64,000 nt of DNA from an uncultured Pelagibacteraceae bacterium (GTDB lineage: Bacteria > Pseudomonadota > Alphaproteobacteria > Pelagibacterales > Pelagibacteraceae). The DNA is taken from contig CABZCX010000001.1 in NCBI GenBank assembly GCA_902524345.1, forward strand, positions 5,001-69,000. Reading direction: 5' to 3'. The position numbers and the translations under genes were made by a program. Under the pieces are notes generated by a model that saw nothing but the letters and a program-made list of their open reading frames with translations, was not told where the DNA came from and did not search any database. Of this stretch, positions 1 through 64,000 are shown one piece after another. Positions within the stretch are counted from its first letter, which is position 1. Each line of letters begins with the position of its first letter.

Positions 1-376
1 TCACGTGTCCCGCTTTACTCAAGAGTTATATTAAACTTTACTTATACGGGACTATCACCCTCTATGGTTAGCTTTTCCAAACTATTCAAATTTTTTTAAT
101 AAAACTACTGGCCTGTTCCGCTTTCGCTCGCCACTACTAACGGAATCTCAATTGATTTCTATTCCTCTGGTTACTTAGATGTTTCAGTTCTCCAGGTTAT
201 CTCTTTAAACCTATGTATTTAGTTTAAAGTACCACATAAAGTGGTGGGTTTCCCCATTCGGAAATTTTCGGATCAAAACTTACATACAGCTCCCCGAAAC
301 TTATCGCAGTATATCACGTCCTTCATCGGCTTTCAGTGCCAAGGCATCCGCCACACGCCCTTAAACGCTTGATTTA
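1..376 (-). rRNA. rrl: 23S ribosomal RNA, 5' part only
   Basis: This is the 5' end of the large-subunit rRNA, read on the minus strand and cut by the window edge. The reverse complement begins near 376 with AATCAAGCGTTTAAGGGCGT, followed by the conserved start-of-23S blocks GGATGCCTTGGCA and GATGAAGGACGTG. About 0.37 kb of the usual 2.7-2.9 kb is present. It lies downstream of 16S, tRNA-Ile and tRNA-Ala in the standard bacterial order. The exact 5' end is good to a few bases. Confidence 0.95.
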
Positions 377-505
377 TGCACAGAAAAAAATTCTATGTTG
401 AATCAAATTTTTATTTGAACATTAGCTAATAACGATACTAATGTTCGGATATAGATATTGATATTAATTATTATTTTATTCACAAATTTAATAGCTAAGT
501 GTCCC

Positions 506-581
506 TGGTGGAGGATAGCGGGATCGAACCGCTGACCTCCTGAATGCAAATCAGGCGCTCTCCCAGCTGAGCTAATCCCCC
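506..581 (-). tRNA. tRNA-Ala (anticodon UGC)
   Basis: A 76-nt cloverleaf with acceptor GGGGGAT paired to ATCCTCC, discriminator A and encoded CCA. The anticodon loop is TTTGCAT with anticodon TGC, and the T-loop is TTCGATC. It sits in the 16S-23S spacer after tRNA-Ile, as in most alphaproteobacteria, and is processed from the rRNA transcript. Confidence 0.97.
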
Positions 582-593
582 AAGATTGTAGTT

Positions 594-670
594 TGGTGGG
601 CCGAGAAAGACTCGAACTTTCGACCCCACCCTTATCAAGGGTGTGCTCTAACCAACTGAGCTACCGGCCC
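594..670 (-). tRNA. tRNA-Ile (anticodon GAU)
   Basis: A 77-nt cloverleaf with acceptor GGGCCGG paired to TCGGCCC, discriminator A and encoded CCA. The anticodon is GAT in the loop TTGATAA, and the T-loop is TTCGAGT. It is the first of two tRNAs in the ribosomal spacer, 12 bases ahead of tRNA-Ala on the minus strand. Confidence 0.97.
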
Positions 671-690
671 CCATGCAAGAGAAACACAAA

Positions 691-718
691 TTTTAAGAAG
701 AGAAACGAGGACGGTCAA
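691..718. repeat. 3' arm of the pre-16S processing stem
   Basis: The plus-strand bases here are the near-exact inverse complement of 2329-2356. Fourteen bases match perfectly (TTTTAAGAAGAGAA), then comes a 4-base mismatch, then GGACGGT and AA around one further mismatch. The two arms flank the 16S gene, so in the precursor RNA they would form the long stem that RNase III cleaves to release pre-16S. Confidence 0.8.
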
Positions 719-769
719 CATTAGCCTGTTAATTATTTAGAATAAAATATAATTTCATTCATCCTTAGA

Positions 770-2243
<1,474 letters not shown>

Positions 2244-2328
2244 AAAAACGGCGCACACTAGCTTCTATATAAATTCTAAGAATAAAATTTATATAATGTT
2301 GAAGTGTGTACGACAAATTTTGGTAACC

Positions 2329-2356
2329 TTAACCGTCCACACTTCTCTTCTTAAAA
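2329..2356. repeat. 5' arm of the pre-16S processing stem
   Basis: Partner of 691-718. On the minus strand it lies in the rRNA leader about 85 bases before the 16S 5' end. Base pairing with the region just past the 16S 3' end gives a stem of about 24 pairs broken by one 4-base internal loop. Confidence 0.8.
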
Positions 2357-2447
2357 TATTTACTTTTTAAATAGCTAATTGAGATAAACAAACTCAATAA
2401 GTCCCAAAAAATATAGTTTATTCTTATATCATTTAAGGAGGAAGTTG

Positions 2448-2475
2448 CTTATAGGCTAAAATTTTAGGAAATCAA
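2448..2475 (-). promoter_or_regulatory. Likely rRNA operon promoter
   Basis: On the minus strand, TTGATT (2475-2470) and TATAAG (2453-2448) are separated by 16 bases and followed by a C-rich start region CAACTTCCTCC. It is the best -35/-10 pair upstream of the 16S leader and lies about 200 bases ahead of the mature 16S 5' end. This is inference from sequence only. Confidence 0.5.
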
Positions 2476-2578
2476 GCGTTTAACTATAAAAAAATCAAAA
2501 AAAAACCTTATTTTATAGGCTTTTTTTTGCTATTTTTGGACAATTAAACTAATAATTGCAAATTCAAAAAATTGCTAA

Positions 2579-3871
2579 ATGTTAACTAAAATCAAAAAAA
2601 AATTAAGAAACAATACAGAAATTTTAGCATTGGGATTGTTGTTATTGACCACTGTACTCTCAACCACCTATTATAATTTTAATAAACAAAAAATTTACAA
2701 CAATTACAAGAATATAATTAACAATATTTATTTTAAAAAAACGGTTAACCATATTTTTGCAAACCTGGAACCAAAATTTAAAACTATAACACATAAAATA
2801 AACGAAGGAGAGACATTTGATAAAATCTTAAAAAATTATGCAATAAAAGAAGATGAAATAATAAATGTTAAAAAAAAATTATCAAAAAGAATTAATTTAA
2901 ACAAATTAAATACTAATCACAAAATACAATTCACATTAAATCAATCTAATAATCAATTAAAAGAATTTATTTTTCAAATTTCTAATTCAGAAAAATTATA
3001 TTTGACAAAAAACGTGGATAAAAGTGACTTTAATCAAGAAATTATTTTAACTAAATTGAACAAGGAAGTGGTTTATAAAGAAAATATAATTCGAAATAGT
3101 CTTTATAGCTCTGCCTCAAAAAAAAAAGTTCCAATAAATACTATAATTGAGTTTGCTAGAATTTATGGTTTTGAAGTTGATTTTCAAAGAGATATTAGAA
3201 AACGCGATAGTTTTCAAATTATGTATGAAGTTTTCAAAGACGATAATAAAAAAATAATTGAAACGGGAGAAATTCTTTTTGCCAACCTAAAATTGAGTGG
3301 GAAAGATAAACCATTATACTTTTTCATTTCAAAAGATAGTAAAGGGCATTTTGATAAAAGTGGAAGAAGTAGTCAGAAAGCTCTAATGAAAACACCAATT
3401 AATGGAGCTAGGTTATCTTCTCCATTTGGAATGAGAAAACATCCGATAGATGGATTTAATAAGATGCATCGAGGGACTGATTTTGCTGCACCATTGGGAA
3501 CTCCAATTATGGCGTCTGGGAATGGTGTTATAAAAAAAGCTGGGTGGTGCGGTGGAGGAGGAAATTGTGTAGTTATTAAACACAACACAACCTATCAAAC
3601 AATTTATGCACACATGTCAAAGTTTGCTAGTGGAATTAGAAGTGGGGTAAGAGTAAAACAAGGACAGACAATTGGATTTGTGGGTTCAACTGGTAAATCA
3701 ACTGGACCACATCTTCATTATGAGGTTATTATGAATGGAAAAAAGATTAACTCTCAAACTCTTAGGTTACCATCTGGAAAAATATTGAAAGGTGAAGAAA
3801 GAAAACTTTTTGAGACCGCAAAGATAAAGTTAGACGTACTAAAATCAGAGAAAATTATTGGATTAAATTAG
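2579..3871 (+). CDS. M23-family (LytM) murein endopeptidase, membrane anchored
   Basis: Probable zinc metallopeptidase that cuts peptide cross-links in murein. Residues 14-31 form one membrane segment after a Lys-rich N-terminus, giving a periplasmic catalytic domain. Residues 70-130 (HKINEGETFDKIL) resemble the LysM/OapA-like domain seen in this family. The M23 domain lies at about 275-395, with the zinc ligands present: H297 and D301 in HRGTDFAAP, H345 in YAHMSKF and HLH at 378-380, so the enzyme looks active. The length of 430 residues fits membrane-bound LytM proteins. It converges with the DUF4167 gene, leaving one base between the stops. The specific substrate bond cannot be told from sequence. 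Confidence 0.9.
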   Translation: MLTKIKKKLRNNTEILALGLLLLTTVLSTTYYNFNKQKIYNNYKNIINNIYFKKTVNHIFANLEPKFKTITHKINEGETFDKILKNYAIKEDEIINVKKKLSKRINLNKLNTNHKIQFTLNQSNNQLKEFIFQISNSEKLYLTKNVDKSDFNQEIILTKLNKEVVYKENIIRNSLYSSASKKKVPINTIIEFARIYGFEVDFQRDIRKRDSFQIMYEVFKDDNKKIIETGEILFANLKLSGKDKPLYFFISKDSKGHFDKSGRSSQKALMKTPINGARLSSPFGMRKHPIDGFNKMHRGTDFAAPLGTPIMASGNGVIKKAGWCGGGGNCVVIKHNTTYQTIYAHMSKFASGIRSGVRVKQGQTIGFVGSTGKSTGPHLHYEVIMNGKKINSQTLRLPSGKILKGEERKLFETAKIKLDVLKSEKIIGLN

Positions 3872-3872
3872 C

Positions 3873-4283
3873 TCAATTTTTCTCAGCTTTATTATTATCT
3901 AACTCTTCATTGTGAGAAAAATTTTCTTTTTGATTATCAATTTTATTTGAAAATTTCTTCTCATTTTCTTTTGGCAGTTTTTTTTCAAATGTTTTTTTTT
4001 GAATTTCTCTCTCACTTAATATTCTAGTAAAATGATCAGCATGTTGGAAATAATTTTCAGATAAAATCTTATCACCAGTAGACAAAGCCTCTCTTGCTAA
4101 ATTATTGTATTTCTCAATTAATTTTGATGCATTATGATTATTTCTCCCAGAAATCTTACGTGGAAAAGTATCGCTACTTGAAAAGTTGTTATTATATTTA
4201 TTTCTATCACCATTAATTTTGAAAGATCTCTCACTTCTTCTATAACTATTTCGTCTTGTATTATTATTTCTGAAGGTTACCAT
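3873..4283 (-). CDS. DUF4167 domain protein
   Basis: Small basic protein of the alphaproteobacterial DUF4167 family; function unknown. The conserved core at about residues 52-95 (IEKYNNLAREALSTGDKI then ENYFQHADHFTRIL) matches the family pattern of a helix pair, ahead of which lies an Asn/Arg-rich low-complexity stretch. The C-terminal 40 residues are charged and low complexity. It lies directly downstream of prmC with a 4-base gap, the usual alphaproteobacterial setting (prfA-prmC-DUF4167), so it is likely cotranscribed with the translation-termination genes. A role with RNA or the ribosome is only a guess from its charge and company. Confidence 0.85.
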   Translation of the reverse strand: MVTFRNNNTRRNSYRRSERSFKINGDRNKYNNNFSSSDTFPRKISGRNNHNASKLIEKYNNLAREALSTGDKILSENYFQHADHFTRILSEREIQKKTFEKKLPKENEKKFSNKIDNQKENFSHNEELDNNKAEKN

Positions 4284-4287
4284 AATT

Positions 4288-5130
4288 TCATTTTTTAATG
4301 CTTATAATGCATCTATTATTTTTTGCTAAATCTTTAACTACGTCCCTAATAAAATATCCATTTTCTTTTAAAATTTTTTTCACTATGTATGTTTGATTAA
4401 AAGCTATCTCAAGAATTAATATGCCATTTTTCTTTATAAGCCTAGACGAATTAAAAATTACTTTTTTGATTTGGAATAATCCATCCAAACCACCATCTAA
4501 AGCCGATTTTGGCTCGTAATCATAAATATCCTTTTCCAAATACTTCAAGTCAAATTTCTTGATGTATGGAGGATTGGATATAATTAAATCATATTTGCCA
4601 TATTTGAAGTTGTCAACATCTGATTTAAATAATCTAATTCTATTAATTAGATTAAGATTTTTTACGTTGACTCTGCAAATATCAAGAGTTTTCTTGCAAA
4701 TATCAATCCCTGTCCCACAATAACCTTTCCTCTCTTTTAAAATAGTTAACAGAATACATCCTGAGCCGGTGCCAATATCTAATATTTTTAGTCTTGATTT
4801 ATGATTTGTAATTTTTAAGGTTTGCTCAACAAGGATCTCTGTATCTGGTCTCGGAATAAGCACATCTTTAGTTACCTTAAATTCATATTTCCAAAAGTCT
4901 TTTCTACCAATTAAATATGCAACTGGTTTTTTTTTGGAGCGCTGCTCAATCAAGTCATTAAAAAGTGTAATTTGTTTATCTGATAGATTTGTACAAGAGT
5001 TCAAAATCAGATCTGTTCGATTTTTCTTAAACACTTGTGACATTAAAATTTCACAATCAAGTTTATAAGTTTTGATCCCATTTTTTTTCAAAATTTTGTC
5101 TCCTTTTTTTATTGCGTCTGAAATATCCAT
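4288..5130 (-). CDS. prmC: Release-factor glutamine methyltransferase PrmC
   Basis: Methylates the glutamine of the GGQ motif in release factors RF1 and RF2, using S-adenosylmethionine. The N-terminal helical substrate domain (1-80) precedes the Rossmann methyltransferase fold. The SAM motif LDIGTGSG is at 117-124 and the catalytic NPPY at 186-189. The length of 280 residues is standard. It follows prfA, its substrate gene, by 8 bases on the minus strand, a classic pairing that supports the call. Confidence 0.96.
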   Translation of the reverse strand: MDISDAIKKGDKILKKNGIKTYKLDCEILMSQVFKKNRTDLILNSCTNLSDKQITLFNDLIEQRSKKKPVAYLIGRKDFWKYEFKVTKDVLIPRPDTEILVEQTLKITNHKSRLKILDIGTGSGCILLTILKERKGYCGTGIDICKKTLDICRVNVKNLNLINRIRLFKSDVDNFKYGKYDLIISNPPYIKKFDLKYLEKDIYDYEPKSALDGGLDGLFQIKKVIFNSSRLIKKNGILILEIAFNQTYIVKKILKENGYFIRDVVKDLAKNNRCIISIKK

Positions 5131-5138
5131 GTATTTTT

Positions 5139-6209
5139 TTAAAGGTTGTCTAAACTTTCTTCCTGAGCTCTTAATGACAAAGACTCAACCATTTCATCAA
5201 AGGCCTCTCCCTCAAGAAACTCCTCAAGTTTATGTAGAGTTAAATTAATTCTATGATCTGTAACTCTTCCCTGTGGGAAGTTATAAGTTCTTATTCTTTC
5301 AGACCTATCACCTGTTCCAATTTTACTTTTTCTATCTTTTGATCTTTCCTGATCAATTCTAGATCTCTCTAACTCATATAACCTTGCTCTTAAAATTTTT
5401 AAGCCCTTAGCTTTATTTTTATGTTGTGATTTTTCATCTTGTTGAGAAACAGAAATTCCACTGGGAATATGAGTAATTCTAACTGCACTATCAGTTGTAT
5501 TTACAGATTGTCCACCAGGTCCTCCTGCTCTAAAAACATCTATTCGTAAATCAGACTCATTTATTTGCAAATCTACTTCCTCTGCTTCTGGTAGTACAGC
5601 TACAGTGGCAGCAGAAGTGTGTACTCTGCCCTGAGTTTCAGTATCCGGAACCCTTTGAACTCTGTGTACTCCACTTTCATATTTAAGAGTGGAATAAATA
5701 TTTATACCTTTAATTGATGCTATTACCTCTTTTAATCCACCTGCATCACTTTTTGAAATTGATATTATTTCTAGAAACCATTTTTTTTTGCTACTCACTT
5801 TTTCATACATCTTAAAAAGATCAGATGCAAATAAACTCGCTTCAAGCCCTCCAGTACCTGCTCTTATTTCAATGATTACATTTTTTTTATCAGCTTCGTC
5901 TTTAGGTAGCAAAAATAACTTTAAGTTTTTTTCAACTTTTTTATATTGTATATCTAATTCTTTAAGTTCAACCTCAGCCATTTTTGAAAGCTCAGTGTCA
6001 GAATTCTGGTCAGCTAAAATTTTTTCTAATTCTCGTTTATCATTTTCAAAGGATAAATACTTTTTAGCATCATTAATTACTTCATTCAAATGTGAATATT
6101 CTTTTGATTTTTCGGCAAAAAATTTTTTGTCAATTTCACCTGAAGATAATTCTCTCTCTAAATCTGAGTGTTTAATAAGCAAATCATTAACAGTTTTTTT
6201 GGGGATCAT
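5139..6209 (-). CDS. prfA: Peptide chain release factor 1
   Basis: Recognises UAA and UAG stop codons and triggers peptide release. The PxT anticodon-like motif is PDT at 188-190 (RVPDTETQG) and the peptidyl-transferase-centre motif GGQ is at 232-234 ([10 protein letters not shown]). The length of 356 residues is normal for RF1. The N-terminal coiled-coil domain occupies residues 1-100. It overlaps nothing but sits one base from ispG and 8 bases from prmC, so the block ispG-prfA-prmC is probably one transcript, headed by lysC. Confidence 0.97.
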
Positions 6210-6210
6210 C

Positions 6211-7308
6211 TTAACTATCTTTTAGCTCCGAGGCTTTTTTTTCAACCTCATATACAACTCTTTCAATCATATCATTCGTTAAAATTTTTTCTGATTGTAT
6301 TCCAGATAAATAGAGCATGTTACTTCCTTTCCTACCACCTGTAATCCCAACATCTGTCATTGCAGCTTCCCCTGGGCCATTAACTACACACCCGATGATT
6401 GATAGTGTTATGGGTTGTGTAATATGCGCTAGTCTTTTTTCCAAAATTTTTACAGTTTCAATCACTTGAAAACCTTGTCTAGCACATGATGGGCAAGAAA
6501 TTATTCTTACTCCTCTTTCTCTAAGGTTTAATGATTTAAGTATTTCATTTCCAATTGTAACTTCTTTTACTGGGTCATCAGATAAAGATATCCTTATCGT
6601 ATCACCTATACCTTCTAAAAGTAATGTTCCCAATCCGATAGATGATTTTATACTTCCTGAAACAAAACCCCCTGCTTCAGTTATTCCAAGGTGCAAGGGG
6701 TATTCAATTTTTTCAGAAAGCTGTCTATAGGCTTCGATAGATAGGAAAATATCTGAGGATTTGACACTTATTTTTAAATTATCAAAATTTTCATCTTCTA
6801 AAATTTTTATATTTCTTAAAGCGCTTTCAACTAGTGCCTCTGGACAGGGCTCTTTAAATTTTTCTAAAATATCTTTTTCCAATGAGCCTGCGTTAACACC
6901 TACTCTAATAGAACAATTATTAGCAGAAGCTGCTTTTACAACTTCTTTAATTTTATTTACACTTCCTATATTTCCTGGATTTATTCTTAAACAACTAGCG
7001 CCATTTTCGGCTGCTTCTATTGCCCTTTTATAATGAAAATGAATATCCGCAACTATCGGCACATCAACATGTTTAATTATGTCTTTGAGTGCTTTTGTTG
7101 ATGGCTCATCTGGACAAGAAACCCTGACTATATCAGCGCCCTCATTATAAAGTTCATTTATCTGGCTAATGGTAGCTTTAATATCTGTTGTCAAAGTATT
7201 TGTCATAGATTGAACTGAAATAGGGTTATCCCCACCAACTTTTACTTTGCCAACACAAATTTCTTTTGTTTTTCGTCTTTCAATGTTTCTAAATGGTCTT
7301 ATATTCAT
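6211..7308 (-). CDS. ispG: 4-hydroxy-3-methylbut-2-enyl diphosphate synthase
   Basis: Iron-sulfur enzyme of the MEP isoprenoid pathway; it converts methylerythritol cyclodiphosphate to HMBPP. The N-terminal TIM barrel begins with [10 protein letters not shown]. The cluster ligands are C272 and C275 in SCPSCARQG and C307 in [11 protein letters not shown], with the fourth ligand E314, all present. The length of 365 residues is usual for the two-domain form. Its ATG overlaps the lysC stop by four bases, so the two are translationally coupled, with prfA following one base later. Confidence 0.96.
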
Positions 7309-8525
7309 TGCTTATTATCTAATTTAAACTCTTTGTGTAATGCAATTAATGCCTTTTTAGTATTTTTTTTATCTATTAAAACTGATATTTTAATTTCAGA
7401 AGTTGAAATAACCTGGATATTTATGTTTTTTTTTGCAAGTGATTGAAACATTCTAAATGTTACCCCAGGTGTCGTCACCATTCCAACTCCTATAATTGAA
7501 ATTTTAGAAACATCTTTCTTTAACAGTAATTTTCTATATTTAATATTCTTATTGGTCTCAATTATTTTTTTGGTCTTTTTTAGATCTTCTGTTTTAATAG
7601 TGAATGTTAAATCCGTTTCTTTCCCATTAGCTGAAATATTCTGTACAACCATATCAACATTAATTAAATTTTTTGATAATGGCTTAAAAATCATTGCAGC
7701 AACGCCAGGTTTATCTTTAACGCCAACTAAAGTTACTTTGGCATCATTTTGGGTCGATGAAATACCTGCAATAATTTTATTGTTTATAATATTTTTTCTT
7801 TTTGTGATCAACGTTCCTGCCGTTTTTTTAAATGAAGATTTTACTTCTATATTAATCCTATTCAAACGTGCGTCCTGAATTGAGACCGGTTGCATAACTT
7901 TTGCACCTAAAGATGCCATCTCCAACATTTCTTCATAAGAAATTTCTTTTATTTTTCTTGCTTTTTTTAATTTATTCGGATCAGTTGTATAAATACCTTC
8001 TACATCAGTATAAATTATACATCTTTCTGCCTTAAAAAATTTAGCCAACATGATTGCGCTTGCATCTGACCCACCTCTACCAATCGTCATTATTCTTTCA
8101 TCAATATCAATGCCTTGAAAACCAGTAACAATAGGTATTCCCCCTTTATTGATATAATCTAAAATCTTTTTTTTGTAGATATATAAAATTTTTGCATTTT
8201 TATACTCACCTTTAGTAATAATTGGAACTTGCCAAGATAACCAAGAACGAGATTTTAAACCAATATGACACAATCTTGCGGCAATTAGTGAACATGCCAC
8301 TTGTTCACCAGATGAAACCAGAACATCGTACTCCGATGGTAAAAAATTTGCACTTATCTGTTTTGATTTTCCAATTAAATCGTTTGTAACTCCACTCATA
8401 GCTGAAGATACCACAATAATTTTGTATCTTTTTTTATGATATGAATTTATAATTTTAGCTACTTTCTTTATACGTTCAATGCTTCCAACAGATGTTCCTC
8501 CAAATTTTAAAACTACAATTTTCAT
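7305..8525 (-). CDS. lysC: Aspartate kinase
   Basis: Phosphorylates aspartate, the first step toward lysine, methionine, threonine and diaminopimelate. The kinase domain starts with [11 protein letters not shown] (KFGGTS at 7-12), and the aspartate-binding region GRGGSDASA is present at about 149-157. Two C-terminal ACT domains (about 265-406) imply feedback control by lysine and/or threonine. The length of 406 residues matches the monofunctional alphaproteobacterial enzyme. It heads the minus-strand block lysC-ispG-prfA-prmC-DUF4167 and is divergent from ubiG, with a 59-base shared promoter region. Confidence 0.95.
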
Positions 8526-8584
8526 GAATAAAAATTTAAATTAAATATTGATTAAATTCATCTTGAATATAAACTTTACTTAAA

Positions 8585-9313
8585 ATGAAAACTAACACAA
8601 TTAATAAAAAAGAAATAGAAAAATTTTCTAGAATTGCTGAAGAATGGTGGGATCCTGAAGGAAAATTTAAACCGTTACACAATTTTAATCCAGTAAGAAT
8701 TTCTTATTTAAAAGCAAATATTACAAAAAATTTAAATTTTAAAAAAAAAGATAAGACTCTCTCTGGTATCAAAATTTTAGACATTGGTTGTGGTGGAGGA
8801 TTATTATCTGAACCAATGTCAAGACTTGGTGCTGAAGTTTTTGGAATGGACGCTTCTGAAAGAAATATCGAGGTTGCAAAAATTCATGCAAAAAAAAATG
8901 GCTTAAAGATTAAGTATCTTTGTTCATCTCCTGAAAATTTTAAAACACATATAAAATTTGATGTAATATTGAATATGGAAATTATCGAGCACGTTGAAGA
9001 TGTGGATTTTTTTTTAAAATCATGCTCAAGGTTATTGAAAAAAAATGGTATTATGTTCGTAGCAACCCTAAACAAAACTTTAAAATCATATCTTTTTGCA
9101 ATAATTGGTGCTGAATATATTCTTAAATGGCTTCCAATCGGCACACACGAATGGGAAAAATTTGTTAAACCAAAAGATTTAATCAGGATTAATAAAAAAT
9201 ATAATCTTACTTTAGATGATTTAAAAGGTGTAAAATTCAATTTAATTAAAAATAATTGGGAGTTAAGCACTGACAAATCAGTTAACTATATTGCAAAATT
9301 TATTAAAATATAA
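8585..9313 (+). CDS. ubiG: Ubiquinone biosynthesis O-methyltransferase
   Basis: SAM-dependent enzyme carrying out both O-methylations in ubiquinone synthesis. The family-specific N-terminus FSRIAEEWWDPEGKFKPLH (residues 14-32) is clear. The SAM motif LDIGCGGG is at 65-72, followed by the acidic ribose-binding MDAS and the motif EIIEHVED. The length of 242 residues is standard. Divergent from lysC, a common alphaproteobacterial arrangement, and convergent with the DUF1178 gene. Confidence 0.96.
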   Translation: MKTNTINKKEIEKFSRIAEEWWDPEGKFKPLHNFNPVRISYLKANITKNLNFKKKDKTLSGIKILDIGCGGGLLSEPMSRLGAEVFGMDASERNIEVAKIHAKKNGLKIKYLCSSPENFKTHIKFDVILNMEIIEHVEDVDFFLKSCSRLLKKNGIMFVATLNKTLKSYLFAIIGAEYILKWLPIGTHEWEKFVKPKDLIRINKKYNLTLDDLKGVKFNLIKNNWELSTDKSVNYIAKFIKI

Positions 9314-9320
9314 TTGAAAG

Positions 9321-9749
9321 TTAATTATTTTTGTTTTCTATCCAGGGAATAATTTCTGTATCTATTCCCTCATCTTTCAAATCTTTAATTTCCTCTCTTG
9401 ATGCAGTTCCATAAATTCCTTTATCCTTTTTTTTGTTGTTATAATGAATAGATCTCGCTTCATACGCAAAATTTTCACCCACATATTCAAAATTTTTTTT
9501 TACAAACTTTTGATATTCTCTAATTTTTTTGTTAATTTTTTGATATTTTTGATTTTCTAAATTAATATTTTTTCTCCAAGACTTATTTAATAATTTCGGT
9601 GCCATAAGAGTTTTTTCAACTTTTATTGATCCACATCTATGACAACTTAAATAATTTTTTTTCTTCAATTTTTCATATTCTTGCGAAGTTGCAAACCAAC
9701 TATCAAATGATAATGTGCATTTTTTACACTTTAATTTGTACTTAATCAT
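9321..9749 (-). CDS. DUF1178 zinc-ribbon protein
   Basis: Small conserved alphaproteobacterial protein of unknown function. The N-terminus carries a CxxC pair (LKCKKCTLSFDSWF, C8 and C11) and a second pair (LSCHRCGS, near 35-38), typical of the DUF1178 zinc ribbon. It continues with a variable Lys-rich middle, then the conserved C-terminal part with AYEARSIHY, IYGTAS and an acidic-hydrophobic end (IDTEIIPWI). The length of 142 residues fits. It lies between ubiG and argJ and converges with ubiG. Confidence 0.85.
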   Translation of the reverse strand: MIKYKLKCKKCTLSFDSWFATSQEYEKLKKKNYLSCHRCGSIKVEKTLMAPKLLNKSWRKNINLENQKYQKINKKIREYQKFVKKNFEYVGENFAYEARSIHYNNKKKDKGIYGTASREEIKDLKDEGIDTEIIPWIENKNN

Positions 9750-9788
9750 AATTAAGATTTAATTACTAAATTAAATATTTCAACGTAA

Positions 9789-11090
9789 TTAACTTCTATA
9801 ATCTGAGTTAATTTCAATATATTTTTTTGTGAAGTCCATAGTATAAGTGGTAAATCTTTTTGAACCTTTAAAGATATTTATGTTGATATCAATATTGTCA
9901 TTTTTCATATAATTTACTATTTCAGTCTCATTGTAATTTAAATTCAACTTTCCATTGTTAATAATGGAAAATTCTCCAAATTTTATTGACAACTTTTCCA
10001 AGTTTATTGTTACATTAGATTTTCCAATAGCCATCACTATTCTGCCCCAATTCGGATCTTCGCCAGCTATAGCAGTTTTTACTAGAGGAGAATTGGCAAC
10101 CGAAAAACCAATTTTTTTTGCATCATCCTCGTTTTTGCAATTCTCTACATTGATAGTTACAAATTTAGAGGCACCTTCTCCATCTGAAACTACTCTTTTA
10201 GCTAAATTTAATAAAACTTTTTTTAATGACTCTTCAAAATCTTTAATTCTTTTATCATTATAATTTTTAATTCTCGGATGCTTTGCTTTACCAGTCGAAA
10301 AAATACAAACCATATCATTGGTGCTCGTATCACCATCACAACTAATTGCATTAAAGGTTGATGAAATATTTTTTTTTAAAAGTTTTTTTAAAATTTCGTT
10401 AGATATGTCCGCATCAGTAAAAATATAAGCTAGAGTGGTAGCCATATTGGGTTGGATCATTCCAGACCCTTTTGCAATACCAAAAATTTTAATAGAACTA
10501 CCAGCAATTTTACAATTTTCCATTGACATTTTTGGTTGTGTATCTGTTGTCATAATTCCCAAGGCTGCTTTCATCCATATATATTTATTTTGGGTGTATC
10601 GAATTTTTTTTATTAAATCTGGTATCTTGTTTCTAATCTTATTTTCAGGAAAGATTTCTCCAATTGTACCAGTGCAACCAAATATTATTTCTTTTGGTTT
10701 TATTAATTTTGGATTATCTTCATCTTCTTTTTGTTTATCAGTTAACTCTAGAGAAATTTGCTCTGCTATTTTTTCTATGCTTTTGTAACCCTGTCTACCT
10801 GTAAAACAGTTGGCATTTCTAGTATTTATTAAAAGTGAATATTTCTTTTTTGAATTTTGATTTAAATTCCATTTGATATTTTCAGAGATAATTTTAGATT
10901 GTGTATATACTGAAGCATAATTTGCTCCATCTCTAAAATAAAACATTACTAAATCGTCCCTGGTATCTTTATAAAGGTTTGCACATACAGTAGAAATTGA
11001 AACACCATCAATGTGATCTAAATCTTGATATTCTGTCATTCTCTTGTTTTTTGATTTAGATAATAAAAAATTAGGTAAATTTATGCCCAT
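9789..11090 (-). CDS. argJ: Glutamate N-acetyltransferase / amino-acid acetyltransferase (ornithine acetyltransferase)
   Basis: Transfers acetyl from N-acetylornithine to glutamate, the recycling step of arginine synthesis. The proenzyme self-cleaves before the catalytic Thr: the site NMAT|TLAYIFTD gives A217/T218. The family's oxyanion-forming CTGTIGE (139-145) and the GDTSTND motif are present. The length of 433 residues is slightly longer than usual. Together with argB, argD and argF elsewhere in the window this gives much of the arginine pathway. It is divergent from secA. Whether it can also use acetyl-CoA (bifunctional form) cannot be read from sequence. Confidence 0.95.
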   Translation of the reverse strand: MGINLPNFLLSKSKNKRMTEYQDLDHIDGVSISTVCANLYKDTRDDLVMFYFRDGANYASVYTQSKIISENIKWNLNQNSKKKYSLLINTRNANCFTGRQGYKSIEKIAEQISLELTDKQKEDEDNPKLIKPKEIIFGCTGTIGEIFPENKIRNKIPDLIKKIRYTQNKYIWMKAALGIMTTDTQPKMSMENCKIAGSSIKIFGIAKGSGMIQPNMATTLAYIFTDADISNEILKKLLKKNISSTFNAISCDGDTSTNDMVCIFSTGKAKHPRIKNYNDKRIKDFEESLKKVLLNLAKRVVSDGEGASKFVTINVENCKNEDDAKKIGFSVANSPLVKTAIAGEDPNWGRIVMAIGKSNVTINLEKLSIKFGEFSIINNGKLNLNYNETEIVNYMKNDNIDININIFKGSKRFTTYTMDFTKKYIEINSDYRS

Positions 11091-11155
11091 GGTATTTAAA
11101 ATATTTATTTATTAATTATATTAAAGGATATAAGTAAATAATAAATCAAAAACTA

Positions 11156-13702
11156 ATGTTTAATCCCTTAAATCTTATTTCAAAGTTTATAAAGTCAGGT
11201 AATCAAAAAGAACTTGATAGATTGAATAAAATTGTTGGAAAAATAAATTCTTTTGAGGAAAATATAATAAAACTTAAAGACGAGGAATTCCCAGAAAAAA
11301 CCAAAGAATTTAAAGAGAAATTAAAAAAAGGTAATAGTATAGAGGAACTACTACCAGAAGCATTTGCGTTAGTAAGAGAGGCATCTAGAAGAACTAGGAA
11401 TGAGAGACATTTTGATGTTCAAATTATTGGTGGAATAGTACTTCATGAGATGAAAATTGCTGAGATGCGAACAGGTGAAGGTAAAACATTAACAATAACG
11501 TTAGCAGCATATCTCAATGCCCTTTTCGAAAAAGGAGTTCATATTGTAACTGTAAATGATTATTTGGCAAAAAGAGACTGTCTTGAAATGGGTAAAATTT
11601 ACAATTTTTTAGGAGTATCCTCAGGTTATATTAACAATACTCAAGATGATGATGAAAGAAAAAAAAATTATAATTGTGATATAACTTATGCCACCAATAG
11701 CGAATTAGGTTTTGATTACCTTAGAGATAATATGAAATATTCCAAGGAAGAAATGGTTCAAAGAGAACATTTTTTTTCAATAGTCGACGAGATCGACTCT
11801 TGTTTAATTGATGAAGCTAGGACACCTTTGATTATCTCTGGTGCTGCAGAAGATAAAACCAACAAATATCTTGCTGTAGATAAATTAATCAAAAGATTAA
11901 ATAAAACCGATTATGAAATTGACGAAAAAGATAAAAATGTTTTATTAACAAATGATGGAATAAATAATGTAGAAAAAATTTTTTCTGACACAGGTATATT
12001 AAAGAATAATAATTTTTATGATCCAGAAAATTTAAATTTGGTACACCATGTGAATCAAGCTTTAAGAGCTAATCATTTATTTTCTAAAGGAAAAGATTAT
12101 ATTGTTAAAGATAACTCCATAAAAATTATTGATGAACTTACTGGAAGAATTCTCGAGGGAAGGCGATTTGGTGATGGGCTCCATCAAGCTTTAGAGGCTA
12201 AAGAAAAAATAGAGGTTCAAGCTGAAAATCAAACTTTAGCTTCAATAACTTATCAAAATTATTTTAAACTTTATAAGAAAATTTCTGGATGTACCGGAAC
12301 AGCAGCAACAGAATCAGAGGAATTTTATGAAATCTATAATTTGCCAGTGGTAGTAATTCCGACAAATAAAAAAATGATAAGAAAAGATTTTAATGATCAA
12401 ATTTTTAGAACTGAAAAAGAAAAAAATGATGCTATAATTAAAAAAATTATAGATCTTAATAAGACTGGTCAGCCATTGTTAGTCTTCACATCCAGCATTA
12501 ATAAGTCTGAAATATACTCAAAACTTTTACAGAAGGAAAAAATTAATCATGTTGTGTTAAATGCAAAAAATCATGAGAACGAAGCTGAAATTATTTCCAA
12601 CGCGGGCAAAGAAGGATCTGTGATAATAACAACAAGCATTTCAGGAAGAGGTGTCGATATACAGCTGGGAGGAAAAAAAGGAACTGAGCATAGTGAAAAA
12701 TTAATTGAAAATAAAAAAAAAATAAAATTACTAGGTGGTTTATTTGTTATCGGTACGGAGAGAATGGAGTCTCGTAGAGTTGATAATCAAGCAAGAGGTA
12801 GATCCGGACGTCAGGGTGATGAAGGAAGTTCTATTTTTTATGTAAGTTTAGAAGACGATTTAATGAGAATTTTTGGATCTGACTCAATGAATGTCATGCT
12901 TGAAAAGTTGGGCCTAAAAGATGGTGAAAGTATTGATCATCCATGGATTAATAAAGCCTTAGAAAGAGCACAACAAAAAGTAGAGGCAAGAAATTTTGAT
13001 ATTAGAAAAACTCTCATAAAATTCGACAATGTATTAAACGATCAAAGACAGGTAATTTTTTCACAAAGAAAAGAGGCTATGGATAGTGAAAAAATTTTTG
13101 ATTATTCTATAAATTTTTTAGATGAAGTACAAAAAAATTTAGTTGATTTGAAAATTCAAAAGATTGCAAACCCAAAAAGTCCACATTTTGAAAATCAAAT
13201 AAAAACTCTTATGGGTAAAAACTTTAGTGAAAATGAAATAGAAAATTTATTAAAAAAAAAAGATAATGATCTAATAAAAATGATTTCTGATAAATTCCAT
13301 AAAGTAAGAGAAGAGAGAACTAATCTTTTAGGAATAGACCAAGCTAAACAAATAGAAAAAAGAATTTTTTTACAATCTATCGATGTTAATTGGAAATCCC
13401 ATATACAATATTTAGAACAATTACGCCAAGTAATTGGCTTAAGATCCTATGGACAAAGAGATCCCCTTATTGAGTACAAGAAAGAAGCTTTTTCCTTATT
13501 TGAGAATTTGTTAAAAAAACTTAAGCAGGACTATATAAATGTGCTTATGAATCTGAAATTTGTTGAGACATCAAATAGTAAATCAATAGAGTTAGCTGAC
13601 GAAGGAAAATCAATTAGTCAAATTAACAAAAAAGTAAAAAGAAATGAGCCTTGTCCTTGCGGTTCAGGAAAAAAATATAAAAAGTGCTGTGGAAAATTAT
13701 AG
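11156..13702 (+). CDS. secA: Preprotein translocase ATPase SecA
   Basis: Motor of the Sec export pathway; it binds preproteins and SecYEG at the inner membrane. Walker A MRTGEGKT is at 104-111 and the DEAD-like motif is in VDEIDSCLIDEARTP. The second helicase domain carries SGRGVDIQLGG and QARGRSGRQGDEG. The C-terminus ends in a SEC-C zinc motif with C833, C835, C844 and C845 (CPCGSGKKYKKCC), used for SecB or ribosome contact. The length of 848 residues is typical. It converges with accA, with the two stops overlapping by 6 bases. Confidence 0.98.
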   Translation: MFNPLNLISKFIKSGNQKELDRLNKIVGKINSFEENIIKLKDEEFPEKTKEFKEKLKKGNSIEELLPEAFALVREASRRTRNERHFDVQIIGGIVLHEMKIAEMRTGEGKTLTITLAAYLNALFEKGVHIVTVNDYLAKRDCLEMGKIYNFLGVSSGYINNTQDDDERKKNYNCDITYATNSELGFDYLRDNMKYSKEEMVQREHFFSIVDEIDSCLIDEARTPLIISGAAEDKTNKYLAVDKLIKRLNKTDYEIDEKDKNVLLTNDGINNVEKIFSDTGILKNNNFYDPENLNLVHHVNQALRANHLFSKGKDYIVKDNSIKIIDELTGRILEGRRFGDGLHQALEAKEKIEVQAENQTLASITYQNYFKLYKKISGCTGTAATESEEFYEIYNLPVVVIPTNKKMIRKDFNDQIFRTEKEKNDAIIKKIIDLNKTGQPLLVFTSSINKSEIYSKLLQKEKINHVVLNAKNHENEAEIISNAGKEGSVIITTSISGRGVDIQLGGKKGTEHSEKLIENKKKIKLLGGLFVIGTERMESRRVDNQARGRSGRQGDEGSSIFYVSLEDDLMRIFGSDSMNVMLEKLGLKDGESIDHPWINKALERAQQKVEARNFDIRKTLIKFDNVLNDQRQVIFSQRKEAMDSEKIFDYSINFLDEVQKNLVDLKIQKIANPKSPHFENQIKTLMGKNFSENEIENLLKKKDNDLIKMISDKFHKVREERTNLLGIDQAKQIEKRIFLQSIDVNWKSHIQYLEQLRQVIGLRSYGQRDPLIEYKKEAFSLFENLLKKLKQDYINVLMNLKFVETSNSKSIELADEGKSISQINKKVKRNEPCPCGSGKKYKKCCGKL

Positions 13703-14788
13703 GAAAATTAACACTATAATCAAAATTAAGATAGCTAAAGAGGGTAATAGCAATTTTTTTTTTTGTAAAATTTCAAAGATTTCATTCCGTTGAACTTTTA
13801 ATGAACTTAAATCTGCTGTATTTGTAACAAAACCTTTGCTTCTACCTATACTTAAAAATTTATTTTTTCTATTATTAAAAATCTCTTCTCCTGACATTAA
13901 TTTAAAATAATCTAAACTTGTAGATAATGAATCTCTCACATTTTTTAAAATTAAATCTTTATCTCTGTGTGCACCACCAATGGGCTCCTTAATAATTTCG
14001 TCAATCACCTTTAACTCTAGCAAATCTCTTGCCGAAAGTTTCATTGCTTTTGCAGCGTCAAGCATTTTTTTTGGATCTCTCCATAAAATTGTTGCACATC
14101 CTTCGGGAGAAATAACTGAATAAATTGCATTTTCCAACATTAAGACTTTACTTGAAGAGGCTAAAGCTATAGCACCGCCAGACCCCCCCTCTCCAATAAT
14201 AATTGCTATTGTTGGAACTTTTAAGCTCATACAACATTCTATTGACTTAGCAATTGCCTCGGCTTGACCTCGCTCCTCAGCACCAACACCTGGATAAGCT
14301 CCAGGTGTATCTATAAACAAAATAATTGGTATTTGAAATCTATCAGCTAATTTCATTAGACGGATTGTTTTTCTATAACCTTCGGGTCTCATCATTCCAA
14401 AATTTCTCTCAATTCTACTATCCAAATCATCGCCCTTTTCTTGACCAATTACCAAAATTGATTGACCTTTAAATTTTGCAAAACCTGCAATAACTGACTT
14501 GTCTTCACCATAATACCTATCACCAGCAAGTGAGATAAATTCATCAAATAAATTATCAATGAAAAATTTTGATTTAGGTCTATCCTCATGTCTTGCAACC
14601 ATAGTCGTTTGCCAAGGATCAAGATTTGAATAAATTGAATTCAATTTATCGTTTATCTCCTCCTGAGTTTTTGAAATTTTTTGAGTATCAACTTCAGAGA
14701 TACCGCCCTGATTATATGGATCTTTAAGTTTCTCTAACTCTTCATCTAATTCTTTTATTTCTTTTTCAAAATTAAGGTAGTTTTTCAT
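13697..14788 (-). CDS. accA: Acetyl-CoA carboxylase carboxyltransferase subunit alpha, with C-terminal membrane-like tail
   Basis: Alpha subunit of the carboxyltransferase that makes malonyl-CoA together with AccD. The core (about 1-315) is canonical: N-terminal helical NFEKEIKELDEELEKL, then the crotonase-like fold with IGEGGSGGAIALA and the end motif KNKFLSIGRSKGF. The protein has 363 residues against roughly 315-325 in most AccA. The extra 45-50 residues end in an uninterrupted hydrophobic segment (346-363, LPSLAILILIIVLIFL), preceded by an A11 tract. It may anchor the complex at the membrane or be a slippage-prone tail. The partner accD is at 36.2 kb. Confidence 0.95.
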   Translation of the reverse strand: MKNYLNFEKEIKELDEELEKLKDPYNQGGISEVDTQKISKTQEEINDKLNSIYSNLDPWQTTMVARHEDRPKSKFFIDNLFDEFISLAGDRYYGEDKSVIAGFAKFKGQSILVIGQEKGDDLDSRIERNFGMMRPEGYRKTIRLMKLADRFQIPIILFIDTPGAYPGVGAEERGQAEAIAKSIECCMSLKVPTIAIIIGEGGSGGAIALASSSKVLMLENAIYSVISPEGCATILWRDPKKMLDAAKAMKLSARDLLELKVIDEIIKEPIGGAHRDKDLILKNVRDSLSTSLDYFKLMSGEEIFNNRKNKFLSIGRSKGFVTNTADLSSLKVQRNEIFEILQKKKLLLPSLAILILIIVLIFL

Positions 14789-14896
14789 TGTTTTTTAAAG
14801 CGATTATTTAATTAACAAAAAAGGCAATAAAATGATATTGAATTAAACAAATATTTGTTATTTAATGACATATTCTTTTATAGAATAAAGTTTTAC

Positions 14897-15041
14897 TATC
14901 GGGAGAGACTATTTTTTAGCGCCGAAGGAGCAACCACCCCGGAAACTCTCAGGCAAAAGGACCGATCGAAGCATAACACTCTGGAAAGAGATTTATTTCC
15001 GCCGAAGGAGCAAAACTCTCAGGCAAAAATACAGATGGGGT
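14897..15041 (+). promoter_or_regulatory. Tandem glycine riboswitch
   Basis: Two glycine aptamers in series. Each has the conserved core GCCGAAGGAGCAA (14921 and 15001) followed by ACTCTCAGGCAAAA (14945 and 15015). The first aptamer spans about 14897-14967, with closing strands ATCGG and CCGAT. A short linker leads to the second at about 14978-15041. The element ends 15 bases before the glcB start, with a G-rich GGGGTG near where a ribosome would bind, so control could be at translation initiation. In SAR11 a glycine riboswitch upstream of malate synthase has been reported as glycine-activated; no intrinsic terminator is evident here. Confidence 0.95.
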
Positions 15042-15056
15042 GTGAGTTAAAGTGCT

Positions 15057-17231
15057 ATGCAAGAAAAATACATAAAAATTAATAATTTAAAAGTATCTGA
15101 AAAACTATCAAAATTTGTAAATGGTGAATTACTGAAAAATACAAATGTATCTCCTGAAAATTTCTGGTTAGGTCTTGAAAAAACTCTTGATGAGCTTGCA
15201 CCAAAAAACAGAGAATTAATTAAGTTTAGAGAAGATTTACAAAAGAAAATAGATAATTGGCATTTCAAAAATAAAGGTAAAGAATTCAATTTATTGGAGT
15301 ATAAAAAATTTTTATTAGAAATTGGTTATTTAAAAAACGAGGGGCCTGATTTTAAAATAGAAACTAAAAATGTTGATGAAGAAATTGCGAATATAGCTGG
15401 ACCTCAATTAGTAGTACCCATCATGAATGCAAGGTATGCGTTAAATGCTGCGAATGCAAGATGGATGAGTTTATATGATAGTCTTTATGGCACGGATGTA
15501 ATTGAAGAGTCTGAAGACAGCGTATCTGAAAGGTATGACCCTTTAAGGGGTGAAATGGTTATTAAATATGGTAGAGATTTTTTAGATAAGCACTTCCCAT
15601 TAGCTGAATTGAGTTGGGCTAAAATAACAAGCTTTGCCGTAAAAGATGGCAAATTAAAAATTTTAAAAGGTGCTGATGTTTTTGATTTAAGAGATGAAGA
15701 TAAATTTATCGGACACAGAGGTGAAAGTGACAACCCATCTGCAATTATCTTAAAGAATAATAATTTACATATTGAAATTCTAAAAGATTCAAGAGCGTTT
15801 GCTGCTCAACAAGATCATGCAGGAATTAGTGACATAATAATAGAATCTGCAGTTTCAACAATTTGTGATAATGAGGATAGTGTCGCTGCAGTTGACTCGG
15901 AAGATAAAATTATTTGTTATCGAAATTGGCTAGGTCTTATGAAGGGTGATCTTAAATCAAAATTTGAAAAAGAAGGTAAATTATTTGAGAGAAAGCTAAA
16001 TCCAAATAGAAGTTATATCTCAAAAGATGGTAAAGGTTTAAAGTTGCATGGTAGAAGCCTTTTACTTATAAGAAATGTTGGTCATTTAATGACAAACCCG
16101 TCGATTTTATTAAGTGATGGGAATGAAATACCAGAGGGAATTATGGATGCATTTCTAACAACAGCGGCTGCACTTCATGATATTAAAAACAAAACTAACT
16201 CAAGAACTGGATCTGTGTATATAGTAAAGCCTAAAATGCATGGTCCAGATGAAACGGCGTTTACGGATTTAATTTTTTCTAAAGTTGAGGAAGTTCTAAA
16301 TTTACCAAAGTATACTTGTAAAATTGGTATTATGGATGAGGAAAGAAGAACGTCTGCAAATTTAAAAGAATGTATTAGAAGTCTTAAAAATAGAGTTTTT
16401 TTCATAAATACTGGTTTTTTAGATAGAACTGGCGATGAAATGCATACATCAATGGAAGCTGGTCCCATGATAAAAAAAGGTGATATGAAATCATCTAAAT
16501 GGATCAATGCCTACGAAAATAATAATGTCGATATTGGTTTGAAATGTGGGTTTTCAGGAAAAGCACAAATTGGAAAAGGAATGTGGGCAATGCCAGATAA
16601 AATGAAAGATATGATGGATCAAAAAAAAGGGCACCTAGAAGCAGGAGCAAACTGTGCATGGGTTCCATCTCCAACAGCAGCTGCTTTACATGCTTTGCAT
16701 TATCACGAAATAAATATTTTCAATGAACAAAAAAAATTAATGGATAGAGACCCAGCCAAAATTGATGATCTCTTAACAATCCCAACAGCGGACCGACCTA
16801 ATTGGTCTGTAGATGATATAAATAAAGAAATTTCTAATTCTGCACAAACTTTACTAGGTTATGTTGTAAGATGGGTAGATCAAGGTGTTGGCTGTTCTAA
16901 AGTACCTGATATTAACAATATAGGTTTGATGGAAGATAGGGCGACTCTTAGAATTTCATCTCAGCATATAGCCAACTGGATACATCATGGAATTACAACA
17001 AAAATACAAGTAACTGAAATAATGAAAGAAATGGCGAAAATAGTTGATGAACAGAATAAAAATGATCCATTATATATTAAAATGAGTGATGATTATAAAA
17101 ACTCTATAGCGTTCCAAACTGCTTGCGATCTAGTGTTTAAGGGTAGAGAACAACCCTCAGGTTATACTGAACCATTGCTTCATTTAAACAGGCTAAAAAA
17201 AAAATCTAATCTGAGCTCTAAATCAAATTAG
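15057..17231 (+). CDS. glcB: Malate synthase G
   Basis: Condenses glyoxylate with acetyl-CoA to malate. At 724 residues it is the long, single-chain G isoform with the alpha/beta insert. Visible signatures include AWVPSPTAAALHALHYH near the C-terminal third, DQGVGCSKVPDI, and the metal/glyoxylate region MDEERRTSANL. The ATG is taken 15 bases after the riboswitch. The link to glycine makes sense because glyoxylate arises from glycine oxidation, so excess glycine would be routed into the TCA cycle. It converges with recR (14-base overlap of the 3' ends). Confidence 0.97.
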   Translation: MQEKYIKINNLKVSEKLSKFVNGELLKNTNVSPENFWLGLEKTLDELAPKNRELIKFREDLQKKIDNWHFKNKGKEFNLLEYKKFLLEIGYLKNEGPDFKIETKNVDEEIANIAGPQLVVPIMNARYALNAANARWMSLYDSLYGTDVIEESEDSVSERYDPLRGEMVIKYGRDFLDKHFPLAELSWAKITSFAVKDGKLKILKGADVFDLRDEDKFIGHRGESDNPSAIILKNNNLHIEILKDSRAFAAQQDHAGISDIIIESAVSTICDNEDSVAAVDSEDKIICYRNWLGLMKGDLKSKFEKEGKLFERKLNPNRSYISKDGKGLKLHGRSLLLIRNVGHLMTNPSILLSDGNEIPEGIMDAFLTTAAALHDIKNKTNSRTGSVYIVKPKMHGPDETAFTDLIFSKVEEVLNLPKYTCKIGIMDEERRTSANLKECIRSLKNRVFFINTGFLDRTGDEMHTSMEAGPMIKKGDMKSSKWINAYENNNVDIGLKCGFSGKAQIGKGMWAMPDKMKDMMDQKKGHLEAGANCAWVPSPTAAALHALHYHEINIFNEQKKLMDRDPAKIDDLLTIPTADRPNWSVDDINKEISNSAQTLLGYVVRWVDQGVGCSKVPDINNIGLMEDRATLRISSQHIANWIHHGITTKIQVTEIMKEMAKIVDEQNKNDPLYIKMSDDYKNSIAFQTACDLVFKGREQPSGYTEPLLHLNRLKKKSNLSSKSN

Positions 17232-17817
17232 ATCGATTTTTAAAAGCAGAAATTAAAGTCCCATCATCTAGATTTTCTATCTCACCACCTACTGGCAAAC
17301 CTTGGGCAAGCTTAGTAATTTTTACTCTGGAATTTTTTAAACTTTCTTGAATATAGTAGGCAGTCGTTTGACCTTCTATTGTGGCACTTGTTGCTAAAAT
17401 TACCTCCTCAATTTTATCTTTTTTAACTCTTTCCACGAGAGAGTCGATTAATAAATCTTCTTTTCTATTTCCTGCTGATGAGATTGTACCACCAAGAATA
17501 TGAAAATATCCCTGATATATATTAGAGCTCTCGATAGACCATTGGTCAGCAATATCCTCAACAACGCAAATCTTATCAAATTTTTTTTTTGAGTTTTCAC
17601 AGTTATCACAACCTACTAACGTAGATTTTAACGAACCACAATTTTTACATCTAGAAACATTTTTATAAATTTGAGCTAATACGTTTGCCAAAGGTTTGAC
17701 CAATTGATCTCTATCATTTATTAATTTTAAAACAATCCTTTTTGCTGATTTGGGTCCTAGTCCAGGTAATTTGGAAATCAATTTAATTAATTCTTCTATC
17801 TCATTTATATTTTGCAT
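17218..17817 (-). CDS. recR: Recombination mediator RecR
   Basis: Ring-forming protein that helps load RecA onto gapped DNA in the RecFOR pathway. N-terminal helix-hairpin-helix KLPGLGPKSAKRIVL (17-31), a zinc finger with C57, C60, C70 and C73, then a Toprim domain beginning ICVVEDIAD (83-91). 199 residues is standard. Third gene of the minus-strand cluster SRP RNA-dnaX-ebfC-recR, an order conserved across many bacteria. Confidence 0.97.
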   Translation of the reverse strand: MQNINEIEELIKLISKLPGLGPKSAKRIVLKLINDRDQLVKPLANVLAQIYKNVSRCKNCGSLKSTLVGCDNCENSKKKFDKICVVEDIADQWSIESSNIYQGYFHILGGTISSAGNRKEDLLIDSLVERVKKDKIEEVILATSATIEGQTTAYYIQESLKNSRVKITKLAQGLPVGGEIENLDDGTLISAFKNRSNLI

Positions 17818-17820
17818 TAT

Positions 17821-18138
17821 TTATAATGGCCATTTAAAACCTGGAATACCAAAACCACCGGTCGCTTTCGAAATTTCTTCTGATGTTTTTGATTTCAACT
17901 GTAACTTTGCATTGTTATGAGCTGCCACAATTAGATCCTCTATAATTGACTTGTCCTCTTTTAAAACCTCATCTGAAATTTCAATTTTTTGCATTTCTCC
18001 TTCTCCATCCAAAATTACCTTTACAGAATTCGATCCTGAAATACCCTCCACTTTAATTTTTTTAATATTCTCTTGGCTTTCTTTCATTTTTACCTCAAGC
18101 TCTTTAGCCTTTTCTAAAATTTTAGAAAAATCTGTCAT
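17821..18138 (-). CDS. YbaB/EbfC nucleoid-associated protein
   Basis: Small DNA-binding protein of the YbaB/EbfC family, a tweezer-shaped dimer that coats the nucleoid. It has the N-terminal helix (EKAKELEVKMKESQENIKKI), a central sheet with VEGISGSNSVKVILDGEGE, and the C-terminal ATGGFGIPGFKWPL seen in many members. 105 residues fits. The ATG overlaps the dnaX stop by 4 bases and recR follows 3 bases later, so the three are coupled. Confidence 0.95.
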   Translation of the reverse strand: MTDFSKILEKAKELEVKMKESQENIKKIKVEGISGSNSVKVILDGEGEMQKIEISDEVLKEDKSIIEDLIVAAHNNAKLQLKSKTSEEISKATGGFGIPGFKWPL

Positions 18139-19778
18139 ATGTCCTCATCTTTTTTATCTAGAATTACATCACGCAGATATGCATCTGGAAAAATTTTTAT
18201 AAAATCATTATACAATTTAGTTTTTTTTATATCATTAATTAATTTTTTTTTATCGTTGTCTAATTGTTGTTTTACAGACATTTGCCCCATTTCTTTACTA
18301 AAAGAAATTATCCATCTTTCTCTAGTCCATTCATAAAGTTTTGAAGATAGTTCTTTAACGAAAGATTTATCTAAGTTTTCGTTAAAAGATATTTCTATTC
18401 TATTTCTCTCAAAATTTACTAAATTGACATTTTTTTCAAGTTCATATTTTAATTTAATTTCTTTTTTTTCATTACAAATATCTAAAAGATTTTTAAATGA
18501 GTCGATTATCCTATTTTCAGCTTTAATATTTGTACCACTTTCGGGTTTAATTTTTTTTTCTTGGGTAATATTTCTAATTTGATCAACTGCATCATTTTTG
18601 GAAAGATAATTAATATCTTTTTCTATAGATGCTTTTGTTTCATTCTTGTTTTCTTTGTCTATTTTTTGATTATGAGGATTAAGATATATTAATCGCATTA
18701 AATACATTTCAATTGATAAGTTTTGATTAGAAACTACCTCTAACTCCTCGATGGTTTTAATTGTAAATTGCCAAAATAAAATAAGTACTTTGTTATCTAT
18801 AGAATTGGAAATTTTTTTGATTTTGGAGAATTCTTCATCATTTAAAGAAAAGTTTGTGCTTTCAAGTGTTAACGAATTTATATTTTTAAAATAATATATT
18901 AGTTCTAAAAAATCATTTATGAAAACCTTAGGATCTATACCTTGGTCAAAAATTTTTCTATAAATTTCCAAAACTTTTTTTTCATCGCCTTGCAAAACTA
19001 AATCAAACATTTCGATAAGTTGAGATTTATCGAAATATCCAAAAATTTTTTGAGCTTCACTTAAATCCAATTCTTTATTTTTGTTTAACGATAGCAGACC
19101 TCTATCTAATAAAGACAATGCATCTCTAACAGAGCCCTCTGAAATTTTAACGATTAATTTTAAAACTTCATCTGAGACATTTCCATTCTCTTTATCTTTT
19201 ACTTTTTTGATAAACTGAAATAAATCCTCTGATTTAACTCTTGATAGGTCAAACCTTTGACATCTCGATACGATAGTCACTGGAACTTTTTTTATCTCAG
19301 TTGTAGCAAGGATGAATTTTAAATAATTTGGCGGCTCTTCAAGGATTTTTAAAAGGGCGTTAAACGCGCTCGAGGATATTTGGTGTACTTCATCTATAAT
19401 AAAAATTTTATATTTTGATGAAGTCGGTCCATATCTTGAAAACTCTATTAGGTCTCTAATATCATTAATTGATGTTTTATCTGCTCCATTTAGTTCTAAA
19501 ACATCCATGTGACTTGATTTTGAAATCCCCTCACAATTTGTGCATAAATTTTTTACACAAATTTTTTCTATTCCATTTAAACAATTTAGAGATTTTGCAA
19601 CAATTCTTGCTATTGTTGTTTTGCCTACACCTCGAATTCCTGTAAAAAGATATGCATTCGGAACTTTATCAGCTTTAATTGAATTAATAATTGTATCAGA
19701 CGCAACTTTTTGACCGATTAATTCTTCAAAAATTTTTGGTCTATATTTTAGAGCTAATACTTTAGATTTTTCGTTCAT
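18135..19778 (-). CDS. dnaX: DNA polymerase III subunit tau (gamma/tau)
   Basis: Clamp-loader ATPase that organises the replicative polymerase. Walker A GIRGVGKT is at 47-54, and zinc-site cysteines lie at 66, 74, 79 and 82 (CVKNLCTNC). The DEVH box is at 129-132 and a sensor-1-like ATTE follows. Domains I-III fill about 1-360; the Lys-rich linker and C-terminal tau part end at 547. There is no obvious slippage heptamer with a downstream stop, so a separate gamma product is not supported by inspection. It lies just downstream of the SRP RNA. Confidence 0.96.
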   Translation of the reverse strand: MNEKSKVLALKYRPKIFEELIGQKVASDTIINSIKADKVPNAYLFTGIRGVGKTTIARIVAKSLNCLNGIEKICVKNLCTNCEGISKSSHMDVLELNGADKTSINDIRDLIEFSRYGPTSSKYKIFIIDEVHQISSSAFNALLKILEEPPNYLKFILATTEIKKVPVTIVSRCQRFDLSRVKSEDLFQFIKKVKDKENGNVSDEVLKLIVKISEGSVRDALSLLDRGLLSLNKNKELDLSEAQKIFGYFDKSQLIEMFDLVLQGDEKKVLEIYRKIFDQGIDPKVFINDFLELIYYFKNINSLTLESTNFSLNDEEFSKIKKISNSIDNKVLILFWQFTIKTIEELEVVSNQNLSIEMYLMRLIYLNPHNQKIDKENKNETKASIEKDINYLSKNDAVDQIRNITQEKKIKPESGTNIKAENRIIDSFKNLLDICNEKKEIKLKYELEKNVNLVNFERNRIEISFNENLDKSFVKELSSKLYEWTRERWIISFSKEMGQMSVKQQLDNDKKKLINDIKKTKLYNDFIKIFPDAYLRDVILDKKDEDI

Positions 19779-19786
19779 TTTAAATT

Positions 19787-19874
19787 CTTAGGAGACTAGA
19801 ACCTGAAAAACTCTCTTTACTAGTGCTATCTTTCGATCCTCCTAGGATTCAAGGAGTGTCCACCTCTAGCCTCC
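19787..19874 (-). ncRNA. ffs: Signal recognition particle RNA (small, 4.5S-like)
   Basis: On the minus strand about 88 nt fold into one long hairpin. GGAGGCTAGA at the 5' end pairs over ten positions with TCTAGTCTCC at the 3' end. The apical part matches SRP domain IV: stem CTAG/CTAG, symmetric loop GAGG opposite AGCA (E. coli CAGG/AGCA), stem ATC/GAT and a GAAA tetraloop. A good promoter ends 7 bases upstream. Its place directly ahead of dnaX is the conserved position for this RNA. The exact 3' end is uncertain. Confidence 0.85.
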
Positions 19875-19880
19875 AAAGAT

Positions 19881-19910
19881 ATTATAGCAGTAATATTTTC
19901 CAATCTACAA
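19881..19910 (-). promoter_or_regulatory. Promoter of the SRP RNA gene
   Basis: On the minus strand, TTGTAG (19910-19905), an 18-base spacer and a consensus TATAAT (19886-19881) are followed 6-7 bases later by GGAGGCTAG, the predicted 5' end of the SRP RNA. It may also drive dnaX-ebfC-recR by read-through. Confidence 0.65.
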
Positions 19911-19924
19911 CAAAAGAATATAAA

Positions 19925-20758
19925 TCACTTTTCTCTTATTTCGTCAGCTTCAAAAACACCTAAAACGTGAAAATCCTGACAATGTAAACCTAATTCCTCT
20001 AATGATTTTTTAACTTTTACATCTTCTATATGACCATCAAGATCACATAAGAAAAAATAAGAATCGAAGGAATTTTTTTCAGGGTAACTTTGTAGTTTGG
20101 TTAAGTTTACACCATTTATAGCAAAGCCACCTAGTGATTGATATAAGGCTGCTGGTTTACTTTTTAATTTGAATAGAAAAGATGTAATATATTTTTTTTC
20201 GCCATAATCTGGTTGAAAAATGTTTTTACCCATAATTAAAAATCTAGTAAGATTTCCTTTTTCATTTTCAATATTTTTTTTTATTATTTCTAATCCATAA
20301 GTTTCTGCACTTAAAGAAGAGGCTATCGCAGCATTTTTATTATCTTTAATTCTAGATATCATTTCTGCTGATCCAGCTGTATCTGCTCTAACATGTTCAA
20401 TTAGATTATTTGATTTTATAAAATTTGAACATTGTGAAAGTGCTTGTGCATGAGAGTAAACATTTTTTATGTCTGAAATTTTTGTACCAGGGAGTGCTAA
20501 CAAATTATGCTCAATTTTTTGAAAATACTCTGAATAAATATTTAATCGATATTTAAATACCAAATATTCAATTCCTATATTTCCAGTAATTCTATTAGAC
20601 TCTGGTATAATTATTCTGGAGGATGGATCTTCAGAAGCTTTTAAAAAACATTCATCAAAAGTCTTACATGGTATTATCTTGGCTTTTGGAGCAACGGATA
20701 AAGCAGCTAAATGTGAATATGCTCCAAATGTTCCTTGAAAATAAATTTTTTCCATCAC
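19925..20758 (-). CDS. pheA: Prephenate dehydratase
   Basis: Converts prephenate to phenylpyruvate in phenylalanine synthesis. The periplasmic-binding-like catalytic domain begins IYFQGTFGAYSHLAAL, and the catalytic TRF motif is in NLTRFLIMG. A C-terminal ACT domain (about 190-277, with LQSYPEKNSFDSYFF) suggests phenylalanine feedback. 277 residues is the monofunctional form, with no chorismate mutase domain. Its start overlaps the kdsB stop by 4 bases, so it is coupled to kdsB despite the unrelated pathway. Confidence 0.93.
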   Translation of the reverse strand: MMEKIYFQGTFGAYSHLAALSVAPKAKIIPCKTFDECFLKASEDPSSRIIIPESNRITGNIGIEYLVFKYRLNIYSEYFQKIEHNLLALPGTKISDIKNVYSHAQALSQCSNFIKSNNLIEHVRADTAGSAEMISRIKDNKNAAIASSLSAETYGLEIIKKNIENEKGNLTRFLIMGKNIFQPDYGEKKYITSFLFKLKSKPAALYQSLGGFAINGVNLTKLQSYPEKNSFDSYFFLCDLDGHIEDVKVKKSLEELGLHCQDFHVLGVFEADEIREK

Positions 20759-21489
20759 GTCTTATATTCCATAATCTTTTTAATAGCCACAAAATCCTCT
20801 TTTGTGTCTATTCCAATAGAATGTGATTTAGCAAGAGCAACATTTATTTTAATTTTATTTTCTAAAGCTCTTAATTGTTCTAACTTATATTTAGCCTCAT
20901 TAGGGGACTGTTTATATGACACAAAATCTTTAAGAGTCTCAATTTCATAACAATAAATACCCATATGATGATATGTATTTAGATCTTTTTTTAAAGTTTT
21001 TCTTCTAAAATAAATTGCCTCTGGAAAATTTTTGTGATTCAATTCTTCTTTTGTTTTTACTTTAACTACATTTTGATTATCATAAAATTTTTTATCTAAA
21101 ATTTTTGAGGCAAGAGTACCAATTTTAGAGTTTGTGTTTATCATAAGTTGATTGAGATTCCTTATATCATCAACATCAATTAAAGGCTCATCTCCTTGAA
21201 GATTCATCACTAAATCAATTTTTGGAATCTTTGTTTTTTTAAGAGCTTCATAAATTCTATCTGTTCCTGTATTATGTTTATCACTAGTCAAAACTGCTTG
21301 ACCGCCATTTTTTTTAACATCATCGACGATTTCTTGATTTTCTGTTGCGACTATTACATCCCCAATTTTTGCTTTTTCAGCCTTCTTAAATACGTGAGAA
21401 ACGATCGACAAACCATTAATTTTTAGAAGTGGTTTTCCTGGCAGCCTAGTGGCTGCTAGTCTTGATGGGATTATAATTAGTGTTTTCAT
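20755..21489 (-). CDS. kdsB: 3-deoxy-manno-octulosonate cytidylyltransferase (CMP-Kdo synthetase)
   Basis: Activates Kdo with CTP for lipopolysaccharide core synthesis. The nucleotide-binding N-terminus IIIPSRLAATRLPGKPL and the family motif NLQGDEPLID are present, with HMGIYCY and the C-terminal LEQLRALENKIKI. 244 residues is standard. Together with kdsD at 26.5 kb it indicates a Kdo-containing LPS. First gene of a two-gene minus-strand unit with pheA, divergent from the cytochrome c gene. Confidence 0.95.
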   Translation of the reverse strand: MKTLIIIPSRLAATRLPGKPLLKINGLSIVSHVFKKAEKAKIGDVIVATENQEIVDDVKKNGGQAVLTSDKHNTGTDRIYEALKKTKIPKIDLVMNLQGDEPLIDVDDIRNLNQLMINTNSKIGTLASKILDKKFYDNQNVVKVKTKEELNHKNFPEAIYFRRKTLKKDLNTYHHMGIYCYEIETLKDFVSYKQSPNEAKYKLEQLRALENKIKINVALAKSHSIGIDTKEDFVAIKKIMEYKT

Positions 21490-21598
21490 GCGTCATTGTT
21501 ATTTATTAATACATTACAAGCAGAGGCAATAATATACATCAAATAAGTAAGCAATTTTTAATTTATAATGTTATACGTTCAAAATAAAATTTTATAAA

Positions 21599-22141
21599 AT
21601 GGATTCTTTTGAAATAAACAAAATAGTAGCTGCGGTATTACTTGTGGCTCTTCTTTTAATAGGGATTAGCAAACTATCTAACATTATTTTCTATGTTGAG
21701 AAACCTGAAACGCCCGGATACGCAGTTGATACTGAGCAGTTAGTGACTGCAGAGCTAAAAACTGAAGGTAAAACCGTAGAACAAAAAATAGATATCGCTA
21801 CTTTAATGGCAATGGGAGATATTGCAACTGGAGAAAAAGTTTTTAAAAAATGTGCGGCTTGTCATTCAATCGTAAAAGGTGGAAAAAATAATATTGGGCC
21901 AGCACTATACAATGTTGTTGGAAGAAAAATTGGTGTTGTAGATGATTACAAATACTCTAAAGCATTAGCTGGATATGGAAAGGAATGGACATTTGAAGAA
22001 TTAAATGGATATTTAATCAAACCTGCCAAGTGGATTAAAGGAACTAAAATGGCATTTGCAGGATTGAGAAAAGACAAAGATAGAGCTTCGGTGATTAAGT
22101 ACTTGAACAAAAATTCAGACAACCCATTGCCCCTACCTTAA
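21599..22141 (+). CDS. Membrane-anchored c-type cytochrome (CycM/c552 type)
   Basis: Electron carrier tethered to the inner membrane and facing the periplasm. Residues 8-31 form an uncleaved signal anchor, followed by an acidic-polar linker. One haem site CAACH has C85, C88 and H89, and the likely axial Met is M151 in GTKMAFAG. The class I fold continues to residue 180. Proteins of this kind pass electrons from the bc1 complex to the terminal oxidase in alphaproteobacteria. The exact partner is inferred. It converges with argF (9-base overlap). Confidence 0.92.
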   Translation: MDSFEINKIVAAVLLVALLLIGISKLSNIIFYVEKPETPGYAVDTEQLVTAELKTEGKTVEQKIDIATLMAMGDIATGEKVFKKCAACHSIVKGGKNNIGPALYNVVGRKIGVVDDYKYSKALAGYGKEWTFEELNGYLIKPAKWIKGTKMAFAGLRKDKDRASVIKYLNKNSDNPLPLP

Positions 22142-23062
22142 TTTTCCAAAACAATAAAGTAAGATAGATTTTTGCACATGCACTCTGTTAAATGCTTGTA
22201 TCCAAACTTTTGATTGTTTACTAGAAAATACCTCTTCATCAACTTCATTACCCCTTGGCAAACAGTGGAGAAAAATACAATCTTTCTTTGCATAACCCAT
22301 CAGTTTTTTATCAATCTTAAATCTTTTAAAACTTTTCAATTTTTTTGTCTTGTTTACTTTATCATTGATTGATATGACTTTATCGGAAAATAGAACATCT
22401 GCATTAATAACAGCTTTTTTAGGACTTGAATAAATATCTATCTTATTATTATTTTTTTTTATGTAGTCTATAATATTTTTATTTGGTTTATATTTTTTAG
22501 GACAACCAATTTTTAATTTAAATGAGAATTTAATTGAAGCTGCAATTAAAGAATTTAAAACATTATTAAAGTCCCCTACCCATGCAATATTTAATTTGTG
22601 TATAGGCTTCTTCTTTATTTCCTCAACTGTAAAGATATCCGATAAAATCTGTGTTGGGTGAGATGAAGGACTTAATCCGTTAATTACTGGAATTGATAAA
22701 TGTTTTTCAAATTCCTCTAGTTTTTTATCACTATCCGTTCTTAACATGAAAGCATTACCAAAATTAGATAATATCTTAGCTGTGTCTTCTATACTTTCAC
22801 CGCCTTTGGACAAATGAAGCTCATCGGGTCTTAATGTCAAAGCGCTACCTCCAAGTTGCCTAATGGCAAGATAAAAACTTAGTCTTGTACGTAAACTTGA
22901 TTTCTCAAACATTTGAATTAATAATTTTCCTTTAAGAGGAGCATCTTTATCCGCATCAAGATGGTTTAGTTTTTTTCTTAAATTTTTTCTTTTTTGTGCA
23001 TCGTCAATAATTTTTCTAAGATCTTTAGCTGAAATATCTTTTAAATTTATAAAATGTTTCAT
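22133..23062 (-). CDS. argF: Ornithine carbamoyltransferase
   Basis: Makes citrulline from ornithine and carbamoyl phosphate. The carbamoyl-phosphate loop reads EKSSLRTR, where most enzymes have STRTR, so the first Thr is Leu. HPTQ in SSHPTQILSD and the ornithine-site HCLPRG near the C-terminus are intact, as is DxxxSMG-like spacing. 309 residues is standard. It lies directly after argD (one-base gap), forming an argD-argF operon. Confidence 0.95.
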   Translation of the reverse strand: MKHFINLKDISAKDLRKIIDDAQKRKNLRKKLNHLDADKDAPLKGKLLIQMFEKSSLRTRLSFYLAIRQLGGSALTLRPDELHLSKGGESIEDTAKILSNFGNAFMLRTDSDKKLEEFEKHLSIPVINGLSPSSHPTQILSDIFTVEEIKKKPIHKLNIAWVGDFNNVLNSLIAASIKFSFKLKIGCPKKYKPNKNIIDYIKKNNNKIDIYSSPKKAVINADVLFSDKVISINDKVNKTKKLKSFKRFKIDKKLMGYAKKDCIFLHCLPRGNEVDEEVFSSKQSKVWIQAFNRVHVQKSILLYCFGKLR

Positions 23063-23063
23063 T

Positions 23064-24230
23064 TTAGCTTATTTTTGAACATACATCGTCGATGATTCTT
23101 AATGCTTGATTGATTTCTTTTTTTTTAACATTTAGTGGAGGTAGAATACGAACAACATTTTCAGCTGCACGTATAGTCAGTAATTTCTTATCCATCAATT
23201 TTTTAATAAACTTTGACTGGTCTGTATAAAGCTGTACTCCAATTAATAATCCTTTTCCTCTTATTTCTCTAATAATTCTTGGATATTTTTTTTTTAAAAG
23301 ATTTAAATTCATAAAGAAATATTTTGATAATTTCTTTACATTACTTAAGAATTTTTTACTTGAAACTATATCTATTACTGAATTCCCGACTGCCATTGCT
23401 AAAGGATTCCCACCAAAAGTTGAACCATGAGTGCCTGGCGTCATACCTGAAGCTACTTTTTTATTCATTAAAACTGCACCAATAGGGAATCCACCACCTA
23501 TTCCTTTTGCAATAGGAACGATATCTGGTTTAATTTTTGAGCTTTCAAAAGCCAAAAAATCTGCTGATCTCGAAATTCCAGTTTGAACTTCATCCGCTAT
23601 TAATAAAATTTTTTTTTTAGTGCATAATTTTCTTAATTCTTTCAGACACCAATCAGGAATTACTTTAATTCCCCCTTCTCCCATAATTGGTTCAACCATT
23701 ATAGCTGCAGTATTTTTAGTGATTTTTTTTTTCAGAGATTTATGATTCCCAAATATAAAATGATCAAATCCTGGAACTTTAGGTCCAAACCCCTCTACCA
23801 TTTTTTTTGATCCACTCGCAAAAATTGCTGCGATAGTTCTTCCATGAAAAGAATTTTTAACGCACAAAATTCTGTTTTTATGAGGTTTTCCAATTGAATA
23901 AAAGTATCTTCTTGCAACTTTAATCGATGCCTCAGTCGCTTCTGCACCACTATTTTGGAATATTACATAATCAGCAAAAGTTTTTTGACATAATTTTTTT
24001 GCTAACTTTTCCCCCTCAGGAATTTTAAATGCATTTGAAATATGCCAAAGTTTTTTAGATTGATTTTGTATTGTTTTAACTAGTTTAGGATGTGTGTGAC
24101 CTAAGCAATTTACAGCTATTCCTTGAACGAAATCTAAATATTTCACACCTTTAGATGTGTAAAGATAGCTTCCCTTACCTTTAGTAAAAGAAATTTTTTT
24201 TCTATTATAATTTTTTGCTAAATTGCTCAT
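23064..24230 (-). CDS. argD: Acetylornithine aminotransferase
   Basis: PLP-dependent class III aminotransferase; it converts N-acetylglutamate semialdehyde to N-acetylornithine and may also serve in lysine synthesis as succinyldiaminopimelate aminotransferase. Signatures are NSGAEATEASIKVAR, the PLP-ring aspartate in LLIADEVQTG, and the Schiff-base lysine in PIAKGIGGGFPIGA. 388 residues is normal. The dual role is family knowledge; dapD and dapE at the other end of the window use the same succinylated route. First gene of argD-argF. Confidence 0.94.
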   Translation of the reverse strand: MSNLAKNYNRKKISFTKGKGSYLYTSKGVKYLDFVQGIAVNCLGHTHPKLVKTIQNQSKKLWHISNAFKIPEGEKLAKKLCQKTFADYVIFQNSGAEATEASIKVARRYFYSIGKPHKNRILCVKNSFHGRTIAAIFASGSKKMVEGFGPKVPGFDHFIFGNHKSLKKKITKNTAAIMVEPIMGEGGIKVIPDWCLKELRKLCTKKKILLIADEVQTGISRSADFLAFESSKIKPDIVPIAKGIGGGFPIGAVLMNKKVASGMTPGTHGSTFGGNPLAMAVGNSVIDIVSSKKFLSNVKKLSKYFFMNLNLLKKKYPRIIREIRGKGLLIGVQLYTDQSKFIKKLMDKKLLTIRAAENVVRILPPLNVKKKEINQALRIIDDVCSKIS

Positions 24231-24400
24231 TTTAATATTGTTTGTATAAACAAAAAAATTAAATACAAGTTGTGATTGAATATCATTTCAAATAATTCAA
24301 TCTAAATAATGTTGATAACTGTAAATAATATATTGTTTATTGGTATTTTTTATCAGTATATTGTGTTTATATATTGTATCTATACATTATATAGTAAATT

Positions 24401-24895
24401 ATGAGCTGGACAGAAGAAAAAGTCAATAAATTGAAAGAGCTTTGGGGAAAAGGAAACACTGCAAGCCAAATAGCTGAGATTATTGGCGGTATAACTAGAA
24501 ATGCTGTAATTGGAAAAGCGCATAGGCTAAATCTTTCTGCTAAGATTAAAACACGAGCTGCGTCATCGAACGAAAATTTTAACGCTTCTGCTGAAAATAG
24601 AGATAACAAAATTAAAAGAGGACGAAGAAGTAAATTTAAATCGTTGATTATTGAAAAAGATTTTGAACCTGAAAATCCCAAACAACTTGAGGAACTTGAT
24701 GAAAATTCTTGTAAATGGCCTATTGGTCATCCCGATGAAAAGTCATTCTATTTTTGTGGAAGAAGCTCCTTAAAAGACTTTTCATATTGCAAGCTTCATT
24801 TACTTTATGCGTACCAACCAAAAGGTAAAAAAGAAGACTTGGTTGACAAGGATGAGGTGCCAGAATTTATAGGGAAAAAAATAAAATCAGCATAA
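24401..24895 (+). CDS. gcrA: GcrA-type cell cycle regulator
   Basis: Transcription regulator of the alphaproteobacterial cell cycle, working with sigma70 RNA polymerase. The N-terminal helix-turn-helix MSWTEEKVNKLKELWGKG followed by TASQIAEIIG and TRNAVIGKAHRL is diagnostic. The C-terminus holds the sigma-binding, Cys/His-containing segment CKWPIGHPDEKSFYFCG with YCKLH. 164 residues is typical. In Caulobacter GcrA acts at promoters with GANTC adenine methylation; no adenine methyltransferase gene is in this window. It is preceded by 170 AT-rich bases shared with divergent argD. Confidence 0.95.
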   Translation: MSWTEEKVNKLKELWGKGNTASQIAEIIGGITRNAVIGKAHRLNLSAKIKTRAASSNENFNASAENRDNKIKRGRRSKFKSLIIEKDFEPENPKQLEELDENSCKWPIGHPDEKSFYFCGRSSLKDFSYCKLHLLYAYQPKGKKEDLVDKDEVPEFIGKKIKSA

Positions 24896-24906
24896 TCATA
24901 ATAAAT

Positions 24907-25863
24907 CTAATTCAAATTGTCTTTTTTTTTTGAATATTCGCCTCCATCTGTCCACATGTAAGAATATTTTTTAACCTCCTCGCTGAAAATTTTTTTTGCA
25001 GGTAAGCCAATATCAAAATTCGTTTTATACTTGCCAGAAACAATGTTGTCATACTTGAGTAGGTTTAATTGATCTACAGTTAAGAGAGGTTTTGGAAGTA
25101 ACTGGAAAATTTTTGCAGACATCATCGCCAAAGGAAGTGGAAAGGGTAACAAAAGTCTTTTTTTATCAATTAAATTTTCCAAAATGATCAGGATTTCTTT
25201 AAATGAGAGCACCTCAGGCCCTATACATTCAATAACATTTGAACTTACTTTTTTTGAAATTAAAAAATAGATAATATCAGTTAAGTCTGAACAATGTATA
25301 GGAGTGAATTTTGTTTTACCTTTATAATATAAAGGAAAGATTGGTAATCTACTTAACAATGTCATCAAATTACAGCTAAAATTATCTGAAGATGAATAAA
25401 CGATTGATGGTCTTAAGATTGTTGTATTTGGAAATATTTTCAAAATATTTTTTTCACCTTCGAGTTTGCTTTGAGCATATTTTGAGTCCAAAGCTTCATT
25501 AATTCCCAATGCAGAAATATGGACAAATTGTTTTAATTTATACTCCTTGCAAAGTTTAGCTAGGAGTGATGGAAAAATTGAATGAATGTTTTTAAATGTA
25601 TTTCCTTTTTTCTTTTCAAACAAAATACCAATTAGATTAATGCAAATATCAGTAGTCTCAAAAAGTTTTCTTATCTTATATTCATCAAAAATACTGCACT
25701 CTTTTACCTCGATATAACCCGCATTCCCTTGTGTTTTGATTATATGGCCCTTTTGATGAATATTTCTAGTCACGACCGTGACGGTATAGTTATTTTGTGT
25801 TAGCTTTCTTATAAGATGAGTACCAATTTGACCAGTACCTCCCCATATTAAAATTTTCTTCAT
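24907..25863 (-). CDS. NAD(P)-binding epimerase-like protein, NDUFA9 / complex I-associated family
   Basis: Atypical short-chain dehydrogenase related to the complex I subunit NDUFA9. A start at 25863 is preferred over a longer reading, because it puts the dinucleotide-binding motif IWGGTGQIGTHL at residues 4-15. It continues with HISALGIN, YAQSKLEGE (the YxxxK pair) and ILRPSIVYSSSD. 318 residues. In alphaproteobacteria this family is often associated with complex I or quinone metabolism; a specific reaction cannot be assigned. Divergent from RNase D across 55 AT-rich bases. Confidence 0.8.
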   Translation of the reverse strand: MKKILIWGGTGQIGTHLIRKLTQNNYTVTVVTRNIHQKGHIIKTQGNAGYIEVKECSIFDEYKIRKLFETTDICINLIGILFEKKKGNTFKNIHSIFPSLLAKLCKEYKLKQFVHISALGINEALDSKYAQSKLEGEKNILKIFPNTTILRPSIVYSSSDNFSCNLMTLLSRLPIFPLYYKGKTKFTPIHCSDLTDIIYFLISKKVSSNVIECIGPEVLSFKEILIILENLIDKKRLLLPFPLPLAMMSAKIFQLLPKPLLTVDQLNLLKYDNIVSGKYKTNFDIGLPAKKIFSEEVKKYSYMWTDGGEYSKKKDNLN

Positions 25864-25918
25864 ATTATCAATCAAAAAATAGACATTATAAATTAGTCTT
25901 ATATATATATAAATATAT

Positions 25919-26536
25919 ATGAGTAATATCAAAGTTTTTGAGAACGATTTACCTAAAGATTTAGATTTATCAAATGAAAAATTTATCGGTTTAGATAATG
26001 AGGCATTAGGACTAGTATTAGGTAGAGATCCTCTTACTCTTGTCCAGTTAGGTCTTGAGTCAAAAAAATTCTATTTAATAAAACTCAATAGAGAAAACTA
26101 CCATGCACCAAATTTAGTAAGGGCTTTGTCTAATGAAAATACTCAATATATAATGCATTATGCAAGACAAGATCTTTTATGGCTAAAGTATCACCTGAAT
26201 GTAAAACCAAAAAATATTTTTTGTACAAAGGTTGCTTCAAAGATAGCAAGAACCGCTAGCTCATACCATGGATACAAAGACCTTGTTAAAGAATTTTGTG
26301 GGAAAGATATTTCAAAAAAGGAGCAACAAAGTGATTGGGGAGATCCAAATCTCTCAGAGAAACAAATTAAATATGCTGCTTCTGACACTGAGCATCTATT
26401 TGAAATAAGAAATAAATTGATTAAAATGTTGGAAAGAGAGAAAAGAATAAGTTTATTTGAAAAATCTATGCAAGTAATACCCATTTTAGTTGATATGGAG
26501 ATGGCTGGATATAAGCTATCAACTTTTGAACATTAG
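25919..26536 (+). CDS. rnd: Ribonuclease D-type 3'-5' exonuclease (single-domain)
   Basis: DEDDy 3'-5' exonuclease likely acting on tRNA 3' ends or small RNAs. All acidic residues are visible: D26 and E28 in GLDNEALGL, D85 in HYARQDLLW, and Y152 with D156 in KYAASDTEHL. 205 residues comprise only the catalytic domain; the HRDC domains of E. coli RNase D are absent, as in many alphaproteobacterial homologues. It starts the long plus-strand operon and is followed two bases later by kdsD. Confidence 0.9.
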   Translation: MSNIKVFENDLPKDLDLSNEKFIGLDNEALGLVLGRDPLTLVQLGLESKKFYLIKLNRENYHAPNLVRALSNENTQYIMHYARQDLLWLKYHLNVKPKNIFCTKVASKIARTASSYHGYKDLVKEFCGKDISKKEQQSDWGDPNLSEKQIKYAASDTEHLFEIRNKLIKMLEREKRISLFEKSMQVIPILVDMEMAGYKLSTFEH

Positions 26537-26538
26537 TA

Positions 26539-27504
26539 ATGAAAAAAAGTTTTATCAAAACTGCAAAGGATGTAATAAATTTAGAAATTTCTGGATTAAT
26601 GAAACTAAAAAAAAGTTTAAATAATTCATTCAATGAAGCTGTAAAAGAAGTCGCAAAGTGCCAGTCTAAAGTGATACTTTGTGGTGTTGGAAAAAGTGGA
26701 TTAATTGCAAATAAAATTGCAGCGACTTTTTCATCTGTTGGTACACCAGCATTTTTTTTATCAGCAAGTAATTCATCACATGGTGATCTTGGTAGTATTA
26801 CAAAAAAAGACATTTTGATTTTAATAAGTTATTCAGGTGAAACTAATGAATTAAGAAATATTATTCAGTACGCGAATAGGAATAAAATTTTATTAATCGG
26901 AATTTCATCGAAAAGAGACTCAATCTTATATAAGGCCTCAGATATTAAATTGTTAACTCCCCAGGTTAAGGAATCAGGTGGAATTGTTCCTACTTCGAGT
27001 ACATCAGTTCAACTTGCACTTGGCGATGCATTAGCAATATCTGTAATGAAACAGAAAAAATTTAATAAACTAGACTTTAAGAAATTACATCCTGCAGGGG
27101 CTTTGGGGGCAAAGTTAAAAACTGTAGAAGATATAATGTTAACTGGAAAAAGAATACCATTCGTTTATGAAAATTTAAAAATGAAAAAAGCTCTTAAGAT
27201 ATTGAGTGATAAAAAACTTGGTGTTTTAATTGTTCAGAATAAAAAAAAACAAACAATAGGAATTGTCACAGATGGCCAAATTAGAAGGTTTAATCAAAAG
27301 AATCCAAATTTGCATCTCACTGAAGTTAATAAAGTAATGACAAAAAATCCTATTAGTGTTGAAAAAAATGCTTTAGCCGCAAAAGCCTTGTCGATAATGA
27401 ATAATAAGAAAATTACATCTTTGTGTGTTTTTGACAAAAAAAATAAAAACAAAACGATTGGAATAATTCATGTACACACAGTGCTGCAATCAAATATATC
27501 TTAA
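26539..27504 (+). CDS. kdsD: Arabinose-5-phosphate isomerase (KdsD/KpsF family)
   Basis: Interconverts ribulose-5-phosphate and arabinose-5-phosphate, the first step to Kdo. The SIS domain (about 35-170) has VILCGVGKSGLIANKIAATF, GTPAFFLSASNSSHGDLG and the conserved LHPAGALG. Two CBS domains follow (about 200-321). 321 residues is standard. It opens an LPS block with lptC and lptB. Confidence 0.94.
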   Translation: MKKSFIKTAKDVINLEISGLMKLKKSLNNSFNEAVKEVAKCQSKVILCGVGKSGLIANKIAATFSSVGTPAFFLSASNSSHGDLGSITKKDILILISYSGETNELRNIIQYANRNKILLIGISSKRDSILYKASDIKLLTPQVKESGGIVPTSSTSVQLALGDALAISVMKQKKFNKLDFKKLHPAGALGAKLKTVEDIMLTGKRIPFVYENLKMKKALKILSDKKLGVLIVQNKKKQTIGIVTDGQIRRFNQKNPNLHLTEVNKVMTKNPISVEKNALAAKALSIMNNKKITSLCVFDKKNKNKTIGIIHVHTVLQSNIS

Positions 27505-28077
27505 ATGTCAAAAAGTTTTATAATAAAATTTTTACTCGGACTTTCTCTAACAATTATATTTTTTTTTTTTATCCCTAAGTTTTTTAATGATGAAAAAAAA
27601 GTGTCAATAGAAAATGAAAATATTATTGAGGATATAAACACAACAACTAATATTATAAAAGATGTAAATTATAGTTCAAAGGATGTTAAGGGTAATGAGT
27701 ATATTTTGAATGCGTATGAAGGGCAAATAGATTTAACCAATAATAATATAATATTTCTGATCAATGTAAAAGCGAGCATAAAGATGGCAGGTGGTGAAAT
27801 TATAAATATTCGATCTGATTATGGAAAGTATAATATTAACAATTATGATACTATTTTTTCCAAAAATGTAACTATTAATTACGAAGATAATGAGATTAAA
27901 GGTAACTACCTAGATTTCTCTCTAAATAGAAATTCGTTGATTATTTCAAAAAATGTTGTTTATTCAAATTTAAAAAACTTGCTTAAAGCTGATGTTGTTG
28001 AAATCAATATTTCAACAAAGGATACAAAAATTTTTATGTACGAAAAAGAGAAAAAAGTTAAAATAAAATTAAATTAA
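27505..28077 (+). CDS. lptC: LPS transport protein LptC-like
   Basis: Probable bitopic inner-membrane part of the LPS transport bridge. The N-terminus is one membrane segment (about 7-26, FLLGLSLTIIFFFFIP), followed by a beta-rich periplasmic domain (about 45-180) with alternating hydrophobic strands as in the LptC jellyroll. 190 residues fits LptC. Sequence conservation is low, and the assignment leans on its place between kdsD and lptB. No separate lptA gene lies next to it. Confidence 0.75.
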   Translation: MSKSFIIKFLLGLSLTIIFFFFIPKFFNDEKKVSIENENIIEDINTTTNIIKDVNYSSKDVKGNEYILNAYEGQIDLTNNNIIFLINVKASIKMAGGEIINIRSDYGKYNINNYDTIFSKNVTINYEDNEIKGNYLDFSLNRNSLIISKNVVYSNLKNLLKADVVEINISTKDTKIFMYEKEKKVKIKLN

Positions 28078-28082
28078 AAATA

Positions 28083-28859
28083 ATGGGAATAATTAAAAAA
28101 TTCAGAATCAAATCATTCAAGAATACAAGCACAATTCTCGAATTTAAAAATATTTCTTTATCTTATGGAAATAGACTTATACTTGACAATATTAATTTTA
28201 AAATTAATGAAGGTGAAATTTTTGGAATGTTGGGTCCTAATGGCGTAGGTAAGTCTACTATTTTTAATCTTATAACTGGATTAATTCCACCAAAGTATGG
28301 TAAAATATTGATTAATGGTCATGACGTTACTAGTTTTCCAATCTATCTAAGAACAAAAAAATTTAAAGTTGGATATGTTCCCCAGTATGGAGGCTATTTT
28401 AGTGATTTATCCTTGCACGATAATTTAAAAGCAATAAGTGAAATAATAATTACAGATAAAAATCTTAGATCTCAGCGAATAAATTATGTAATTTCCAAAT
28501 TTGAATTAGACAGTTTTAAAGAGATAAAAGCGAAACATCTCTCTGGAGGACAAAAGCGAAAATTAGTCATAGCATTAGCTCTCCTTAGTGAACCAAAAGT
28601 TCTCCTTTTAGACGAACCATTTGCTGCTCTAGATGTCCTAACAATTAAAATGCTTCAAGAAATAATTGTAAACTTACAACAAGAAAGTCGTATAACTATT
28701 TGCATATGCGATCATCAAGCCAGGGATCTACTTGCATGCGTAGACGTAGCTATGATACTAAGTAATTGTAAGATAATTGCACAAGACACACCCTCAAATT
28801 TAGTGAAAAATATTAATGCTCAAAACGCATACTTTGGTGATAGTTTTAAAATAAACTAA
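28083..28859 (+). CDS. lptB: LPS export ABC transporter ATP-binding protein LptB
   Basis: ATPase of the LptB2FG transporter that extracts LPS from the inner membrane. Walker A GPNGVGKST is at 51-59, the Q-loop at VPQYGG, the ABC signature LSGGQ at 153-157 and Walker B LLLDEP at 174-179, with the switch His in CDHQARD. 258 residues includes about 16 extra N-terminal residues. It lies 5 bases after lptC and 4 before aroA. Confidence 0.93.
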   Translation: MGIIKKFRIKSFKNTSTILEFKNISLSYGNRLILDNINFKINEGEIFGMLGPNGVGKSTIFNLITGLIPPKYGKILINGHDVTSFPIYLRTKKFKVGYVPQYGGYFSDLSLHDNLKAISEIIITDKNLRSQRINYVISKFELDSFKEIKAKHLSGGQKRKLVIALALLSEPKVLLLDEPFAALDVLTIKMLQEIIVNLQQESRITICICDHQARDLLACVDVAMILSNCKIIAQDTPSNLVKNINAQNAYFGDSFKIN

Positions 28860-28863
28860 TCAA

Positions 28864-30186
28864 ATGCCCGATCACATAATAATAAATAAAAAAATTAATA
28901 ATTTTAAAAAAAAAATTTTTGTAAGCGGTGATAAAAGTATAAGTATTAGATGGGTTCTTTTTGCCTCCATTGCCTCAGGTATTTCAAAAGCAAAAAATTT
29001 ATTGGTATCGGAAGATGTATTAGCTGCAATTAAAATTATTAAAAAATTTGGAATAAAAGTTATTCGAAAAAAAGGTCTTTTTGTAATTTTTGGAAAGGGG
29101 ATGAATGGATATAATTACAGAAAAAATACCGTTTTAGATGCAGGAAATTCAGCAACCTTGGGAAGATTAATTCTCGGTTTAATAATTAATTCTAATACTC
29201 CTGTTAAGTTAATTGGTGACAGGAGTTTATCAAAAAGAGATTTTAAAAGAGTAACCTCCCCTTTATCAAAGTTTGGAGCAAAATTTAAATTAAAAAAAAA
29301 TTTCAGCCTGCCACTAACAATCCAGGGATCCAAAAAAATAAAATCTATAAAATACTATGAAACCAAAGGTTCAGCTCAATGTAAAAGTGCAGTTATGCTT
29401 GCTGCTATGCGAGCTAATGGAACAACTTATATAAAAGCAAAAAAAAGTAGAGACCATACAGAAAGAATGATGGAGAGTTTAAGTTTACCTATTAGAGTAA
29501 TTAAAAAAAAAAATTATGATTTAATACAAATTAAAAAAGTAAAAAAAATAAAAAAAGTTAACTATAATATTCCCTCCGACATAAGTTCTAGTGCTTTTTT
29601 TATTGTGCTAACCGCGCTCTCTAATGACTCTGAACTTATAATTAAAAACATAAATATAAACCCCTCAAGAATTGGGGTTGTTACCATCTTAAAAAAGATG
29701 GGGGTAAATATAACTTTTCAAAATAAAAAAATTTATAAAGGAGAGGAGGTGGCTGATATCAAAATCAAAAGTTCTAAATCAATTAAACCTATCAATTGTC
29801 CCACTTCGTTGAATTCTAGTGCAATAGATGAATTTTTAGTGATTTTTTTGGTAGCTGCAAAAGCAAATGGAAATTCATATTTTAAAGGAATAGCTGAATT
29901 AAATAAAAAAGAAAGTCCAAGACTTAAATGGGGATCTAAAATTTTAAATAAGATGGGTATAAAAAACGTAACTACTAACAATTCGATTAAAATTTTTGGT
30001 AATCCAAGTCTTAAAATTAATAAGAAAATAATTATAGATAATTATCTTAAAGATCACAGAGTGTTCATGACAAGTGTTGTAGCAGCGTTATCATTTGGAG
30101 GAATTTGGAAAATCCATGATAGTAAAGCTATAAGAACCTCTTTTCCAAATTTTTTGAAAGTAATAAATCAGTTAAAGAAAAAATGA
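28864..30186 (+). CDS. aroA: 3-phosphoshikimate 1-carboxyvinyltransferase (EPSP synthase), class II-like
   Basis: Sixth step of the shikimate pathway: shikimate-3-phosphate plus PEP to EPSP. The substrate-binding SGDKSISIR is at 21-29. The PEP-loop reads AGNSATLGR (93-101), where class I enzymes carry Gly at the position of A97; Ala there is characteristic of class II enzymes such as the Agrobacterium CP4 type. SAQCKSA and the C-terminal KDHRVFMTS are also present. 440 residues is normal. Its stop overlaps the cmk start (ATGA). Confidence 0.94.
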   Translation: MPDHIIINKKINNFKKKIFVSGDKSISIRWVLFASIASGISKAKNLLVSEDVLAAIKIIKKFGIKVIRKKGLFVIFGKGMNGYNYRKNTVLDAGNSATLGRLILGLIINSNTPVKLIGDRSLSKRDFKRVTSPLSKFGAKFKLKKNFSLPLTIQGSKKIKSIKYYETKGSAQCKSAVMLAAMRANGTTYIKAKKSRDHTERMMESLSLPIRVIKKKNYDLIQIKKVKKIKKVNYNIPSDISSSAFFIVLTALSNDSELIIKNININPSRIGVVTILKKMGVNITFQNKKIYKGEEVADIKIKSSKSIKPINCPTSLNSSAIDEFLVIFLVAAKANGNSYFKGIAELNKKESPRLKWGSKILNKMGIKNVTTNNSIKIFGNPSLKINKKIIIDNYLKDHRVFMTSVVAALSFGGIWKIHDSKAIRTSFPNFLKVINQLKKK

Positions 30187-30851
30187 AAAAAAGAAAAGGA
30201 TTGATTAAAATAGCTATTGACTCACCTGCTGCAGCAGGTGCGGGGACACAAGCAAAGCTAATTGCAAAGCATTATAATTTATTACATCTTGACACTGGAC
30301 GTTGTTATAGATACATCGCTAACATCAAAATTTCAAACCCATCGAGGTATAATTTTAGATATATCAGAAAAAAAATTAGTAAATTGAGGATCAAAGATCT
30401 TCAGAATAAAATGCTATTGACTGACAAAGTTGCTACGGTTGCTTCAATTATAGCTAAAGATAAAAAGATAAGAAAATTAGTTCATTCCTATCAATTAAAT
30501 TGTGCCTACAATCCCCCACTAAAATATGATGGTTCATGTTTAGATGGTAGAGATATTACTTATAAGATAATACCAGATGCAGAGTTAAAATTTTTTATAA
30601 CAGCCAATATCAAAACAAGGGCACTAAGAAGATATAAAGAATTAAAACGTTCAAACAAAAACATCAGTTATAAAGATGTTCTAAAAAGTATTAAAAAACG
30701 TGATAAAAATGACTATTCTCGTAAAATTTCGCCCCTTAAGAAAACAAAAGATTCAGTATTGATTAACACAACAAATTTATCTAAAAGAGCGTGTTTTTTA
30801 AAAATAAAAAAAATTATAGATAAAAAAATAAGACTTAATGGAAATATATAA
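30183..30851 (+). CDS. cmk: Cytidylate kinase-like protein with altered P-loop
   Basis: Homologue of CMP/dCMP kinase, which recycles CMP and dCMP. The overall pattern is retained: N-terminal IKIAIDSPAAAGAGT, LDTGRCYR, DGRDI (near 120-124) and the LID region KRDKNDYSRKISPL. The Walker A motif, normally GPSGSGKGT, reads SPAAAGAGT, with Ala at residue 20 (codon GCG, 30240-30242) in place of the phosphate-binding lysine. The context aroA-cmk-rpsA is the usual one. Activity therefore cannot be assumed; a variant P-loop family or a different nucleotide mechanism is possible. Confidence 0.85.
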   Translation: MKKRKGLIKIAIDSPAAAGAGTQAKLIAKHYNLLHLDTGRCYRYIANIKISNPSRYNFRYIRKKISKLRIKDLQNKMLLTDKVATVASIIAKDKKIRKLVHSYQLNCAYNPPLKYDGSCLDGRDITYKIIPDAELKFFITANIKTRALRRYKELKRSNKNISYKDVLKSIKKRDKNDYSRKISPLKKTKDSVLINTTNLSKRACFLKIKKIIDKKIRLNGNI

Positions 30852-32568
30852 AGATTTAACAAATCCAGATAATCAGCAATTCGAGCAACTATTAAATAGC
30901 CAACTATCCAAAATTAACATCGAGGAAGGTAAAATAATTGAGGGTAAAATTAACAAGATAACTGAAAAATATGTTTTCTTACATGTTGATGGTCTTAAAT
31001 CTGAGCCTGTTTTGGACATAAACGAGTTAAAGACTATGGGTTTAGGTGAAAAAATTAAGGTTGGAGAGAAAATTTCAGTCTTATTGGAAAAGCTTGAAGA
31101 TAAAATGGGTGAAGTTGTGGTATCCGCAAGTAAAGCACAAAAAATCAAGGGATGGGATAAATTAGTTGAAGCTTACGAGAAAAAAGAACCTATTATGGGA
31201 AAAATTACTTCAAAGTGTAAAGGGGGTTGTATTGTAGAACATATAGAAACTGGCTCTCTAATGTTTTTACCAGGTTCACAAATTAGTGATAAACCCCTTA
31301 AAGATATTAGTCATTTGATGAATGAACCACAGAAATTTGCTTTAATAAAACTTGATAAAGTGAGAGGCAACGCCTGTGTATCGAGGAGAGAAATTATTTC
31401 ATCTTTCAAGAAAGAAGATAAAGCAAAAATAGTGGATAAATACAAAGTTGGTGACATCATTAAAGGAGCCGAGGTGAAGGGTTATAGTACTTTTGGATGT
31501 TTCTTTAATGTTAATGATGAGTTAGATGTTTTAGTACATTTACAAGAAATTTCTTATTCTAGAGTAAATCATCCAGATGAAGTTTTTAATATAGGTGAAA
31601 AACATGATTTAAAAGTAATATCTGTTGATAAAGAAAAGCTTCAAGTTGGATGCTCGGTTAAACAAATGTCTCCAGATCCTTTCGAGCAAATTGATGATTA
31701 CAAATTAAACAATACTTATAAATTTGTTGTGAAAAAACTTCAAGATTTTGGCGCCTTTTGTGAACTCACAGAATTACCTGGTTTAACTGCATTACTGCAT
31801 TCATCTGAACTTAGTTGGAGTAAAAAAAATGTTTCGGTAAAAAAAATGTTTAAAGTCGGTGATGAAATTGACTGTGTGATAACAGAAATAGATAAAGAAA
31901 AGAGAAGAGTAGCAATTTCTCATAGGTTAACATTGGAAAACCCATTCGAAACTTTTAATAAAAAATATCCAGTTGGAACGATTGTTAATGGTGAGATAAT
32001 CAACAAAAATGATTATTCATTATTTATAAAGGTTGAAGATATTAACATTGATGCTTTCTTACATTGCAATGATCTAACTTATCTCAATAACGGTGAAGAA
32101 GAGCTTACTAAATATAAAAAAGGTGACAAAATAAAAGTCAAAGTATTAGAAATTAAAGTTGAGGATCAAAAAATCAGGGTAGGTTATAAACAAACGCAGA
32201 AGGATCCTTTAGATTGGTTTAGTGATAAGAAAAAAAATCAAACAATCACTGTAAAAATAATTTCAACAGATAATAAGGGACTAATTGTAAGACCAGAGGG
32301 ATGTGAAATGGATTTTGTCATAAAAAAATCCCAAATAGCAATCAATTCAGCAGATGCTCGACCATCAAGATTCACAGGTGGAGAAAAAATAGACGTCGCA
32401 ATATCTGATATTGATTTGGATAAACGAAAGATTTCTTTAAGTATGAAGCTATTGGAGGAAATTGAAAAAAAAGAGGCTCTCGAGAAGTATGGGGCAGAAG
32501 GGTCAGGTAAAAATCTACCCTTTTCATCTTTATCTGACGACTTAAAGAAAAAAGATAAACAAAAATAA
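30838..32568 (+). CDS. rpsA: 30S ribosomal protein S1
   Basis: RNA-binding ribosomal protein needed for initiation on structured or SD-poor mRNAs. 576 residues with about six S1 (OB-fold) repeats; typical repeat pieces are FGAFCELTELPGLTALLHSSELSW and VKVLEIKVEDQKIRVG-type strands, plus the KISLSMK end of the last repeat. The start overlaps cmk by 14 bases. The cmk-rpsA-ihfB order is conserved in proteobacteria. S1 is probably important here because few genes show strong Shine-Dalgarno sites. Confidence 0.97.
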   Translation: MEIYKDLTNPDNQQFEQLLNSQLSKINIEEGKIIEGKINKITEKYVFLHVDGLKSEPVLDINELKTMGLGEKIKVGEKISVLLEKLEDKMGEVVVSASKAQKIKGWDKLVEAYEKKEPIMGKITSKCKGGCIVEHIETGSLMFLPGSQISDKPLKDISHLMNEPQKFALIKLDKVRGNACVSRREIISSFKKEDKAKIVDKYKVGDIIKGAEVKGYSTFGCFFNVNDELDVLVHLQEISYSRVNHPDEVFNIGEKHDLKVISVDKEKLQVGCSVKQMSPDPFEQIDDYKLNNTYKFVVKKLQDFGAFCELTELPGLTALLHSSELSWSKKNVSVKKMFKVGDEIDCVITEIDKEKRRVAISHRLTLENPFETFNKKYPVGTIVNGEIINKNDYSLFIKVEDINIDAFLHCNDLTYLNNGEEELTKYKKGDKIKVKVLEIKVEDQKIRVGYKQTQKDPLDWFSDKKKNQTITVKIISTDNKGLIVRPEGCEMDFVIKKSQIAINSADARPSRFTGGEKIDVAISDIDLDKRKISLSMKLLEEIEKKEALEKYGAEGSGKNLPFSSLSDDLKKKDKQK

Positions 32569-32594
32569 TAATTAGATTTAAAAGAAGCTTTAAA

Positions 32595-32888
32595 TTGGGT
32601 GTCGTAAAATCAAAATTTTTAAAACAAATCTCTAAAAGCTTCCCAAATTTTCAAAAAAAAGACATAGTAAAAGTTACAGACATAATTTTAACCGAGATCA
32701 AAATGGCTCTAAAGAGAGAAGAAAGAGTAGAAATTAGAGGCTGGGGATCTTTAAGTACTCGAAAACAAAAATCATCTATAAGAAGAAATCCTAAAACAGG
32801 TGATAAAGTTGCAGTTCCTGCAAAAAAAGTAATTTATTGGAAAATGAGTAAAGAAATGTTTAAAAAGATTAACAATGAAAAAGAGTAA
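32595..32888 (+). CDS. ihfB: Integration host factor beta-type DNA-binding protein
   Basis: HU/IHF-family DNA-bending protein. The DNA-binding arm IRRNPKTGDKV (about 68-78) and RVEIRGWGSLSTRKQ are clear. 97 residues. The likely start is a TTG at 32595, because there is no in-frame ATG before the conserved N-terminus; AAGAAG lies about 8-13 bases upstream. It follows rpsA in the standard order and overlaps the pyrF start by 14 bases. Confidence 0.92.
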   Translation: MGVVKSKFLKQISKSFPNFQKKDIVKVTDIILTEIKMALKREERVEIRGWGSLSTRKQKSSIRRNPKTGDKVAVPAKKVIYWKMSKEMFKKINNEKE

Positions 32889-33549
32889 AATATTTGTAGC
32901 TTGTGATACATCAAAAATATCAATAATAAAAAAAATTATCAAAGATACTCAAAATAACAAATTAAAAATTGGATATAAACTAGGTCTAGAGTTTTTAAAC
33001 TCAAAAGATGGTAGAATTTTTCTTTCCAAATTAAGAAATAAAATAATATTTGCTGATTTGAAACTTAATGATATTCCAAATACTTGCGCATCAACAATAA
33101 AAGCAATTAAAGATTTGAGAATTGATTATTTAACTATACATATTAGTTCAGGATTAAATGCTCTCAAAGCTGCAAAAAGAATATCTGGTAAAATTAAACT
33201 GATAGGTGTAACAGTTTTAACATCTTTGGATAATAAGGGATTAAAAGAAATTGGATTTAATAAAGATGTAAAAAAATTAGTCCTACATCAAGCGAAGTTG
33301 GCAAATAAAGCAAAATTAGATGCTATCGTATGTAGTGCTCAAGAAGCAAGATTGGTAAAGAAACTATTTAAAAAAGAAATAATAACTCCTGGGATAAGAT
33401 TTAAATCAAAAATAAATGATCAAAAAAGGGTTTTAACACCTAAAGAAGCTTACGTGAATGGAGCTGACTGGTTGGTGATTGGTAGAGATTTAACTAAGGG
33501 CAATATTAAAAAAAATACACAAATATTAATTGATCACTTAAGTAAATGA
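32875..33549 (+). CDS. pyrF: Orotidine-5'-phosphate decarboxylase
   Basis: Final step of UMP synthesis. A TIM-barrel enzyme with the catalytic DxKxxD motif intact: D61, K63 and D66 in FADLKLNDIPNT. The phosphate-binding TPGIRF and the C-terminal GADWLVIGRDLTKG are present. 224 residues fits the bacterial form. It lies between ihfB and trpF, an alphaproteobacterial arrangement, with a 4-base overlap into trpF. Confidence 0.95.
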   Translation: MKKSKIFVACDTSKISIIKKIIKDTQNNKLKIGYKLGLEFLNSKDGRIFLSKLRNKIIFADLKLNDIPNTCASTIKAIKDLRIDYLTIHISSGLNALKAAKRISGKIKLIGVTVLTSLDNKGLKEIGFNKDVKKLVLHQAKLANKAKLDAIVCSAQEARLVKKLFKKEIITPGIRFKSKINDQKRVLTPKEAYVNGADWLVIGRDLTKGNIKKNTQILIDHLSK

Positions 33550-34163
33550 TCAAAGGTTTAAAAATTTGTGGGATTTCAGATCCAAAAACATTAGATTTTA
33601 TTTTAAATCATCCCCATCCACCAAAATTTATAGGCTTCATTACTAACTATGAAAAGAGCAAAAGATTCATTGAATATGAAAAATTAAAAAAATTAATCAA
33701 TGTTGAGAGAAAAAAGGTGAACTTTACCTCTGTGCTTGTAAAGCCCACTGACGAAATTTTAGAAAAAATAAAAAATTTAAATTTTAATTATTACCAACTT
33801 TACGACGTAAGTCCTGAGAGAACTAAAAAAATTAAATTAAAATACAAGATTAAAATAATTACAGCAATTACTGTCTCAAATAAAGATGATGTTAATAAAT
33901 ATAAAGATTACACAGATATTTCTGATATAATTCTATTTGACTCAAAGGGTTATCATAAGTCAGAAAGTTTTGATCACAATCTATTAAATGGAGTATCTAA
34001 AGAATTAAATAAAATGATTGCAGGAAATATTCAAATAAATGATATTCCTAGTTTCAAAAACGAAGATTTTATAATAGATCTTAGTGGAGCGCTGGAGGAT
34101 GAAGAAGGAAAAAAAGATATTAATAAAATTAATAAATTGTTAAATTTATCCTCAAAAATATGA
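33546..34163 (+). CDS. trpF: Phosphoribosylanthranilate isomerase-like protein, divergent
   Basis: TIM-barrel protein in the place of TrpF, which isomerises PRA to CdRP in tryptophan synthesis. The catalytic Cys is visible as C8 in KICGI, and the general-acid Asp in IILFDSKG. However, the phosphate-binding regions are far from the usual consensus: the GG(T/S)G loop reads KGYHKSESFD, and the last loop LSGALEDEEGKKD replaces VSSGVE. 205 residues is normal. Strict coupling to trpB (4-base overlap) supports the call. The substrate may be shifted. Confidence 0.8.
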   Translation: MIKGLKICGISDPKTLDFILNHPHPPKFIGFITNYEKSKRFIEYEKLKKLINVERKKVNFTSVLVKPTDEILEKIKNLNFNYYQLYDVSPERTKKIKLKYKIKIITAITVSNKDDVNKYKDYTDISDIILFDSKGYHKSESFDHNLLNGVSKELNKMIAGNIQINDIPSFKNEDFIIDLSGALEDEEGKKDINKINKLLNLSSKI

Positions 34164-35395
34164 AATTAAAAAAAGGAATACCATTAATTGATCAAGGAAA
34201 TAGTCTTGGTTTTTGGGGGGGTAAATTTGGGGGCAACTTTGTTCCTGAGACCTTAAAAAAACCAATAGAAGATCTAGAAATTCTATTTAACAAACTAAAA
34301 AAAGATAAAAAGTTTATTGCTGAAAGAGATAAATATTTTAAAAATTGGATTGGTACCCCTACTCGTTTTATAAAATTAGAAAATTTAACAAAGCATGTAG
34401 GAGGAGCACAAATTTGGTCCAAGGTTGTATCAGATGCAAACGGTGGTGCGCACAAAATCTACAACGCAACAGTTCACTGTTTGCTAGCAAAACGTTCTGG
34501 TAAAAAAATTATATGTGGAGACACAGGCGCAGGATATGCAGGTAAAATGTTAAGTATGGCAGCGAAAAAATTTGGCCTAAAATGTAGAATTTTTATGGGA
34601 GCAAAAGATATTGAAAGACAACAGCCAAATGTAAGGGCTATGAAAAAAAATGGTGCTCAAGTCATCCCTGTTTATTCAGGAAGTCAAACCCTTGTTGATG
34701 CTGTTTCTGAGTGTATGCGTTTTTGGGTTGCTAATTGTGATACTACAGCTATGTGTGTTGGAAGTACTGTAGGTCCAGCTGTTTTTGTTCGTATCTGTGG
34801 ATGGAGCACTAGTCAAATATCAAGAGAGTTAAAAGCTCAATTGATAGAAGAGTTTGGTTGTATTCCAAAAAAACTTAAGCTTTATAATTGCGTAGGCGGC
34901 GGTAGTTCAAGTTTTGGTTTTTGGAATGAATTTATGGATTATGACAAAAAACAATGTGAATTTATTGGAGTTGAGGCTGGTGGGCCTGCAAAAAGTAGGA
35001 GGCACGCTGCACCTCTTACTTATGGTTCAAAAATTGGAATTCTACATGGAGCAGCTCAATACGTAAATCAGAATTCAGATGGACAAATAGAAGAAACAGA
35101 GTCTATTTCAGCAGGACTTGACTATCCAGGGATTTCCCCACTTCATTGTTTTCTCAAGGATACAAAAAGAGCAAGATATACAGCTGCTAGCGATGAAGAA
35201 GCATTAAAAGCTTATAAGCTTATAACAAAATATGAAAAATTAAGGCCATCTTTAGAGCCAAGTCACGCATTTTCTGTTGCAATAAAAGAAGCAAAAAAAA
35301 TGAGCAAAAATACAATTGTTGTAGTTAATAGTTGTGGGGATGCCTATAAAGATAAAAAAATTTTAAGAGATAGACTTGGAAAAAAATATGCTTAA
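34160..35395 (+). CDS. trpB: Tryptophan synthase beta chain-like PLP enzyme, divergent
   Basis: Fold-type II PLP enzyme aligned end to end with TrpB (411 residues). Retained: EFGG-like FGGNFVPETL, the PLP lysine K99 after H98 (GGAHKIYN), MGAKDIERQ, the phosphate loop CVGGGSS and SISAGLDYPG. Changed: the catalytic Glu in AETGAGQ is Asp (D121, GDTGAGY), KREDL before the PLP lysine reads KVVSD, GPHPYP reads GPAVFV, and the Ser of NLSGRGDKD that contacts the PLP nitrogen is Cys (C392, NSCGDAYKD). It sits between trpF and trpA, so a tryptophan role is likely but its chemistry needs testing. Confidence 0.85.
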   Translation: MKLKKGIPLIDQGNSLGFWGGKFGGNFVPETLKKPIEDLEILFNKLKKDKKFIAERDKYFKNWIGTPTRFIKLENLTKHVGGAQIWSKVVSDANGGAHKIYNATVHCLLAKRSGKKIICGDTGAGYAGKMLSMAAKKFGLKCRIFMGAKDIERQQPNVRAMKKNGAQVIPVYSGSQTLVDAVSECMRFWVANCDTTAMCVGSTVGPAVFVRICGWSTSQISRELKAQLIEEFGCIPKKLKLYNCVGGGSSSFGFWNEFMDYDKKQCEFIGVEAGGPAKSRRHAAPLTYGSKIGILHGAAQYVNQNSDGQIEETESISAGLDYPGISPLHCFLKDTKRARYTAASDEEALKAYKLITKYEKLRPSLEPSHAFSVAIKEAKKMSKNTIVVVNSCGDAYKDKKILRDRLGKKYA

Positions 35396-36188
35396 CCCAA
35401 TTGATGTTGCTTTTAAAAAAGCTAAAAATGAAAATAGACCAGCCCTTTTAACTTATACTGTTGCAGGTGATAGTACCAAAAACCAATCTTTAATAATACT
35501 TAATACTATATCAAAATATGCGGATATTTTAGAATTAGGAGTTCCACATAACACACCAGTTGCAGATGGAAGCCAAATACAAACTAGTGCATACAGAGCC
35601 ATAAAAAATGGAATTAAGATAGAAGATATTTTTTGGATAGTAAAAAAATATAAGAAAAATAAAAATTCTAAACCTATTATTTTAATGGGTTACTATAATA
35701 TGATATTTCAATATGGAGAAAAAAAATTTTTAGAAAAGTGTAAAAAAGTTGGAGTTAATGGCTTAATAGTTGTCGATTTACCATGGCCAGAAAATAAATC
35801 TTTTATTAAAAAATGTCAAAAAAAATCGATTTATTTTATTCAACTTTTATCACCTACTACTTCAAAGGAAAGACTTAATAAAATAATTAAAGTTTCTCAT
35901 CCTATGAACTATTTCATATCAATGCTATCTACTACGGGTGGTAAATTAAAAGTATCCTCCAAAAAGATCATGTCGAATTACTTTAAAATTAAAAAAATAA
36001 ATCCAAAAAAAAATGTTGTAATAGGTTTTGGGATTACGGAAAAATCTATTAAATCGTTAAAAAAAGCCGATGGATTGGTGGTAGGAAGTGCAATTTGTAA
36101 GGAAATTTCTGTTTCAATTCAAAAAAGACAAAATCCTGTCACAAATGTTGCTAATTTAGTGAAAAAGCTTAAATATAAAATTTTATGA
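35376..36188 (+). CDS. trpA: Tryptophan synthase alpha chain
   Basis: Cleaves indole-3-glycerol phosphate to indole and G3P. Both catalytic acids are visible: the Glu in ILELGVP and the Asp in PVADGSQIQ. The usual FSDP after GVP is HNTP, and the phosphate-loop region reads SMLSTTGGKL, so it is also divergent. The barrel end VVIGFGITEKS and GLVVGSAICKEI is clear. 270 residues is standard. It overlaps trpB by 20 bases and accD by 4. Confidence 0.9.
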   Translation: MEKNMLNPIDVAFKKAKNENRPALLTYTVAGDSTKNQSLIILNTISKYADILELGVPHNTPVADGSQIQTSAYRAIKNGIKIEDIFWIVKKYKKNKNSKPIILMGYYNMIFQYGEKKFLEKCKKVGVNGLIVVDLPWPENKSFIKKCQKKSIYFIQLLSPTTSKERLNKIIKVSHPMNYFISMLSTTGGKLKVSSKKIMSNYFKIKKINPKKNVVIGFGITEKSIKSLKKADGLVVGSAICKEISVSIQKRQNPVTNVANLVKKLKYKIL

Positions 36189-37120
36189 ACTGGATTACAA
36201 AAATAATTAAGGCTGGAGAAAAGATTAAGTCCGCTCTTCACAAAAGAGCCACGAAAGAAGATATAGCCAATAGTGACTGGACATCGTGTTGTAAAGGCCC
36301 GATCTTAAAAAAAGATCTTGAAAAAAACTTGTGGGTGTGTCCTGAGCCTGAGTGTAATAAACATCACAGAATTAGCCCAAAACAAAGATTTGACATTCTT
36401 TTTGGTGAAAAAAATTATGAAATCTTCAAAACACCAATTCCTAAAGATGATCCTCTCAACTGGACCGACTCCAAATCTTATAAAGATAGATTAAAGAGTG
36501 CTAGAAAAAAAACAGGTATGGATTGTGGAATGATGGTTGTCTGTGGAACAATTAATGATATTAAAATTACTGCTGTTGCATCTGACTTTGATTTTTTAGG
36601 AGCATCAATGGCGGCCGCTGAAGGTGAGGCCTTTTTATATGGTATTCAATATGCAATTGAAAATAAAACTCCTTTTTTATGTGTTAGTGCTGGCGGAGGA
36701 ATGAGAATGATGGAAAGTTTAATCTCTCTATCCCAAATGACAAGAACAACTTTAGCGATTAATGAATTAAAAAAAAATAATCTACCATACATTGTTTGTA
36801 TTACTGATCCAACAGCGGGGGGCATTACTGCATCGTACGCTATGCTAGGCGATATTCACATAGCTGAACCAGGGGCTTTGATTGCATTTGCTGGTGCAAG
36901 GGTTATTCAGGGCACAGTTAATGAGGAACTTCCCGAAGGTTTTCAAAAAAGTGAATATGTTGAAAAAACTGGATTTGTAGACTTGATTGTTGATAGGAAA
37001 GATCTAACTGAAAAAATTGGAACTTTATTATCAATATTACTAAAGAAAAATTCTGCTATAAATTCTGAAGAAAATGAAACTTCAGAAGATTCTCAATCGC
37101 TTACAAAAGCTGCATCCTAA
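36185..37120 (+). CDS. accD: Acetyl-CoA carboxylase carboxyltransferase subunit beta
   Basis: Partner of AccA in malonyl-CoA formation. The carboxyltransferase core is well kept (DFDFLGASMAAAEGEA, SAGGGMRMMESLISL, DPTAGGITASYAMLGDIHI, GFQKSEYV). The N-terminal zinc ribbon differs: instead of CxxC...CxxC it has adjacent C34-C35 and then C51-x4-C56 (VCPEPECNKHHR). 311 residues with an acidic Ser/Glu tail. It lies between trpA and folC as usual in alphaproteobacteria, and its last 47 bases are shared with the folC start. Confidence 0.94.
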   Translation: MNWITKIIKAGEKIKSALHKRATKEDIANSDWTSCCKGPILKKDLEKNLWVCPEPECNKHHRISPKQRFDILFGEKNYEIFKTPIPKDDPLNWTDSKSYKDRLKSARKKTGMDCGMMVVCGTINDIKITAVASDFDFLGASMAAAEGEAFLYGIQYAIENKTPFLCVSAGGGMRMMESLISLSQMTRTTLAINELKKNNLPYIVCITDPTAGGITASYAMLGDIHIAEPGALIAFAGARVIQGTVNEELPEGFQKSEYVEKTGFVDLIVDRKDLTEKIGTLLSILLKKNSAINSEENETSEDSQSLTKAAS

Positions 37121-38342
37121 AGAAATTGATCTTAGCTTAGATCGAATAAAAAATCTTTGCAAAAAGTTGGGAAACCCGCAAGATGAAATTAAGTGTATAC
37201 AGGTCTGTGGAACTAATGGGAAAGGTAGTACCATTTCTTTTTTAAGATCTATACTTAGGGAAGCAAACATTAAATGTAATGTATACACCTCTCCTCATGT
37301 AAAGAGCATTAATGAGAGGTTTGTTTATAATGATGAAATGATCGGTGATAATGATCTATCAGATTTATTATCTAAAATTGAGGAAGTAAACAACAATCAA
37401 CCTTTAACATATTTTGAAGCTCTCACAGCTGCATTCTTTTATGGATGCAAAAAGTATAAAGATAATCTTGTGATTGCAGAATTTGGCCTGTTTGGAAGAG
37501 GAGATGCTGTAAATATTTTAAAAAAAAATCTTTGTAATATAGTCACCTCATGTAGTGAGGATCACTTAGACTGGTTACCAAAAAATGACAGAACTATTGA
37601 AAGAATAATTTTTGAAAAAACCTCCTCTTTACTAAATTCGAATATAGTAGTTGCTAAACAAAATTCTAATGAAATTGTAGAATGTATTAAAAAAAATATA
37701 TCTGATAATAGTGCGAATAAATATTTTTTTAATGAAAATTACAACTTTGTTTTAAAGGAAAATAACTTCTTTTATTACGAGGATAAATATGGTGGTTTAA
37801 AAATTCCAAAACCCAAATTAAATGGACTATTTCAACTTGAAAATGCTGCTACGGCAATCGCAACATTAAGAATTTTAGAGGATATAAAAATTAAGGACCA
37901 ACACATAATAAACGGAGTTCAAAAAGCATCCCATATTGCTAGACTTGAGGAAATTAAATCTGGTAAACTAAAAAACTTAGTGAAAAATAATAAACTAATT
38001 CTTGACTCTTCACATAATCCTGGTGGATCAAAAGTTCTTAATGAATATCTTCAGACTTTAGATTGTAACAAACATGTTATTATAGGAATGATGGCTAATA
38101 AAAATCACGAAGAATACATAAGTTATTTTAAAAATATTTCATCTTTGACTACAGTTGATATACCAAATCAACCTAATGCAATAAGTGGAAAAGAACTAAA
38201 AGAAAAATTTAAGGATATACCTAATGTCATTTATAAAGAGAGTATTCAAAAAGCCATTCAATCTGTAAAATTAAAAGAGAACGATTTGCTTTTGATTACT
38301 GGTTCTTTGTACTTAAGTGGAGAATTTTTAAATTTAAACTAA
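37074..38342 (+). CDS. folC: Folylpolyglutamate / dihydrofolate synthase
   Basis: Adds glutamate to folates; bacterial forms also make dihydrofolate. ATP-binding loop VCGTNGKGSTISFL (43-56), SPHVKSINERF, and the Mur-ligase central and C-terminal domains (EFGLFGRGDAVN, LDSSHNPGG). 422 residues. The ATG at 37074 is needed for the conserved first helix (LQKLHPKEIDLSLDRI), so a 47-base out-of-frame overlap with accD appears real. Last gene of the long plus-strand operon, converging with a thioredoxin gene. Confidence 0.94.
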   Translation: MKLQKILNRLQKLHPKEIDLSLDRIKNLCKKLGNPQDEIKCIQVCGTNGKGSTISFLRSILREANIKCNVYTSPHVKSINERFVYNDEMIGDNDLSDLLSKIEEVNNNQPLTYFEALTAAFFYGCKKYKDNLVIAEFGLFGRGDAVNILKKNLCNIVTSCSEDHLDWLPKNDRTIERIIFEKTSSLLNSNIVVAKQNSNEIVECIKKNISDNSANKYFFNENYNFVLKENNFFYYEDKYGGLKIPKPKLNGLFQLENAATAIATLRILEDIKIKDQHIINGVQKASHIARLEEIKSGKLKNLVKNNKLILDSSHNPGGSKVLNEYLQTLDCNKHVIIGMMANKNHEEYISYFKNISSLTTVDIPNQPNAISGKELKEKFKDIPNVIYKESIQKAIQSVKLKENDLLLITGSLYLSGEFLNLN

Positions 38343-38662
38343 ATATTTTTCGAAAGGAACTCTTTTGCATGAGCTTCCCCAGGATAGCCTGTCATTCTAT
38401 CAACTTCTTGACCTAATTTATAAATCACCGTAGTTGGAATTGACATAATTCCAGCAGAGCTAGCTGCATTAATTGCTGCGTTTTCTATATCTCCATAATA
38501 AAAGTTAGCTTTATCTTTAAACTCTTCGCTGTCACTTAATTTGGAAAGCACTGGCTTATAAATCTTGCATGGGTTGCACCAAATAGCACTATACAAAATT
38601 ACACTCACTTTTTCATTTTTGATTTTATTTTCAAAATCTTCGTCTTTAAAATCTATAAGCAT
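38339..38662 (-). CDS. Thioredoxin
   Basis: Small thiol-disulfide oxidoreductase. The active site is WCNPCK (C29 and C32), in place of the usual WCGPC, so the second position of the CxxC pair is Asn. The cis-Pro segment MSIPTTVIY and the C-terminal helix are present. 107 residues and no signal peptide, so it is cytoplasmic. Alphaproteobacterial genomes often place a thioredoxin right after folC; here it is convergent with a 4-base overlap. Confidence 0.92.
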   Translation of the reverse strand: MLIDFKDEDFENKIKNEKVSVILYSAIWCNPCKIYKPVLSKLSDSEEFKDKANFYYGDIENAAINAASSAGIMSIPTTVIYKLGQEVDRMTGYPGEAHAKEFLSKNI

Positions 38663-38696
38663 AAAATCTTTTTATTAATTTGTTCATCAAAGTCAA

Positions 38697-40133
38697 CTAG
38701 GCAAATTCATATTTTTTTTCAATTGACATGATAAATTGATTTATTTCATCAAGTTTTTTTAGCTCTTGCTCATCATCTCTATTAGATGCTTGATCTCTTA
38801 AATAATCAATTTCAGTATAAGCCATACTAACAGTTTGCCATTTTTCCTTATTTTTACTCAAAATTCTTCTAGCAATTTCACTTTTAATATTTTTGTATAA
38901 GTCAGGTGGTAAAATTTGAGGGGCTTCTTGATAAATTATTTTTTGACCAAACCAACTACATCTCTTGTCTTCAAACTTATCTAGCAGTCTAAGCTTACCT
39001 TCCCACGAGGAGCTGTGCCATGTTTTGAATAAAGCAGTATCTTTATTTGGAATAAATTTTTCGTATAAAGTTTCCTCAGGTAATAAGTCTTCCTGAGTTT
39101 TGGTTTGTGCTTTTTCTTCAGCTGCCTCTCTGTGAATGGTTTGAATATTTTTACAAAAGTTTTCACTATTTCTGACTAAATGAGCCCTCTTTTTAATCAT
39201 CTCTAAATCTAAATCTAAATATGGTTTTTGTTTTAAAGCGAACTTTTTATCAAGAATTATTGGTGCTTTATTAGTTTTTAAAACCCTTAAGGCTTTTGGA
39301 CTCATTTTTTTTAAAATATCTCTAAGTTGATTGATGGGTAAGTTTAATAATGGCTCCGGATCTCTTCTTAAATCCCATACATATCCCCAAGATGCATAAG
39401 ATGGATGATAGCAATGATTTGGATACAACGTACCTGCTAGATACATCATATTTCTACCCTTCACATTTTCAAAAATAGAATATATGCCCTCGTCTTTTAA
39501 AAGTGTTTCTACACTAGCTTTAGTTGATGTTTTTAAAAATGTTTCCCAATTATCTTTATGTTTATTTTTAATTATTCTAAGAATCTTCAAAGTGTTTATG
39601 GCGTCAGCATAGGCAGTATGGCTTGCTGAGGTATCAAAACCCTGCATTCTAGATAGAGACTCTAGTGCTAGGCTTGGATTTCCCGCCTCTGTTAACTCAG
39701 TTTTTAAAGTTTCTGAGTTAATAGTCTGGGCGGCTCTCGCTATATGTAAACCGTCATGTTGTTTATTTGGTGAAACATGAGTTGTATAAGGGTATCTATT
39801 TCCCTTAAAAAAGTTAAAATTTAGCATCCTTGAATCGAAATTTAAATTTGACCAGCCCAAGAACATTGCTGGGGCACATTTTATGAAAAAATTCTCAACA
39901 GCGCCTAAAAAATCATAATGTGAATAATTACCTTTAGTAAGTAAATCGATGCTAGTCGAATTAACAAGTAATGCCTTCGCGCTTGGCACCTCACCCTCTG
40001 GCATTCGTCCTCTTATATTTAACTTTCCAATTTCTTTTAGATTTTTATCAACTACAACAGCTCCAACTTCTATTATAGATCCCCATATTGTTGAATTTGT
40101 TGTCTCGGTATCGTAAATTACAATCTTATCCAT
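38697..40133 (-). CDS. sbcB: Exonuclease I (SbcB-type)
   Basis: 3'-5' single-strand DNA exonuclease used in recombination and mismatch repair. It starts with the DEDDh motif YDTETTNS (Exo I), has LGWSNLNFDSRML (Exo II) and the third motif with His and Asp in SASHTAYADAINTL. A C-terminal exonuclease I domain follows (YLAGTLYPNHCYHPS, EKFIPNKDTALF). 478 residues fits the full-length enzyme. It follows the PD-(D/E)XK exonuclease gene by 3 bases, so these nucleases and rmuC form a transcription unit. Confidence 0.92.
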   Translation of the reverse strand: MDKIVIYDTETTNSTIWGSIIEVGAVVVDKNLKEIGKLNIRGRMPEGEVPSAKALLVNSTSIDLLTKGNYSHYDFLGAVENFFIKCAPAMFLGWSNLNFDSRMLNFNFFKGNRYPYTTHVSPNKQHDGLHIARAAQTINSETLKTELTEAGNPSLALESLSRMQGFDTSASHTAYADAINTLKILRIIKNKHKDNWETFLKTSTKASVETLLKDEGIYSIFENVKGRNMMYLAGTLYPNHCYHPSYASWGYVWDLRRDPEPLLNLPINQLRDILKKMSPKALRVLKTNKAPIILDKKFALKQKPYLDLDLEMIKKRAHLVRNSENFCKNIQTIHREAAEEKAQTKTQEDLLPEETLYEKFIPNKDTALFKTWHSSSWEGKLRLLDKFEDKRCSWFGQKIIYQEAPQILPPDLYKNIKSEIARRILSKNKEKWQTVSMAYTEIDYLRDQASNRDDEQELKKLDEINQFIMSIEKKYEFA

Positions 40134-40136
40134 ATT

Positions 40137-40826
40137 TTATTGAACCAAATTATTCATCTCATTAAATTTTTTTAATCTTCCTAAAAACAAATTTTGATAT
40201 GTTACTAGTTCGGGCCCTTGAATTTTAAACTCTTGAAATAAATTATCCACTGTGCAAACAAGAATAATACAAGATGTAATATTAGAATTATACACAACAT
40301 TATGTGCTAAAGAATACGCTGCACATTGTAATAGCCAACTATCTATATACTCGAATTTTTTTGGTCTCCGGGCATTTTTAAAATCTATGATGCAAGATTG
40401 ACCCTCATAAATTCCTACACAATCAGCAGTACCCGCGTACCTATCAGGATAATAAAGTGTACATTCAACTCCCCATATTTCCTCTAGTCTATTTTTTAAA
40501 CCCTTTTCAATAATTTCTTTAGCCATTGTTTTATATTGTTCTTTATCCTCAAAGAAACTCAAGTTTTCTCTTCCTAAAAGAAAAGACTCTAAGTAACTGT
40601 GCATTTGAGACCCGCGGGAAGCAGCGTCTTTAACAATCTTATTTGCTACAGCTTCTCCTGTTCGTTCTCGCCAATTGGCTAAAGCAGCCTTATCCTCTTC
40701 AGATTTTGTTGCATCTAGAATTGAGGTGACGCTTGGTAATTTTGTTTCACCTAATAAGTATCTTCTTATTCCATCTTCAGTTGCTCTTGATGATGTAGGA
40801 TAGTTATATTTCTTATTCCATCGCAT
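40137..40826 (-). CDS. PD-(D/E)XK exonuclease of phage-like type
   Basis: RecB/lambda-exonuclease-like nuclease. Catalytic elements are visible: Asp in GTADCVGIY, the DxK of CIIDFKNARRPK, and the downstream QCAAY. The region KLPSVTSILDATKSEEDKAAL and the general layout resemble exonucleases of marine phages. The start at 40826 (MRWNKKYNYP) is preferred because a longer reading from 40904 would overlap rmuC by 41 bases; that start cannot be excluded. 229 residues. It lies between rmuC and sbcB, hence likely works on DNA ends in repair. Confidence 0.8.
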   Translation of the reverse strand: MRWNKKYNYPTSSRATEDGIRRYLLGETKLPSVTSILDATKSEEDKAALANWRERTGEAVANKIVKDAASRGSQMHSYLESFLLGRENLSFFEDKEQYKTMAKEIIEKGLKNRLEEIWGVECTLYYPDRYAGTADCVGIYEGQSCIIDFKNARRPKKFEYIDSWLLQCAAYSLAHNVVYNSNITSCIILVCTVDNLFQEFKIQGPELVTYQNLFLGRLKKFNEMNNLVQ

Positions 40827-40863
40827 GTGATTTCTTATAGAGGGTATTTTCTGAAAAAAGAAA

Positions 40864-41961
40864 TTATTTTTTAACTTGTCTATTTCTCTCAACGAAATTC
40901 TCAACGTTCTCAGTTAGTATAGCTTTTTCAACTTGCTCGGGATCTTTAATATTTTCTAAAGTTCTAGTAATTGATCTTGCATCAGTTCCAAACTTATCAA
41001 CGACACTCATCGCTTCATCTAGTTTTTTTCTTAAAACTATGACGTTGTCAAAATGCTTTGCAAACCTTGTGCTGATTGTTTTTAAATGGTTATAAATTTC
41101 CACTGCTCCTTTTTGAACCTTCAATGATTGAAAACCCATGTGTAAAGATTGTAGATAGGCTGACAGGGTATTAGGACCACAAATAACAATTTTATATTTT
41201 CTCATCAATTCTTGAGTAAGTAATTCTTTTGTACTTGGATCTTGGTACTCAGTTAATTCTCTATAAAGACTTTCTGAGGCAGCATAAACTATCGCAAAAT
41301 CAGTTGTTTTTGGTGGTACTATATATTTTTCATTAACACTTTTTGCTTTCAATTTAAAAGCACTTGCTAATTTTGATCTAGCATCAGCAACTGCTTTTTT
41401 ATCGTCTGCCTCATGCGCATCAGTAATTGCTTTAAATTTTTCTACAGGAAAATGAGAGTCCACTGGGACCAAAACATCTCCTTGAAGTTTGATAGCAAAT
41501 TCCACATTCTCGCTAGTATCCTCTTTCATTTTCACATTAGTCATAAATTGACTCGCTGGAAGTAAATCTCTAATTAAAGAATCAAGGCTACTTTCTGCTA
41601 ATACACCATATTTTTTTACACCTGCTAAAATTTTGGTTATCCCTTCTTGGCTTTGATTTAATAATTGAACCTGTTGATTGAAATTTCCAACCTTTTCATC
41701 AACCTTAGTTAAAGCCTCAGTCATGTCTTTTGTAACACCGGTTGACAGAGCGTTAAAGGATGTAGACATAGAACTTAACGAAGTATTAATTGTTGCATTT
41801 AAACTATCTTTGAGTTTTACAATTTCTGCATTTAAATTGGCTATCTCTTCGGCTTCTTTATTTTCATCCTCTTTTTTGGTCTTAGACTTAATGTTCAAAT
41901 AAAGAATTGCCAATGTTGCTATAAGTAATAAACCTAAAATTATTATTAAAATTGTGTCCAT
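40864..41961 (-). CDS. rmuC: RmuC family DNA recombination protein
   Basis: RmuC limits inversions at short inverted repeats in E. coli; the biochemical activity is a predicted nuclease. One N-terminal membrane segment (3-23, TILIIILGLLLIATLAILYL), a coiled coil (about 30-105), and the conserved core with LPVDSHFP-like VPVDSHFPVEKF, then PPKTTDFAIVYAASESLYREL. 365 residues is normal. First gene in the nuclease group; 42 bases separate it from the small gene upstream, a plausible island boundary. Confidence 0.93.
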   Translation of the reverse strand: MDTILIIILGLLLIATLAILYLNIKSKTKKEDENKEAEEIANLNAEIVKLKDSLNATINTSLSSMSTSFNALSTGVTKDMTEALTKVDEKVGNFNQQVQLLNQSQEGITKILAGVKKYGVLAESSLDSLIRDLLPASQFMTNVKMKEDTSENVEFAIKLQGDVLVPVDSHFPVEKFKAITDAHEADDKKAVADARSKLASAFKLKAKSVNEKYIVPPKTTDFAIVYAASESLYRELTEYQDPSTKELLTQELMRKYKIVICGPNTLSAYLQSLHMGFQSLKVQKGAVEIYNHLKTISTRFAKHFDNVIVLRKKLDEAMSVVDKFGTDARSITRTLENIKDPEQVEKAILTENVENFVERNRQVKK

Positions 41962-42003
41962 GATTCGTATGTTATACCTCCTTGAATATATTTAAAGTTA
42001 TTT

Positions 42004-42213
42004 TCAATTTACTTTTACGATTATGTTATTTTTTATTGTTACTTCTGCAAAAAATTCACGTCCTTTATTCTCAGTTGAATAAGGTCTGTTGCTACCAACT
42101 AACACTCCGCTCTGCCTATACTCTGGTCCAAACATACTTGTTTCGGTATAATTAAGCGGTTTTCCTATATTTTCCTTAAGCTCTTTTTTTGATTTGTAAT
42201 TGAAAATTAGCAT
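42004..42213 (-). CDS. Small conserved-looking protein of unknown function (69 aa)
   Basis: Not assigned to a named family. 69 residues, mixed charge, no membrane segment; it contains LKENIGKPLNYTETSMFGPEYRQSG-type sequence and ends in a beta-like FFAEVTIKNNIIVKV. The layout suggests a small beta-rich domain. Its ATG shares a base with the stop of the upstream gene (42213), so it belongs to the same operon. It may be host core rather than island, as it is the last gene before rmuC. Confidence 0.7.
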   Translation of the reverse strand: MLIFNYKSKKELKENIGKPLNYTETSMFGPEYRQSGVLVGSNRPYSTENKGREFFAEVTIKNNIIVKVN

Positions 42214-42479
42214 CAGTTTAATAACCTTTTTGGAACCTTACCCATCATAATTTCTTTCATATCTTGAAATTCTGAAGCAACATGATTTTGAACTGTTTTT
42301 ATAAATGACTTAATTGTTTTTTTATCAAAACCTAAATTTTTTAGTATCTCTTTAGCCTCTTTTTCATTTTCAGTAGAGATATAATGCTCTGCAATAGATA
42401 AGTATCTAAAGAAAACTTCTTTTTGGCTTTCTGTTTTAAGTTCAGATAGTTTCAGCTCCATTAAGTAATTTTTGTCCAT
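42213..42479 (-). CDS. Small helical protein of unknown function (88 aa)
   Basis: No family recognised. The sequence is helix-rich and charged, with ELKLSELKTESQKEVFFRYL, a middle TPR-like HYISTENEKEAKEILKNLG, and a C-terminal QDMKEIMMGKVPKRLL. The ATG at 42479 is chosen; a TTG at 42503 would give eight more residues and overlap the Vsr gene. It is coupled to the following 69-residue gene by a one-base stop/start overlap. Confidence 0.7.
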   Translation of the reverse strand: MDKNYLMELKLSELKTESQKEVFFRYLSIAEHYISTENEKEAKEILKNLGFDKKTIKSFIKTVQNHVASEFQDMKEIMMGKVPKRLLN

Positions 42480-42495
42480 TATTTGATATATATCT

Positions 42496-42864
42496 TTAGG
42501 CAATGATTAGACGTTCCAGAGTGTTAAAAGTTTTATCAATATTCTTTACTTTTAAAGTGCACTCCCATACATCAATGACTTTCCAACCTAATTTTTTAAG
42601 TTTATTTTTAGTAATAAAATCTCTCTTTTTATTAAGTTCTAATCTTTCTATCCAATATTGAGTTTTTGTCTTTGGCACATTGCTATGAGCGCAGCCGTGA
42701 TAGTGCCAATAGCAACCATGAACATTTAAAATTGTTTTATGTTTATGTAGAACAATATCTGGTTTACCAGGAAGTTTTTTCACATGAATTCTAAATCTGT
42801 AACCATTCTTATATAGTATAGATCTAATCAATTTTTCTGGTTTTGTATTTTTTGAGATACTCAT
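42496..42864 (-). CDS. vsr: Very short patch repair-type endonuclease (Vsr)
   Basis: Vsr enzymes nick next to T:G mismatches that arise by deamination of 5-methylcytosine in Dcm-type sites. The family core is clear: NTKPEKLIRSILYKNGYRFR, catalytic-Asp motif LPGKPDIVL, NVHGCYWHYHGC with zinc-binding His/Cys, then KTQYWIERLELNKKRD and VIDVWECTLK. The start at 42864 makes an ATGA overlap with the gene upstream and fits the family N-terminus (MSxxxNTKPE); a start at 42879 is possible. 122 residues. Linkage to a C5-methyltransferase at 47.3 kb fits. Confidence 0.93.
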   Translation of the reverse strand: MSISKNTKPEKLIRSILYKNGYRFRIHVKKLPGKPDIVLHKHKTILNVHGCYWHYHGCAHSNVPKTKTQYWIERLELNKKRDFITKNKLKKLGWKVIDVWECTLKVKNIDKTFNTLERLIIA

Positions 42865-43571
42865 TTTACTTTGACCCATTTCTTAAAATCTGGTCCTAAT
42901 AACTCAAGTAAATCATCTACACCCATCCTATTAATATCAAAGTTAAGTTGATATATTGAAAGTTCTTTTGTGAGTTCCCTATGATTTCCGGATACGTTTC
43001 TTTTTGAAATAATTTTAGGTAAATTTTTTTTATCAAATCTTAAATATAATTTTGTATATAAATCTAAAATATTTTTAGAAGAAATTAGGGTGGGTGAAGC
43101 AGAAATAGACTCCTCTTCATCGCTCCAATTATTAATTTCTTTTGAAAGATAAACTATAGATTTTTCTTTAAATTGAGAATAAAGTTCCCACCTTAATCTC
43201 ACAAGGTGTTTTTTCCAACTAGATGGAGCATTTTTATTAAGTATATATTTAATTTTTTGAGATCCACCAGATGGTCCAGGAAACAGCTGATTAAAAAAAG
43301 CTAAAGTTAGCCAATGAAAAATTCCAGTTTCAAATCTTATATTTTTAAGTTCTCGCAATTTTAAATCCAAATATTTTCCAAATTCGAAGGCTGATTTAAA
43401 TACCTTAGATGTATCAATTTCTATTTTAACATCTAAACTTTGATTTAAATTTTCATCATTAAGATATTTAAAAGGAACTGGAGTTTTTTTATTTCTTAAT
43501 TTTCTATCAAAAAAATCTTCAAATTTCTTTTCGCCAATTTCATTAAATTTTTTAAGAATAAGTTTGGGCAT
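42861..43571 (-). CDS. Uncharacterised island protein (236 aa)
   Basis: No named domain recognised with certainty. Soluble, Lys- and Trp-rich, with conserved-looking stretches FETGIFHWLTLAFFNQLFPG and LRWELYSQFKEKSIVYLSKEI and a C-terminal SGNHRELTKELSIYQLNFDINRM-type segment. No Walker motifs and no obvious PD-(D/E)XK signature. It lies between the 299-residue protein (one-base overlap) and vsr (4-base overlap), so it is made in step with both and may be a subunit of the same system. Confidence 0.75.
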   Translation of the reverse strand: MPKLILKKFNEIGEKKFEDFFDRKLRNKKTPVPFKYLNDENLNQSLDVKIEIDTSKVFKSAFEFGKYLDLKLRELKNIRFETGIFHWLTLAFFNQLFPGPSGGSQKIKYILNKNAPSSWKKHLVRLRWELYSQFKEKSIVYLSKEINNWSDEEESISASPTLISSKNILDLYTKLYLRFDKKNLPKIISKRNVSGNHRELTKELSIYQLNFDINRMGVDDLLELLGPDFKKWVKVK

Positions 43572-44470
43572 TAATCCTCATTTTGAATATTTAAATTTTG
43601 TCTTGCACTTTCATATTTTTTCAAAAGTTGAAATTGTTCTAAATATTTTTCGACGGCATTATTTATAAATAATTCAATATCATTTGAATAAATTTCCTCA
43701 TTTTCTGTGGATGTTGCTAATTGTTGTTGAATTTCCTCAACTTTAAAATTGGAGTTAGCTTTTTCAGCAAATTTTAAAAATTCTTGTATGTGTTTGTTTT
43801 CCTCAACATCTGATAAAATCAAACATCTTCTGAGAAGTTCTTTAAATGCATAGGAAAAAATTACCACTGTTAATCTATCATCTGTTTCGCATTCTGAGGC
43901 TATATCAAGTTTAGAGTTAAAATATATTACAGGTATCATTTTTGCTTTATCACTATCATTTTCAAATCCAACATCCCATGGGTGTTGGATTTCATCTGAT
44001 ATTTTTGTTGCAAATAACGGAAGTTCTCTATTTTTCCTTATCTTTTTAATTTCTTCTTTTTTACCAATATTAAAAGGTTTTATGGAATTGCTTGATGCTA
44101 ATATTTGATTGTTTTTGTTTGTAATAATTATTCTAAAGCTTACTCTATTTACATCTATTTCATCCAAACTTCTGTCTATTCGATCATCAACTTGGAAATT
44201 ACTATTACTAAAAGAATCAAAAAATGCTTCACCCAAAGTTCCTAGTTGAACCTCTTTTCTGAACGCACCTCTGTAAATTTCACAATAAATCTTAGAAGTT
44301 TGTTCATTCAGTTTTGAGTGATTTTTCCTAATTTTTTCTAAAACAGATTTTAAATTAAGAATTATATAAAATTCTCTCTCTAAAGAACTCACTGCTATAA
44401 ACACATCTCTTTGATCGTCCTCGATATCCCAGAATAATTCAACTCTTTTAGTATAATTGTATTTACCCAT
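43571..44470 (-). CDS. Uncharacterised island protein (299 aa)
   Basis: No family recognised. The N-terminal half is beta-rich (RVELFWDIEDDQRDVFIAV, CEIYRGAFRKEVQLG, VSFRIIITNKNNQILASS), and the middle has a conserved-looking MIPVIYFNSKLDIA. The C-terminal third is helical and Glu/Gln-rich (about 215-299), suited to protein contacts. The start overlaps the GHKL ATPase gene by 8 bases, suggesting stoichiometric production with the ATPase. It may be a partner or substrate-recognition subunit. Confidence 0.75.
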   Translation of the reverse strand: MGKYNYTKRVELFWDIEDDQRDVFIAVSSLEREFYIILNLKSVLEKIRKNHSKLNEQTSKIYCEIYRGAFRKEVQLGTLGEAFFDSFSNSNFQVDDRIDRSLDEIDVNRVSFRIIITNKNNQILASSNSIKPFNIGKKEEIKKIRKNRELPLFATKISDEIQHPWDVGFENDSDKAKMIPVIYFNSKLDIASECETDDRLTVVIFSYAFKELLRRCLILSDVEENKHIQEFLKFAEKANSNFKVEEIQQQLATSTENEEIYSNDIELFINNAVEKYLEQFQLLKKYESARQNLNIQNED

Positions 44471-46403
44471 TTTTAATCTCTTTAATAGCTATGTTGTCCT
44501 TTAGTTTTCTAGTTTTGACATAAATATCTTTTTTGCTTGTATCAAATCCTGTTACTTCAACAGTAAAATCTTCCTCTAGAGCAATGAACTCTATTCTATT
44601 TCCCTCTATCACTTTTAAATCTTTAATTTTTTCCTTTTTTGTAACTTTTACAGATCCTTTATTGATTATAAAATGACGATCAGGCGAATAGGCTTGTAGT
44701 GGATTTCCCCTTCTAACATCATAAGCACAAGTTGATCTTACCAGCATTGGAAATTCTTTTTTTTCAGTAGTTGACATTTTTAAAATTTTAAACCCTCCAT
44801 CAATTCTTGAATCCTCAACCATTTTTCTAGCGACAGGCTGCGCCTTTTTTCTTTTTTTTGTAATTTTAGTAATTGATGTTTTTTTTGAAAAATCGAAATC
44901 ATCTATTAAATTTTTTTCCTCTATTATGTCTTCTTCATCCGATATAATCTTTGGAACAAAATTTGAAAATTTATCAAAATCAACTTCATCTTTAGTTTCT
45001 GTAACAATCTTATATGTTTCATTCATGCAATTATTAATTAGTTCAAAAATTCTTTTTGCGTCTTCAAGAAAATAATTTGCATCTATATCTTTATGTAGCG
45101 GGTCGAATTTTAAGTGTGCTTTTCCTTCTGAGTCTCCAAGCATTGTAGAAATATGCTCATCATCCGCCCAGAAATATGCCATACATTTACTGCTAAATTT
45201 AAATCTTTGACTCATTTCAGGTAACTGTAAGAAACCTCTCATGAACAATGCCGGAGTTTTAGTTGTTCCCTCACTACTTTCGCCTCTTTTTAAATGAAAA
45301 TTAAAGTAAGATTTTTCATAACTTTGAGTTTTATAGGGAATTTTTACATACACACGGAATGAAATCGTTTCACCTAAATAATAACTTTTTCTAATTTTCT
45401 CAATATCTTTACTAATTAAATTCTGAAAATTAAGATTTTTATCTATTTGATCATTTTCACTTAAATCTATTTTATAAAAATTGTCATCTGGCAATGATCT
45501 TGCATCATAAATAAAATCAACAAAACTAATATTTAGATTTATTGATTTCAAATGTTGTTTCACATTTGAACTACTTATAATTTCATCATTTATTTCCAAC
45601 TCCATTTTATCAAAAAGAATAGCTGCATAAAATCTTTTAAGATATGAAACTTTCAAATTTTGTAATTTAACTCTTTCATGCGGATAAGGAATAACAACTG
45701 ATAAGCCTGGTTCATTTTTTCTTTTAAGGCCAGTTAATCTCACAAATTCATCTATTTCTTTTTCATCTAAAATTGGAAATGTTTCATTCTTGGTTTGAAT
45801 TTTTTCATTACCTTTAAAAGGAACAGTATAACTTAAATACGGATGGTAGTTATCCTCACCAATAGTTGTTTGACCAGCATGTGCAATACCTCTAAGTAAT
45901 TTTTTATTTGTATTATGTTGAATAGAAAATCCAAAAAAAGCTTTTATATGTGAAGCTATCCAGTAAACGTTTCTGCCCTGTCCTCTTCGACCTAAATCTT
46001 TTCCCGATTTTGATCGAGAAAATGTTAAAAAAAAATGCTGATATCTGTTTCCTCTAGACTTTTCAAAGTCTCCAGTAAGTCCATATGTATTATAATCTTC
46101 AATAATTAAAAAATCTGTTTTTTTTTCGTTAATTTTGTCTTCACGATAACCATCTTCTGAAAGTTTGAGATGATTCTTTAAGTCCAATAAATAATTATCA
46201 AAAAATTTACTATTTTCTAAAGTAACATATCTAATAGATACTTTACCCTTTTTATTTGGGAGAGTTGCATCTATTTTGTTTTGCCCATCTTCATTACCTA
46301 ATGAGGCCGAAATAGGATGTTTTTCAGTATCAAATTCTTCTGCAACTGGATTATCAAATTCTATTCCTGGAAGAACTTGGGGCAACCATTTACCTTTGTT
46401 CAT
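44463..46403 (-). CDS. GHKL ATPase of MORC/MutL-like (paraMORC) type
   Basis: Large ATPase with a Bergerat fold. The second ATP motif reads FLIIEDYNTYGLTG (98-111: Asp 103 and glycines) and the lid motif GRRGQGRNVYWIAS (138-151, GxxGxG). An S5-like region follows at about 230-420 (LSVVIPYPHERV, MELEINDEI, ALFMRGFLQLP). The C-terminus has a Lys-rich linker (about 500-530) and a beta-rich end. MORC/MutL-like GHKL proteins are known from comparative genomics to sit in restriction-modification loci with nucleases and cytosine methyltransferases, which matches the neighbours here. 646 residues. Its role, perhaps a DNA-clamping or remodelling motor, is inferred. Confidence 0.8.
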   Translation of the reverse strand: MNKGKWLPQVLPGIEFDNPVAEEFDTEKHPISASLGNEDGQNKIDATLPNKKGKVSIRYVTLENSKFFDNYLLDLKNHLKLSEDGYREDKINEKKTDFLIIEDYNTYGLTGDFEKSRGNRYQHFFLTFSRSKSGKDLGRRGQGRNVYWIASHIKAFFGFSIQHNTNKKLLRGIAHAGQTTIGEDNYHPYLSYTVPFKGNEKIQTKNETFPILDEKEIDEFVRLTGLKRKNEPGLSVVIPYPHERVKLQNLKVSYLKRFYAAILFDKMELEINDEIISSSNVKQHLKSINLNISFVDFIYDARSLPDDNFYKIDLSENDQIDKNLNFQNLISKDIEKIRKSYYLGETISFRVYVKIPYKTQSYEKSYFNFHLKRGESSEGTTKTPALFMRGFLQLPEMSQRFKFSSKCMAYFWADDEHISTMLGDSEGKAHLKFDPLHKDIDANYFLEDAKRIFELINNCMNETYKIVTETKDEVDFDKFSNFVPKIISDEEDIIEEKNLIDDFDFSKKTSITKITKKRKKAQPVARKMVEDSRIDGGFKILKMSTTEKKEFPMLVRSTCAYDVRRGNPLQAYSPDRHFIINKGSVKVTKKEKIKDLKVIEGNRIEFIALEEDFTVEVTGFDTSKKDIYVKTRKLKDNIAIKEIKNG

Positions 46404-46677
46404 TATAATTCCTTAATTCTCTTTTTATTACCTCAATTTCATTTAAGCATTTTTTTAAAATAAACCTACTTTTCGAAACTTTTATAAATTTTAGTGTATT
46501 AGTTGGTAAATTAAGAATTTTATTTAATATAAATAATATTCTATTATTCTTATAAAACTCTAATTCTGCTTTTTTGGTAAATTCAACACTCTGTAAATAT
46601 ATTGTATAATCTCTTGCAAACTCTTGGGCGTATTGCAATCTATCCTGTAAACAAGAATGGAAATAATCTTTTTTCAA
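46390..46677 (-). CDS. Small island protein of unknown function (95 aa)
   Basis: Basic, helix-rich small protein with Leu/Ile/Phe heptad-like spacing (LDRLQYAQEFARDYTIYL-like N-terminus, then RILFILNKILNLP). No known domain seen. Start is a TTG at 46677, supported by a strong AAAGGAG seven bases upstream, one of the clearer Shine-Dalgarno sites in the island. It overlaps the ATPase start by 14 bases, so the pair is coupled; it could be a small regulator or chaperone of the ATPase. Confidence 0.65.
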   Translation of the reverse strand: MKKDYFHSCLQDRLQYAQEFARDYTIYLQSVEFTKKAELEFYKNNRILFILNKILNLPTNTLKFIKVSKSRFILKKCLNEIEVIKRELRNYNEQR

Positions 46678-46911
46678 TTAAACTCCTTTATAGTTAGTTT
46701 TTAACGCGTGCAAGCTACATAGAAAGAAAGAAAGGTGTAGCTTTGCACGCATTAAAATTTGCATAGTTAACTTGCTAATTGCAACTTTTGAACACAAACA
46801 TAAGACAAAACCAGGATGCACTCTGGCGAGAGGTATTGTAAGTGCTCTATCGATGTTGTTGCTCACCGTGTATGATAACCTCTTCTTTTTAACGTGCATC
46901 AATTCCATAAT
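46678..46911 (-). other. GC-richer segment with weak 76-codon open frame, possible ncRNA
   Basis: This 234-base stretch inside the minus-strand operon is visibly richer in G+C than its neighbours. An open frame of 76 codons (46678-46908) fits between the flanking genes, but its product (Cys/Leu/Ser-rich, ending KLHLSFFLCSLHALKTN) has no protein-like conservation I recognise, and its end is formed by a hairpin. Further short inverted pairs exist on the minus strand (AGAGGTTAT with ATACCTCT). A structured RNA, a small mobile element relic or an unusual small protein are all possible. Confidence 0.35.
46699..46757. repeat. Long imperfect stem-loop
   Basis: Arms 46699-46719 and 46736-46757 form about 20 pairs with one mismatch and one bulge. 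The core is GCGTGCAAGCTACA against TGTAGCTTTGCACGC, and the loop holds a (GAAA)3 repeat on the plus strand. Neither side is followed by a good T-run, so it does not look like a simple intrinsic terminator. Confidence 0.75.
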
Positions 46912-47199
46912 TCATTTTTTTTTAAAATATTGGTCGTAAAGACTTTCTGGTTTCTTTAAATTTTCTACTTTTTTTGAACTTTTATTCCATTTATCCAACA
47001 CATACTCTTTACTCCATTCCTTCATTTTACTTTCTATAATTTTTTTTGCTCCATCGGGAATCTCGTAAACATTTCTGTTAGATAGGTTTCCAACTCCTCT
47101 AAGAGCACTTTTAAGTAAACTCATTCTAAGATTAAAATAGTACTCAAATTTTTCAGAGGGATTTAAATGACTAGTTCTTGTTTTTTTAGGTTTTACCAT
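46912..47199 (-). CDS. Small basic protein heading the island's minus-strand operon (95 aa)
   Basis: Unknown family. Lys/Arg/Ser-rich with LNPSEKFEYYFNLRMSLLKSALRGVGNLSNRN and a helical C-terminal half (GAKKIIESKMKEWSKEYVLDKWN). It is the first gene transcribed leftward from the symmetric promoter at 47224-47269, with an approximately 35-base leader. Its position matches where small controller proteins lie in restriction-modification loci, but no clear helix-turn-helix is visible, so a regulatory role is a guess. Confidence 0.65.
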   Translation of the reverse strand: MVKPKKTRTSHLNPSEKFEYYFNLRMSLLKSALRGVGNLSNRNVYEIPDGAKKIIESKMKEWSKEYVLDKWNKSSKKVENLKKPESLYDQYFKKK

Positions 47200-47223
47200 A
47201 AATTTACCTTATATAATATCCAT

Positions 47224-47269
47224 TTGACATTCTCACAGAACATATATATATCTTCTGTGGAAATGTCAA
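47224..47269. promoter_or_regulatory. Symmetric bidirectional promoter/operator of the methyltransferase island
   Basis: A 17-bp inverted repeat (TTGACATTCTCACAGAA and TTCTGTGGAAATGTCAA, 15 of 17 positions symmetric) with a 12-base AT spacer. Each strand reads TTGACA, a 17-base spacer, then TATATC (plus) or TATATG (minus), so two overlapping promoters point outward, one to the methyltransferase and one to the minus-strand operon. The right arm contains the methyltransferase ATG (47263), which predicts an mRNA with almost no leader. Two polymerases could not bind at once. Confidence 0.75.
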
Positions 47270-48474
47270 GAGAGAATAAGATAAAAATTGCTGAATTATT
47301 TTGTGGGGCTGGCGGTTTTGCTGAAGGAGCTAAAAAAGCTGGTTTTGAGCATATTTGGGGTGTTGATATTCATAAAGACTCCTGTGAGACCTTTAAAAAC
47401 AATCAAAAATGTGAGGCCTTTCACGAAAAAATAGAGGATTTTTCAAAGCCAAAAAGGCTTAAAAAAATAAGGAAAGATTTTGGAAAAATTAATGGTCTTC
47501 TTTTCGGATTCCCCTGCAATGATTTTAGTTTAGTTGGAAAAAATAAAAAAATGGAGGGTGAATTTGGAGGTTTATATACATACGCATGTGATGTATTAAA
47601 TTTTTTTGAACCAGAATTCTTTGTTGCAGAAAACGTTACTTCTTTAAGTAAAAAATTAAAACTTAACTCACCGCGCACGGTAATAGTAGAAGATGAATTT
47701 AATAAAGAAGAACTACAAAATCAGAATTATCAAAATTTTAAAAAAATAATGGGTGATTTAGCTAATTGTTCTAAGCATGGATATAGAATATATGCTGATA
47801 ATTATAAGTTTGAAGAATATGGAATTCCACAAACAAGACATAGAATTATACTAGTTGGTTTTAAAGGTGATTTTTTTGATAAAAATAACATTAACTTTGA
47901 AAAGCCAAAAAAAATAGAGGGATCTTATATCACTTGTAAAAAAGCTCTCCAAAAAATACCTAAATGGGCAAAACACCAAGAACTCACAAATCATGATGAA
48001 AGGGTTATACGAAGATTGAAAAAGACAGCTGAAGGTAAAAATGTTTGGGATTTAGGTGATGATAAAGATGGTCTCCCTGGAGTTAAAAAAGCAAGAATGA
48101 GCCATATCTATAAAAGACTAGATAGTTCAAAACCTGCCTACACTGTTACAGGAAGTGGAGGTGGTGGAACACATGTATATCATTATAAAGAAAATAGAGC
48201 TTTAACGAATAGAGAAAGAGCAAGATTACAAACTTTTCCTGACAAATATAACTTTGTTGGTGGAAAAGAGTCTATCAGAAGACAAATTGGGATGGCTGTA
48301 CCTGTATTGGGAGCAGAAAAAATAATGAAAGCTGTCAAAAAAGCACTAAAAAAAAATAAGAAACAAATGCCTTTTCATCACGACTGGATGATAAAAGCAA
48401 AAGGTAAAGATTTATACTTTACAGGAAAAGAGGGAGTAGGGCCACAAATGAGTTTTGATTTTAATAATTCTTGA
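47263..48474 (+). CDS. dcm: DNA (cytosine-5) methyltransferase
   Basis: SAM-dependent C5 cytosine methylase. Motif I AELFCGAGGFAEGAKKAGF, catalytic Cys in motif IV GFPCNDFSLVG, motif VI AENVTS, motif VIII QTRHRIILVGF and motifs IX-X RLQTFPDKYNFVGG with QIGMAVPVLGAEKI are all present. 403 residues from ATG 47263; a longer frame from 47167 is less likely because it would run through the promoter. The target-recognition region lies between VIII and IX and its site cannot be deduced. It is divergent from the operon with the GHKL ATPase and Vsr. Confidence 0.93.
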   Translation: MSRENKIKIAELFCGAGGFAEGAKKAGFEHIWGVDIHKDSCETFKNNQKCEAFHEKIEDFSKPKRLKKIRKDFGKINGLLFGFPCNDFSLVGKNKKMEGEFGGLYTYACDVLNFFEPEFFVAENVTSLSKKLKLNSPRTVIVEDEFNKEELQNQNYQNFKKIMGDLANCSKHGYRIYADNYKFEEYGIPQTRHRIILVGFKGDFFDKNNINFEKPKKIEGSYITCKKALQKIPKWAKHQELTNHDERVIRRLKKTAEGKNVWDLGDDKDGLPGVKKARMSHIYKRLDSSKPAYTVTGSGGGGTHVYHYKENRALTNRERARLQTFPDKYNFVGGKESIRRQIGMAVPVLGAEKIMKAVKKALKKNKKQMPFHHDWMIKAKGKDLYFTGKEGVGPQMSFDFNNS

Positions 48475-48487
48475 TAGATTAAATAAT

Positions 48488-48619
48488 ATGGATTTAATAT
48501 TTATCTTTAAAATAATTGTAGTAATAGGAATCATAGTTGGACTTTATGCAATTATCAGAAATTTGGATATTATAAAAATTATTCTTATTTACTTTAAAGA
48601 CAAATTATTTGGTAAGTAA
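48488..48619 (+). CDS. Possible small single-span membrane protein (43 aa)
   Basis: Short frame 13 bases after dcm. The product has one hydrophobic stretch (about residues 3-24, LIFIFKIIVVIGIIVGLYAII) followed by a basic C-terminus (KDKLFGK). It overlaps the 3' end of hisG on the other strand by 15 bases. AT-rich DNA makes such frames easily, so this is only a candidate; no clear Shine-Dalgarno is present. Confidence 0.4.
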   Translation: MDLIFIFKIIVVIGIIVGLYAIIRNLDIIKIILIYFKDKLFGK

Positions 48620-49294
48620 TCTTATTAAACTTTTTAACCCCTTTTTCTTCTTACTTTTCTTTGAGCTAAATATACAAGCTTGAGACTTTAATATTTGTCC
48701 ATCATTTAAAGTTCTAAGATTGTTTTGTTTAAGTGTAGTTCCTGAGCTTGTGATATCAGATATAAGCTGAGCAGTATTCATTGCACACATCAATTCAGTA
48801 CTACCAAGTGACTTAACAATGGTAAAGTTAGTGACACCTCGTGAATAAAGAAATTCTCGTGTAAGATTTACGTACTTCGTTCCAATTTTTAATAAAGATT
48901 TATTACTTTTTTTGTAATTCTCTGCAACCTCATCAAGATCTAAAGTGGTAAATAAGTCAATAAATTCGTTTGGACAAGCAAGAACTAAGGTTGCAAAACC
49001 AAAATTAAGCTTTTTTTCCAATTTTATATTTTTTTGAATATTAATCTCAGACTCTTTCAAGAGATCTAATCCACTAATCCCAATATCTAAATTACCAATA
49101 GATAATTGATCTAAAATTTCTCTTGCATGCATAAATGAAACTGAAATATTAGGTCTTCCTTTGATTTTACCTATCAATTCTCTTTTGCCTCTTTCAAAAA
49201 AAATTCTCAGTTTCTTTTTTTTTAATACTTTCTCGGAATCTTCTTTGAGTCTACCCTTAGATACAATTCCTATCTTAATTTTTTCTTTATTCAT
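48605..49294 (-). CDS. hisG: ATP phosphoribosyltransferase, short catalytic subunit
   Basis: First step of histidine synthesis: ATP plus PRPP to phosphoribosyl-ATP. It starts MNKEKIKIGIVSKGRL and contains GNLDIGISGLDLL and the PRPP loop region with ELMCAMNTAQLISDITSSGTTL. 229 residues from ATG 49294, the short HisG-S form lacking the C-terminal ACT-like domain, which needs HisZ as regulatory partner. hisZ lies directly upstream, overlapping by 8 bases, so the complex is encoded together. Confidence 0.93.
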   Translation of the reverse strand: MNKEKIKIGIVSKGRLKEDSEKVLKKKKLRIFFERGKRELIGKIKGRPNISVSFMHAREILDQLSIGNLDIGISGLDLLKESEINIQKNIKLEKKLNFGFATLVLACPNEFIDLFTTLDLDEVAENYKKSNKSLLKIGTKYVNLTREFLYSRGVTNFTIVKSLGSTELMCAMNTAQLISDITSSGTTLKQNNLRTLNDGQILKSQACIFSSKKSKKKKGLKSLIRLLTK

Positions 49295-50348
49295 AAACCC
49301 CAAGATTGATTGCAGCACCTACAGCAGGTATATTTTTTAAACCCAGATTTTTTTGTGCCATATTATTATAGCGACCTCCTGCAATATAAGTCTTCGTCTT
49401 ATTTTTGAGCTTTATATCTATTGAAAAATTGAATGAGTCGTAATACTCAACTTCTTTACCTCGACCATTGCTGGCTGAAAATTCATACTTAAGATTTTTT
49501 TGATTAAAATTAGTAATTGGAAAAAAATCTTTGCCGACAAATATATTCAAATTATATTTTTTAAAAAATCTATTCAATTTTTCTGGGGCATCTTTTAAAG
49601 ATGTTTTAATTTTTAGAAATTCTTTAATAACTTTAGCACTATACTTTCCTGTTTTTGTTGTTCTTGGATTAATCACTTTACTTTCATATCTGGAAAGTAT
49701 TTCTTTATACGATCTTCCAGCAATCATCCTATTTGGGTTGTCCTTTTTCATTTTAAGATAGATTTTATGATCAGCAGAAACTACAAAAGGATCGATATCT
49801 AGATTACTTTCTAATCTTTTTAAAAGTTCTAAAAAATATTTTTCATTCCAGTAAAATTTGATAAGACGATTTTGCCATCTAGGTACGACTGGAAGTTTTC
49901 TAATTAAAAGTTCAAATAATTTAAAATTACCAATTTTTATTGTTGCCTTTTTAAATCCTGAGGTTTTCAACATTTTTATTGAGGTATCAATAATTTCCTT
50001 GTCATCTTTTTTTTCATCTTTTGATGAAAAAATCTCTATTCCTATTTGATCAATAACTGTTTTTTTATTATTATAAGATTTTCTAAAAGCGTTGCCTGAG
50101 TAAAAAATTTTTTCTCTTTTGTCGATATCTTTTTGTGCATAATACAAAATTGCTGAAAGGCTAAGATCAGGATTTAGTGCAAATTCTTTACCTTCAGGAT
50201 TATTAAAAGAGAACAAATATTTTCTAAAATTTTCACCTGATTTTTGAAGAATATGACTTGCCTCAATTACTGGAGGTAATTCAATAAACTTAAATCCTCT
50301 AGACTTAATAGTTTTAAGGATTTTATTAGATAAACTTTTGGATTTCAT
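49287..50348 (-). CDS. hisZ: ATP phosphoribosyltransferase regulatory subunit
   Basis: HisRS-like protein without aminoacylation activity that binds HisG-S and confers histidine feedback. It aligns with the class II synthetase core (FIELPPVIEASHILQKSG, LNPDLSLSAILYY, YIAGGRYNNM near the C-terminus) but lacks a full HisRS set of motifs and the anticodon-binding domain. 353 residues. It sits between hisS and hisG with overlaps of 23 and 8 bases. Confidence 0.9.
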   Translation of the reverse strand: MKSKSLSNKILKTIKSRGFKFIELPPVIEASHILQKSGENFRKYLFSFNNPEGKEFALNPDLSLSAILYYAQKDIDKREKIFYSGNAFRKSYNNKKTVIDQIGIEIFSSKDEKKDDKEIIDTSIKMLKTSGFKKATIKIGNFKLFELLIRKLPVVPRWQNRLIKFYWNEKYFLELLKRLESNLDIDPFVVSADHKIYLKMKKDNPNRMIAGRSYKEILSRYESKVINPRTTKTGKYSAKVIKEFLKIKTSLKDAPEKLNRFFKKYNLNIFVGKDFFPITNFNQKNLKYEFSASNGRGKEVEYYDSFNFSIDIKLKNKTKTYIAGGRYNNMAQKNLGLKNIPAVGAAINLGVYE

Positions 50349-51732
50349 TAACTAATTTCTCTTTGGTGGTTGTAAATTCATTCTTATCCTTTTCTCCTTG
50401 GATAACTTTAAATTTGATTAAATTTTTCTCAATTTCCTCTTGCCCTATAATCACTGCTACTGGACTTAAATTTTTATCACAATACTGAAACTGTTTTGAT
50501 AATTTTAAATTATTGCCTGGATAAATTTCACTATTAATATTTTTATTCCTAAGAATTTTCAATACTTCATAATACTGCGGATAAAAATTTTCATCTAAAA
50601 CCAAAATAACAACTGGCCTTTGTGTTTGATTAAATATTTTATCTTTAAATTGATCAACAATAAATGCTACTCGATCAACTCCGATAGATGCCCCAGAGCC
50701 ATCTAAATCTACTCCAAATCTAGAGGTAAGTTTAGAGAATCTGCCACCACTTGCACAACTGATACCCCCCATATCTATTGTTTTTCCTTTATTATCTTTC
50801 AATTGTAAATTTTGTATATTTGTTTCTACCGCAAACGAACTGTAATACGAAAGTCCTCTTTGAATATCCATTGATAATTCAATACAATTCAGAAAATCTC
50901 CATAAGATGCTTGATCTAAAAGTTTAGATAGTTCATCAATGCCATCTAAAGAAAGAGAATTTTTCAAAACTGCCTTAAGTTCTTTTAAATTATTTATTTT
51001 TAAAAAATTTATTATTTCATCAATTTGCCCCTCTGAAAGTCCACATCCTTTAGTAAATGCCCCTGAACTATCTGTACGTCCTTTACCTAATAAATCTCTT
51101 ACTGATTTTAAACCTAATCTTGATTTTTTATCTATTGATCTTGAGATTTGTTGGATTTTTTTAGGATCTGTAATTTTAAGATTATTACTAATTAAGCCCT
51201 GAATAATTTTCAAATTTGTTATGCCAATTTTAAATTGATTTTTTTTAAAACCAATTTGAGTAAAAATATCTGCAATTAAATTACAAATTTCAGCATCAAC
51301 TTGTGGCTGATTTGAATTACCTAAAATATCAAAATCTGCTTGGAAAAATTCTCTCAAGCGCATATTTGGGCTTGGCTTTTCTTGCCTCCATACATTTCCC
51401 ATTCTATAGTTCTTAAAAGTACCTGGCAAATCTCTATAATTAGTAGCTACATATCGAGTCATTTGTGATGTCAAATCATATCGAAGCATCAACGACTCTT
51501 TTTCATTTTCAAATAAGAATACATCACTCATCTGATTAGATTGATCTTCTGATAAATATGATCCAATTTGAGAGGATATCTCTAAAGATGGCTGGCTAAT
51601 CTCTTGGTAACCATATCTTTGATAATTATCCTCAATAATTTGAATAATTCTTTTTTTTGTGTAAAGAAAATCGCCACTTAAGTCTCTAAAACCTGGACCT
51701 AAAGTTGGTTTAATTTTTTTTCTATCACTCAT
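50326..51732 (-). CDS. hisS: Histidyl-tRNA synthetase
   Basis: Charges tRNA-His. Class II core with motif 2 WRQEKPSPNMRLREFFQADFD and the HisA-like motifs GRFSKLTSRFG and IGVDRV, plus a C-terminal anticodon-binding domain (VVILVLDENFYPQYYEV). Start at 51732 (MSDRKKIKPT); the upstream extension would translate tRNA-His and is rejected. 468 residues. The motif 2 loop differs from the classic RRERPQ type, in line with alphaproteobacterial enzymes that read a tRNA without G-1. It lies 23 bases after tRNA-His. Confidence 0.93.
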   Translation of the reverse strand: MSDRKKIKPTLGPGFRDLSGDFLYTKKRIIQIIEDNYQRYGYQEISQPSLEISSQIGSYLSEDQSNQMSDVFLFENEKESLMLRYDLTSQMTRYVATNYRDLPGTFKNYRMGNVWRQEKPSPNMRLREFFQADFDILGNSNQPQVDAEICNLIADIFTQIGFKKNQFKIGITNLKIIQGLISNNLKITDPKKIQQISRSIDKKSRLGLKSVRDLLGKGRTDSSGAFTKGCGLSEGQIDEIINFLKINNLKELKAVLKNSLSLDGIDELSKLLDQASYGDFLNCIELSMDIQRGLSYYSSFAVETNIQNLQLKDNKGKTIDMGGISCASGGRFSKLTSRFGVDLDGSGASIGVDRVAFIVDQFKDKIFNQTQRPVVILVLDENFYPQYYEVLKILRNKNINSEIYPGNNLKLSKQFQYCDKNLSPVAVIIGQEEIEKNLIKFKVIQGEKDKNEFTTTKEKLVNEIQKFI

Positions 51733-51755
51733 TTTTAACGTCCTCCAAGACGTTG

Positions 51756-51830
51756 TGGTACCGCCTCTTGGAATTGAACCAAGATTGAGAGTTCCACAAA
51801 CTCCAGAATTAACCATTATTCGAAGGCGGC
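51756..51830 (-). tRNA. tRNA-His (anticodon GUG), lacking G-1
   Basis: 75 nt with encoded CCA. Acceptor GCCGCCT pairs with AGGCGGT, giving a G1-U72 wobble, and discriminator A73. The anticodon loop is TTGTGGA with GTG, and the T-loop is TTCAATT. The base at -1 is T, not G, and A73 replaces C73. This matches the special alphaproteobacterial tRNA-His. It is immediately upstream of hisS on the same strand, 23 bases apart. Confidence 0.95.
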
Positions 51831-51896
51831 ATCCTTTATTATTTTATATTATTTTATGTGGATTTAAAATTATAATGTAACGATTAAATGCTAGCT

Positions 51897-51998
51897 TTAG
51901 CCAGCATGGAAATGAGCATGCGCAACTTTGTTAGTTCCTTTAAGGGCTTTTCTTAAAGTACATTTTATTGCTAATCTATTTAACTCAATTTTTTTCAT
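51897..51998 (-). CDS. Possible micro-protein (33 aa)
   Basis: Small frame between csp and tRNA-His. The product is basic with a His-rich end (KKIELNRLAIKC at the start, then VAHAHFHAG) and uses more C/G than random AT-rich spacer. It lies downstream of the csp terminator; upstream on the minus strand TTGCAT and TAAAAA with 16 bases between could be a weak promoter giving a short leader. No family recognised. The surrounding 51733-52097 region holds otherwise only tRNA-His and this terminator. Confidence 0.4.
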   Translation of the reverse strand: MKKIELNRLAIKCTLRKALKGTNKVAHAHFHAG

Positions 51999-52042
51999 TA
52001 TTTGCTTTTTAGACAAAAAAAATAATAATGCAACCCATAAAG

Positions 52043-52083
52043 CAAAAAGGACGTTTTACTAATATCTTATAAATAAAACGCCC
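52043..52083 (-). terminator. Intrinsic terminator after csp
   Basis: On the minus strand, GGGCGTTTTA and TAAAACGTCC form a 10-pair stem (one G-T pair) with a 15-base loop, followed by TTTTTGC. It starts 15 bases after the csp stop codon and is the clearest rho-independent terminator in the window. Confidence 0.85.
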
Positions 52084-52097
52084 CTCAGAATTTTAAA

Positions 52098-52310
52098 TTA
52101 GTCTAGCTTTCTTAAATTACCAGCAGACGGGCCTTTAGGACCATCGATTAATTCGAATTCTAGCTTATCATTTTCAAATAACTTAGAAATTCCCGCTTCT
52201 TTTACAGCAGAAATGTGTACAAACACATCTTTTTCTTTATCATCTCTTTCAACAAAACCAAAACCTTTGGATGGATTAAACCATTTTACTTTACCTTGTA
52301 GCTTCGTCAT
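52098..52310 (-). CDS. Cold-shock family RNA/DNA-binding protein
   Basis: Single cold-shock domain of 70 residues. RNP1-like GKVKWFNPSKGFGFVER (5-21) and RNP2-like DVFVHISAV (29-37) are present, as is the GPSAGNL end. It binds single-stranded nucleic acid as an RNA chaperone. A mono-gene unit: tRNA-Phe lies 77 bases upstream and a strong terminator downstream. Confidence 0.97.
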   Translation of the reverse strand: MTKLQGKVKWFNPSKGFGFVERDDKEKDVFVHISAVKEAGISKLFENDKLEFELIDGPKGPSAGNLRKLD

Positions 52311-52387
52311 TTTTATTTTTCGTCCTATAGTTAATTATTATGATCTGAAGTTAGTTTGTTTTAAATTTATTTCAAGATGTAATCTTG

Positions 52388-52463
52388 TGGTGGGTCAGGG
52401 TGGAATCGAACCACCTCTTTCAGATTTTCAGTCTGACGTACGCACCAGCTATACCACCGACCC
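52388..52463 (-). tRNA. tRNA-Phe (anticodon GAA)
   Basis: 76-nt cloverleaf. Acceptor GGGTCGG with CTGACCC, discriminator A and encoded CCA. Anticodon stem TCAGA/TCTGA with loop CTGAAAA, anticodon GAA; T-loop TTCGATT. It lies between infA and csp. Confidence 0.95.
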
Positions 52464-52477
52464 TAGTAGAAAAAACT

Positions 52478-52696
52478 TTATTGCCCACGAAATATTATTC
52501 TTCCTCTCGTTAAATCATACCCAGACATCTCTACAGTAACCGCATCACCTTGAAGGACACGGATTCTGTTCTTCCTAAGTTTTCCTGCCGTATGACAGGT
52601 CACAGTATGCCCGTTCTGTAACAAAACACGAAATTGCGCATTCTTCAAAATCTCCGTAACGGTTCCTTTAAATTCCAGCAAATCTTGTTTTGACAA
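52478..52696 (-). CDS. infA: Translation initiation factor IF-1
   Basis: OB-fold factor that binds the A-site of the 30S subunit. 72 residues with [38 protein letters not shown] and [18 protein letters not shown], all close to the family consensus. Gene order hisD-infA-tRNA-Phe on the minus strand, one base after hisD. Confidence 0.97.
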
Positions 52697-52697
52697 T

Positions 52698-53975
52698 TTA
52701 TTTTTTCTCCATTCTTTTTTTAATAGACCTAGTATGACCTATTAAGCTTTCTATTTCGCTCAACAATATGCCATTTTTTCCAAGCTTAGCAACACCTTTT
52801 TTACTAAGTTCATTATAGCTTGTTTGAGTTATAAAATCTTTCACACCTAAACCTGAAGAAAATTTTGCTGATGAAATCGTTGGAAGTGAATGCTGAGTCG
52901 GCCCGTAATCACTCAAGGCCATGCTACTATAAGGTCCTATACAAACACTTCCTGCAATAAGGTTTTTATTTAAATATTTTTTAAAATTTCTGGACAAGAT
53001 CTCAATGTGCTCTGGTCCAATATGATTACAAATAGAAATAATTTTCCTATCATTTTTCACATGAATGATAGCACCATAGTTATCTAAACTTTTTCTTGCT
53101 ATCTTATTTCTGGGTAAATCCTTTAATTGATTTTTAATTGATAATTTAATCTTGCCTATAAATTTTTTATCTTTAGTTAAAAGAACTGCTAAGTTATCAC
53201 CGCTATGCTCAGATTGAGCTATCATACTTGAGGCCGCAATATCAGGTGATGTAAAAGAATCTCCTATTACTAAAATCTCGCTCGGACCATAATTAGCACT
53301 CTCTACCCCACATAATCCCTCAAGAAAAACTTTTTTTTTTGCCAAAGCCACCCATTTACTACCTGCCCCAACGATTTTGTTTACAGCCTTTACTTTTTTT
53401 GTTCCCATTGCTAATGCCATGATTGCCGAGGCACCGCCTAAACTATAATATTCTTTAATCCCAAGTTTTTTTGCTGCATAATAAACAGAGCCATTCAACT
53501 TACCATTTAGGCTTGGAGTACATAAAACTATTCTTTTTACTCCTGCAATGATAGCTGGTGTTGCTGACATGATTAAAGAGCTAGGCAAATTTCCTGGAAC
53601 ATAACACGCAGTGCTATTTATGGCCTTATTCTTATAATAAAACTTATTATTCAAATTATCTTTATAAAAAATATCTTTAGGTTTTTGCTTCAAATGCCAA
53701 TCTTTCACTCTTCTACAAGTATCATCGATTGCTTTTTTTATTTTTGGATTAATTAATTTTATAGCTTTTGATATATCTTTATCACTTGGGATAATTCTAG
53801 AATTTGCATTAAAACGTTTTTCATATTTAATTAAAGCATTATCTTTATTTTTTCGAACATCGTTTATTATCTTATCTACTATTTTTAAAGTAGATCTATC
53901 AACTACTTTTCTTCTTTCTAGAATTTTATCAAGTTCGTTATAAAAATTTTTTTTGCTACTATCTAGTATCTTCAT
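52698..53975 (-). CDS. hisD: Histidinol dehydrogenase
   Basis: Final two oxidations of histidine synthesis, NAD- and zinc-dependent. Family signature region [31 protein letters not shown] is present (catalytic Gln-Ser-Glu-His), as are [19 protein letters not shown] and GPTQHSLPT. 425 residues is normal. It overlaps the DUF2948 gene by 17 bases, as in many alphaproteobacteria where murA-DUF2948-hisD form a unit, separate from hisG-hisZ. Confidence 0.95.
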
Positions 53976-54375
53976 TATTTTTTATTTCTGTTTGATCTTC
54001 TAGTGTAACATCAATTGTCTCAGTACTTAAAGCTATATGTGCATTATTCTTAAAAATCAAATTAATTTCAAAATTTTCTTTATTCTTTAAATAATCTATT
54101 GCAATTAATTCCAAAATTAAATTTTGATTTTTTTGATCAATATTTTTTGATTTTACTTTTGAGACAAAGTCAACCCGGCAGATTGAGTTGATTTCTTCAC
54201 TATTTTTCTCCTCTTCAATCTTGGATCTTTTAACTGATAAAAGGAAAATTTTGTTTGAGGGTAAATATTTCATATCTGACACTTTGACTTTAGAAGAGTT
54301 AAGTAACGCTGAAATCATCGCAAGACCTTGTTGATCATTGGCTATAATTTTTTTTTGATATTTTTTATCATTCAT
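53959..54375 (-). CDS. DUF2948 family protein
   Basis: Alphaproteobacterial protein of unknown function, 138 residues. Recognised by the early motif NDQQGLAMISALLNSSKVKVSDMKYLP and by its fixed location between murA and hisD. The rest is beta-rich with ICRVDFVSKVKS and a C-terminal INLIFKNNAHIALSTETIDVTLED-type end. Coupled to both neighbours (shared base with murA, 17-base overlap with hisD). Confidence 0.85.
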   Translation of the reverse strand: MNDKKYQKKIIANDQQGLAMISALLNSSKVKVSDMKYLPSNKIFLLSVKRSKIEEEKNSEEINSICRVDFVSKVKSKNIDQKNQNLILELIAIDYLKNKENFEINLIFKNNAHIALSTETIDVTLEDQTEIKNNEDTR

Positions 54376-55634
54376 TATTTTTTTCGTCTTATTTGAACAC
54401 CAATATTTCTTAATTTACTCTCCAAGTTTTCATATCCTCTATCTAAATGATAAATTCTATTTATTGTAGATTTACCCTCTGAAATCATTGCTGCCAAAAC
54501 TAGTGCAACCGAAGCTCTTAAATCACTAGACATTAACTCTGCTCCAACAAATTTTGTATTGCCTTTAATCATCGCTTTATTTTTTTTTATTTGTATATTT
54601 GCTCCAAGTCTTTGAAGTTCCCCAACATGAAGGAACCTATTTTCAAAAATATTTTCAGTAATAGTGCTTTTTCCGTTAGCTTTACACATCAAAACCATTA
54701 ATTGTGATTGCATATCCGTAGCTACACCTGGCCATTCCTGAGTTTTTATATTTTTAATCGGTTTTATTTTTTCAGGTCCACTTATAAAAATTTTGTTATT
54801 CCCCTCCTTTATTTTTGCTCCAGCTTTTTTTAATAATTCAAGTTCTGTTTTAATAACTTTAGGATCAAAATTTTTTATCTCAAGATTTCCCTTAGCCAAT
54901 GTTGCAGCTACACTAAAAGTTCCCGCTTCTATTCGATCGGACATCACTGAATACCTCGTTTCAGATAGAGAATTTACTCCTTCAATTGTGCAAGTTCTTC
55001 CGGACCATTTAATATTTGCTCCAGCTTTATTTAAAAATTTAGTCAAGTCTAAAACCTCAGGTTCAAGTGCTGTAAGTTTGAGTATCGTAGTTCCTTTAGC
55101 CAAGCACGCGCCAAGGATTGCGTTAATTGAGGCTCCAACACTTATTTTTGGAAACTTTATAATGTTACCTTTCAGTCTTCCTTTAGAATGAGCTAAAATG
55201 TAACCATTTTTAATACTAAAGTTCATTCCTAATTTTTTTAATGCAGCTAAATGGTAGTTAACTGGTCTAGTACCAATTAGACATCCACCAGGCATTGATA
55301 TTTTAGCTTTATTAAATTTTGAAATTAATGGACCTAGAACTAATATTGAACCTCTCATCGTTTTTACGAGTGAATAACTTGCAAAAGTTCTCATATTTTT
55401 ATGATTAAGAATTTTTGCAGTTTTTTTATCTTTAGATAAAACTATTTTTGAACCAAGTGACCTTAATAAATTAAGCATAGTATTTATGTCTCTTACCCTA
55501 GGTAAATTTTTAATTATTACTGGTTTGTCAAATAATAAAGTGGCAGCAAGAATTGGTAGAGAAGCATTTTTTGAACCTGAAATTTTAACTTTACCCTTGA
55601 TTTTACAAGGACCATTGATCAAAAATTTATCCAT
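54375..55634 (-). CDS. murA: UDP-N-acetylglucosamine 1-carboxyvinyltransferase
   Basis: Commits UDP-GlcNAc to murein synthesis by enolpyruvyl transfer from PEP. Catalytic Cys is in MPGGCLIGTRPVNYHL, which also implies normal fosfomycin sensitivity chemistry. SGSKNASLPILAA at 19-31 and WPGVATDMQSQLM are further signatures. 419 residues is standard. First in murA-DUF2948-hisD. Confidence 0.96.
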   Translation of the reverse strand: MDKFLINGPCKIKGKVKISGSKNASLPILAATLLFDKPVIIKNLPRVRDINTMLNLLRSLGSKIVLSKDKKTAKILNHKNMRTFASYSLVKTMRGSILVLGPLISKFNKAKISMPGGCLIGTRPVNYHLAALKKLGMNFSIKNGYILAHSKGRLKGNIIKFPKISVGASINAILGACLAKGTTILKLTALEPEVLDLTKFLNKAGANIKWSGRTCTIEGVNSLSETRYSVMSDRIEAGTFSVAATLAKGNLEIKNFDPKVIKTELELLKKAGAKIKEGNNKIFISGPEKIKPIKNIKTQEWPGVATDMQSQLMVLMCKANGKSTITENIFENRFLHVGELQRLGANIQIKKNKAMIKGNTKFVGAELMSSDLRASVALVLAAMISEGKSTINRIYHLDRGYENLESKLRNIGVQIRRKK

Positions 55635-55639
55635 TTAAC

Positions 55640-56191
55640 TTATTTTGACTTTGCTAAAGTTATGCCTGTTTGATTTTGATATTTTCCATTTCTATCAGCA
55701 TAAGAGACTTCTGGTGGTTCTCCTTGAAAAAAAAGAATTTGTGCAGCACCACTATTTGCATAAAGTCTAATGCTATTCGAAGTGTGATTTGAGAATTCTA
55801 AAACCAAAACTCCTTCCCATCCGGCCTCCAGTACTGTTGGTGGCACACCTAAACCACACCTTGCATAAGTTGATTTTGCTGTGACAAGACCCGTAACGTT
55901 TCTGGGCATTTTGAAGTATTCGAGACTTGCAGCGAGCGCAAAACTGTTGGGTGGGATTAAAATAGATTCTTCATTTTTAATTGTAATAAAATTGTCCTCA
56001 CTAAAATTTTTTGGGTCAGCCGTAGCCCCTTTAATATTGGTGAATATTTTAAATTCAGACCCACAACGTAAATCATAACCATAAGAATTAATACCATGAC
56101 TAATGCCCTTTGCAATACTCTCACCAACAAATGGACTAATCATTTCATGCTCTTGAGCTAATCTTTTTATTTGCTTATCATTTAGTATCAT
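55640..56191 (-). CDS. dcd: dCTP deaminase
   Basis: Makes dUTP from dCTP as a source of dTMP. The trimer-forming dUTPase-like fold shows GYDLRCGSEFKIF, TAKSTYARCGLGVPPTVLEAGWEG and LVLEFSNHT. 183 residues. The start ATG at 56191 overlaps a small basic gene (56178-56300) by 14 bases. It is five bases upstream of murA on the same strand. Confidence 0.95.
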   Translation of the reverse strand: MILNDKQIKRLAQEHEMISPFVGESIAKGISHGINSYGYDLRCGSEFKIFTNIKGATADPKNFSEDNFITIKNEESILIPPNSFALAASLEYFKMPRNVTGLVTAKSTYARCGLGVPPTVLEAGWEGVLVLEFSNHTSNSIRLYANSGAAQILFFQGEPPEVSYADRNGKYQNQTGITLAKSK

Positions 56192-56300
56192 TTTTTTTTT
56201 TTATTTTCTTTTGGAAAATTTTTCTTTTTTTTAAATTGCCACGTAGTGCTATAGCCTCTCTATTTTTTCTTTCTTTTATTTTATCAATTTTTTCTTTCAC
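56178..56300 (-). CDS. Small basic protein (40 aa) between a conserved gene and dcd
   Basis: A 40-residue frame with a GTG start at 56300 that overlaps the stop of the preceding gene (GTGA), and a stop inside the dcd start region. The product is very basic: it begins VKEKIDKIKERKNREAIA and continues ALRGNLKKRKIFQKKIKKK. The pattern ALRxNLxxRK resembles short conserved proteins found in many alphaproteobacteria. Overlaps at both ends and this pattern argue that it is a real gene in the operon. Function unknown. Confidence 0.6.
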   Translation of the reverse strand: MKEKIDKIKERKNREAIALRGNLKKRKIFQKKIKKKNDTK

Positions 56301-56584
56301 TCTTTGTTAGGATTTGTAAGAAAATCTAGAGTTATTGGTTTAGAGGCATCTAAAACTTTGTCTTTATTATCATCTTTTTTAGGGCCTTGTTTTGCTAATC
56401 TTTTAGCTTTTTTTTCAGCAAGCTTTTTCTCTCTTTTAGCTTGCTTTTCCATAAGCTTTGCGCTCTTAGTGGACTTATAATCATAGTGTATCCCGCAACG
56501 CCATGTAGGCCCATTATAATGATAGTATTCTTCTTCGAGAACATTATTATCTTTATCGAGAATTAATTTTGTATAAATTTTCAT
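56297..56584 (-). CDS. Conserved-type small protein (95 aa), unknown function
   Basis: Start at 56584 (MKIYTKLILDKDNNVLEEEYYHY) rather than six codons upstream. The first 40 residues look like a compact beta domain (TKLILD...YNGPTWRCGIHYDY); the middle is a long Lys/Ala-rich helix (AKLMEKQAKREKKLAEKKAK), and the end ITLDFLTNPNKE. No named family assigned. It is coupled to the small basic gene and dcd. Confidence 0.7.
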   Translation of the reverse strand: MKIYTKLILDKDNNVLEEEYYHYNGPTWRCGIHYDYKSTKSAKLMEKQAKREKKLAEKKAKRLAKQGPKKDDNKDKVLDASKPITLDFLTNPNKE

Positions 56585-56664
56585 TGTTCTTAGTATTTGC
56601 AAATTATTTATAAACTAATAAATTAATATGGCAATAATAAGCACACTTTATTGATAGTTAAATT

Positions 56665-56740
56665 GCCCCTTTAACTCAGGTAGTAGAGTATTTCCATGGT
56701 AAGGAAAAAGTCGTCCGTGCAAGTCGGGCAAGGGGCACCA
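56665..56740 (+). tRNA. tRNA-Thr (anticodon GGU) with unusual T-loop
   Basis: 76 nt. Acceptor GCCCCTT with AAGGGGC, discriminator A, encoded CCA. D-stem ACTC/GAGT, anticodon stem TTTCC/GGAAA, loop ATGGTAA with anticodon GGT. T-stem GTCCG/CGGGC closes the loop TGCAAGT, so position 55, nearly always T (pseudouridine), is G, while T54, C56 and A58 are kept. All stems are intact. Confidence 0.9.
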
Positions 56741-57463
56741 CTAATTTTTATAAAACGATTTTCTTAAAAAAATTGTTATTAATACCAAGCTAAGAAAGGC
56801 TAATATTGGAATATATATTTCTGGTGAAAAAATTACTTCTGTGATTTTAGGTAATTCTGAATTTTGATCTATTATTTTTTCTAAACCACTTCCTATAGAA
56901 ACTGCTAAAAAAATTTGAGGTACAATGCCTATCAAAGATGCAAAGAAAAAATTTATTGTTTTGACATTAAAAATTGTGGGTAAGATACAACTAAGTTGCC
57001 AGGGTATACCTCCTATAAATCTATAGATCAACAAATAATAAAATTCTGAGTTTTTAAATCTTCTTTCAAGATTTTCATACTTATTTAAGAATTTTTCCCT
57101 AATTAAATCCTTGAGAAAATAATTTCCAAACATATACAAAAAAGTTGCACCCACACTTAAACCAATCACTACGATAATGGTACCCAACCATTTTCCAAAC
57201 ATAAAACCTCCTAGTAAGGCAATTGGCGAACCAAATCCGAGAAATGGGAACACCCATAAAATTGTAAAAATCAAAAAAATTATGGATACCAAAAATAAAT
57301 TAGAATTTTTTAGCTCTTGGAAATATAATCTATTATCTCTAATAAAATCATAAGAAGTTATTTCGTCAATACTAAATTTTGAAAAAAACATTAATAAAAA
57401 GAAAGTCACTAAAGTCAGGTAACATAATCCTATTATTATTTTAGTTTTTTTAGCTTTTTCCAT
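56741..57463 (-). CDS. TVP38/TMEM64 (VTT-domain) membrane protein
   Basis: Inner-membrane protein of the TVP38/DedA-related superfamily, 240 residues, with about six hydrophobic segments (6-26, 56-78, 80-115, 145-165, 170-195, 212-232). The core signatures FLGFGSPIALLGGFMFGKWLG and YRFIGGIPWQLSCILPTIFNV are typical. Members are linked to lipid or membrane homeostasis; the substrate is unknown. It abuts tRNA-Thr and is divergent from rpmH. Confidence 0.85.
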   Translation of the reverse strand: MEKAKKTKIIIGLCYLTLVTFFLLMFFSKFSIDEITSYDFIRDNRLYFQELKNSNLFLVSIIFLIFTILWVFPFLGFGSPIALLGGFMFGKWLGTIIVVIGLSVGATFLYMFGNYFLKDLIREKFLNKYENLERRFKNSEFYYLLIYRFIGGIPWQLSCILPTIFNVKTINFFFASLIGIVPQIFLAVSIGSGLEKIIDQNSELPKITEVIFSPEIYIPILAFLSLVLITIFLRKSFYKN

Positions 57464-57554
57464 TATTGTTCATCGTATTCATAAATCTTATATTTGCTAT
57501 TTATATATTTAATTATTATAAAGAGCGAAATTTTACGTATATTTAAATAGATTT

Positions 57555-57716
57555 ATGAAAAGAACATATCAACCCTCTCGTATAAAAAGAAGTCGTACAC
57601 ACGGTTTCCGTTCAAAAATGAAAACCAAAGGTGGAAGAAAACTTTTGAAAAGAAGGAGAGCTAGAGGCAGAAAGAATTTAACAGTATCTTCTACTGTAAA
57701 AAGAAAAAGAAAATAA
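57555..57716 (+). CDS. rpmH: 50S ribosomal protein L34
   Basis: 53 residues beginning [20 protein letters not shown], then [19 protein letters not shown], the complete L34 pattern. It has about 9 extra C-terminal residues ([12 protein letters not shown] region) compared with the common 44. First gene of the classical rpmH-rnpA-yidD-yidC cluster. Confidence 0.97.
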
Positions 57717-57725
57717 GTTAATTCA

Positions 57726-58067
57726 ATGAAAAGCAAAATAGTTGCTCTTTCAAAAAATGAAGAATTTAAATCATTACTAAAAAAGAAAAAGATATCTAAT
57801 AAATTTGTTACTATTTTTTTTGGTCATTTAGTTAAAAAAGATAATAAAAAATTAAATATTTCATTTGTTACAAAAAAAAAATTAGGAAATGCTGTGAATA
57901 GAAATAAAATAAAGAGAAGATTAAGAAATATTATGGATGATGCAGTCAAAAAGATATCCTTAAAATATGATTATTCATATCTTGTTATTGCTAAGCCAAC
58001 TATGTTACATAATGATTTTAAAATAATAAAAAATACCTTATTTCAGGATTTTGAAAGAATAAAATAA
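57726..58067 (+). CDS. rnpA: Ribonuclease P protein component
   Basis: Protein cofactor of RNase P, which removes tRNA 5' leaders. The RNR motif is in LGNAVNRNKIKRRLRNIM, and LNISFVTKKK forms the central strand. 113 residues. It follows rpmH by 9 bases and overlaps yidD by one base, in the usual order. Confidence 0.95.
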   Translation: MKSKIVALSKNEEFKSLLKKKKISNKFVTIFFGHLVKKDNKKLNISFVTKKKLGNAVNRNKIKRRLRNIMDDAVKKISLKYDYSYLVIAKPTMLHNDFKIIKNTLFQDFERIK

Positions 58068-58303
58068 TGAATATTTTAACTGAAACATTAATACAAATTA
58101 TCAAGGGATATAAATTTCTTATAAGCCCATTCCTTGGTAATAATTGTAGATATTTTCCAAACTGCTCAGATTACAGCATTGAAGCGCTGAGAACTTTTGG
58201 TTTTTTCAAAGGTTTATTCATGATTATTAAAAGAGTTTTATCATGCCATCCATTTAAAGAGGGTGGAATTGATCCAGTAAAAAAAGAAATGGGAAAAAAA
58301 TAA
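58067..58303 (+). CDS. yidD: Membrane protein insertion efficiency factor YidD
   Basis: Small protein that assists YidC-dependent insertion. Pattern: LIQIIKGYKFLISPFLGNNCRYFPNCSDYS with the conserved cysteines, then EALRTFGFFKGLFMIIKRVLSCHPF and GGIDPV. 78 residues. It shares its end with the start of yidC (one base). Confidence 0.96.
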   Translation: MNILTETLIQIIKGYKFLISPFLGNNCRYFPNCSDYSIEALRTFGFFKGLFMIIKRVLSCHPFKEGGIDPVKKEMGKK

Positions 58304-59982
58304 TGGACTCCAAAAATGTCATTGCTGCTATCGCGCTATCTTCTGCGGTTATTGTTTTATGGTCTTTATTTTTTATCCCAGAACAGCAGACTATAAATCA
58401 AGATCTTGTAAAAAAAGAAAAAATTGAGAAAAATACAGACACCCCATCGTTAGATCAAAAAGAGAAGGTAGTCGCATTATCGAGAGATGACGCATTAATT
58501 CAAAATGAGAGAATTGAATTTGAAAACGACAATGTTATTGGATCAATATCGTTAAAGGGTGCAACGATAGATGACTTAACTTTCAAAAACTACAAAGTAA
58601 ATTTGGATGAGGAAAAAAAAGTAACCTTGTTAGGACCAAGAAACATAACAGAAGGATATCTTATTGAGAGTGGCTTTGTAACATCTGATAAAAATGTTGA
58701 AATTCCAAACTCAAATACAATTTGGTCGTTTGATGGTAATGATAAATTGACTATTAAATCTCCTATTAGACTATACTGGACAAACGAACAAGGTTTAAGA
58801 TTCGAAAAGGAAATATCCATAGATGATAAATATCTTTTTACAATAAAACAAAAAATAATTAATCAAAGTGATAAAAAATATGACTTTTATTCTTATGGTC
58901 AGATAATAAGAAATGAAATTCCAGATATTATTGATTTTTTAATACTTCACGAAGGTTTAATCGCAACCTTAGATGACGAGTTATTTGAGGAAGATTATGA
59001 TGATATTCAAGAAAAAAAGTTTTCTAAAGTAGCTAAAAAGGGTTGGTTGGGAATAAGTGATAAATATTGGATCACATCATTAATTCCTCCAAAAAATAAA
59101 GAATTTAAAACAACGTTTGATTATAAAAATAAATTTAGAGCAAACTTTATAGCCACAGAACCATTAGCTTTAAATGAAAACAGCTTTGTAGAGGAAGAAT
59201 TAAAAGTAATTGTTGCGGCTAAAAGAGTAGATGTAATTGATGGTTACGCGGAGTCATTAAATATAGAAAAATTCGATCTTGTAATAGATTGGGGTTTTTT
59301 ATACTTTATAACAAAACCTCTTTTTTATGGGATAGATTATTTTTTCAAACTACTAGGAAATTATGGTTTAGCAATTATCGCAATAACTATTTGTATCAGA
59401 CTGGTTTTTTTCCCACTAGCCAACTTTTCATTCAGAAGTATGGCTAAAATGAAAGCTCTACAGCCAGAAATGGTTCGACTAAAAGAACTTCATAAAGATG
59501 ATAAAATGAAACTGCAACAATCAATGATGGCATTGTACAAGAAAGAAAAAGTTAATCCAATGTCTGGGTGTTTGCCAATTCTTGTCCAAATTCCAGTTTT
59601 TTTTGCTTTATATAAAGTTCTGTTTGTAACAATTGAAATGAGACAAATGCCATTCTATGGGTGGATCCATGATTTAAGTGAGAGAGATCCTACAAGCATA
59701 TTTAATATTTTTGGTTTATTACCTTATGATGTTCCAAGTTTCTTAGTAATTGGAGCCTGGCCAGTAGCAATGGGAGTTTCGATGTGGGTGCAACAAAAAT
59801 TAAATCCCGCACCTACTGATCCAATGCAGGCTAAAATTTTTGCTTTCTTCCCGCTTTTCTTAACTGTAATACTCGCACCATTTCCAAGTGGATTAGTTAT
59901 TTACTGGACCGTTAATAATATTTTAACAATGGCTCAGCAAGTGTTCATCATGAGAAGAACCACGGTAAAAACGGTAACCTAA
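58303..59982 (+). CDS. yidC: Membrane protein insertase YidC
   Basis: Inserts and folds inner-membrane proteins. One N-terminal membrane segment (5-25), a large periplasmic beta domain (about 60-330), then the conserved five-helix core (about 340-550) with FPLANFSFRSMAKMKALQPEM and the QIPVFFALYKVLFVTIEMR segment. 559 residues matches the Gram-negative form. Last gene of the rpmH cluster. The GTPase engB, often found next in alphaproteobacteria, is absent here; argB follows after 22 bases. Confidence 0.96.
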   Translation: MDSKNVIAAIALSSAVIVLWSLFFIPEQQTINQDLVKKEKIEKNTDTPSLDQKEKVVALSRDDALIQNERIEFENDNVIGSISLKGATIDDLTFKNYKVNLDEEKKVTLLGPRNITEGYLIESGFVTSDKNVEIPNSNTIWSFDGNDKLTIKSPIRLYWTNEQGLRFEKEISIDDKYLFTIKQKIINQSDKKYDFYSYGQIIRNEIPDIIDFLILHEGLIATLDDELFEEDYDDIQEKKFSKVAKKGWLGISDKYWITSLIPPKNKEFKTTFDYKNKFRANFIATEPLALNENSFVEEELKVIVAAKRVDVIDGYAESLNIEKFDLVIDWGFLYFITKPLFYGIDYFFKLLGNYGLAIIAITICIRLVFFPLANFSFRSMAKMKALQPEMVRLKELHKDDKMKLQQSMMALYKKEKVNPMSGCLPILVQIPVFFALYKVLFVTIEMRQMPFYGWIHDLSERDPTSIFNIFGLLPYDVPSFLVIGAWPVAMGVSMWVQQKLNPAPTDPMQAKIFAFFPLFLTVILAPFPSGLVIYWTVNNILTMAQQVFIMRRTTVKTVT

Positions 59983-60004
59983 TTTTTTTTTAAAAAATAA
60001 ATCA

Positions 60005-60853
60005 ATGGACATAAAAAAAATTCTTCCTGAAAACGGACCCCCAATAAACGAGGTTAATAAATACATAGAAAAATATAAAAATGACTTGATTGTCATTAAA
60101 TATGGAGGAAATGTTTTAATTGATAGAAATATCTTTGATAATTTTATTACTGATTTAAGTATCTTAAATAAATTAGGTCTTTCAGTTATTGTAGTTCATG
60201 GTGGAGGTCCAAGAATCAAGAGAGAATTAGATAAATCTAATATTCAATCAAAATTTATAAGAGGGTTAAGAGTCACTGATGAGCAAATTATAAACATTGT
60301 TGAGACAGTCTTAATAGATTTTAACAATGATATTGTAAGCTCTTTGAACAAAAAAAATACAAAAGCGGTCTCCATTCACACTAAAAAAGATAATATTATT
60401 GAGGTCGTACCAGAGGCAAAAGAACTAGGTTTTGTTGGTCTGCCAAATAAGATTAATAACGATATTTTATTGGATATAATTCGACAAAATAAAATACCGA
60501 TTATTTCACCACTAGGCTTAGATAAGAACAATCAAACACATAATATTAATGGTGATACTGCGGCAATGGCTGTAGCCAAATCTGTCAAATCAAGGAGATT
60601 ACTATTGATGACAAATGTTGATGGTGTTTTAAATAAAGAAAAAAAACTTATAGATGAAATATCCTCATCCGAAATATTAGAGATGGTAAAAGATGAGACA
60701 ATAACTGAAGGGATGATACCTAAAATAAATGCTTGTCTAGATGCTGTTAATAATGGAGTTACAGCAGCAGGTATAATTAATGGTACAAAACAGCATTCTT
60801 GTTTATGGGAAATTTTCTCAGACAAGGGATCAGGTACATTAATAAGAAAATGA
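60005..60853 (+). CDS. argB: Acetylglutamate kinase
   Basis: Second step of arginine synthesis. KYGGNVLID, VVHGGGPRI, and ATP-site NVDGVLNKEKKLIDE with the GMIPKINACLDAV segment are clear. 282 residues. The N-terminal helix (EVNKYIEKYKNDLIV) is of the arginine-sensitive, hexameric type, so feedback by arginine is likely. Its stop overlaps the next gene's ATG by four bases. Confidence 0.95.
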   Translation: MDIKKILPENGPPINEVNKYIEKYKNDLIVIKYGGNVLIDRNIFDNFITDLSILNKLGLSVIVVHGGGPRIKRELDKSNIQSKFIRGLRVTDEQIINIVETVLIDFNNDIVSSLNKKNTKAVSIHTKKDNIIEVVPEAKELGFVGLPNKINNDILLDIIRQNKIPIISPLGLDKNNQTHNINGDTAAMAVAKSVKSRRLLLMTNVDGVLNKEKKLIDEISSSEILEMVKDETITEGMIPKINACLDAVNNGVTAAGIINGTKQHSCLWEIFSDKGSGTLIRK

Positions 60854-61539
60854 ACTTAAAAGAAAAAAAATATTTGCTACTTGATCTTGATGGTGTTTGT
60901 TATGGAAAGCATAATAACTACTCTTTAGAGCGTGTATTTGGTCAAGTTTCAAAAAGGATGACTCAATTTATATCTGAAAAACTTAAAATTGATAAAGATA
61001 AAGCTAAGGAATTACAAACAAATTATTTCTATAAATATAATACATCATTAAGAGGATTAATGGTCCATGATGGAATATCACCAGATGAATTTTTATCTTA
61101 TGTCCATGAAATTGATTTATCATTTATGAAAGAAGATAAAATTATGAGAAATGAGCTTAAACAATTAGATATGGAAAAATTTATCTTCACCAATGGTAGT
61201 GCTGAACATGCTGCTAATGTTTTAACTCACTTGGGTGTGTATGATTTGTTTGGAAGAGATAAGGTTTTTGATATTAAAGATGCTGGTTATGTACCTAAAC
61301 CAGAAGCAGAAACCTTCGACTTAATGGTAAAAAAATTTGGTATAAATCCAAAAGAGACTATTTACATTGAAGATATAGCTAAAAATTTAAGTATAGGTCA
61401 CGAACGAGGTTGTACAACCGTTTGGTTAATTAATAACGAGCATTTTGGAAAAATGGATGCAGACAAAGATTTTATTTCACACAAAATTGAAAATCTGTCT
61501 TTATTTCTAAAAGAAATAAGGCTATTAAAAAGTAATTAA
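60850..61539 (+). CDS. HAD-family pyrimidine 5'-nucleotidase-like phosphatase
   Basis: Haloacid dehalogenase phosphatase of the Sdt1/pyrimidine-5'-nucleotidase subfamily. Motif I is [10 protein letters not shown] (nucleophile and acid Asp), motif II FTNGS, motif III Lys in [10 protein letters not shown], and motif [10 protein letters not shown]. 229 residues from ATG 60850, chosen for the ATGA overlap with argB. Natural substrate unknown, probably a nucleotide or phosphosugar. The position between argB and dapD is common in alphaproteobacteria. Confidence 0.88.
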
Positions 61540-61541
61540 TT

Positions 61542-62369
61542 ATGTCTTTAGAAAAAATAATCAATGATGCTTGGGAAAATAAAGATCAGGTAAACCAAAA
61601 TTCTGATCAAAATTTAAAAGATGCTATTAACCAAGTTATTGCTGATTTAGATAGTGGTAAATCAAGAGTTGCTGAGAAAATAAATGGAGAATGGGTAACT
61701 CATCAGCACCTTAAGAAAGCTATAATGTTAAGTTTTAGAATTTACCCAATGGAAAATTTAAATGGTCCTTATAGTAGTTGGTATGATAAATCACATTTAT
61801 TAAAAGGTAAAACTGCAGGATGGACCAAAGCTGATCATGAAAAAGCAGGTTTTAGAATGGTTCCGAACTCACCAGTAAGAAAAGGTTCATTTGTCGGAAA
61901 AAACGCTGTTCTTATGCCATGTTATGTAAACATTGGAGCATATATTGACGAAGGAACGATGATAGATACTTTTGCAAGAGCTGGTAGTTGTTGTCAGATA
62001 GGTAAGAATTGCCATATTTCTGCAGGTTCGGGTGTTGGTGGAGTTCTAGAGCCCGCGCAAGCTTTACCAACAATCATAGAGGATAATGTATTTCTTGGAG
62101 CGATGTCAGAGGTAGTTGAAGGCGTAATTGTTGGAGAAGGTTCAGTTTTAAGTATGGGTATGTATATTGGTCAATCAACTAAAATAGTTGAAAGGAAAAC
62201 TGGGAAAATTACTTTTGGTAAAATACCACCTTATTCAGTTGTAGTTCCAGGCTCGTTGCCTGATAAAAATAATTCTTCTGCACCCTCCTTGTATTGTGCA
62301 GTAATAATTAAACAAGTTGATGAAAAAACAAGATCTAAAACTTCTATTAACGACCTCTTAAGAGACTAA
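61542..62369 (+). CDS. dapD: 2,3,4,5-tetrahydropyridine-2,6-dicarboxylate N-succinyltransferase
   Basis: Succinylates tetrahydrodipicolinate on the route to diaminopimelate and lysine. Left-handed beta-helix enzyme with hexapeptide repeats ([26 protein letters not shown], then [21 protein letters not shown]). 275 residues is standard. It precedes dapE by two bases; with argD-type aminotransferase activity these give the succinylase pathway. Confidence 0.96.
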
Positions 62370-62371
62370 AA

Positions 62372-63529
62372 ATGAAAACTTTAAATGAGTTAAAATTAGC
62401 TAAAGAGCTAATCAGATTTCCTTCTATCACTCCAGTTGATGCTGGGGTAATGAAATTTTTAGAAAAAAAATTAAAAAAATTAGGTTTCAAAACAAAAATA
62501 TTGGAATTTAAAGAAAGAGGATTTCAGCCTGTGAAAAACTTGTATGCAAGATTAGGATCTAAGAAACCGAATTTTATGTTTGCAGGACATGTTGATATTG
62601 TCCCTCCAGGAAACATTAAGGATTGGACGGTAAATCCATTTAAACCATCTATCAAAAAAGGCTATTTAATTGGGAGAGGTGCAAATGATATGAAAAGCTC
62701 TGTTGCAGCTTTTGTGTCTGCTGTAAGCACTTTTTTATCAAAAAATAAAAAATTCAACGGATCAATAAGTTTACTTATCACAGGAGATGAAGAAGGTGAT
62801 GCAGTAAATGGCACCAAAAAAGTTGTAGATTATTTAAAAAAAAGGAAAGAGAAAATTAACTTTTGTCTTGTTGGTGAACCAACAAATCCAAATAAATTAG
62901 GTGAAATGATAAAGATTGGTCGTAGAGGAAGTATAACTGGAAAAATTAAAATTATAGGTGAACAATGTCACGTCGCTTATCAACATAGAGGAAATAATCC
63001 CTCAACATCATTAGTTCAAATTCTAAAAGAAATTAAAGATATTAAGTTTGATCAAGGAAACAAACACTTCCAACCTACAAACTTAGAGGTTACAAAAATA
63101 AATATAAATAATAACGCTGATAATGTTATCCCAGCTATGGCTGAGGCAACATTTAATATAAGATTTAATAATAAACATTCATCAAATTCTATCAAAAATA
63201 GACTTAATAAAATTTTTAAAAAGATAACCAAGAAAAATAAATCGAAATTCAAAATTGATTATAGAGTTTCAGGTGAAGCATTTCTAACAAGACCGAATGA
63301 AACAACGCACATGATACAAAATATCATAAAAAAAGTGACCAAAATTAAACCAAAGCTATCTACTACAGGTGGAACCTCAGATTTAAGATTCATAAGAAAA
63401 ATATCACCTGGATTAGAATTTGGGCTTGTTGGAAAAACAATGCATAAAGTTGATGAAGCCGTATCTTTAAAAGATTTGAAAAATCTTAAGAAAATTTATG
63501 AAAACATTTTAATAAATTATTTTAAATGA
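62372..63529 (+). CDS. dapE: Succinyl-diaminopimelate desuccinylase
   Basis: Zinc M20-family hydrolase releasing LL-diaminopimelate. Metal ligands: His and Asp in FAGHVDIVPPG, Asp in GRGANDMKSS, Glu pair in TGDEEGDA, Glu in GEPT and His near the end (GKTMHKVDE). 385 residues. The stop overlaps the next start (ATGA). Confidence 0.96.
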   Translation: MKTLNELKLAKELIRFPSITPVDAGVMKFLEKKLKKLGFKTKILEFKERGFQPVKNLYARLGSKKPNFMFAGHVDIVPPGNIKDWTVNPFKPSIKKGYLIGRGANDMKSSVAAFVSAVSTFLSKNKKFNGSISLLITGDEEGDAVNGTKKVVDYLKKRKEKINFCLVGEPTNPNKLGEMIKIGRRGSITGKIKIIGEQCHVAYQHRGNNPSTSLVQILKEIKDIKFDQGNKHFQPTNLEVTKININNNADNVIPAMAEATFNIRFNNKHSSNSIKNRLNKIFKKITKKNKSKFKIDYRVSGEAFLTRPNETTHMIQNIIKKVTKIKPKLSTTGGTSDLRFIRKISPGLEFGLVGKTMHKVDEAVSLKDLKNLKKIYENILINYFK

Positions 63530-64000
63530 AAACAGCGATCATAAATTCTGATTCCTATGAGAAACATAACACTGGCAATGGTCATCCTGAGCAGCCTAAA
63601 AGAGTAGTTGCTATAAAAGAAGAGTTAAAAAAAAGAAAAGATTTAATCTGGGATAAACCAGATAATGTTCCTGATGATATATTGTATATGACACATTCAA
63701 AAGACTATATAAATAATTTAAAAGATTCTTTTCCTCAAAAAGGCCTTAAGTTTCTAGATGGCGATACAGTTGTATCACCCGAAAGTAAAAAAGCAGTTTT
63801 TGATGCTGCTGGTTCAACAATAAGAGCAATAGATGGAATAGAGAGTAACCAATTTAAAAATGCATTCTGTTTGGCTAGACCACCTGGGCACCATGCTGAA
63901 AAAAATAAAGCTATGGGATTTTGTTGTATATCAAACGCGGGAGTAGCAACAAACTATTTAGTGTCAAAATATAAATACAAAAAAATTGCCTGTGTAGATT
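63526..64000 (+). CDS. Histone deacetylase-family amidohydrolase, cut by the window end
   Basis: N-terminal 158 residues only. Class II HDAC / acetylpolyamine amidohydrolase type: HTGNGHPEQPKR near the start, YMTHSKDYI, then the zinc-enzyme signature ARPPGHHAEKNKAMGFCCISN with the tandem His. The zinc ligands that come later are beyond the window. In bacteria such enzymes act on acetylated small amines or proteins; the substrate is unknown. It is coupled to dapE by an ATGA overlap. Confidence 0.88.
   Translation, partial: MKTAIINSDSYEKHNTGNGHPEQPKRVVAIKEELKKRKDLIWDKPDNVPDDILYMTHSKDYINNLKDSFPQKGLKFLDGDTVVSPESKKAVFDAAGSTIRAIDGIESNQFKNAFCLARPPGHHAEKNKAMGFCCISNAGVATNYLVSKYKYKKIACVD

What the first reader, a model, noticed from the sequence alone, without database searches (positions are those of the whole stretch)
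42861..44470. Two uncharacterised proteins locked in register between ATPase and Vsr
The 299-aa and 236-aa genes are coupled by one-base and 4-8-base overlaps to the ATPase upstream and vsr downstream. Neither shows a domain I can name. The first is beta-rich with a helical tail; the second has strongly patterned aromatic stretches (FHWLTLAFFNQLFPG). Such strict coupling is typical of complex subunits, so they are the best candidates for novel recognition or effector parts.
Basis: inference. Interest (0 to 1): 0.55.

Follow-up and report, generated by a model that had tools for sequence, protein, structure and literature searches.

The report
Swappable ATPase partners in restriction island
The two unnamed genes encode two conserved partner proteins of an ATP-powered machine that sits beside DNA-methylation and DNA-repair genes and is probably used against viruses; in related bacteria the three-gene machine is exchanged as one block for very different versions while its neighbours stay the same.

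Summary
In detail: two tightly coupled genes (B, 299 aa; C, 236 aa) lie between a GHKL-type ATPase (A) and vsr, and no Pfam, NCBIfam or PADLOC model covers them. They are not orphans. A-B-C loci occur in many bacterial phyla and in archaea; profiles built without the window recover B (8e-15) and C (3.6e-44). In 398 genomes B and C occur in the same five, adjacent, beside an intact ATPase in four and a remnant in one. A is a diverged relative of PADLOC's candidate PDC-M33A and carries the ExxxH motif of paraMORC2 ATPases. AlphaFold: B is a beta-sandwich plus helices, C helical without a PDB match; no nuclease fold recognised. Nine related genomes carry the island at one site with a near-constant methyltransferase (81% mean identity) and Vsr (92%) but seven different A-B-C cassettes (32-34%), one DUF6339/PDC-M33-like. 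So A, B and C move as one unit, apart from methyltransferase and Vsr. Seven of eight loci with a HhH-GPD glycosylase lack Vsr, which suggests repair for Vsr. Best reading: B and C are core subunits of an ATP-dependent restriction-type defence complex. New variant of a known kind; activity untested.

The parts
43571..44470 (-). B: 299-aa partner protein (beta-sandwich about residues 7-141, further strands to 185, helical tail 190-298)
   Evidence: held-out family profile E=8.3e-15, Z=10000; pLDDT 89.9, pTM 0.76; Ig/C2/FN3-like sandwich, best Z 7.4
42861..43571 (-). C: 236-aa partner protein, mostly helical, no PDB match
   Evidence: held-out profile E=3.6e-44; pLDDT 90.5, pTM 0.88; family conserved residues H122 (56/57), G195 (55/57), D212 (52/57), F229 (54/57)
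44463..46403 (-). A: 646-aa GHKL-type ATPase with E..QN..DA, DxxTxGLxG, GxxGxG-type and ExxxH motifs
   Evidence: PDC-M33A 2e-15; D103, T106, G108, G111, G138, G141, G143, R389, E426, H430 invariant in 10 of 10
42496..42879 (-). Vsr-family endonuclease
   Evidence: TIGR00632 3.7e-35, above cut-off; PF03852 1.9e-21
47167..48474 (+). C5 cytosine DNA methyltransferase (true start probably inside the ORF, since relatives begin near the first motif)
   Evidence: (PF00145 2.4e-58)
46912..47199 (-). S: 95-aa small protein upstream of the ATPase; family found in 33 of 95 loci
46695..46910 (-). Conserved element of about 215 nt, probably a structured RNA or leader; a small ORF is not excluded
   Evidence: (z -3.35); no Rfam family
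46390..46677 (-). small2: 95-aa conserved small ORF just before the ATPase (TTG start)
   Evidence: 8 of 9 loci, mean identity 87%
42213..42503 (-). p96: 96-aa island protein after vsr (weak RuvA C-terminal-like match, below cut-off)
   Evidence: (no match in 7 empty sites)
42004..42213 (-). p69: 69-aa island protein, last gene before rmuC
   Evidence: no Pfam match
41962..48604 (.). Whole island between hisG (48605-49318) and rmuC (40864-41961)
   Evidence: in all 7 relatives whose site was fetched (9 searched) hisG is followed directly by rmuC; (PF02646 RmuC 4.9e-46)

Best explanation
The 299-aa (B) and 236-aa (C) proteins are core subunits of one ATP-dependent complex with the GHKL ATPase (A). 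A-B-C is the restriction or interference side of a restriction-modification-type defence island: the C5 methyltransferase marks self DNA, Vsr repairs the T:G mismatches that deaminated 5-methylcytosine leaves, and A-B-C acts on DNA or on infections that lack the mark. Proposed action: A dimerises on DNA through its GHKL ATPase cycle, B (beta-sandwich with helical tail) and C (helical, no known fold found) form the DNA- or trigger-contacting and regulatory surface, and ATP turnover leads to blocking, remodelling or cleavage of the invading DNA. Shown here: conservation, coupling, co-occurrence, exchange as one block, separation from Vsr and methyltransferase. Inferred: defence role, complex formation, use of methylation as the self mark. 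Unknown: which subunit recognises and whether any subunit cuts.
For: Held-out family profiles recover B and C and no other window ORF at a meaningful level. B and C occur in the same 5 of 398 genomes and are adjacent in all 5; an intact ATPase is next to them in 4, a remnant in the fifth. The order is conserved across proteobacteria, Planctomycetes, Acidobacteria, Actinobacteria, Bacteroidota and archaea. A C5 methyltransferase is in 71 of 95 loci, Vsr in 48 of 95. In nine related genomes at one site, mean identities are A 34, B 32, C 34 against MTase 81, Vsr 92, p96 92; identity matrices correlate A-B 0.50 (p 0.009), A-C 0.65 (p 0.002), B-C 0.55 (p 0.004), but A-Vsr 0.18 (p 0.23) and A-MTase 0.08 (p 0.35). 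Window against L030: DNA about 86% identical on both sides, no detectable similarity over 42865-46412, which is A+B+C to within about ten bases. PADLOC lists three-gene relatives as defence candidate PDC-M33A/B/C. 7 of 8 loci with a HhH-GPD glycosylase lack Vsr.
Against: No nuclease is recognised in A, B or C. 24 of 95 loci have no C5 methyltransferase by my profile (four of these show an amino-methyltransferase-like motif in a neighbour; several are short contigs, but some have 7 kb on both sides), so the methylation link is frequent, not strict. 21 of 95 loci also carry an EcoRII-C- or MvaI/BcnI-type gene family, so A-B-C could be an accessory there. A also correlates weakly with p96 (0.42, p 0.053). 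No activity of any member was found in the papers searched.
Confidence: 0.6

Rival explanations
1. Vsr is the effector nuclease: the ATPase with B and C senses unmodified or mismatched DNA and licenses Vsr to nick it, in the way MutL works with MutH.
For: Vsr overlaps C by 4 bases here and follows C, or the extra gene D, in the nine same-site loci except L159, where an 872-aa gene intervenes. Iyer 2008 proposed paraMORC-nuclease coupling by analogy with MutL, MutH and Vsr (parts read).
Against: Vsr does not co-vary with A, B or C but does with the methyltransferase; it is nearer the methyltransferase in 30 of 37 loci; it is not seen in 47 of 95 loci, some truncated, and 7 of 8 glycosylase loci lack it, as expected for a repair function.
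Confidence: 0.12
2. A-B-C is an accessory of ordinary type II restriction enzymes, for example stimulating or controlling cleavage at methyltransferase sites.
For: EcoRII-C-type genes in 16 and MvaI/BcnI-type genes in 5 of 95 loci.
Against: 74 of 95 loci, the window included, show neither of these two families and most keep A-B-C. Other restriction enzymes were not exhaustively searched.
Confidence: 0.13
3. A-B-C is a MORC-like epigenetic or chromosome-structure module that reads cytosine methylation and regulates genes, not a defence system.
For: GHKL relatives of MORC are linked to methylation (PMC2292703); the L159 cassette carries an 872-aa protein with RNA polymerase alpha-CTD and sigma region 4 domains.
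Against: Patchy distribution (5 of 397 order genomes), empty sites (7 of 7 fetched) and extreme divergence within one cassette slot fit an arms race better than a housekeeping regulator.
Confidence: 0.1

Closest known systems
PDC-M33 (PADLOC-DB candidate system, three proteins A, B, C)
   Same: Gene order ATPase-B-C; the window ATPase hits the PDC-M33A model (2e-15); the L159 cassette with a DUF6339 protein occupies the same chromosomal slot.
   Different: Window B and C match no PDC-M33B or C model, nor do the L018 relatives; profile-profile support is moderate for C (probability 91.6) and weak for B (48.7).
paraMORC2 GHKL ATPases (Iyer, Abhiman and Aravind 2008, PMC2292703)
   Same: GHKL motifs, ExxxH motif, methyltransferase and Vsr neighbours.
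   Different: No helicase in the window island; the text parts read describe helicases and nucleases as partners and do not describe B or C; its figures are not held.
DUF6339 (PF19866)
   Same: Third gene of group-2 loci (6 of 10 scanned) and of L159 (9.9e-22), same position as C.
   Different: None of the 57 members of A7, window C included, matches it at 0.01.
Hma (helicase, m5C methyltransferase, ATPase; PMC8565338)
   Same: ATPase linked to a C5 methyltransferase.
   Different: Hma has a helicase; the window ATPase's only PADLOC match was PDC-M33A. Passages only were read.

Membership tests
PDC-M33 | ATPase matches PDC-M33A | tested here: met
   2e-15, 54.5 bits, best stretch residues 33-339
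PDC-M33 | B matches PDC-M33B and C matches PDC-M33C | tested here: not met
   0 families at E<=1 for both proteins
PDC-M33 | Order A-B-C on one strand | tested here: met
PDC-M33 | B and C homologous to the PDC-M33 proteins at profile level | tested here: inconclusive
   C: probability 91.6, E 8e-7; B: 48.7, E 1.8e-4
paraMORC2 | GHKL ATP-binding motifs | tested here: met
   Motif alignment only; invariant or near-invariant across 10 rows; no Pfam ATPase model hit
paraMORC2 | ExxxH motif late in the S5 domain | tested here: met
   E426 and H430 invariant in 10 of 10, equivalents in 8 of 8; that the region folds as S5 was not tested
paraMORC2 | S5 fold after the GHKL domain | not tested
DUF6339 | Match to PF19866 | tested here: not met
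   Window C: none at E<=1; none of 57 members at 0.01
PD-(D/E)XK or HNH nuclease | Recognisable nuclease fold in B or C | tested here: inconclusive
   C: no PDB match below E 2.3 and no Z>=2 among 65 chains; B: only sandwich-type matches, over residues 7-141
Type II restriction-modification system | Cognate methyltransferase | tested here: met
   (presence of a C5 methyltransferase; its motif is unknown)
Type II restriction-modification system | Recognised restriction endonuclease in the island | tested here: inconclusive
   None recognised in the window island apart from Vsr; divergent ones cannot be excluded

The most novel reading that the evidence does not exclude
A-B-C is a separate, widespread class of ATP-dependent restriction machine in bacteria and archaea without a classical nuclease, whose cutting or blocking activity sits in the unmatched C fold or in the assembled complex, and which is built for hot-swapping: a constant methyltransferase, repair enzyme and structured leader RNA form a docking frame into which radically different A-B-C effector cassettes are recombined to stay ahead of phages.
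Probability: 0.3. Interest if true: 0.8.

Novelty: new variant of a known kind. Interest (0 to 1): 0.6.

Why it matters
GHKL ATPases related to MORC proteins have been known beside methyltransferases since 2008, without these partners in the text I read. This work assigns two partner families, shows that they travel with the ATPase and not with Vsr, and gives a natural swap experiment: nine genomes with the same methyltransferase and Vsr but seven different ATPase cassettes. That makes it directly testable whether the cassette or the methyltransferase sets specificity, and what a restriction machine without a recognised nuclease does. If the organism is SAR11-like, as it seems, it also offers a view of phage defence in one of the commonest marine groups.

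Tried and rejected
Family libraries: Pfam, NCBIfam and PADLOC on the window proteins, and Pfam and NCBIfam on 57 C and 61 B family members, gave only chance-level matches; the PF16019 match (0.03) was dismissed as below cut-off and seen in 1 of 10. A search with the ATPase alone in viral contigs gave no relative; plasmids gave one weak ATPase match and none for B or C. PDB sequence searches with the A, B and C profiles gave nothing meaningful. Foldseek and VIA-align listed no nuclease for B or C; a missing match is not evidence of absence.

Considered and rejected: Vsr as part of the unit. p96 as a chromosomal neighbour: rejected, it is absent from 7 of 7 empty sites. B of L015, L017, L020-L023 and L033 as the same family by sequence: only position and a weak profile match support it. 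The RNA element as a known family: no Rfam match. The element as purely coding: one frame is open in 9 of 9, its pN/pS is 0.55 against 0.81 in the two other frames, and variable columns show no strong codon phase (26, 22, 20), so coding is neither shown nor excluded.

The 95-locus census was gathered through the ATPase, so it cannot test B or C without ATPase; searches do. Of 98 relatives found only the best 80 were kept. Locus ends truncate some neighbourhoods. Only one representative of each neighbour family was scanned against Pfam. The means for B and C include L159, whose B is not recognised by my profile.

Full report
What is there. The overlaps are 8 bases for A-B, 1 base for B-C and 4 or 19 bases for C-vsr depending on the vsr start. 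Vsr and the C5 methyltransferase at 47167-48474 are clear family members. Neither B nor C has a Pfam, NCBIfam or PADLOC match worth the name. The ATPase matches one PADLOC model, PDC-M33A, at 2e-15.

Relatives. The ATPase was absent from 60 near relatives, but the PDC-M33A model matched 11 of 398 genomes of the phylum, own genome included. One of these, L016, has the ATPase, a 270-aa protein and a C homologue in the same order. A search of 397 genomes of the order with an ATPase profile found four besides the own genome. A scan of named genome contigs with an eight-row ATPase alignment found 98 relatives, of which the best 80 were kept, from alpha-, beta- and gammaproteobacteria, Acidobacteria, Planctomycetes, Actinobacteria, Bacteroidota and archaea among others. 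From these I took 67 candidate B and 61 candidate C proteins by position. Profiles made from them alone, without the window, find the window B at 8.3e-15 and the window C at 3.6e-44 (database size set to 10000); the only other window ORF listed is at E=40 with the C profile. So B and C are two real protein families, strongly diverged in this lineage.

Always with the ATPase. In a sample of 398 genomes drawn without regard to the ATPase, the C profile hits 5 and the B profile hits the same 5, adjacent in every case. Four have an intact ATPase next to them; the fifth (G301, locus L124) has intact B and C next to a C-terminal ATPase remnant (best match 43% over 122 residues, 1.1e-26). In the ATPase-gathered set of 95 loci the median A-B and B-C gaps are both -4 bases.

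Folds. With alignments of 61 and 57 rows AlphaFold2 gives confident models: B pLDDT 89.9, pTM 0.76, strands to residue 185 followed by six helices from 190 to 298; C pLDDT 90.5, pTM 0.88, mostly helical. B residues 7-141 resemble Ig/C2/FN3-type sandwiches (best Z 7.4, 98 residues, 2.9 A; Foldseek best E 0.023), a level that may mean only a common arrangement; the rest of B was barely tested. C has no PDB match below E 2.3, and none of 65 re-aligned chains reaches Z 2. No nuclease fold was recognised, which does not exclude one. Conserved polar residues of C that could matter are H122 (56 of 57), D212 (52 of 57) and, in most relatives but not in the window, R121, R199, Q206 and E228; for B they are N5, T7, R9 and R113.

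The neighbourhood. In 95 loci (window included) my profiles find the ATPase in 94, C in 76, B in 75, a C5 methyltransferase in 71 and Vsr in 48, a small protein S in 33, an EcoRII-C-type gene in 16 and a HhH-GPD glycosylase in 8 (representatives identified). The window B falls just outside the threshold of that census because the search space was larger. A MvaI/BcnI-type gene is in 5 and DUF4420 with Z1 in 3. Group-2 loci (L015, L017, L020-L023, L033) have ATPase relatives whose B and C are not found by my B and C profiles; L021 (A, B, C) and L022 (B, C) match PADLOC's PDC-M33 models where tested, and 6 of 10 C proteins scanned match DUF6339. Seven of the eight glycosylase loci have no Vsr. 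Both enzyme types are known to deal with T:G mismatches from deaminated 5-methylcytosine (recalled, not tested), so the replacement argues that Vsr here is a repair gene. In 30 of 37 loci that have Vsr, methyltransferase and C, Vsr is closer to the methyltransferase than to C.

The swap locus. Nine complete or near-complete relatives without the ATPase were searched for rmuC; in all seven whose site was fetched, hisG is followed directly by rmuC (PF02646), while in the window the stretch 41962-48604 lies between them. DNA comparison of the window with L030 shows about 86% identity over 38697-42864, 46413-46922, 47282-48469 and 48487-50348, and no detectable similarity over 42865-46412, which is A, B and C to within about ten bases, nor over 46923-47281 around S. 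A search with the conserved element between S and A found it nearly full length in 8 of 329 genomes of the genus, own genome included; six further genomes gave only short hits of 29-63 bases. With L030 this gives nine loci at the same site. Mean pairwise identities: methyltransferase 81, Vsr 92, p96 92, small2 87, p69 85, RmuC 90, hisG 68, hisZ 67, against A 34, B 32, C 34 and S 43. Three genomes share nearly the same cassette (A 95-97%), so there are seven distinct cassettes. Rank correlations of the identity matrices: A-B 0.50 (p 0.009), A-C 0.65 (p 0.002), B-C 0.55 (p 0.004), Vsr-methyltransferase 0.75 (p 0.003), but A-Vsr 0.18 (p 0.23), A-methyltransferase 0.08 (p 0.35), C-Vsr -0.20, C-methyltransferase -0.14; A-p96 is borderline at 0.42 (p 0.053). 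The three genomes with the shared cassette carry three different S types. In L159 the slot holds a quite different cassette: a 656-aa ATPase, a 347-aa protein, a 251-aa DUF6339 protein (9.9e-22) and an 872-aa protein with RNA polymerase alpha-CTD and sigma region 4 domains. So a PDC-M33-like cassette and the window's cassette are alternative occupants of one slot, which supports functional equivalence beyond the modest profile similarity (C probability 91.6, B 48.7).

Interpretation. A, B and C form one inherited and probably one physical unit; methyltransferase and Vsr form another. The patchy occurrence, empty sites, divergence in one slot and the candidate-defence status of relatives point to an antiviral role. 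The most likely scheme is a restriction-type system in which the methyltransferase marks self, Vsr repairs the side effects of the mark and A-B-C acts on unmarked DNA. The step from conservation to activity is inference. Against it stand the lack of a recognised nuclease, the 24 of 95 loci without a C5 methyltransferase by my profile, and the 21 of 95 loci that also have an EcoRII-C- or MvaI/BcnI-type gene.

Known work. Iyer, Abhiman and Aravind 2008 (PMC2292703; parts 1-3 of 4 of the text read; figures not held) defined paraMORC1-5 and gave paraMORC2 an ExxxH motif; the window ATPase and all nine aligned relatives have it (E426, H430). Their Figure 2 legend lists Candidatus Pelagibacter among the species abbreviations, so a relative of this ATPase may already have been seen there. 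Bellieny-Rabelo 2021 (PMC8011034; passages) links related ATPases to C5 methyltransferases and Vsr. PADLOC 2021 (PMC8565338; passages) reports Hma. In the library searched, 'PDC-M33' and 'DUF6339' occur in no paper, 'paraMORC' in seven, and searches for GHKL with Vsr and for SAR11 defence loci listed no further paper whose title or abstract start describes this system (listings only). This covers open-licence papers alone.

Verdict.

Noticed in passing
window 46695-46910 (-); L029:6904-7117, L030:6339-6551, L155-L160: A conserved element of about 215 nt between S and small2, more conserved than neighbouring genes in L029 (87% against 68-79%). It folds better than all 200 shuffles (z -3.35); 6 of 55 consensus pairs show double changes and no shuffle of 500 reaches the covariation score, though the nine sequences are closely related. 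One frame is open in 9 of 9, so a small ORF is possible.
   Followed up: partly
window 46912-47199 (-); 33 of 95 loci: Small S protein (GNLSNR-type motif) upstream of the ATPase in distant lineages; a probable further component that no Pfam model covers in the window.
   Followed up: partly
L159:13236-15854: An 872-aa protein with RNA polymerase alpha-CTD matches (two stretches) and a sigma-70 region 4 match inside a DUF6339-type cassette, between C and vsr.
   Followed up: no
L030:10615-11094 and L032:7677-8147: An extra protein of about 158 aa between C and vsr in two loci; L030 has a weak SAD/SRA match (0.006, below cut-off), L032 none.
   Followed up: no
L067, L069, L077, L084, L085, L101, L108: A HhH-GPD glycosylase gene next to the C5 methyltransferase where Vsr is missing, archaea included.
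   Followed up: partly
L124:6971-8427: B and C intact beside a decayed ATPase, a possible system in decay.
   Followed up: no
G024, G561, G722, G796 (loci L148-L151): Short hits of about 35 bases (87-89%) to the hairpin part of the RNA element elsewhere in the genus, origin unclear.
   Followed up: no
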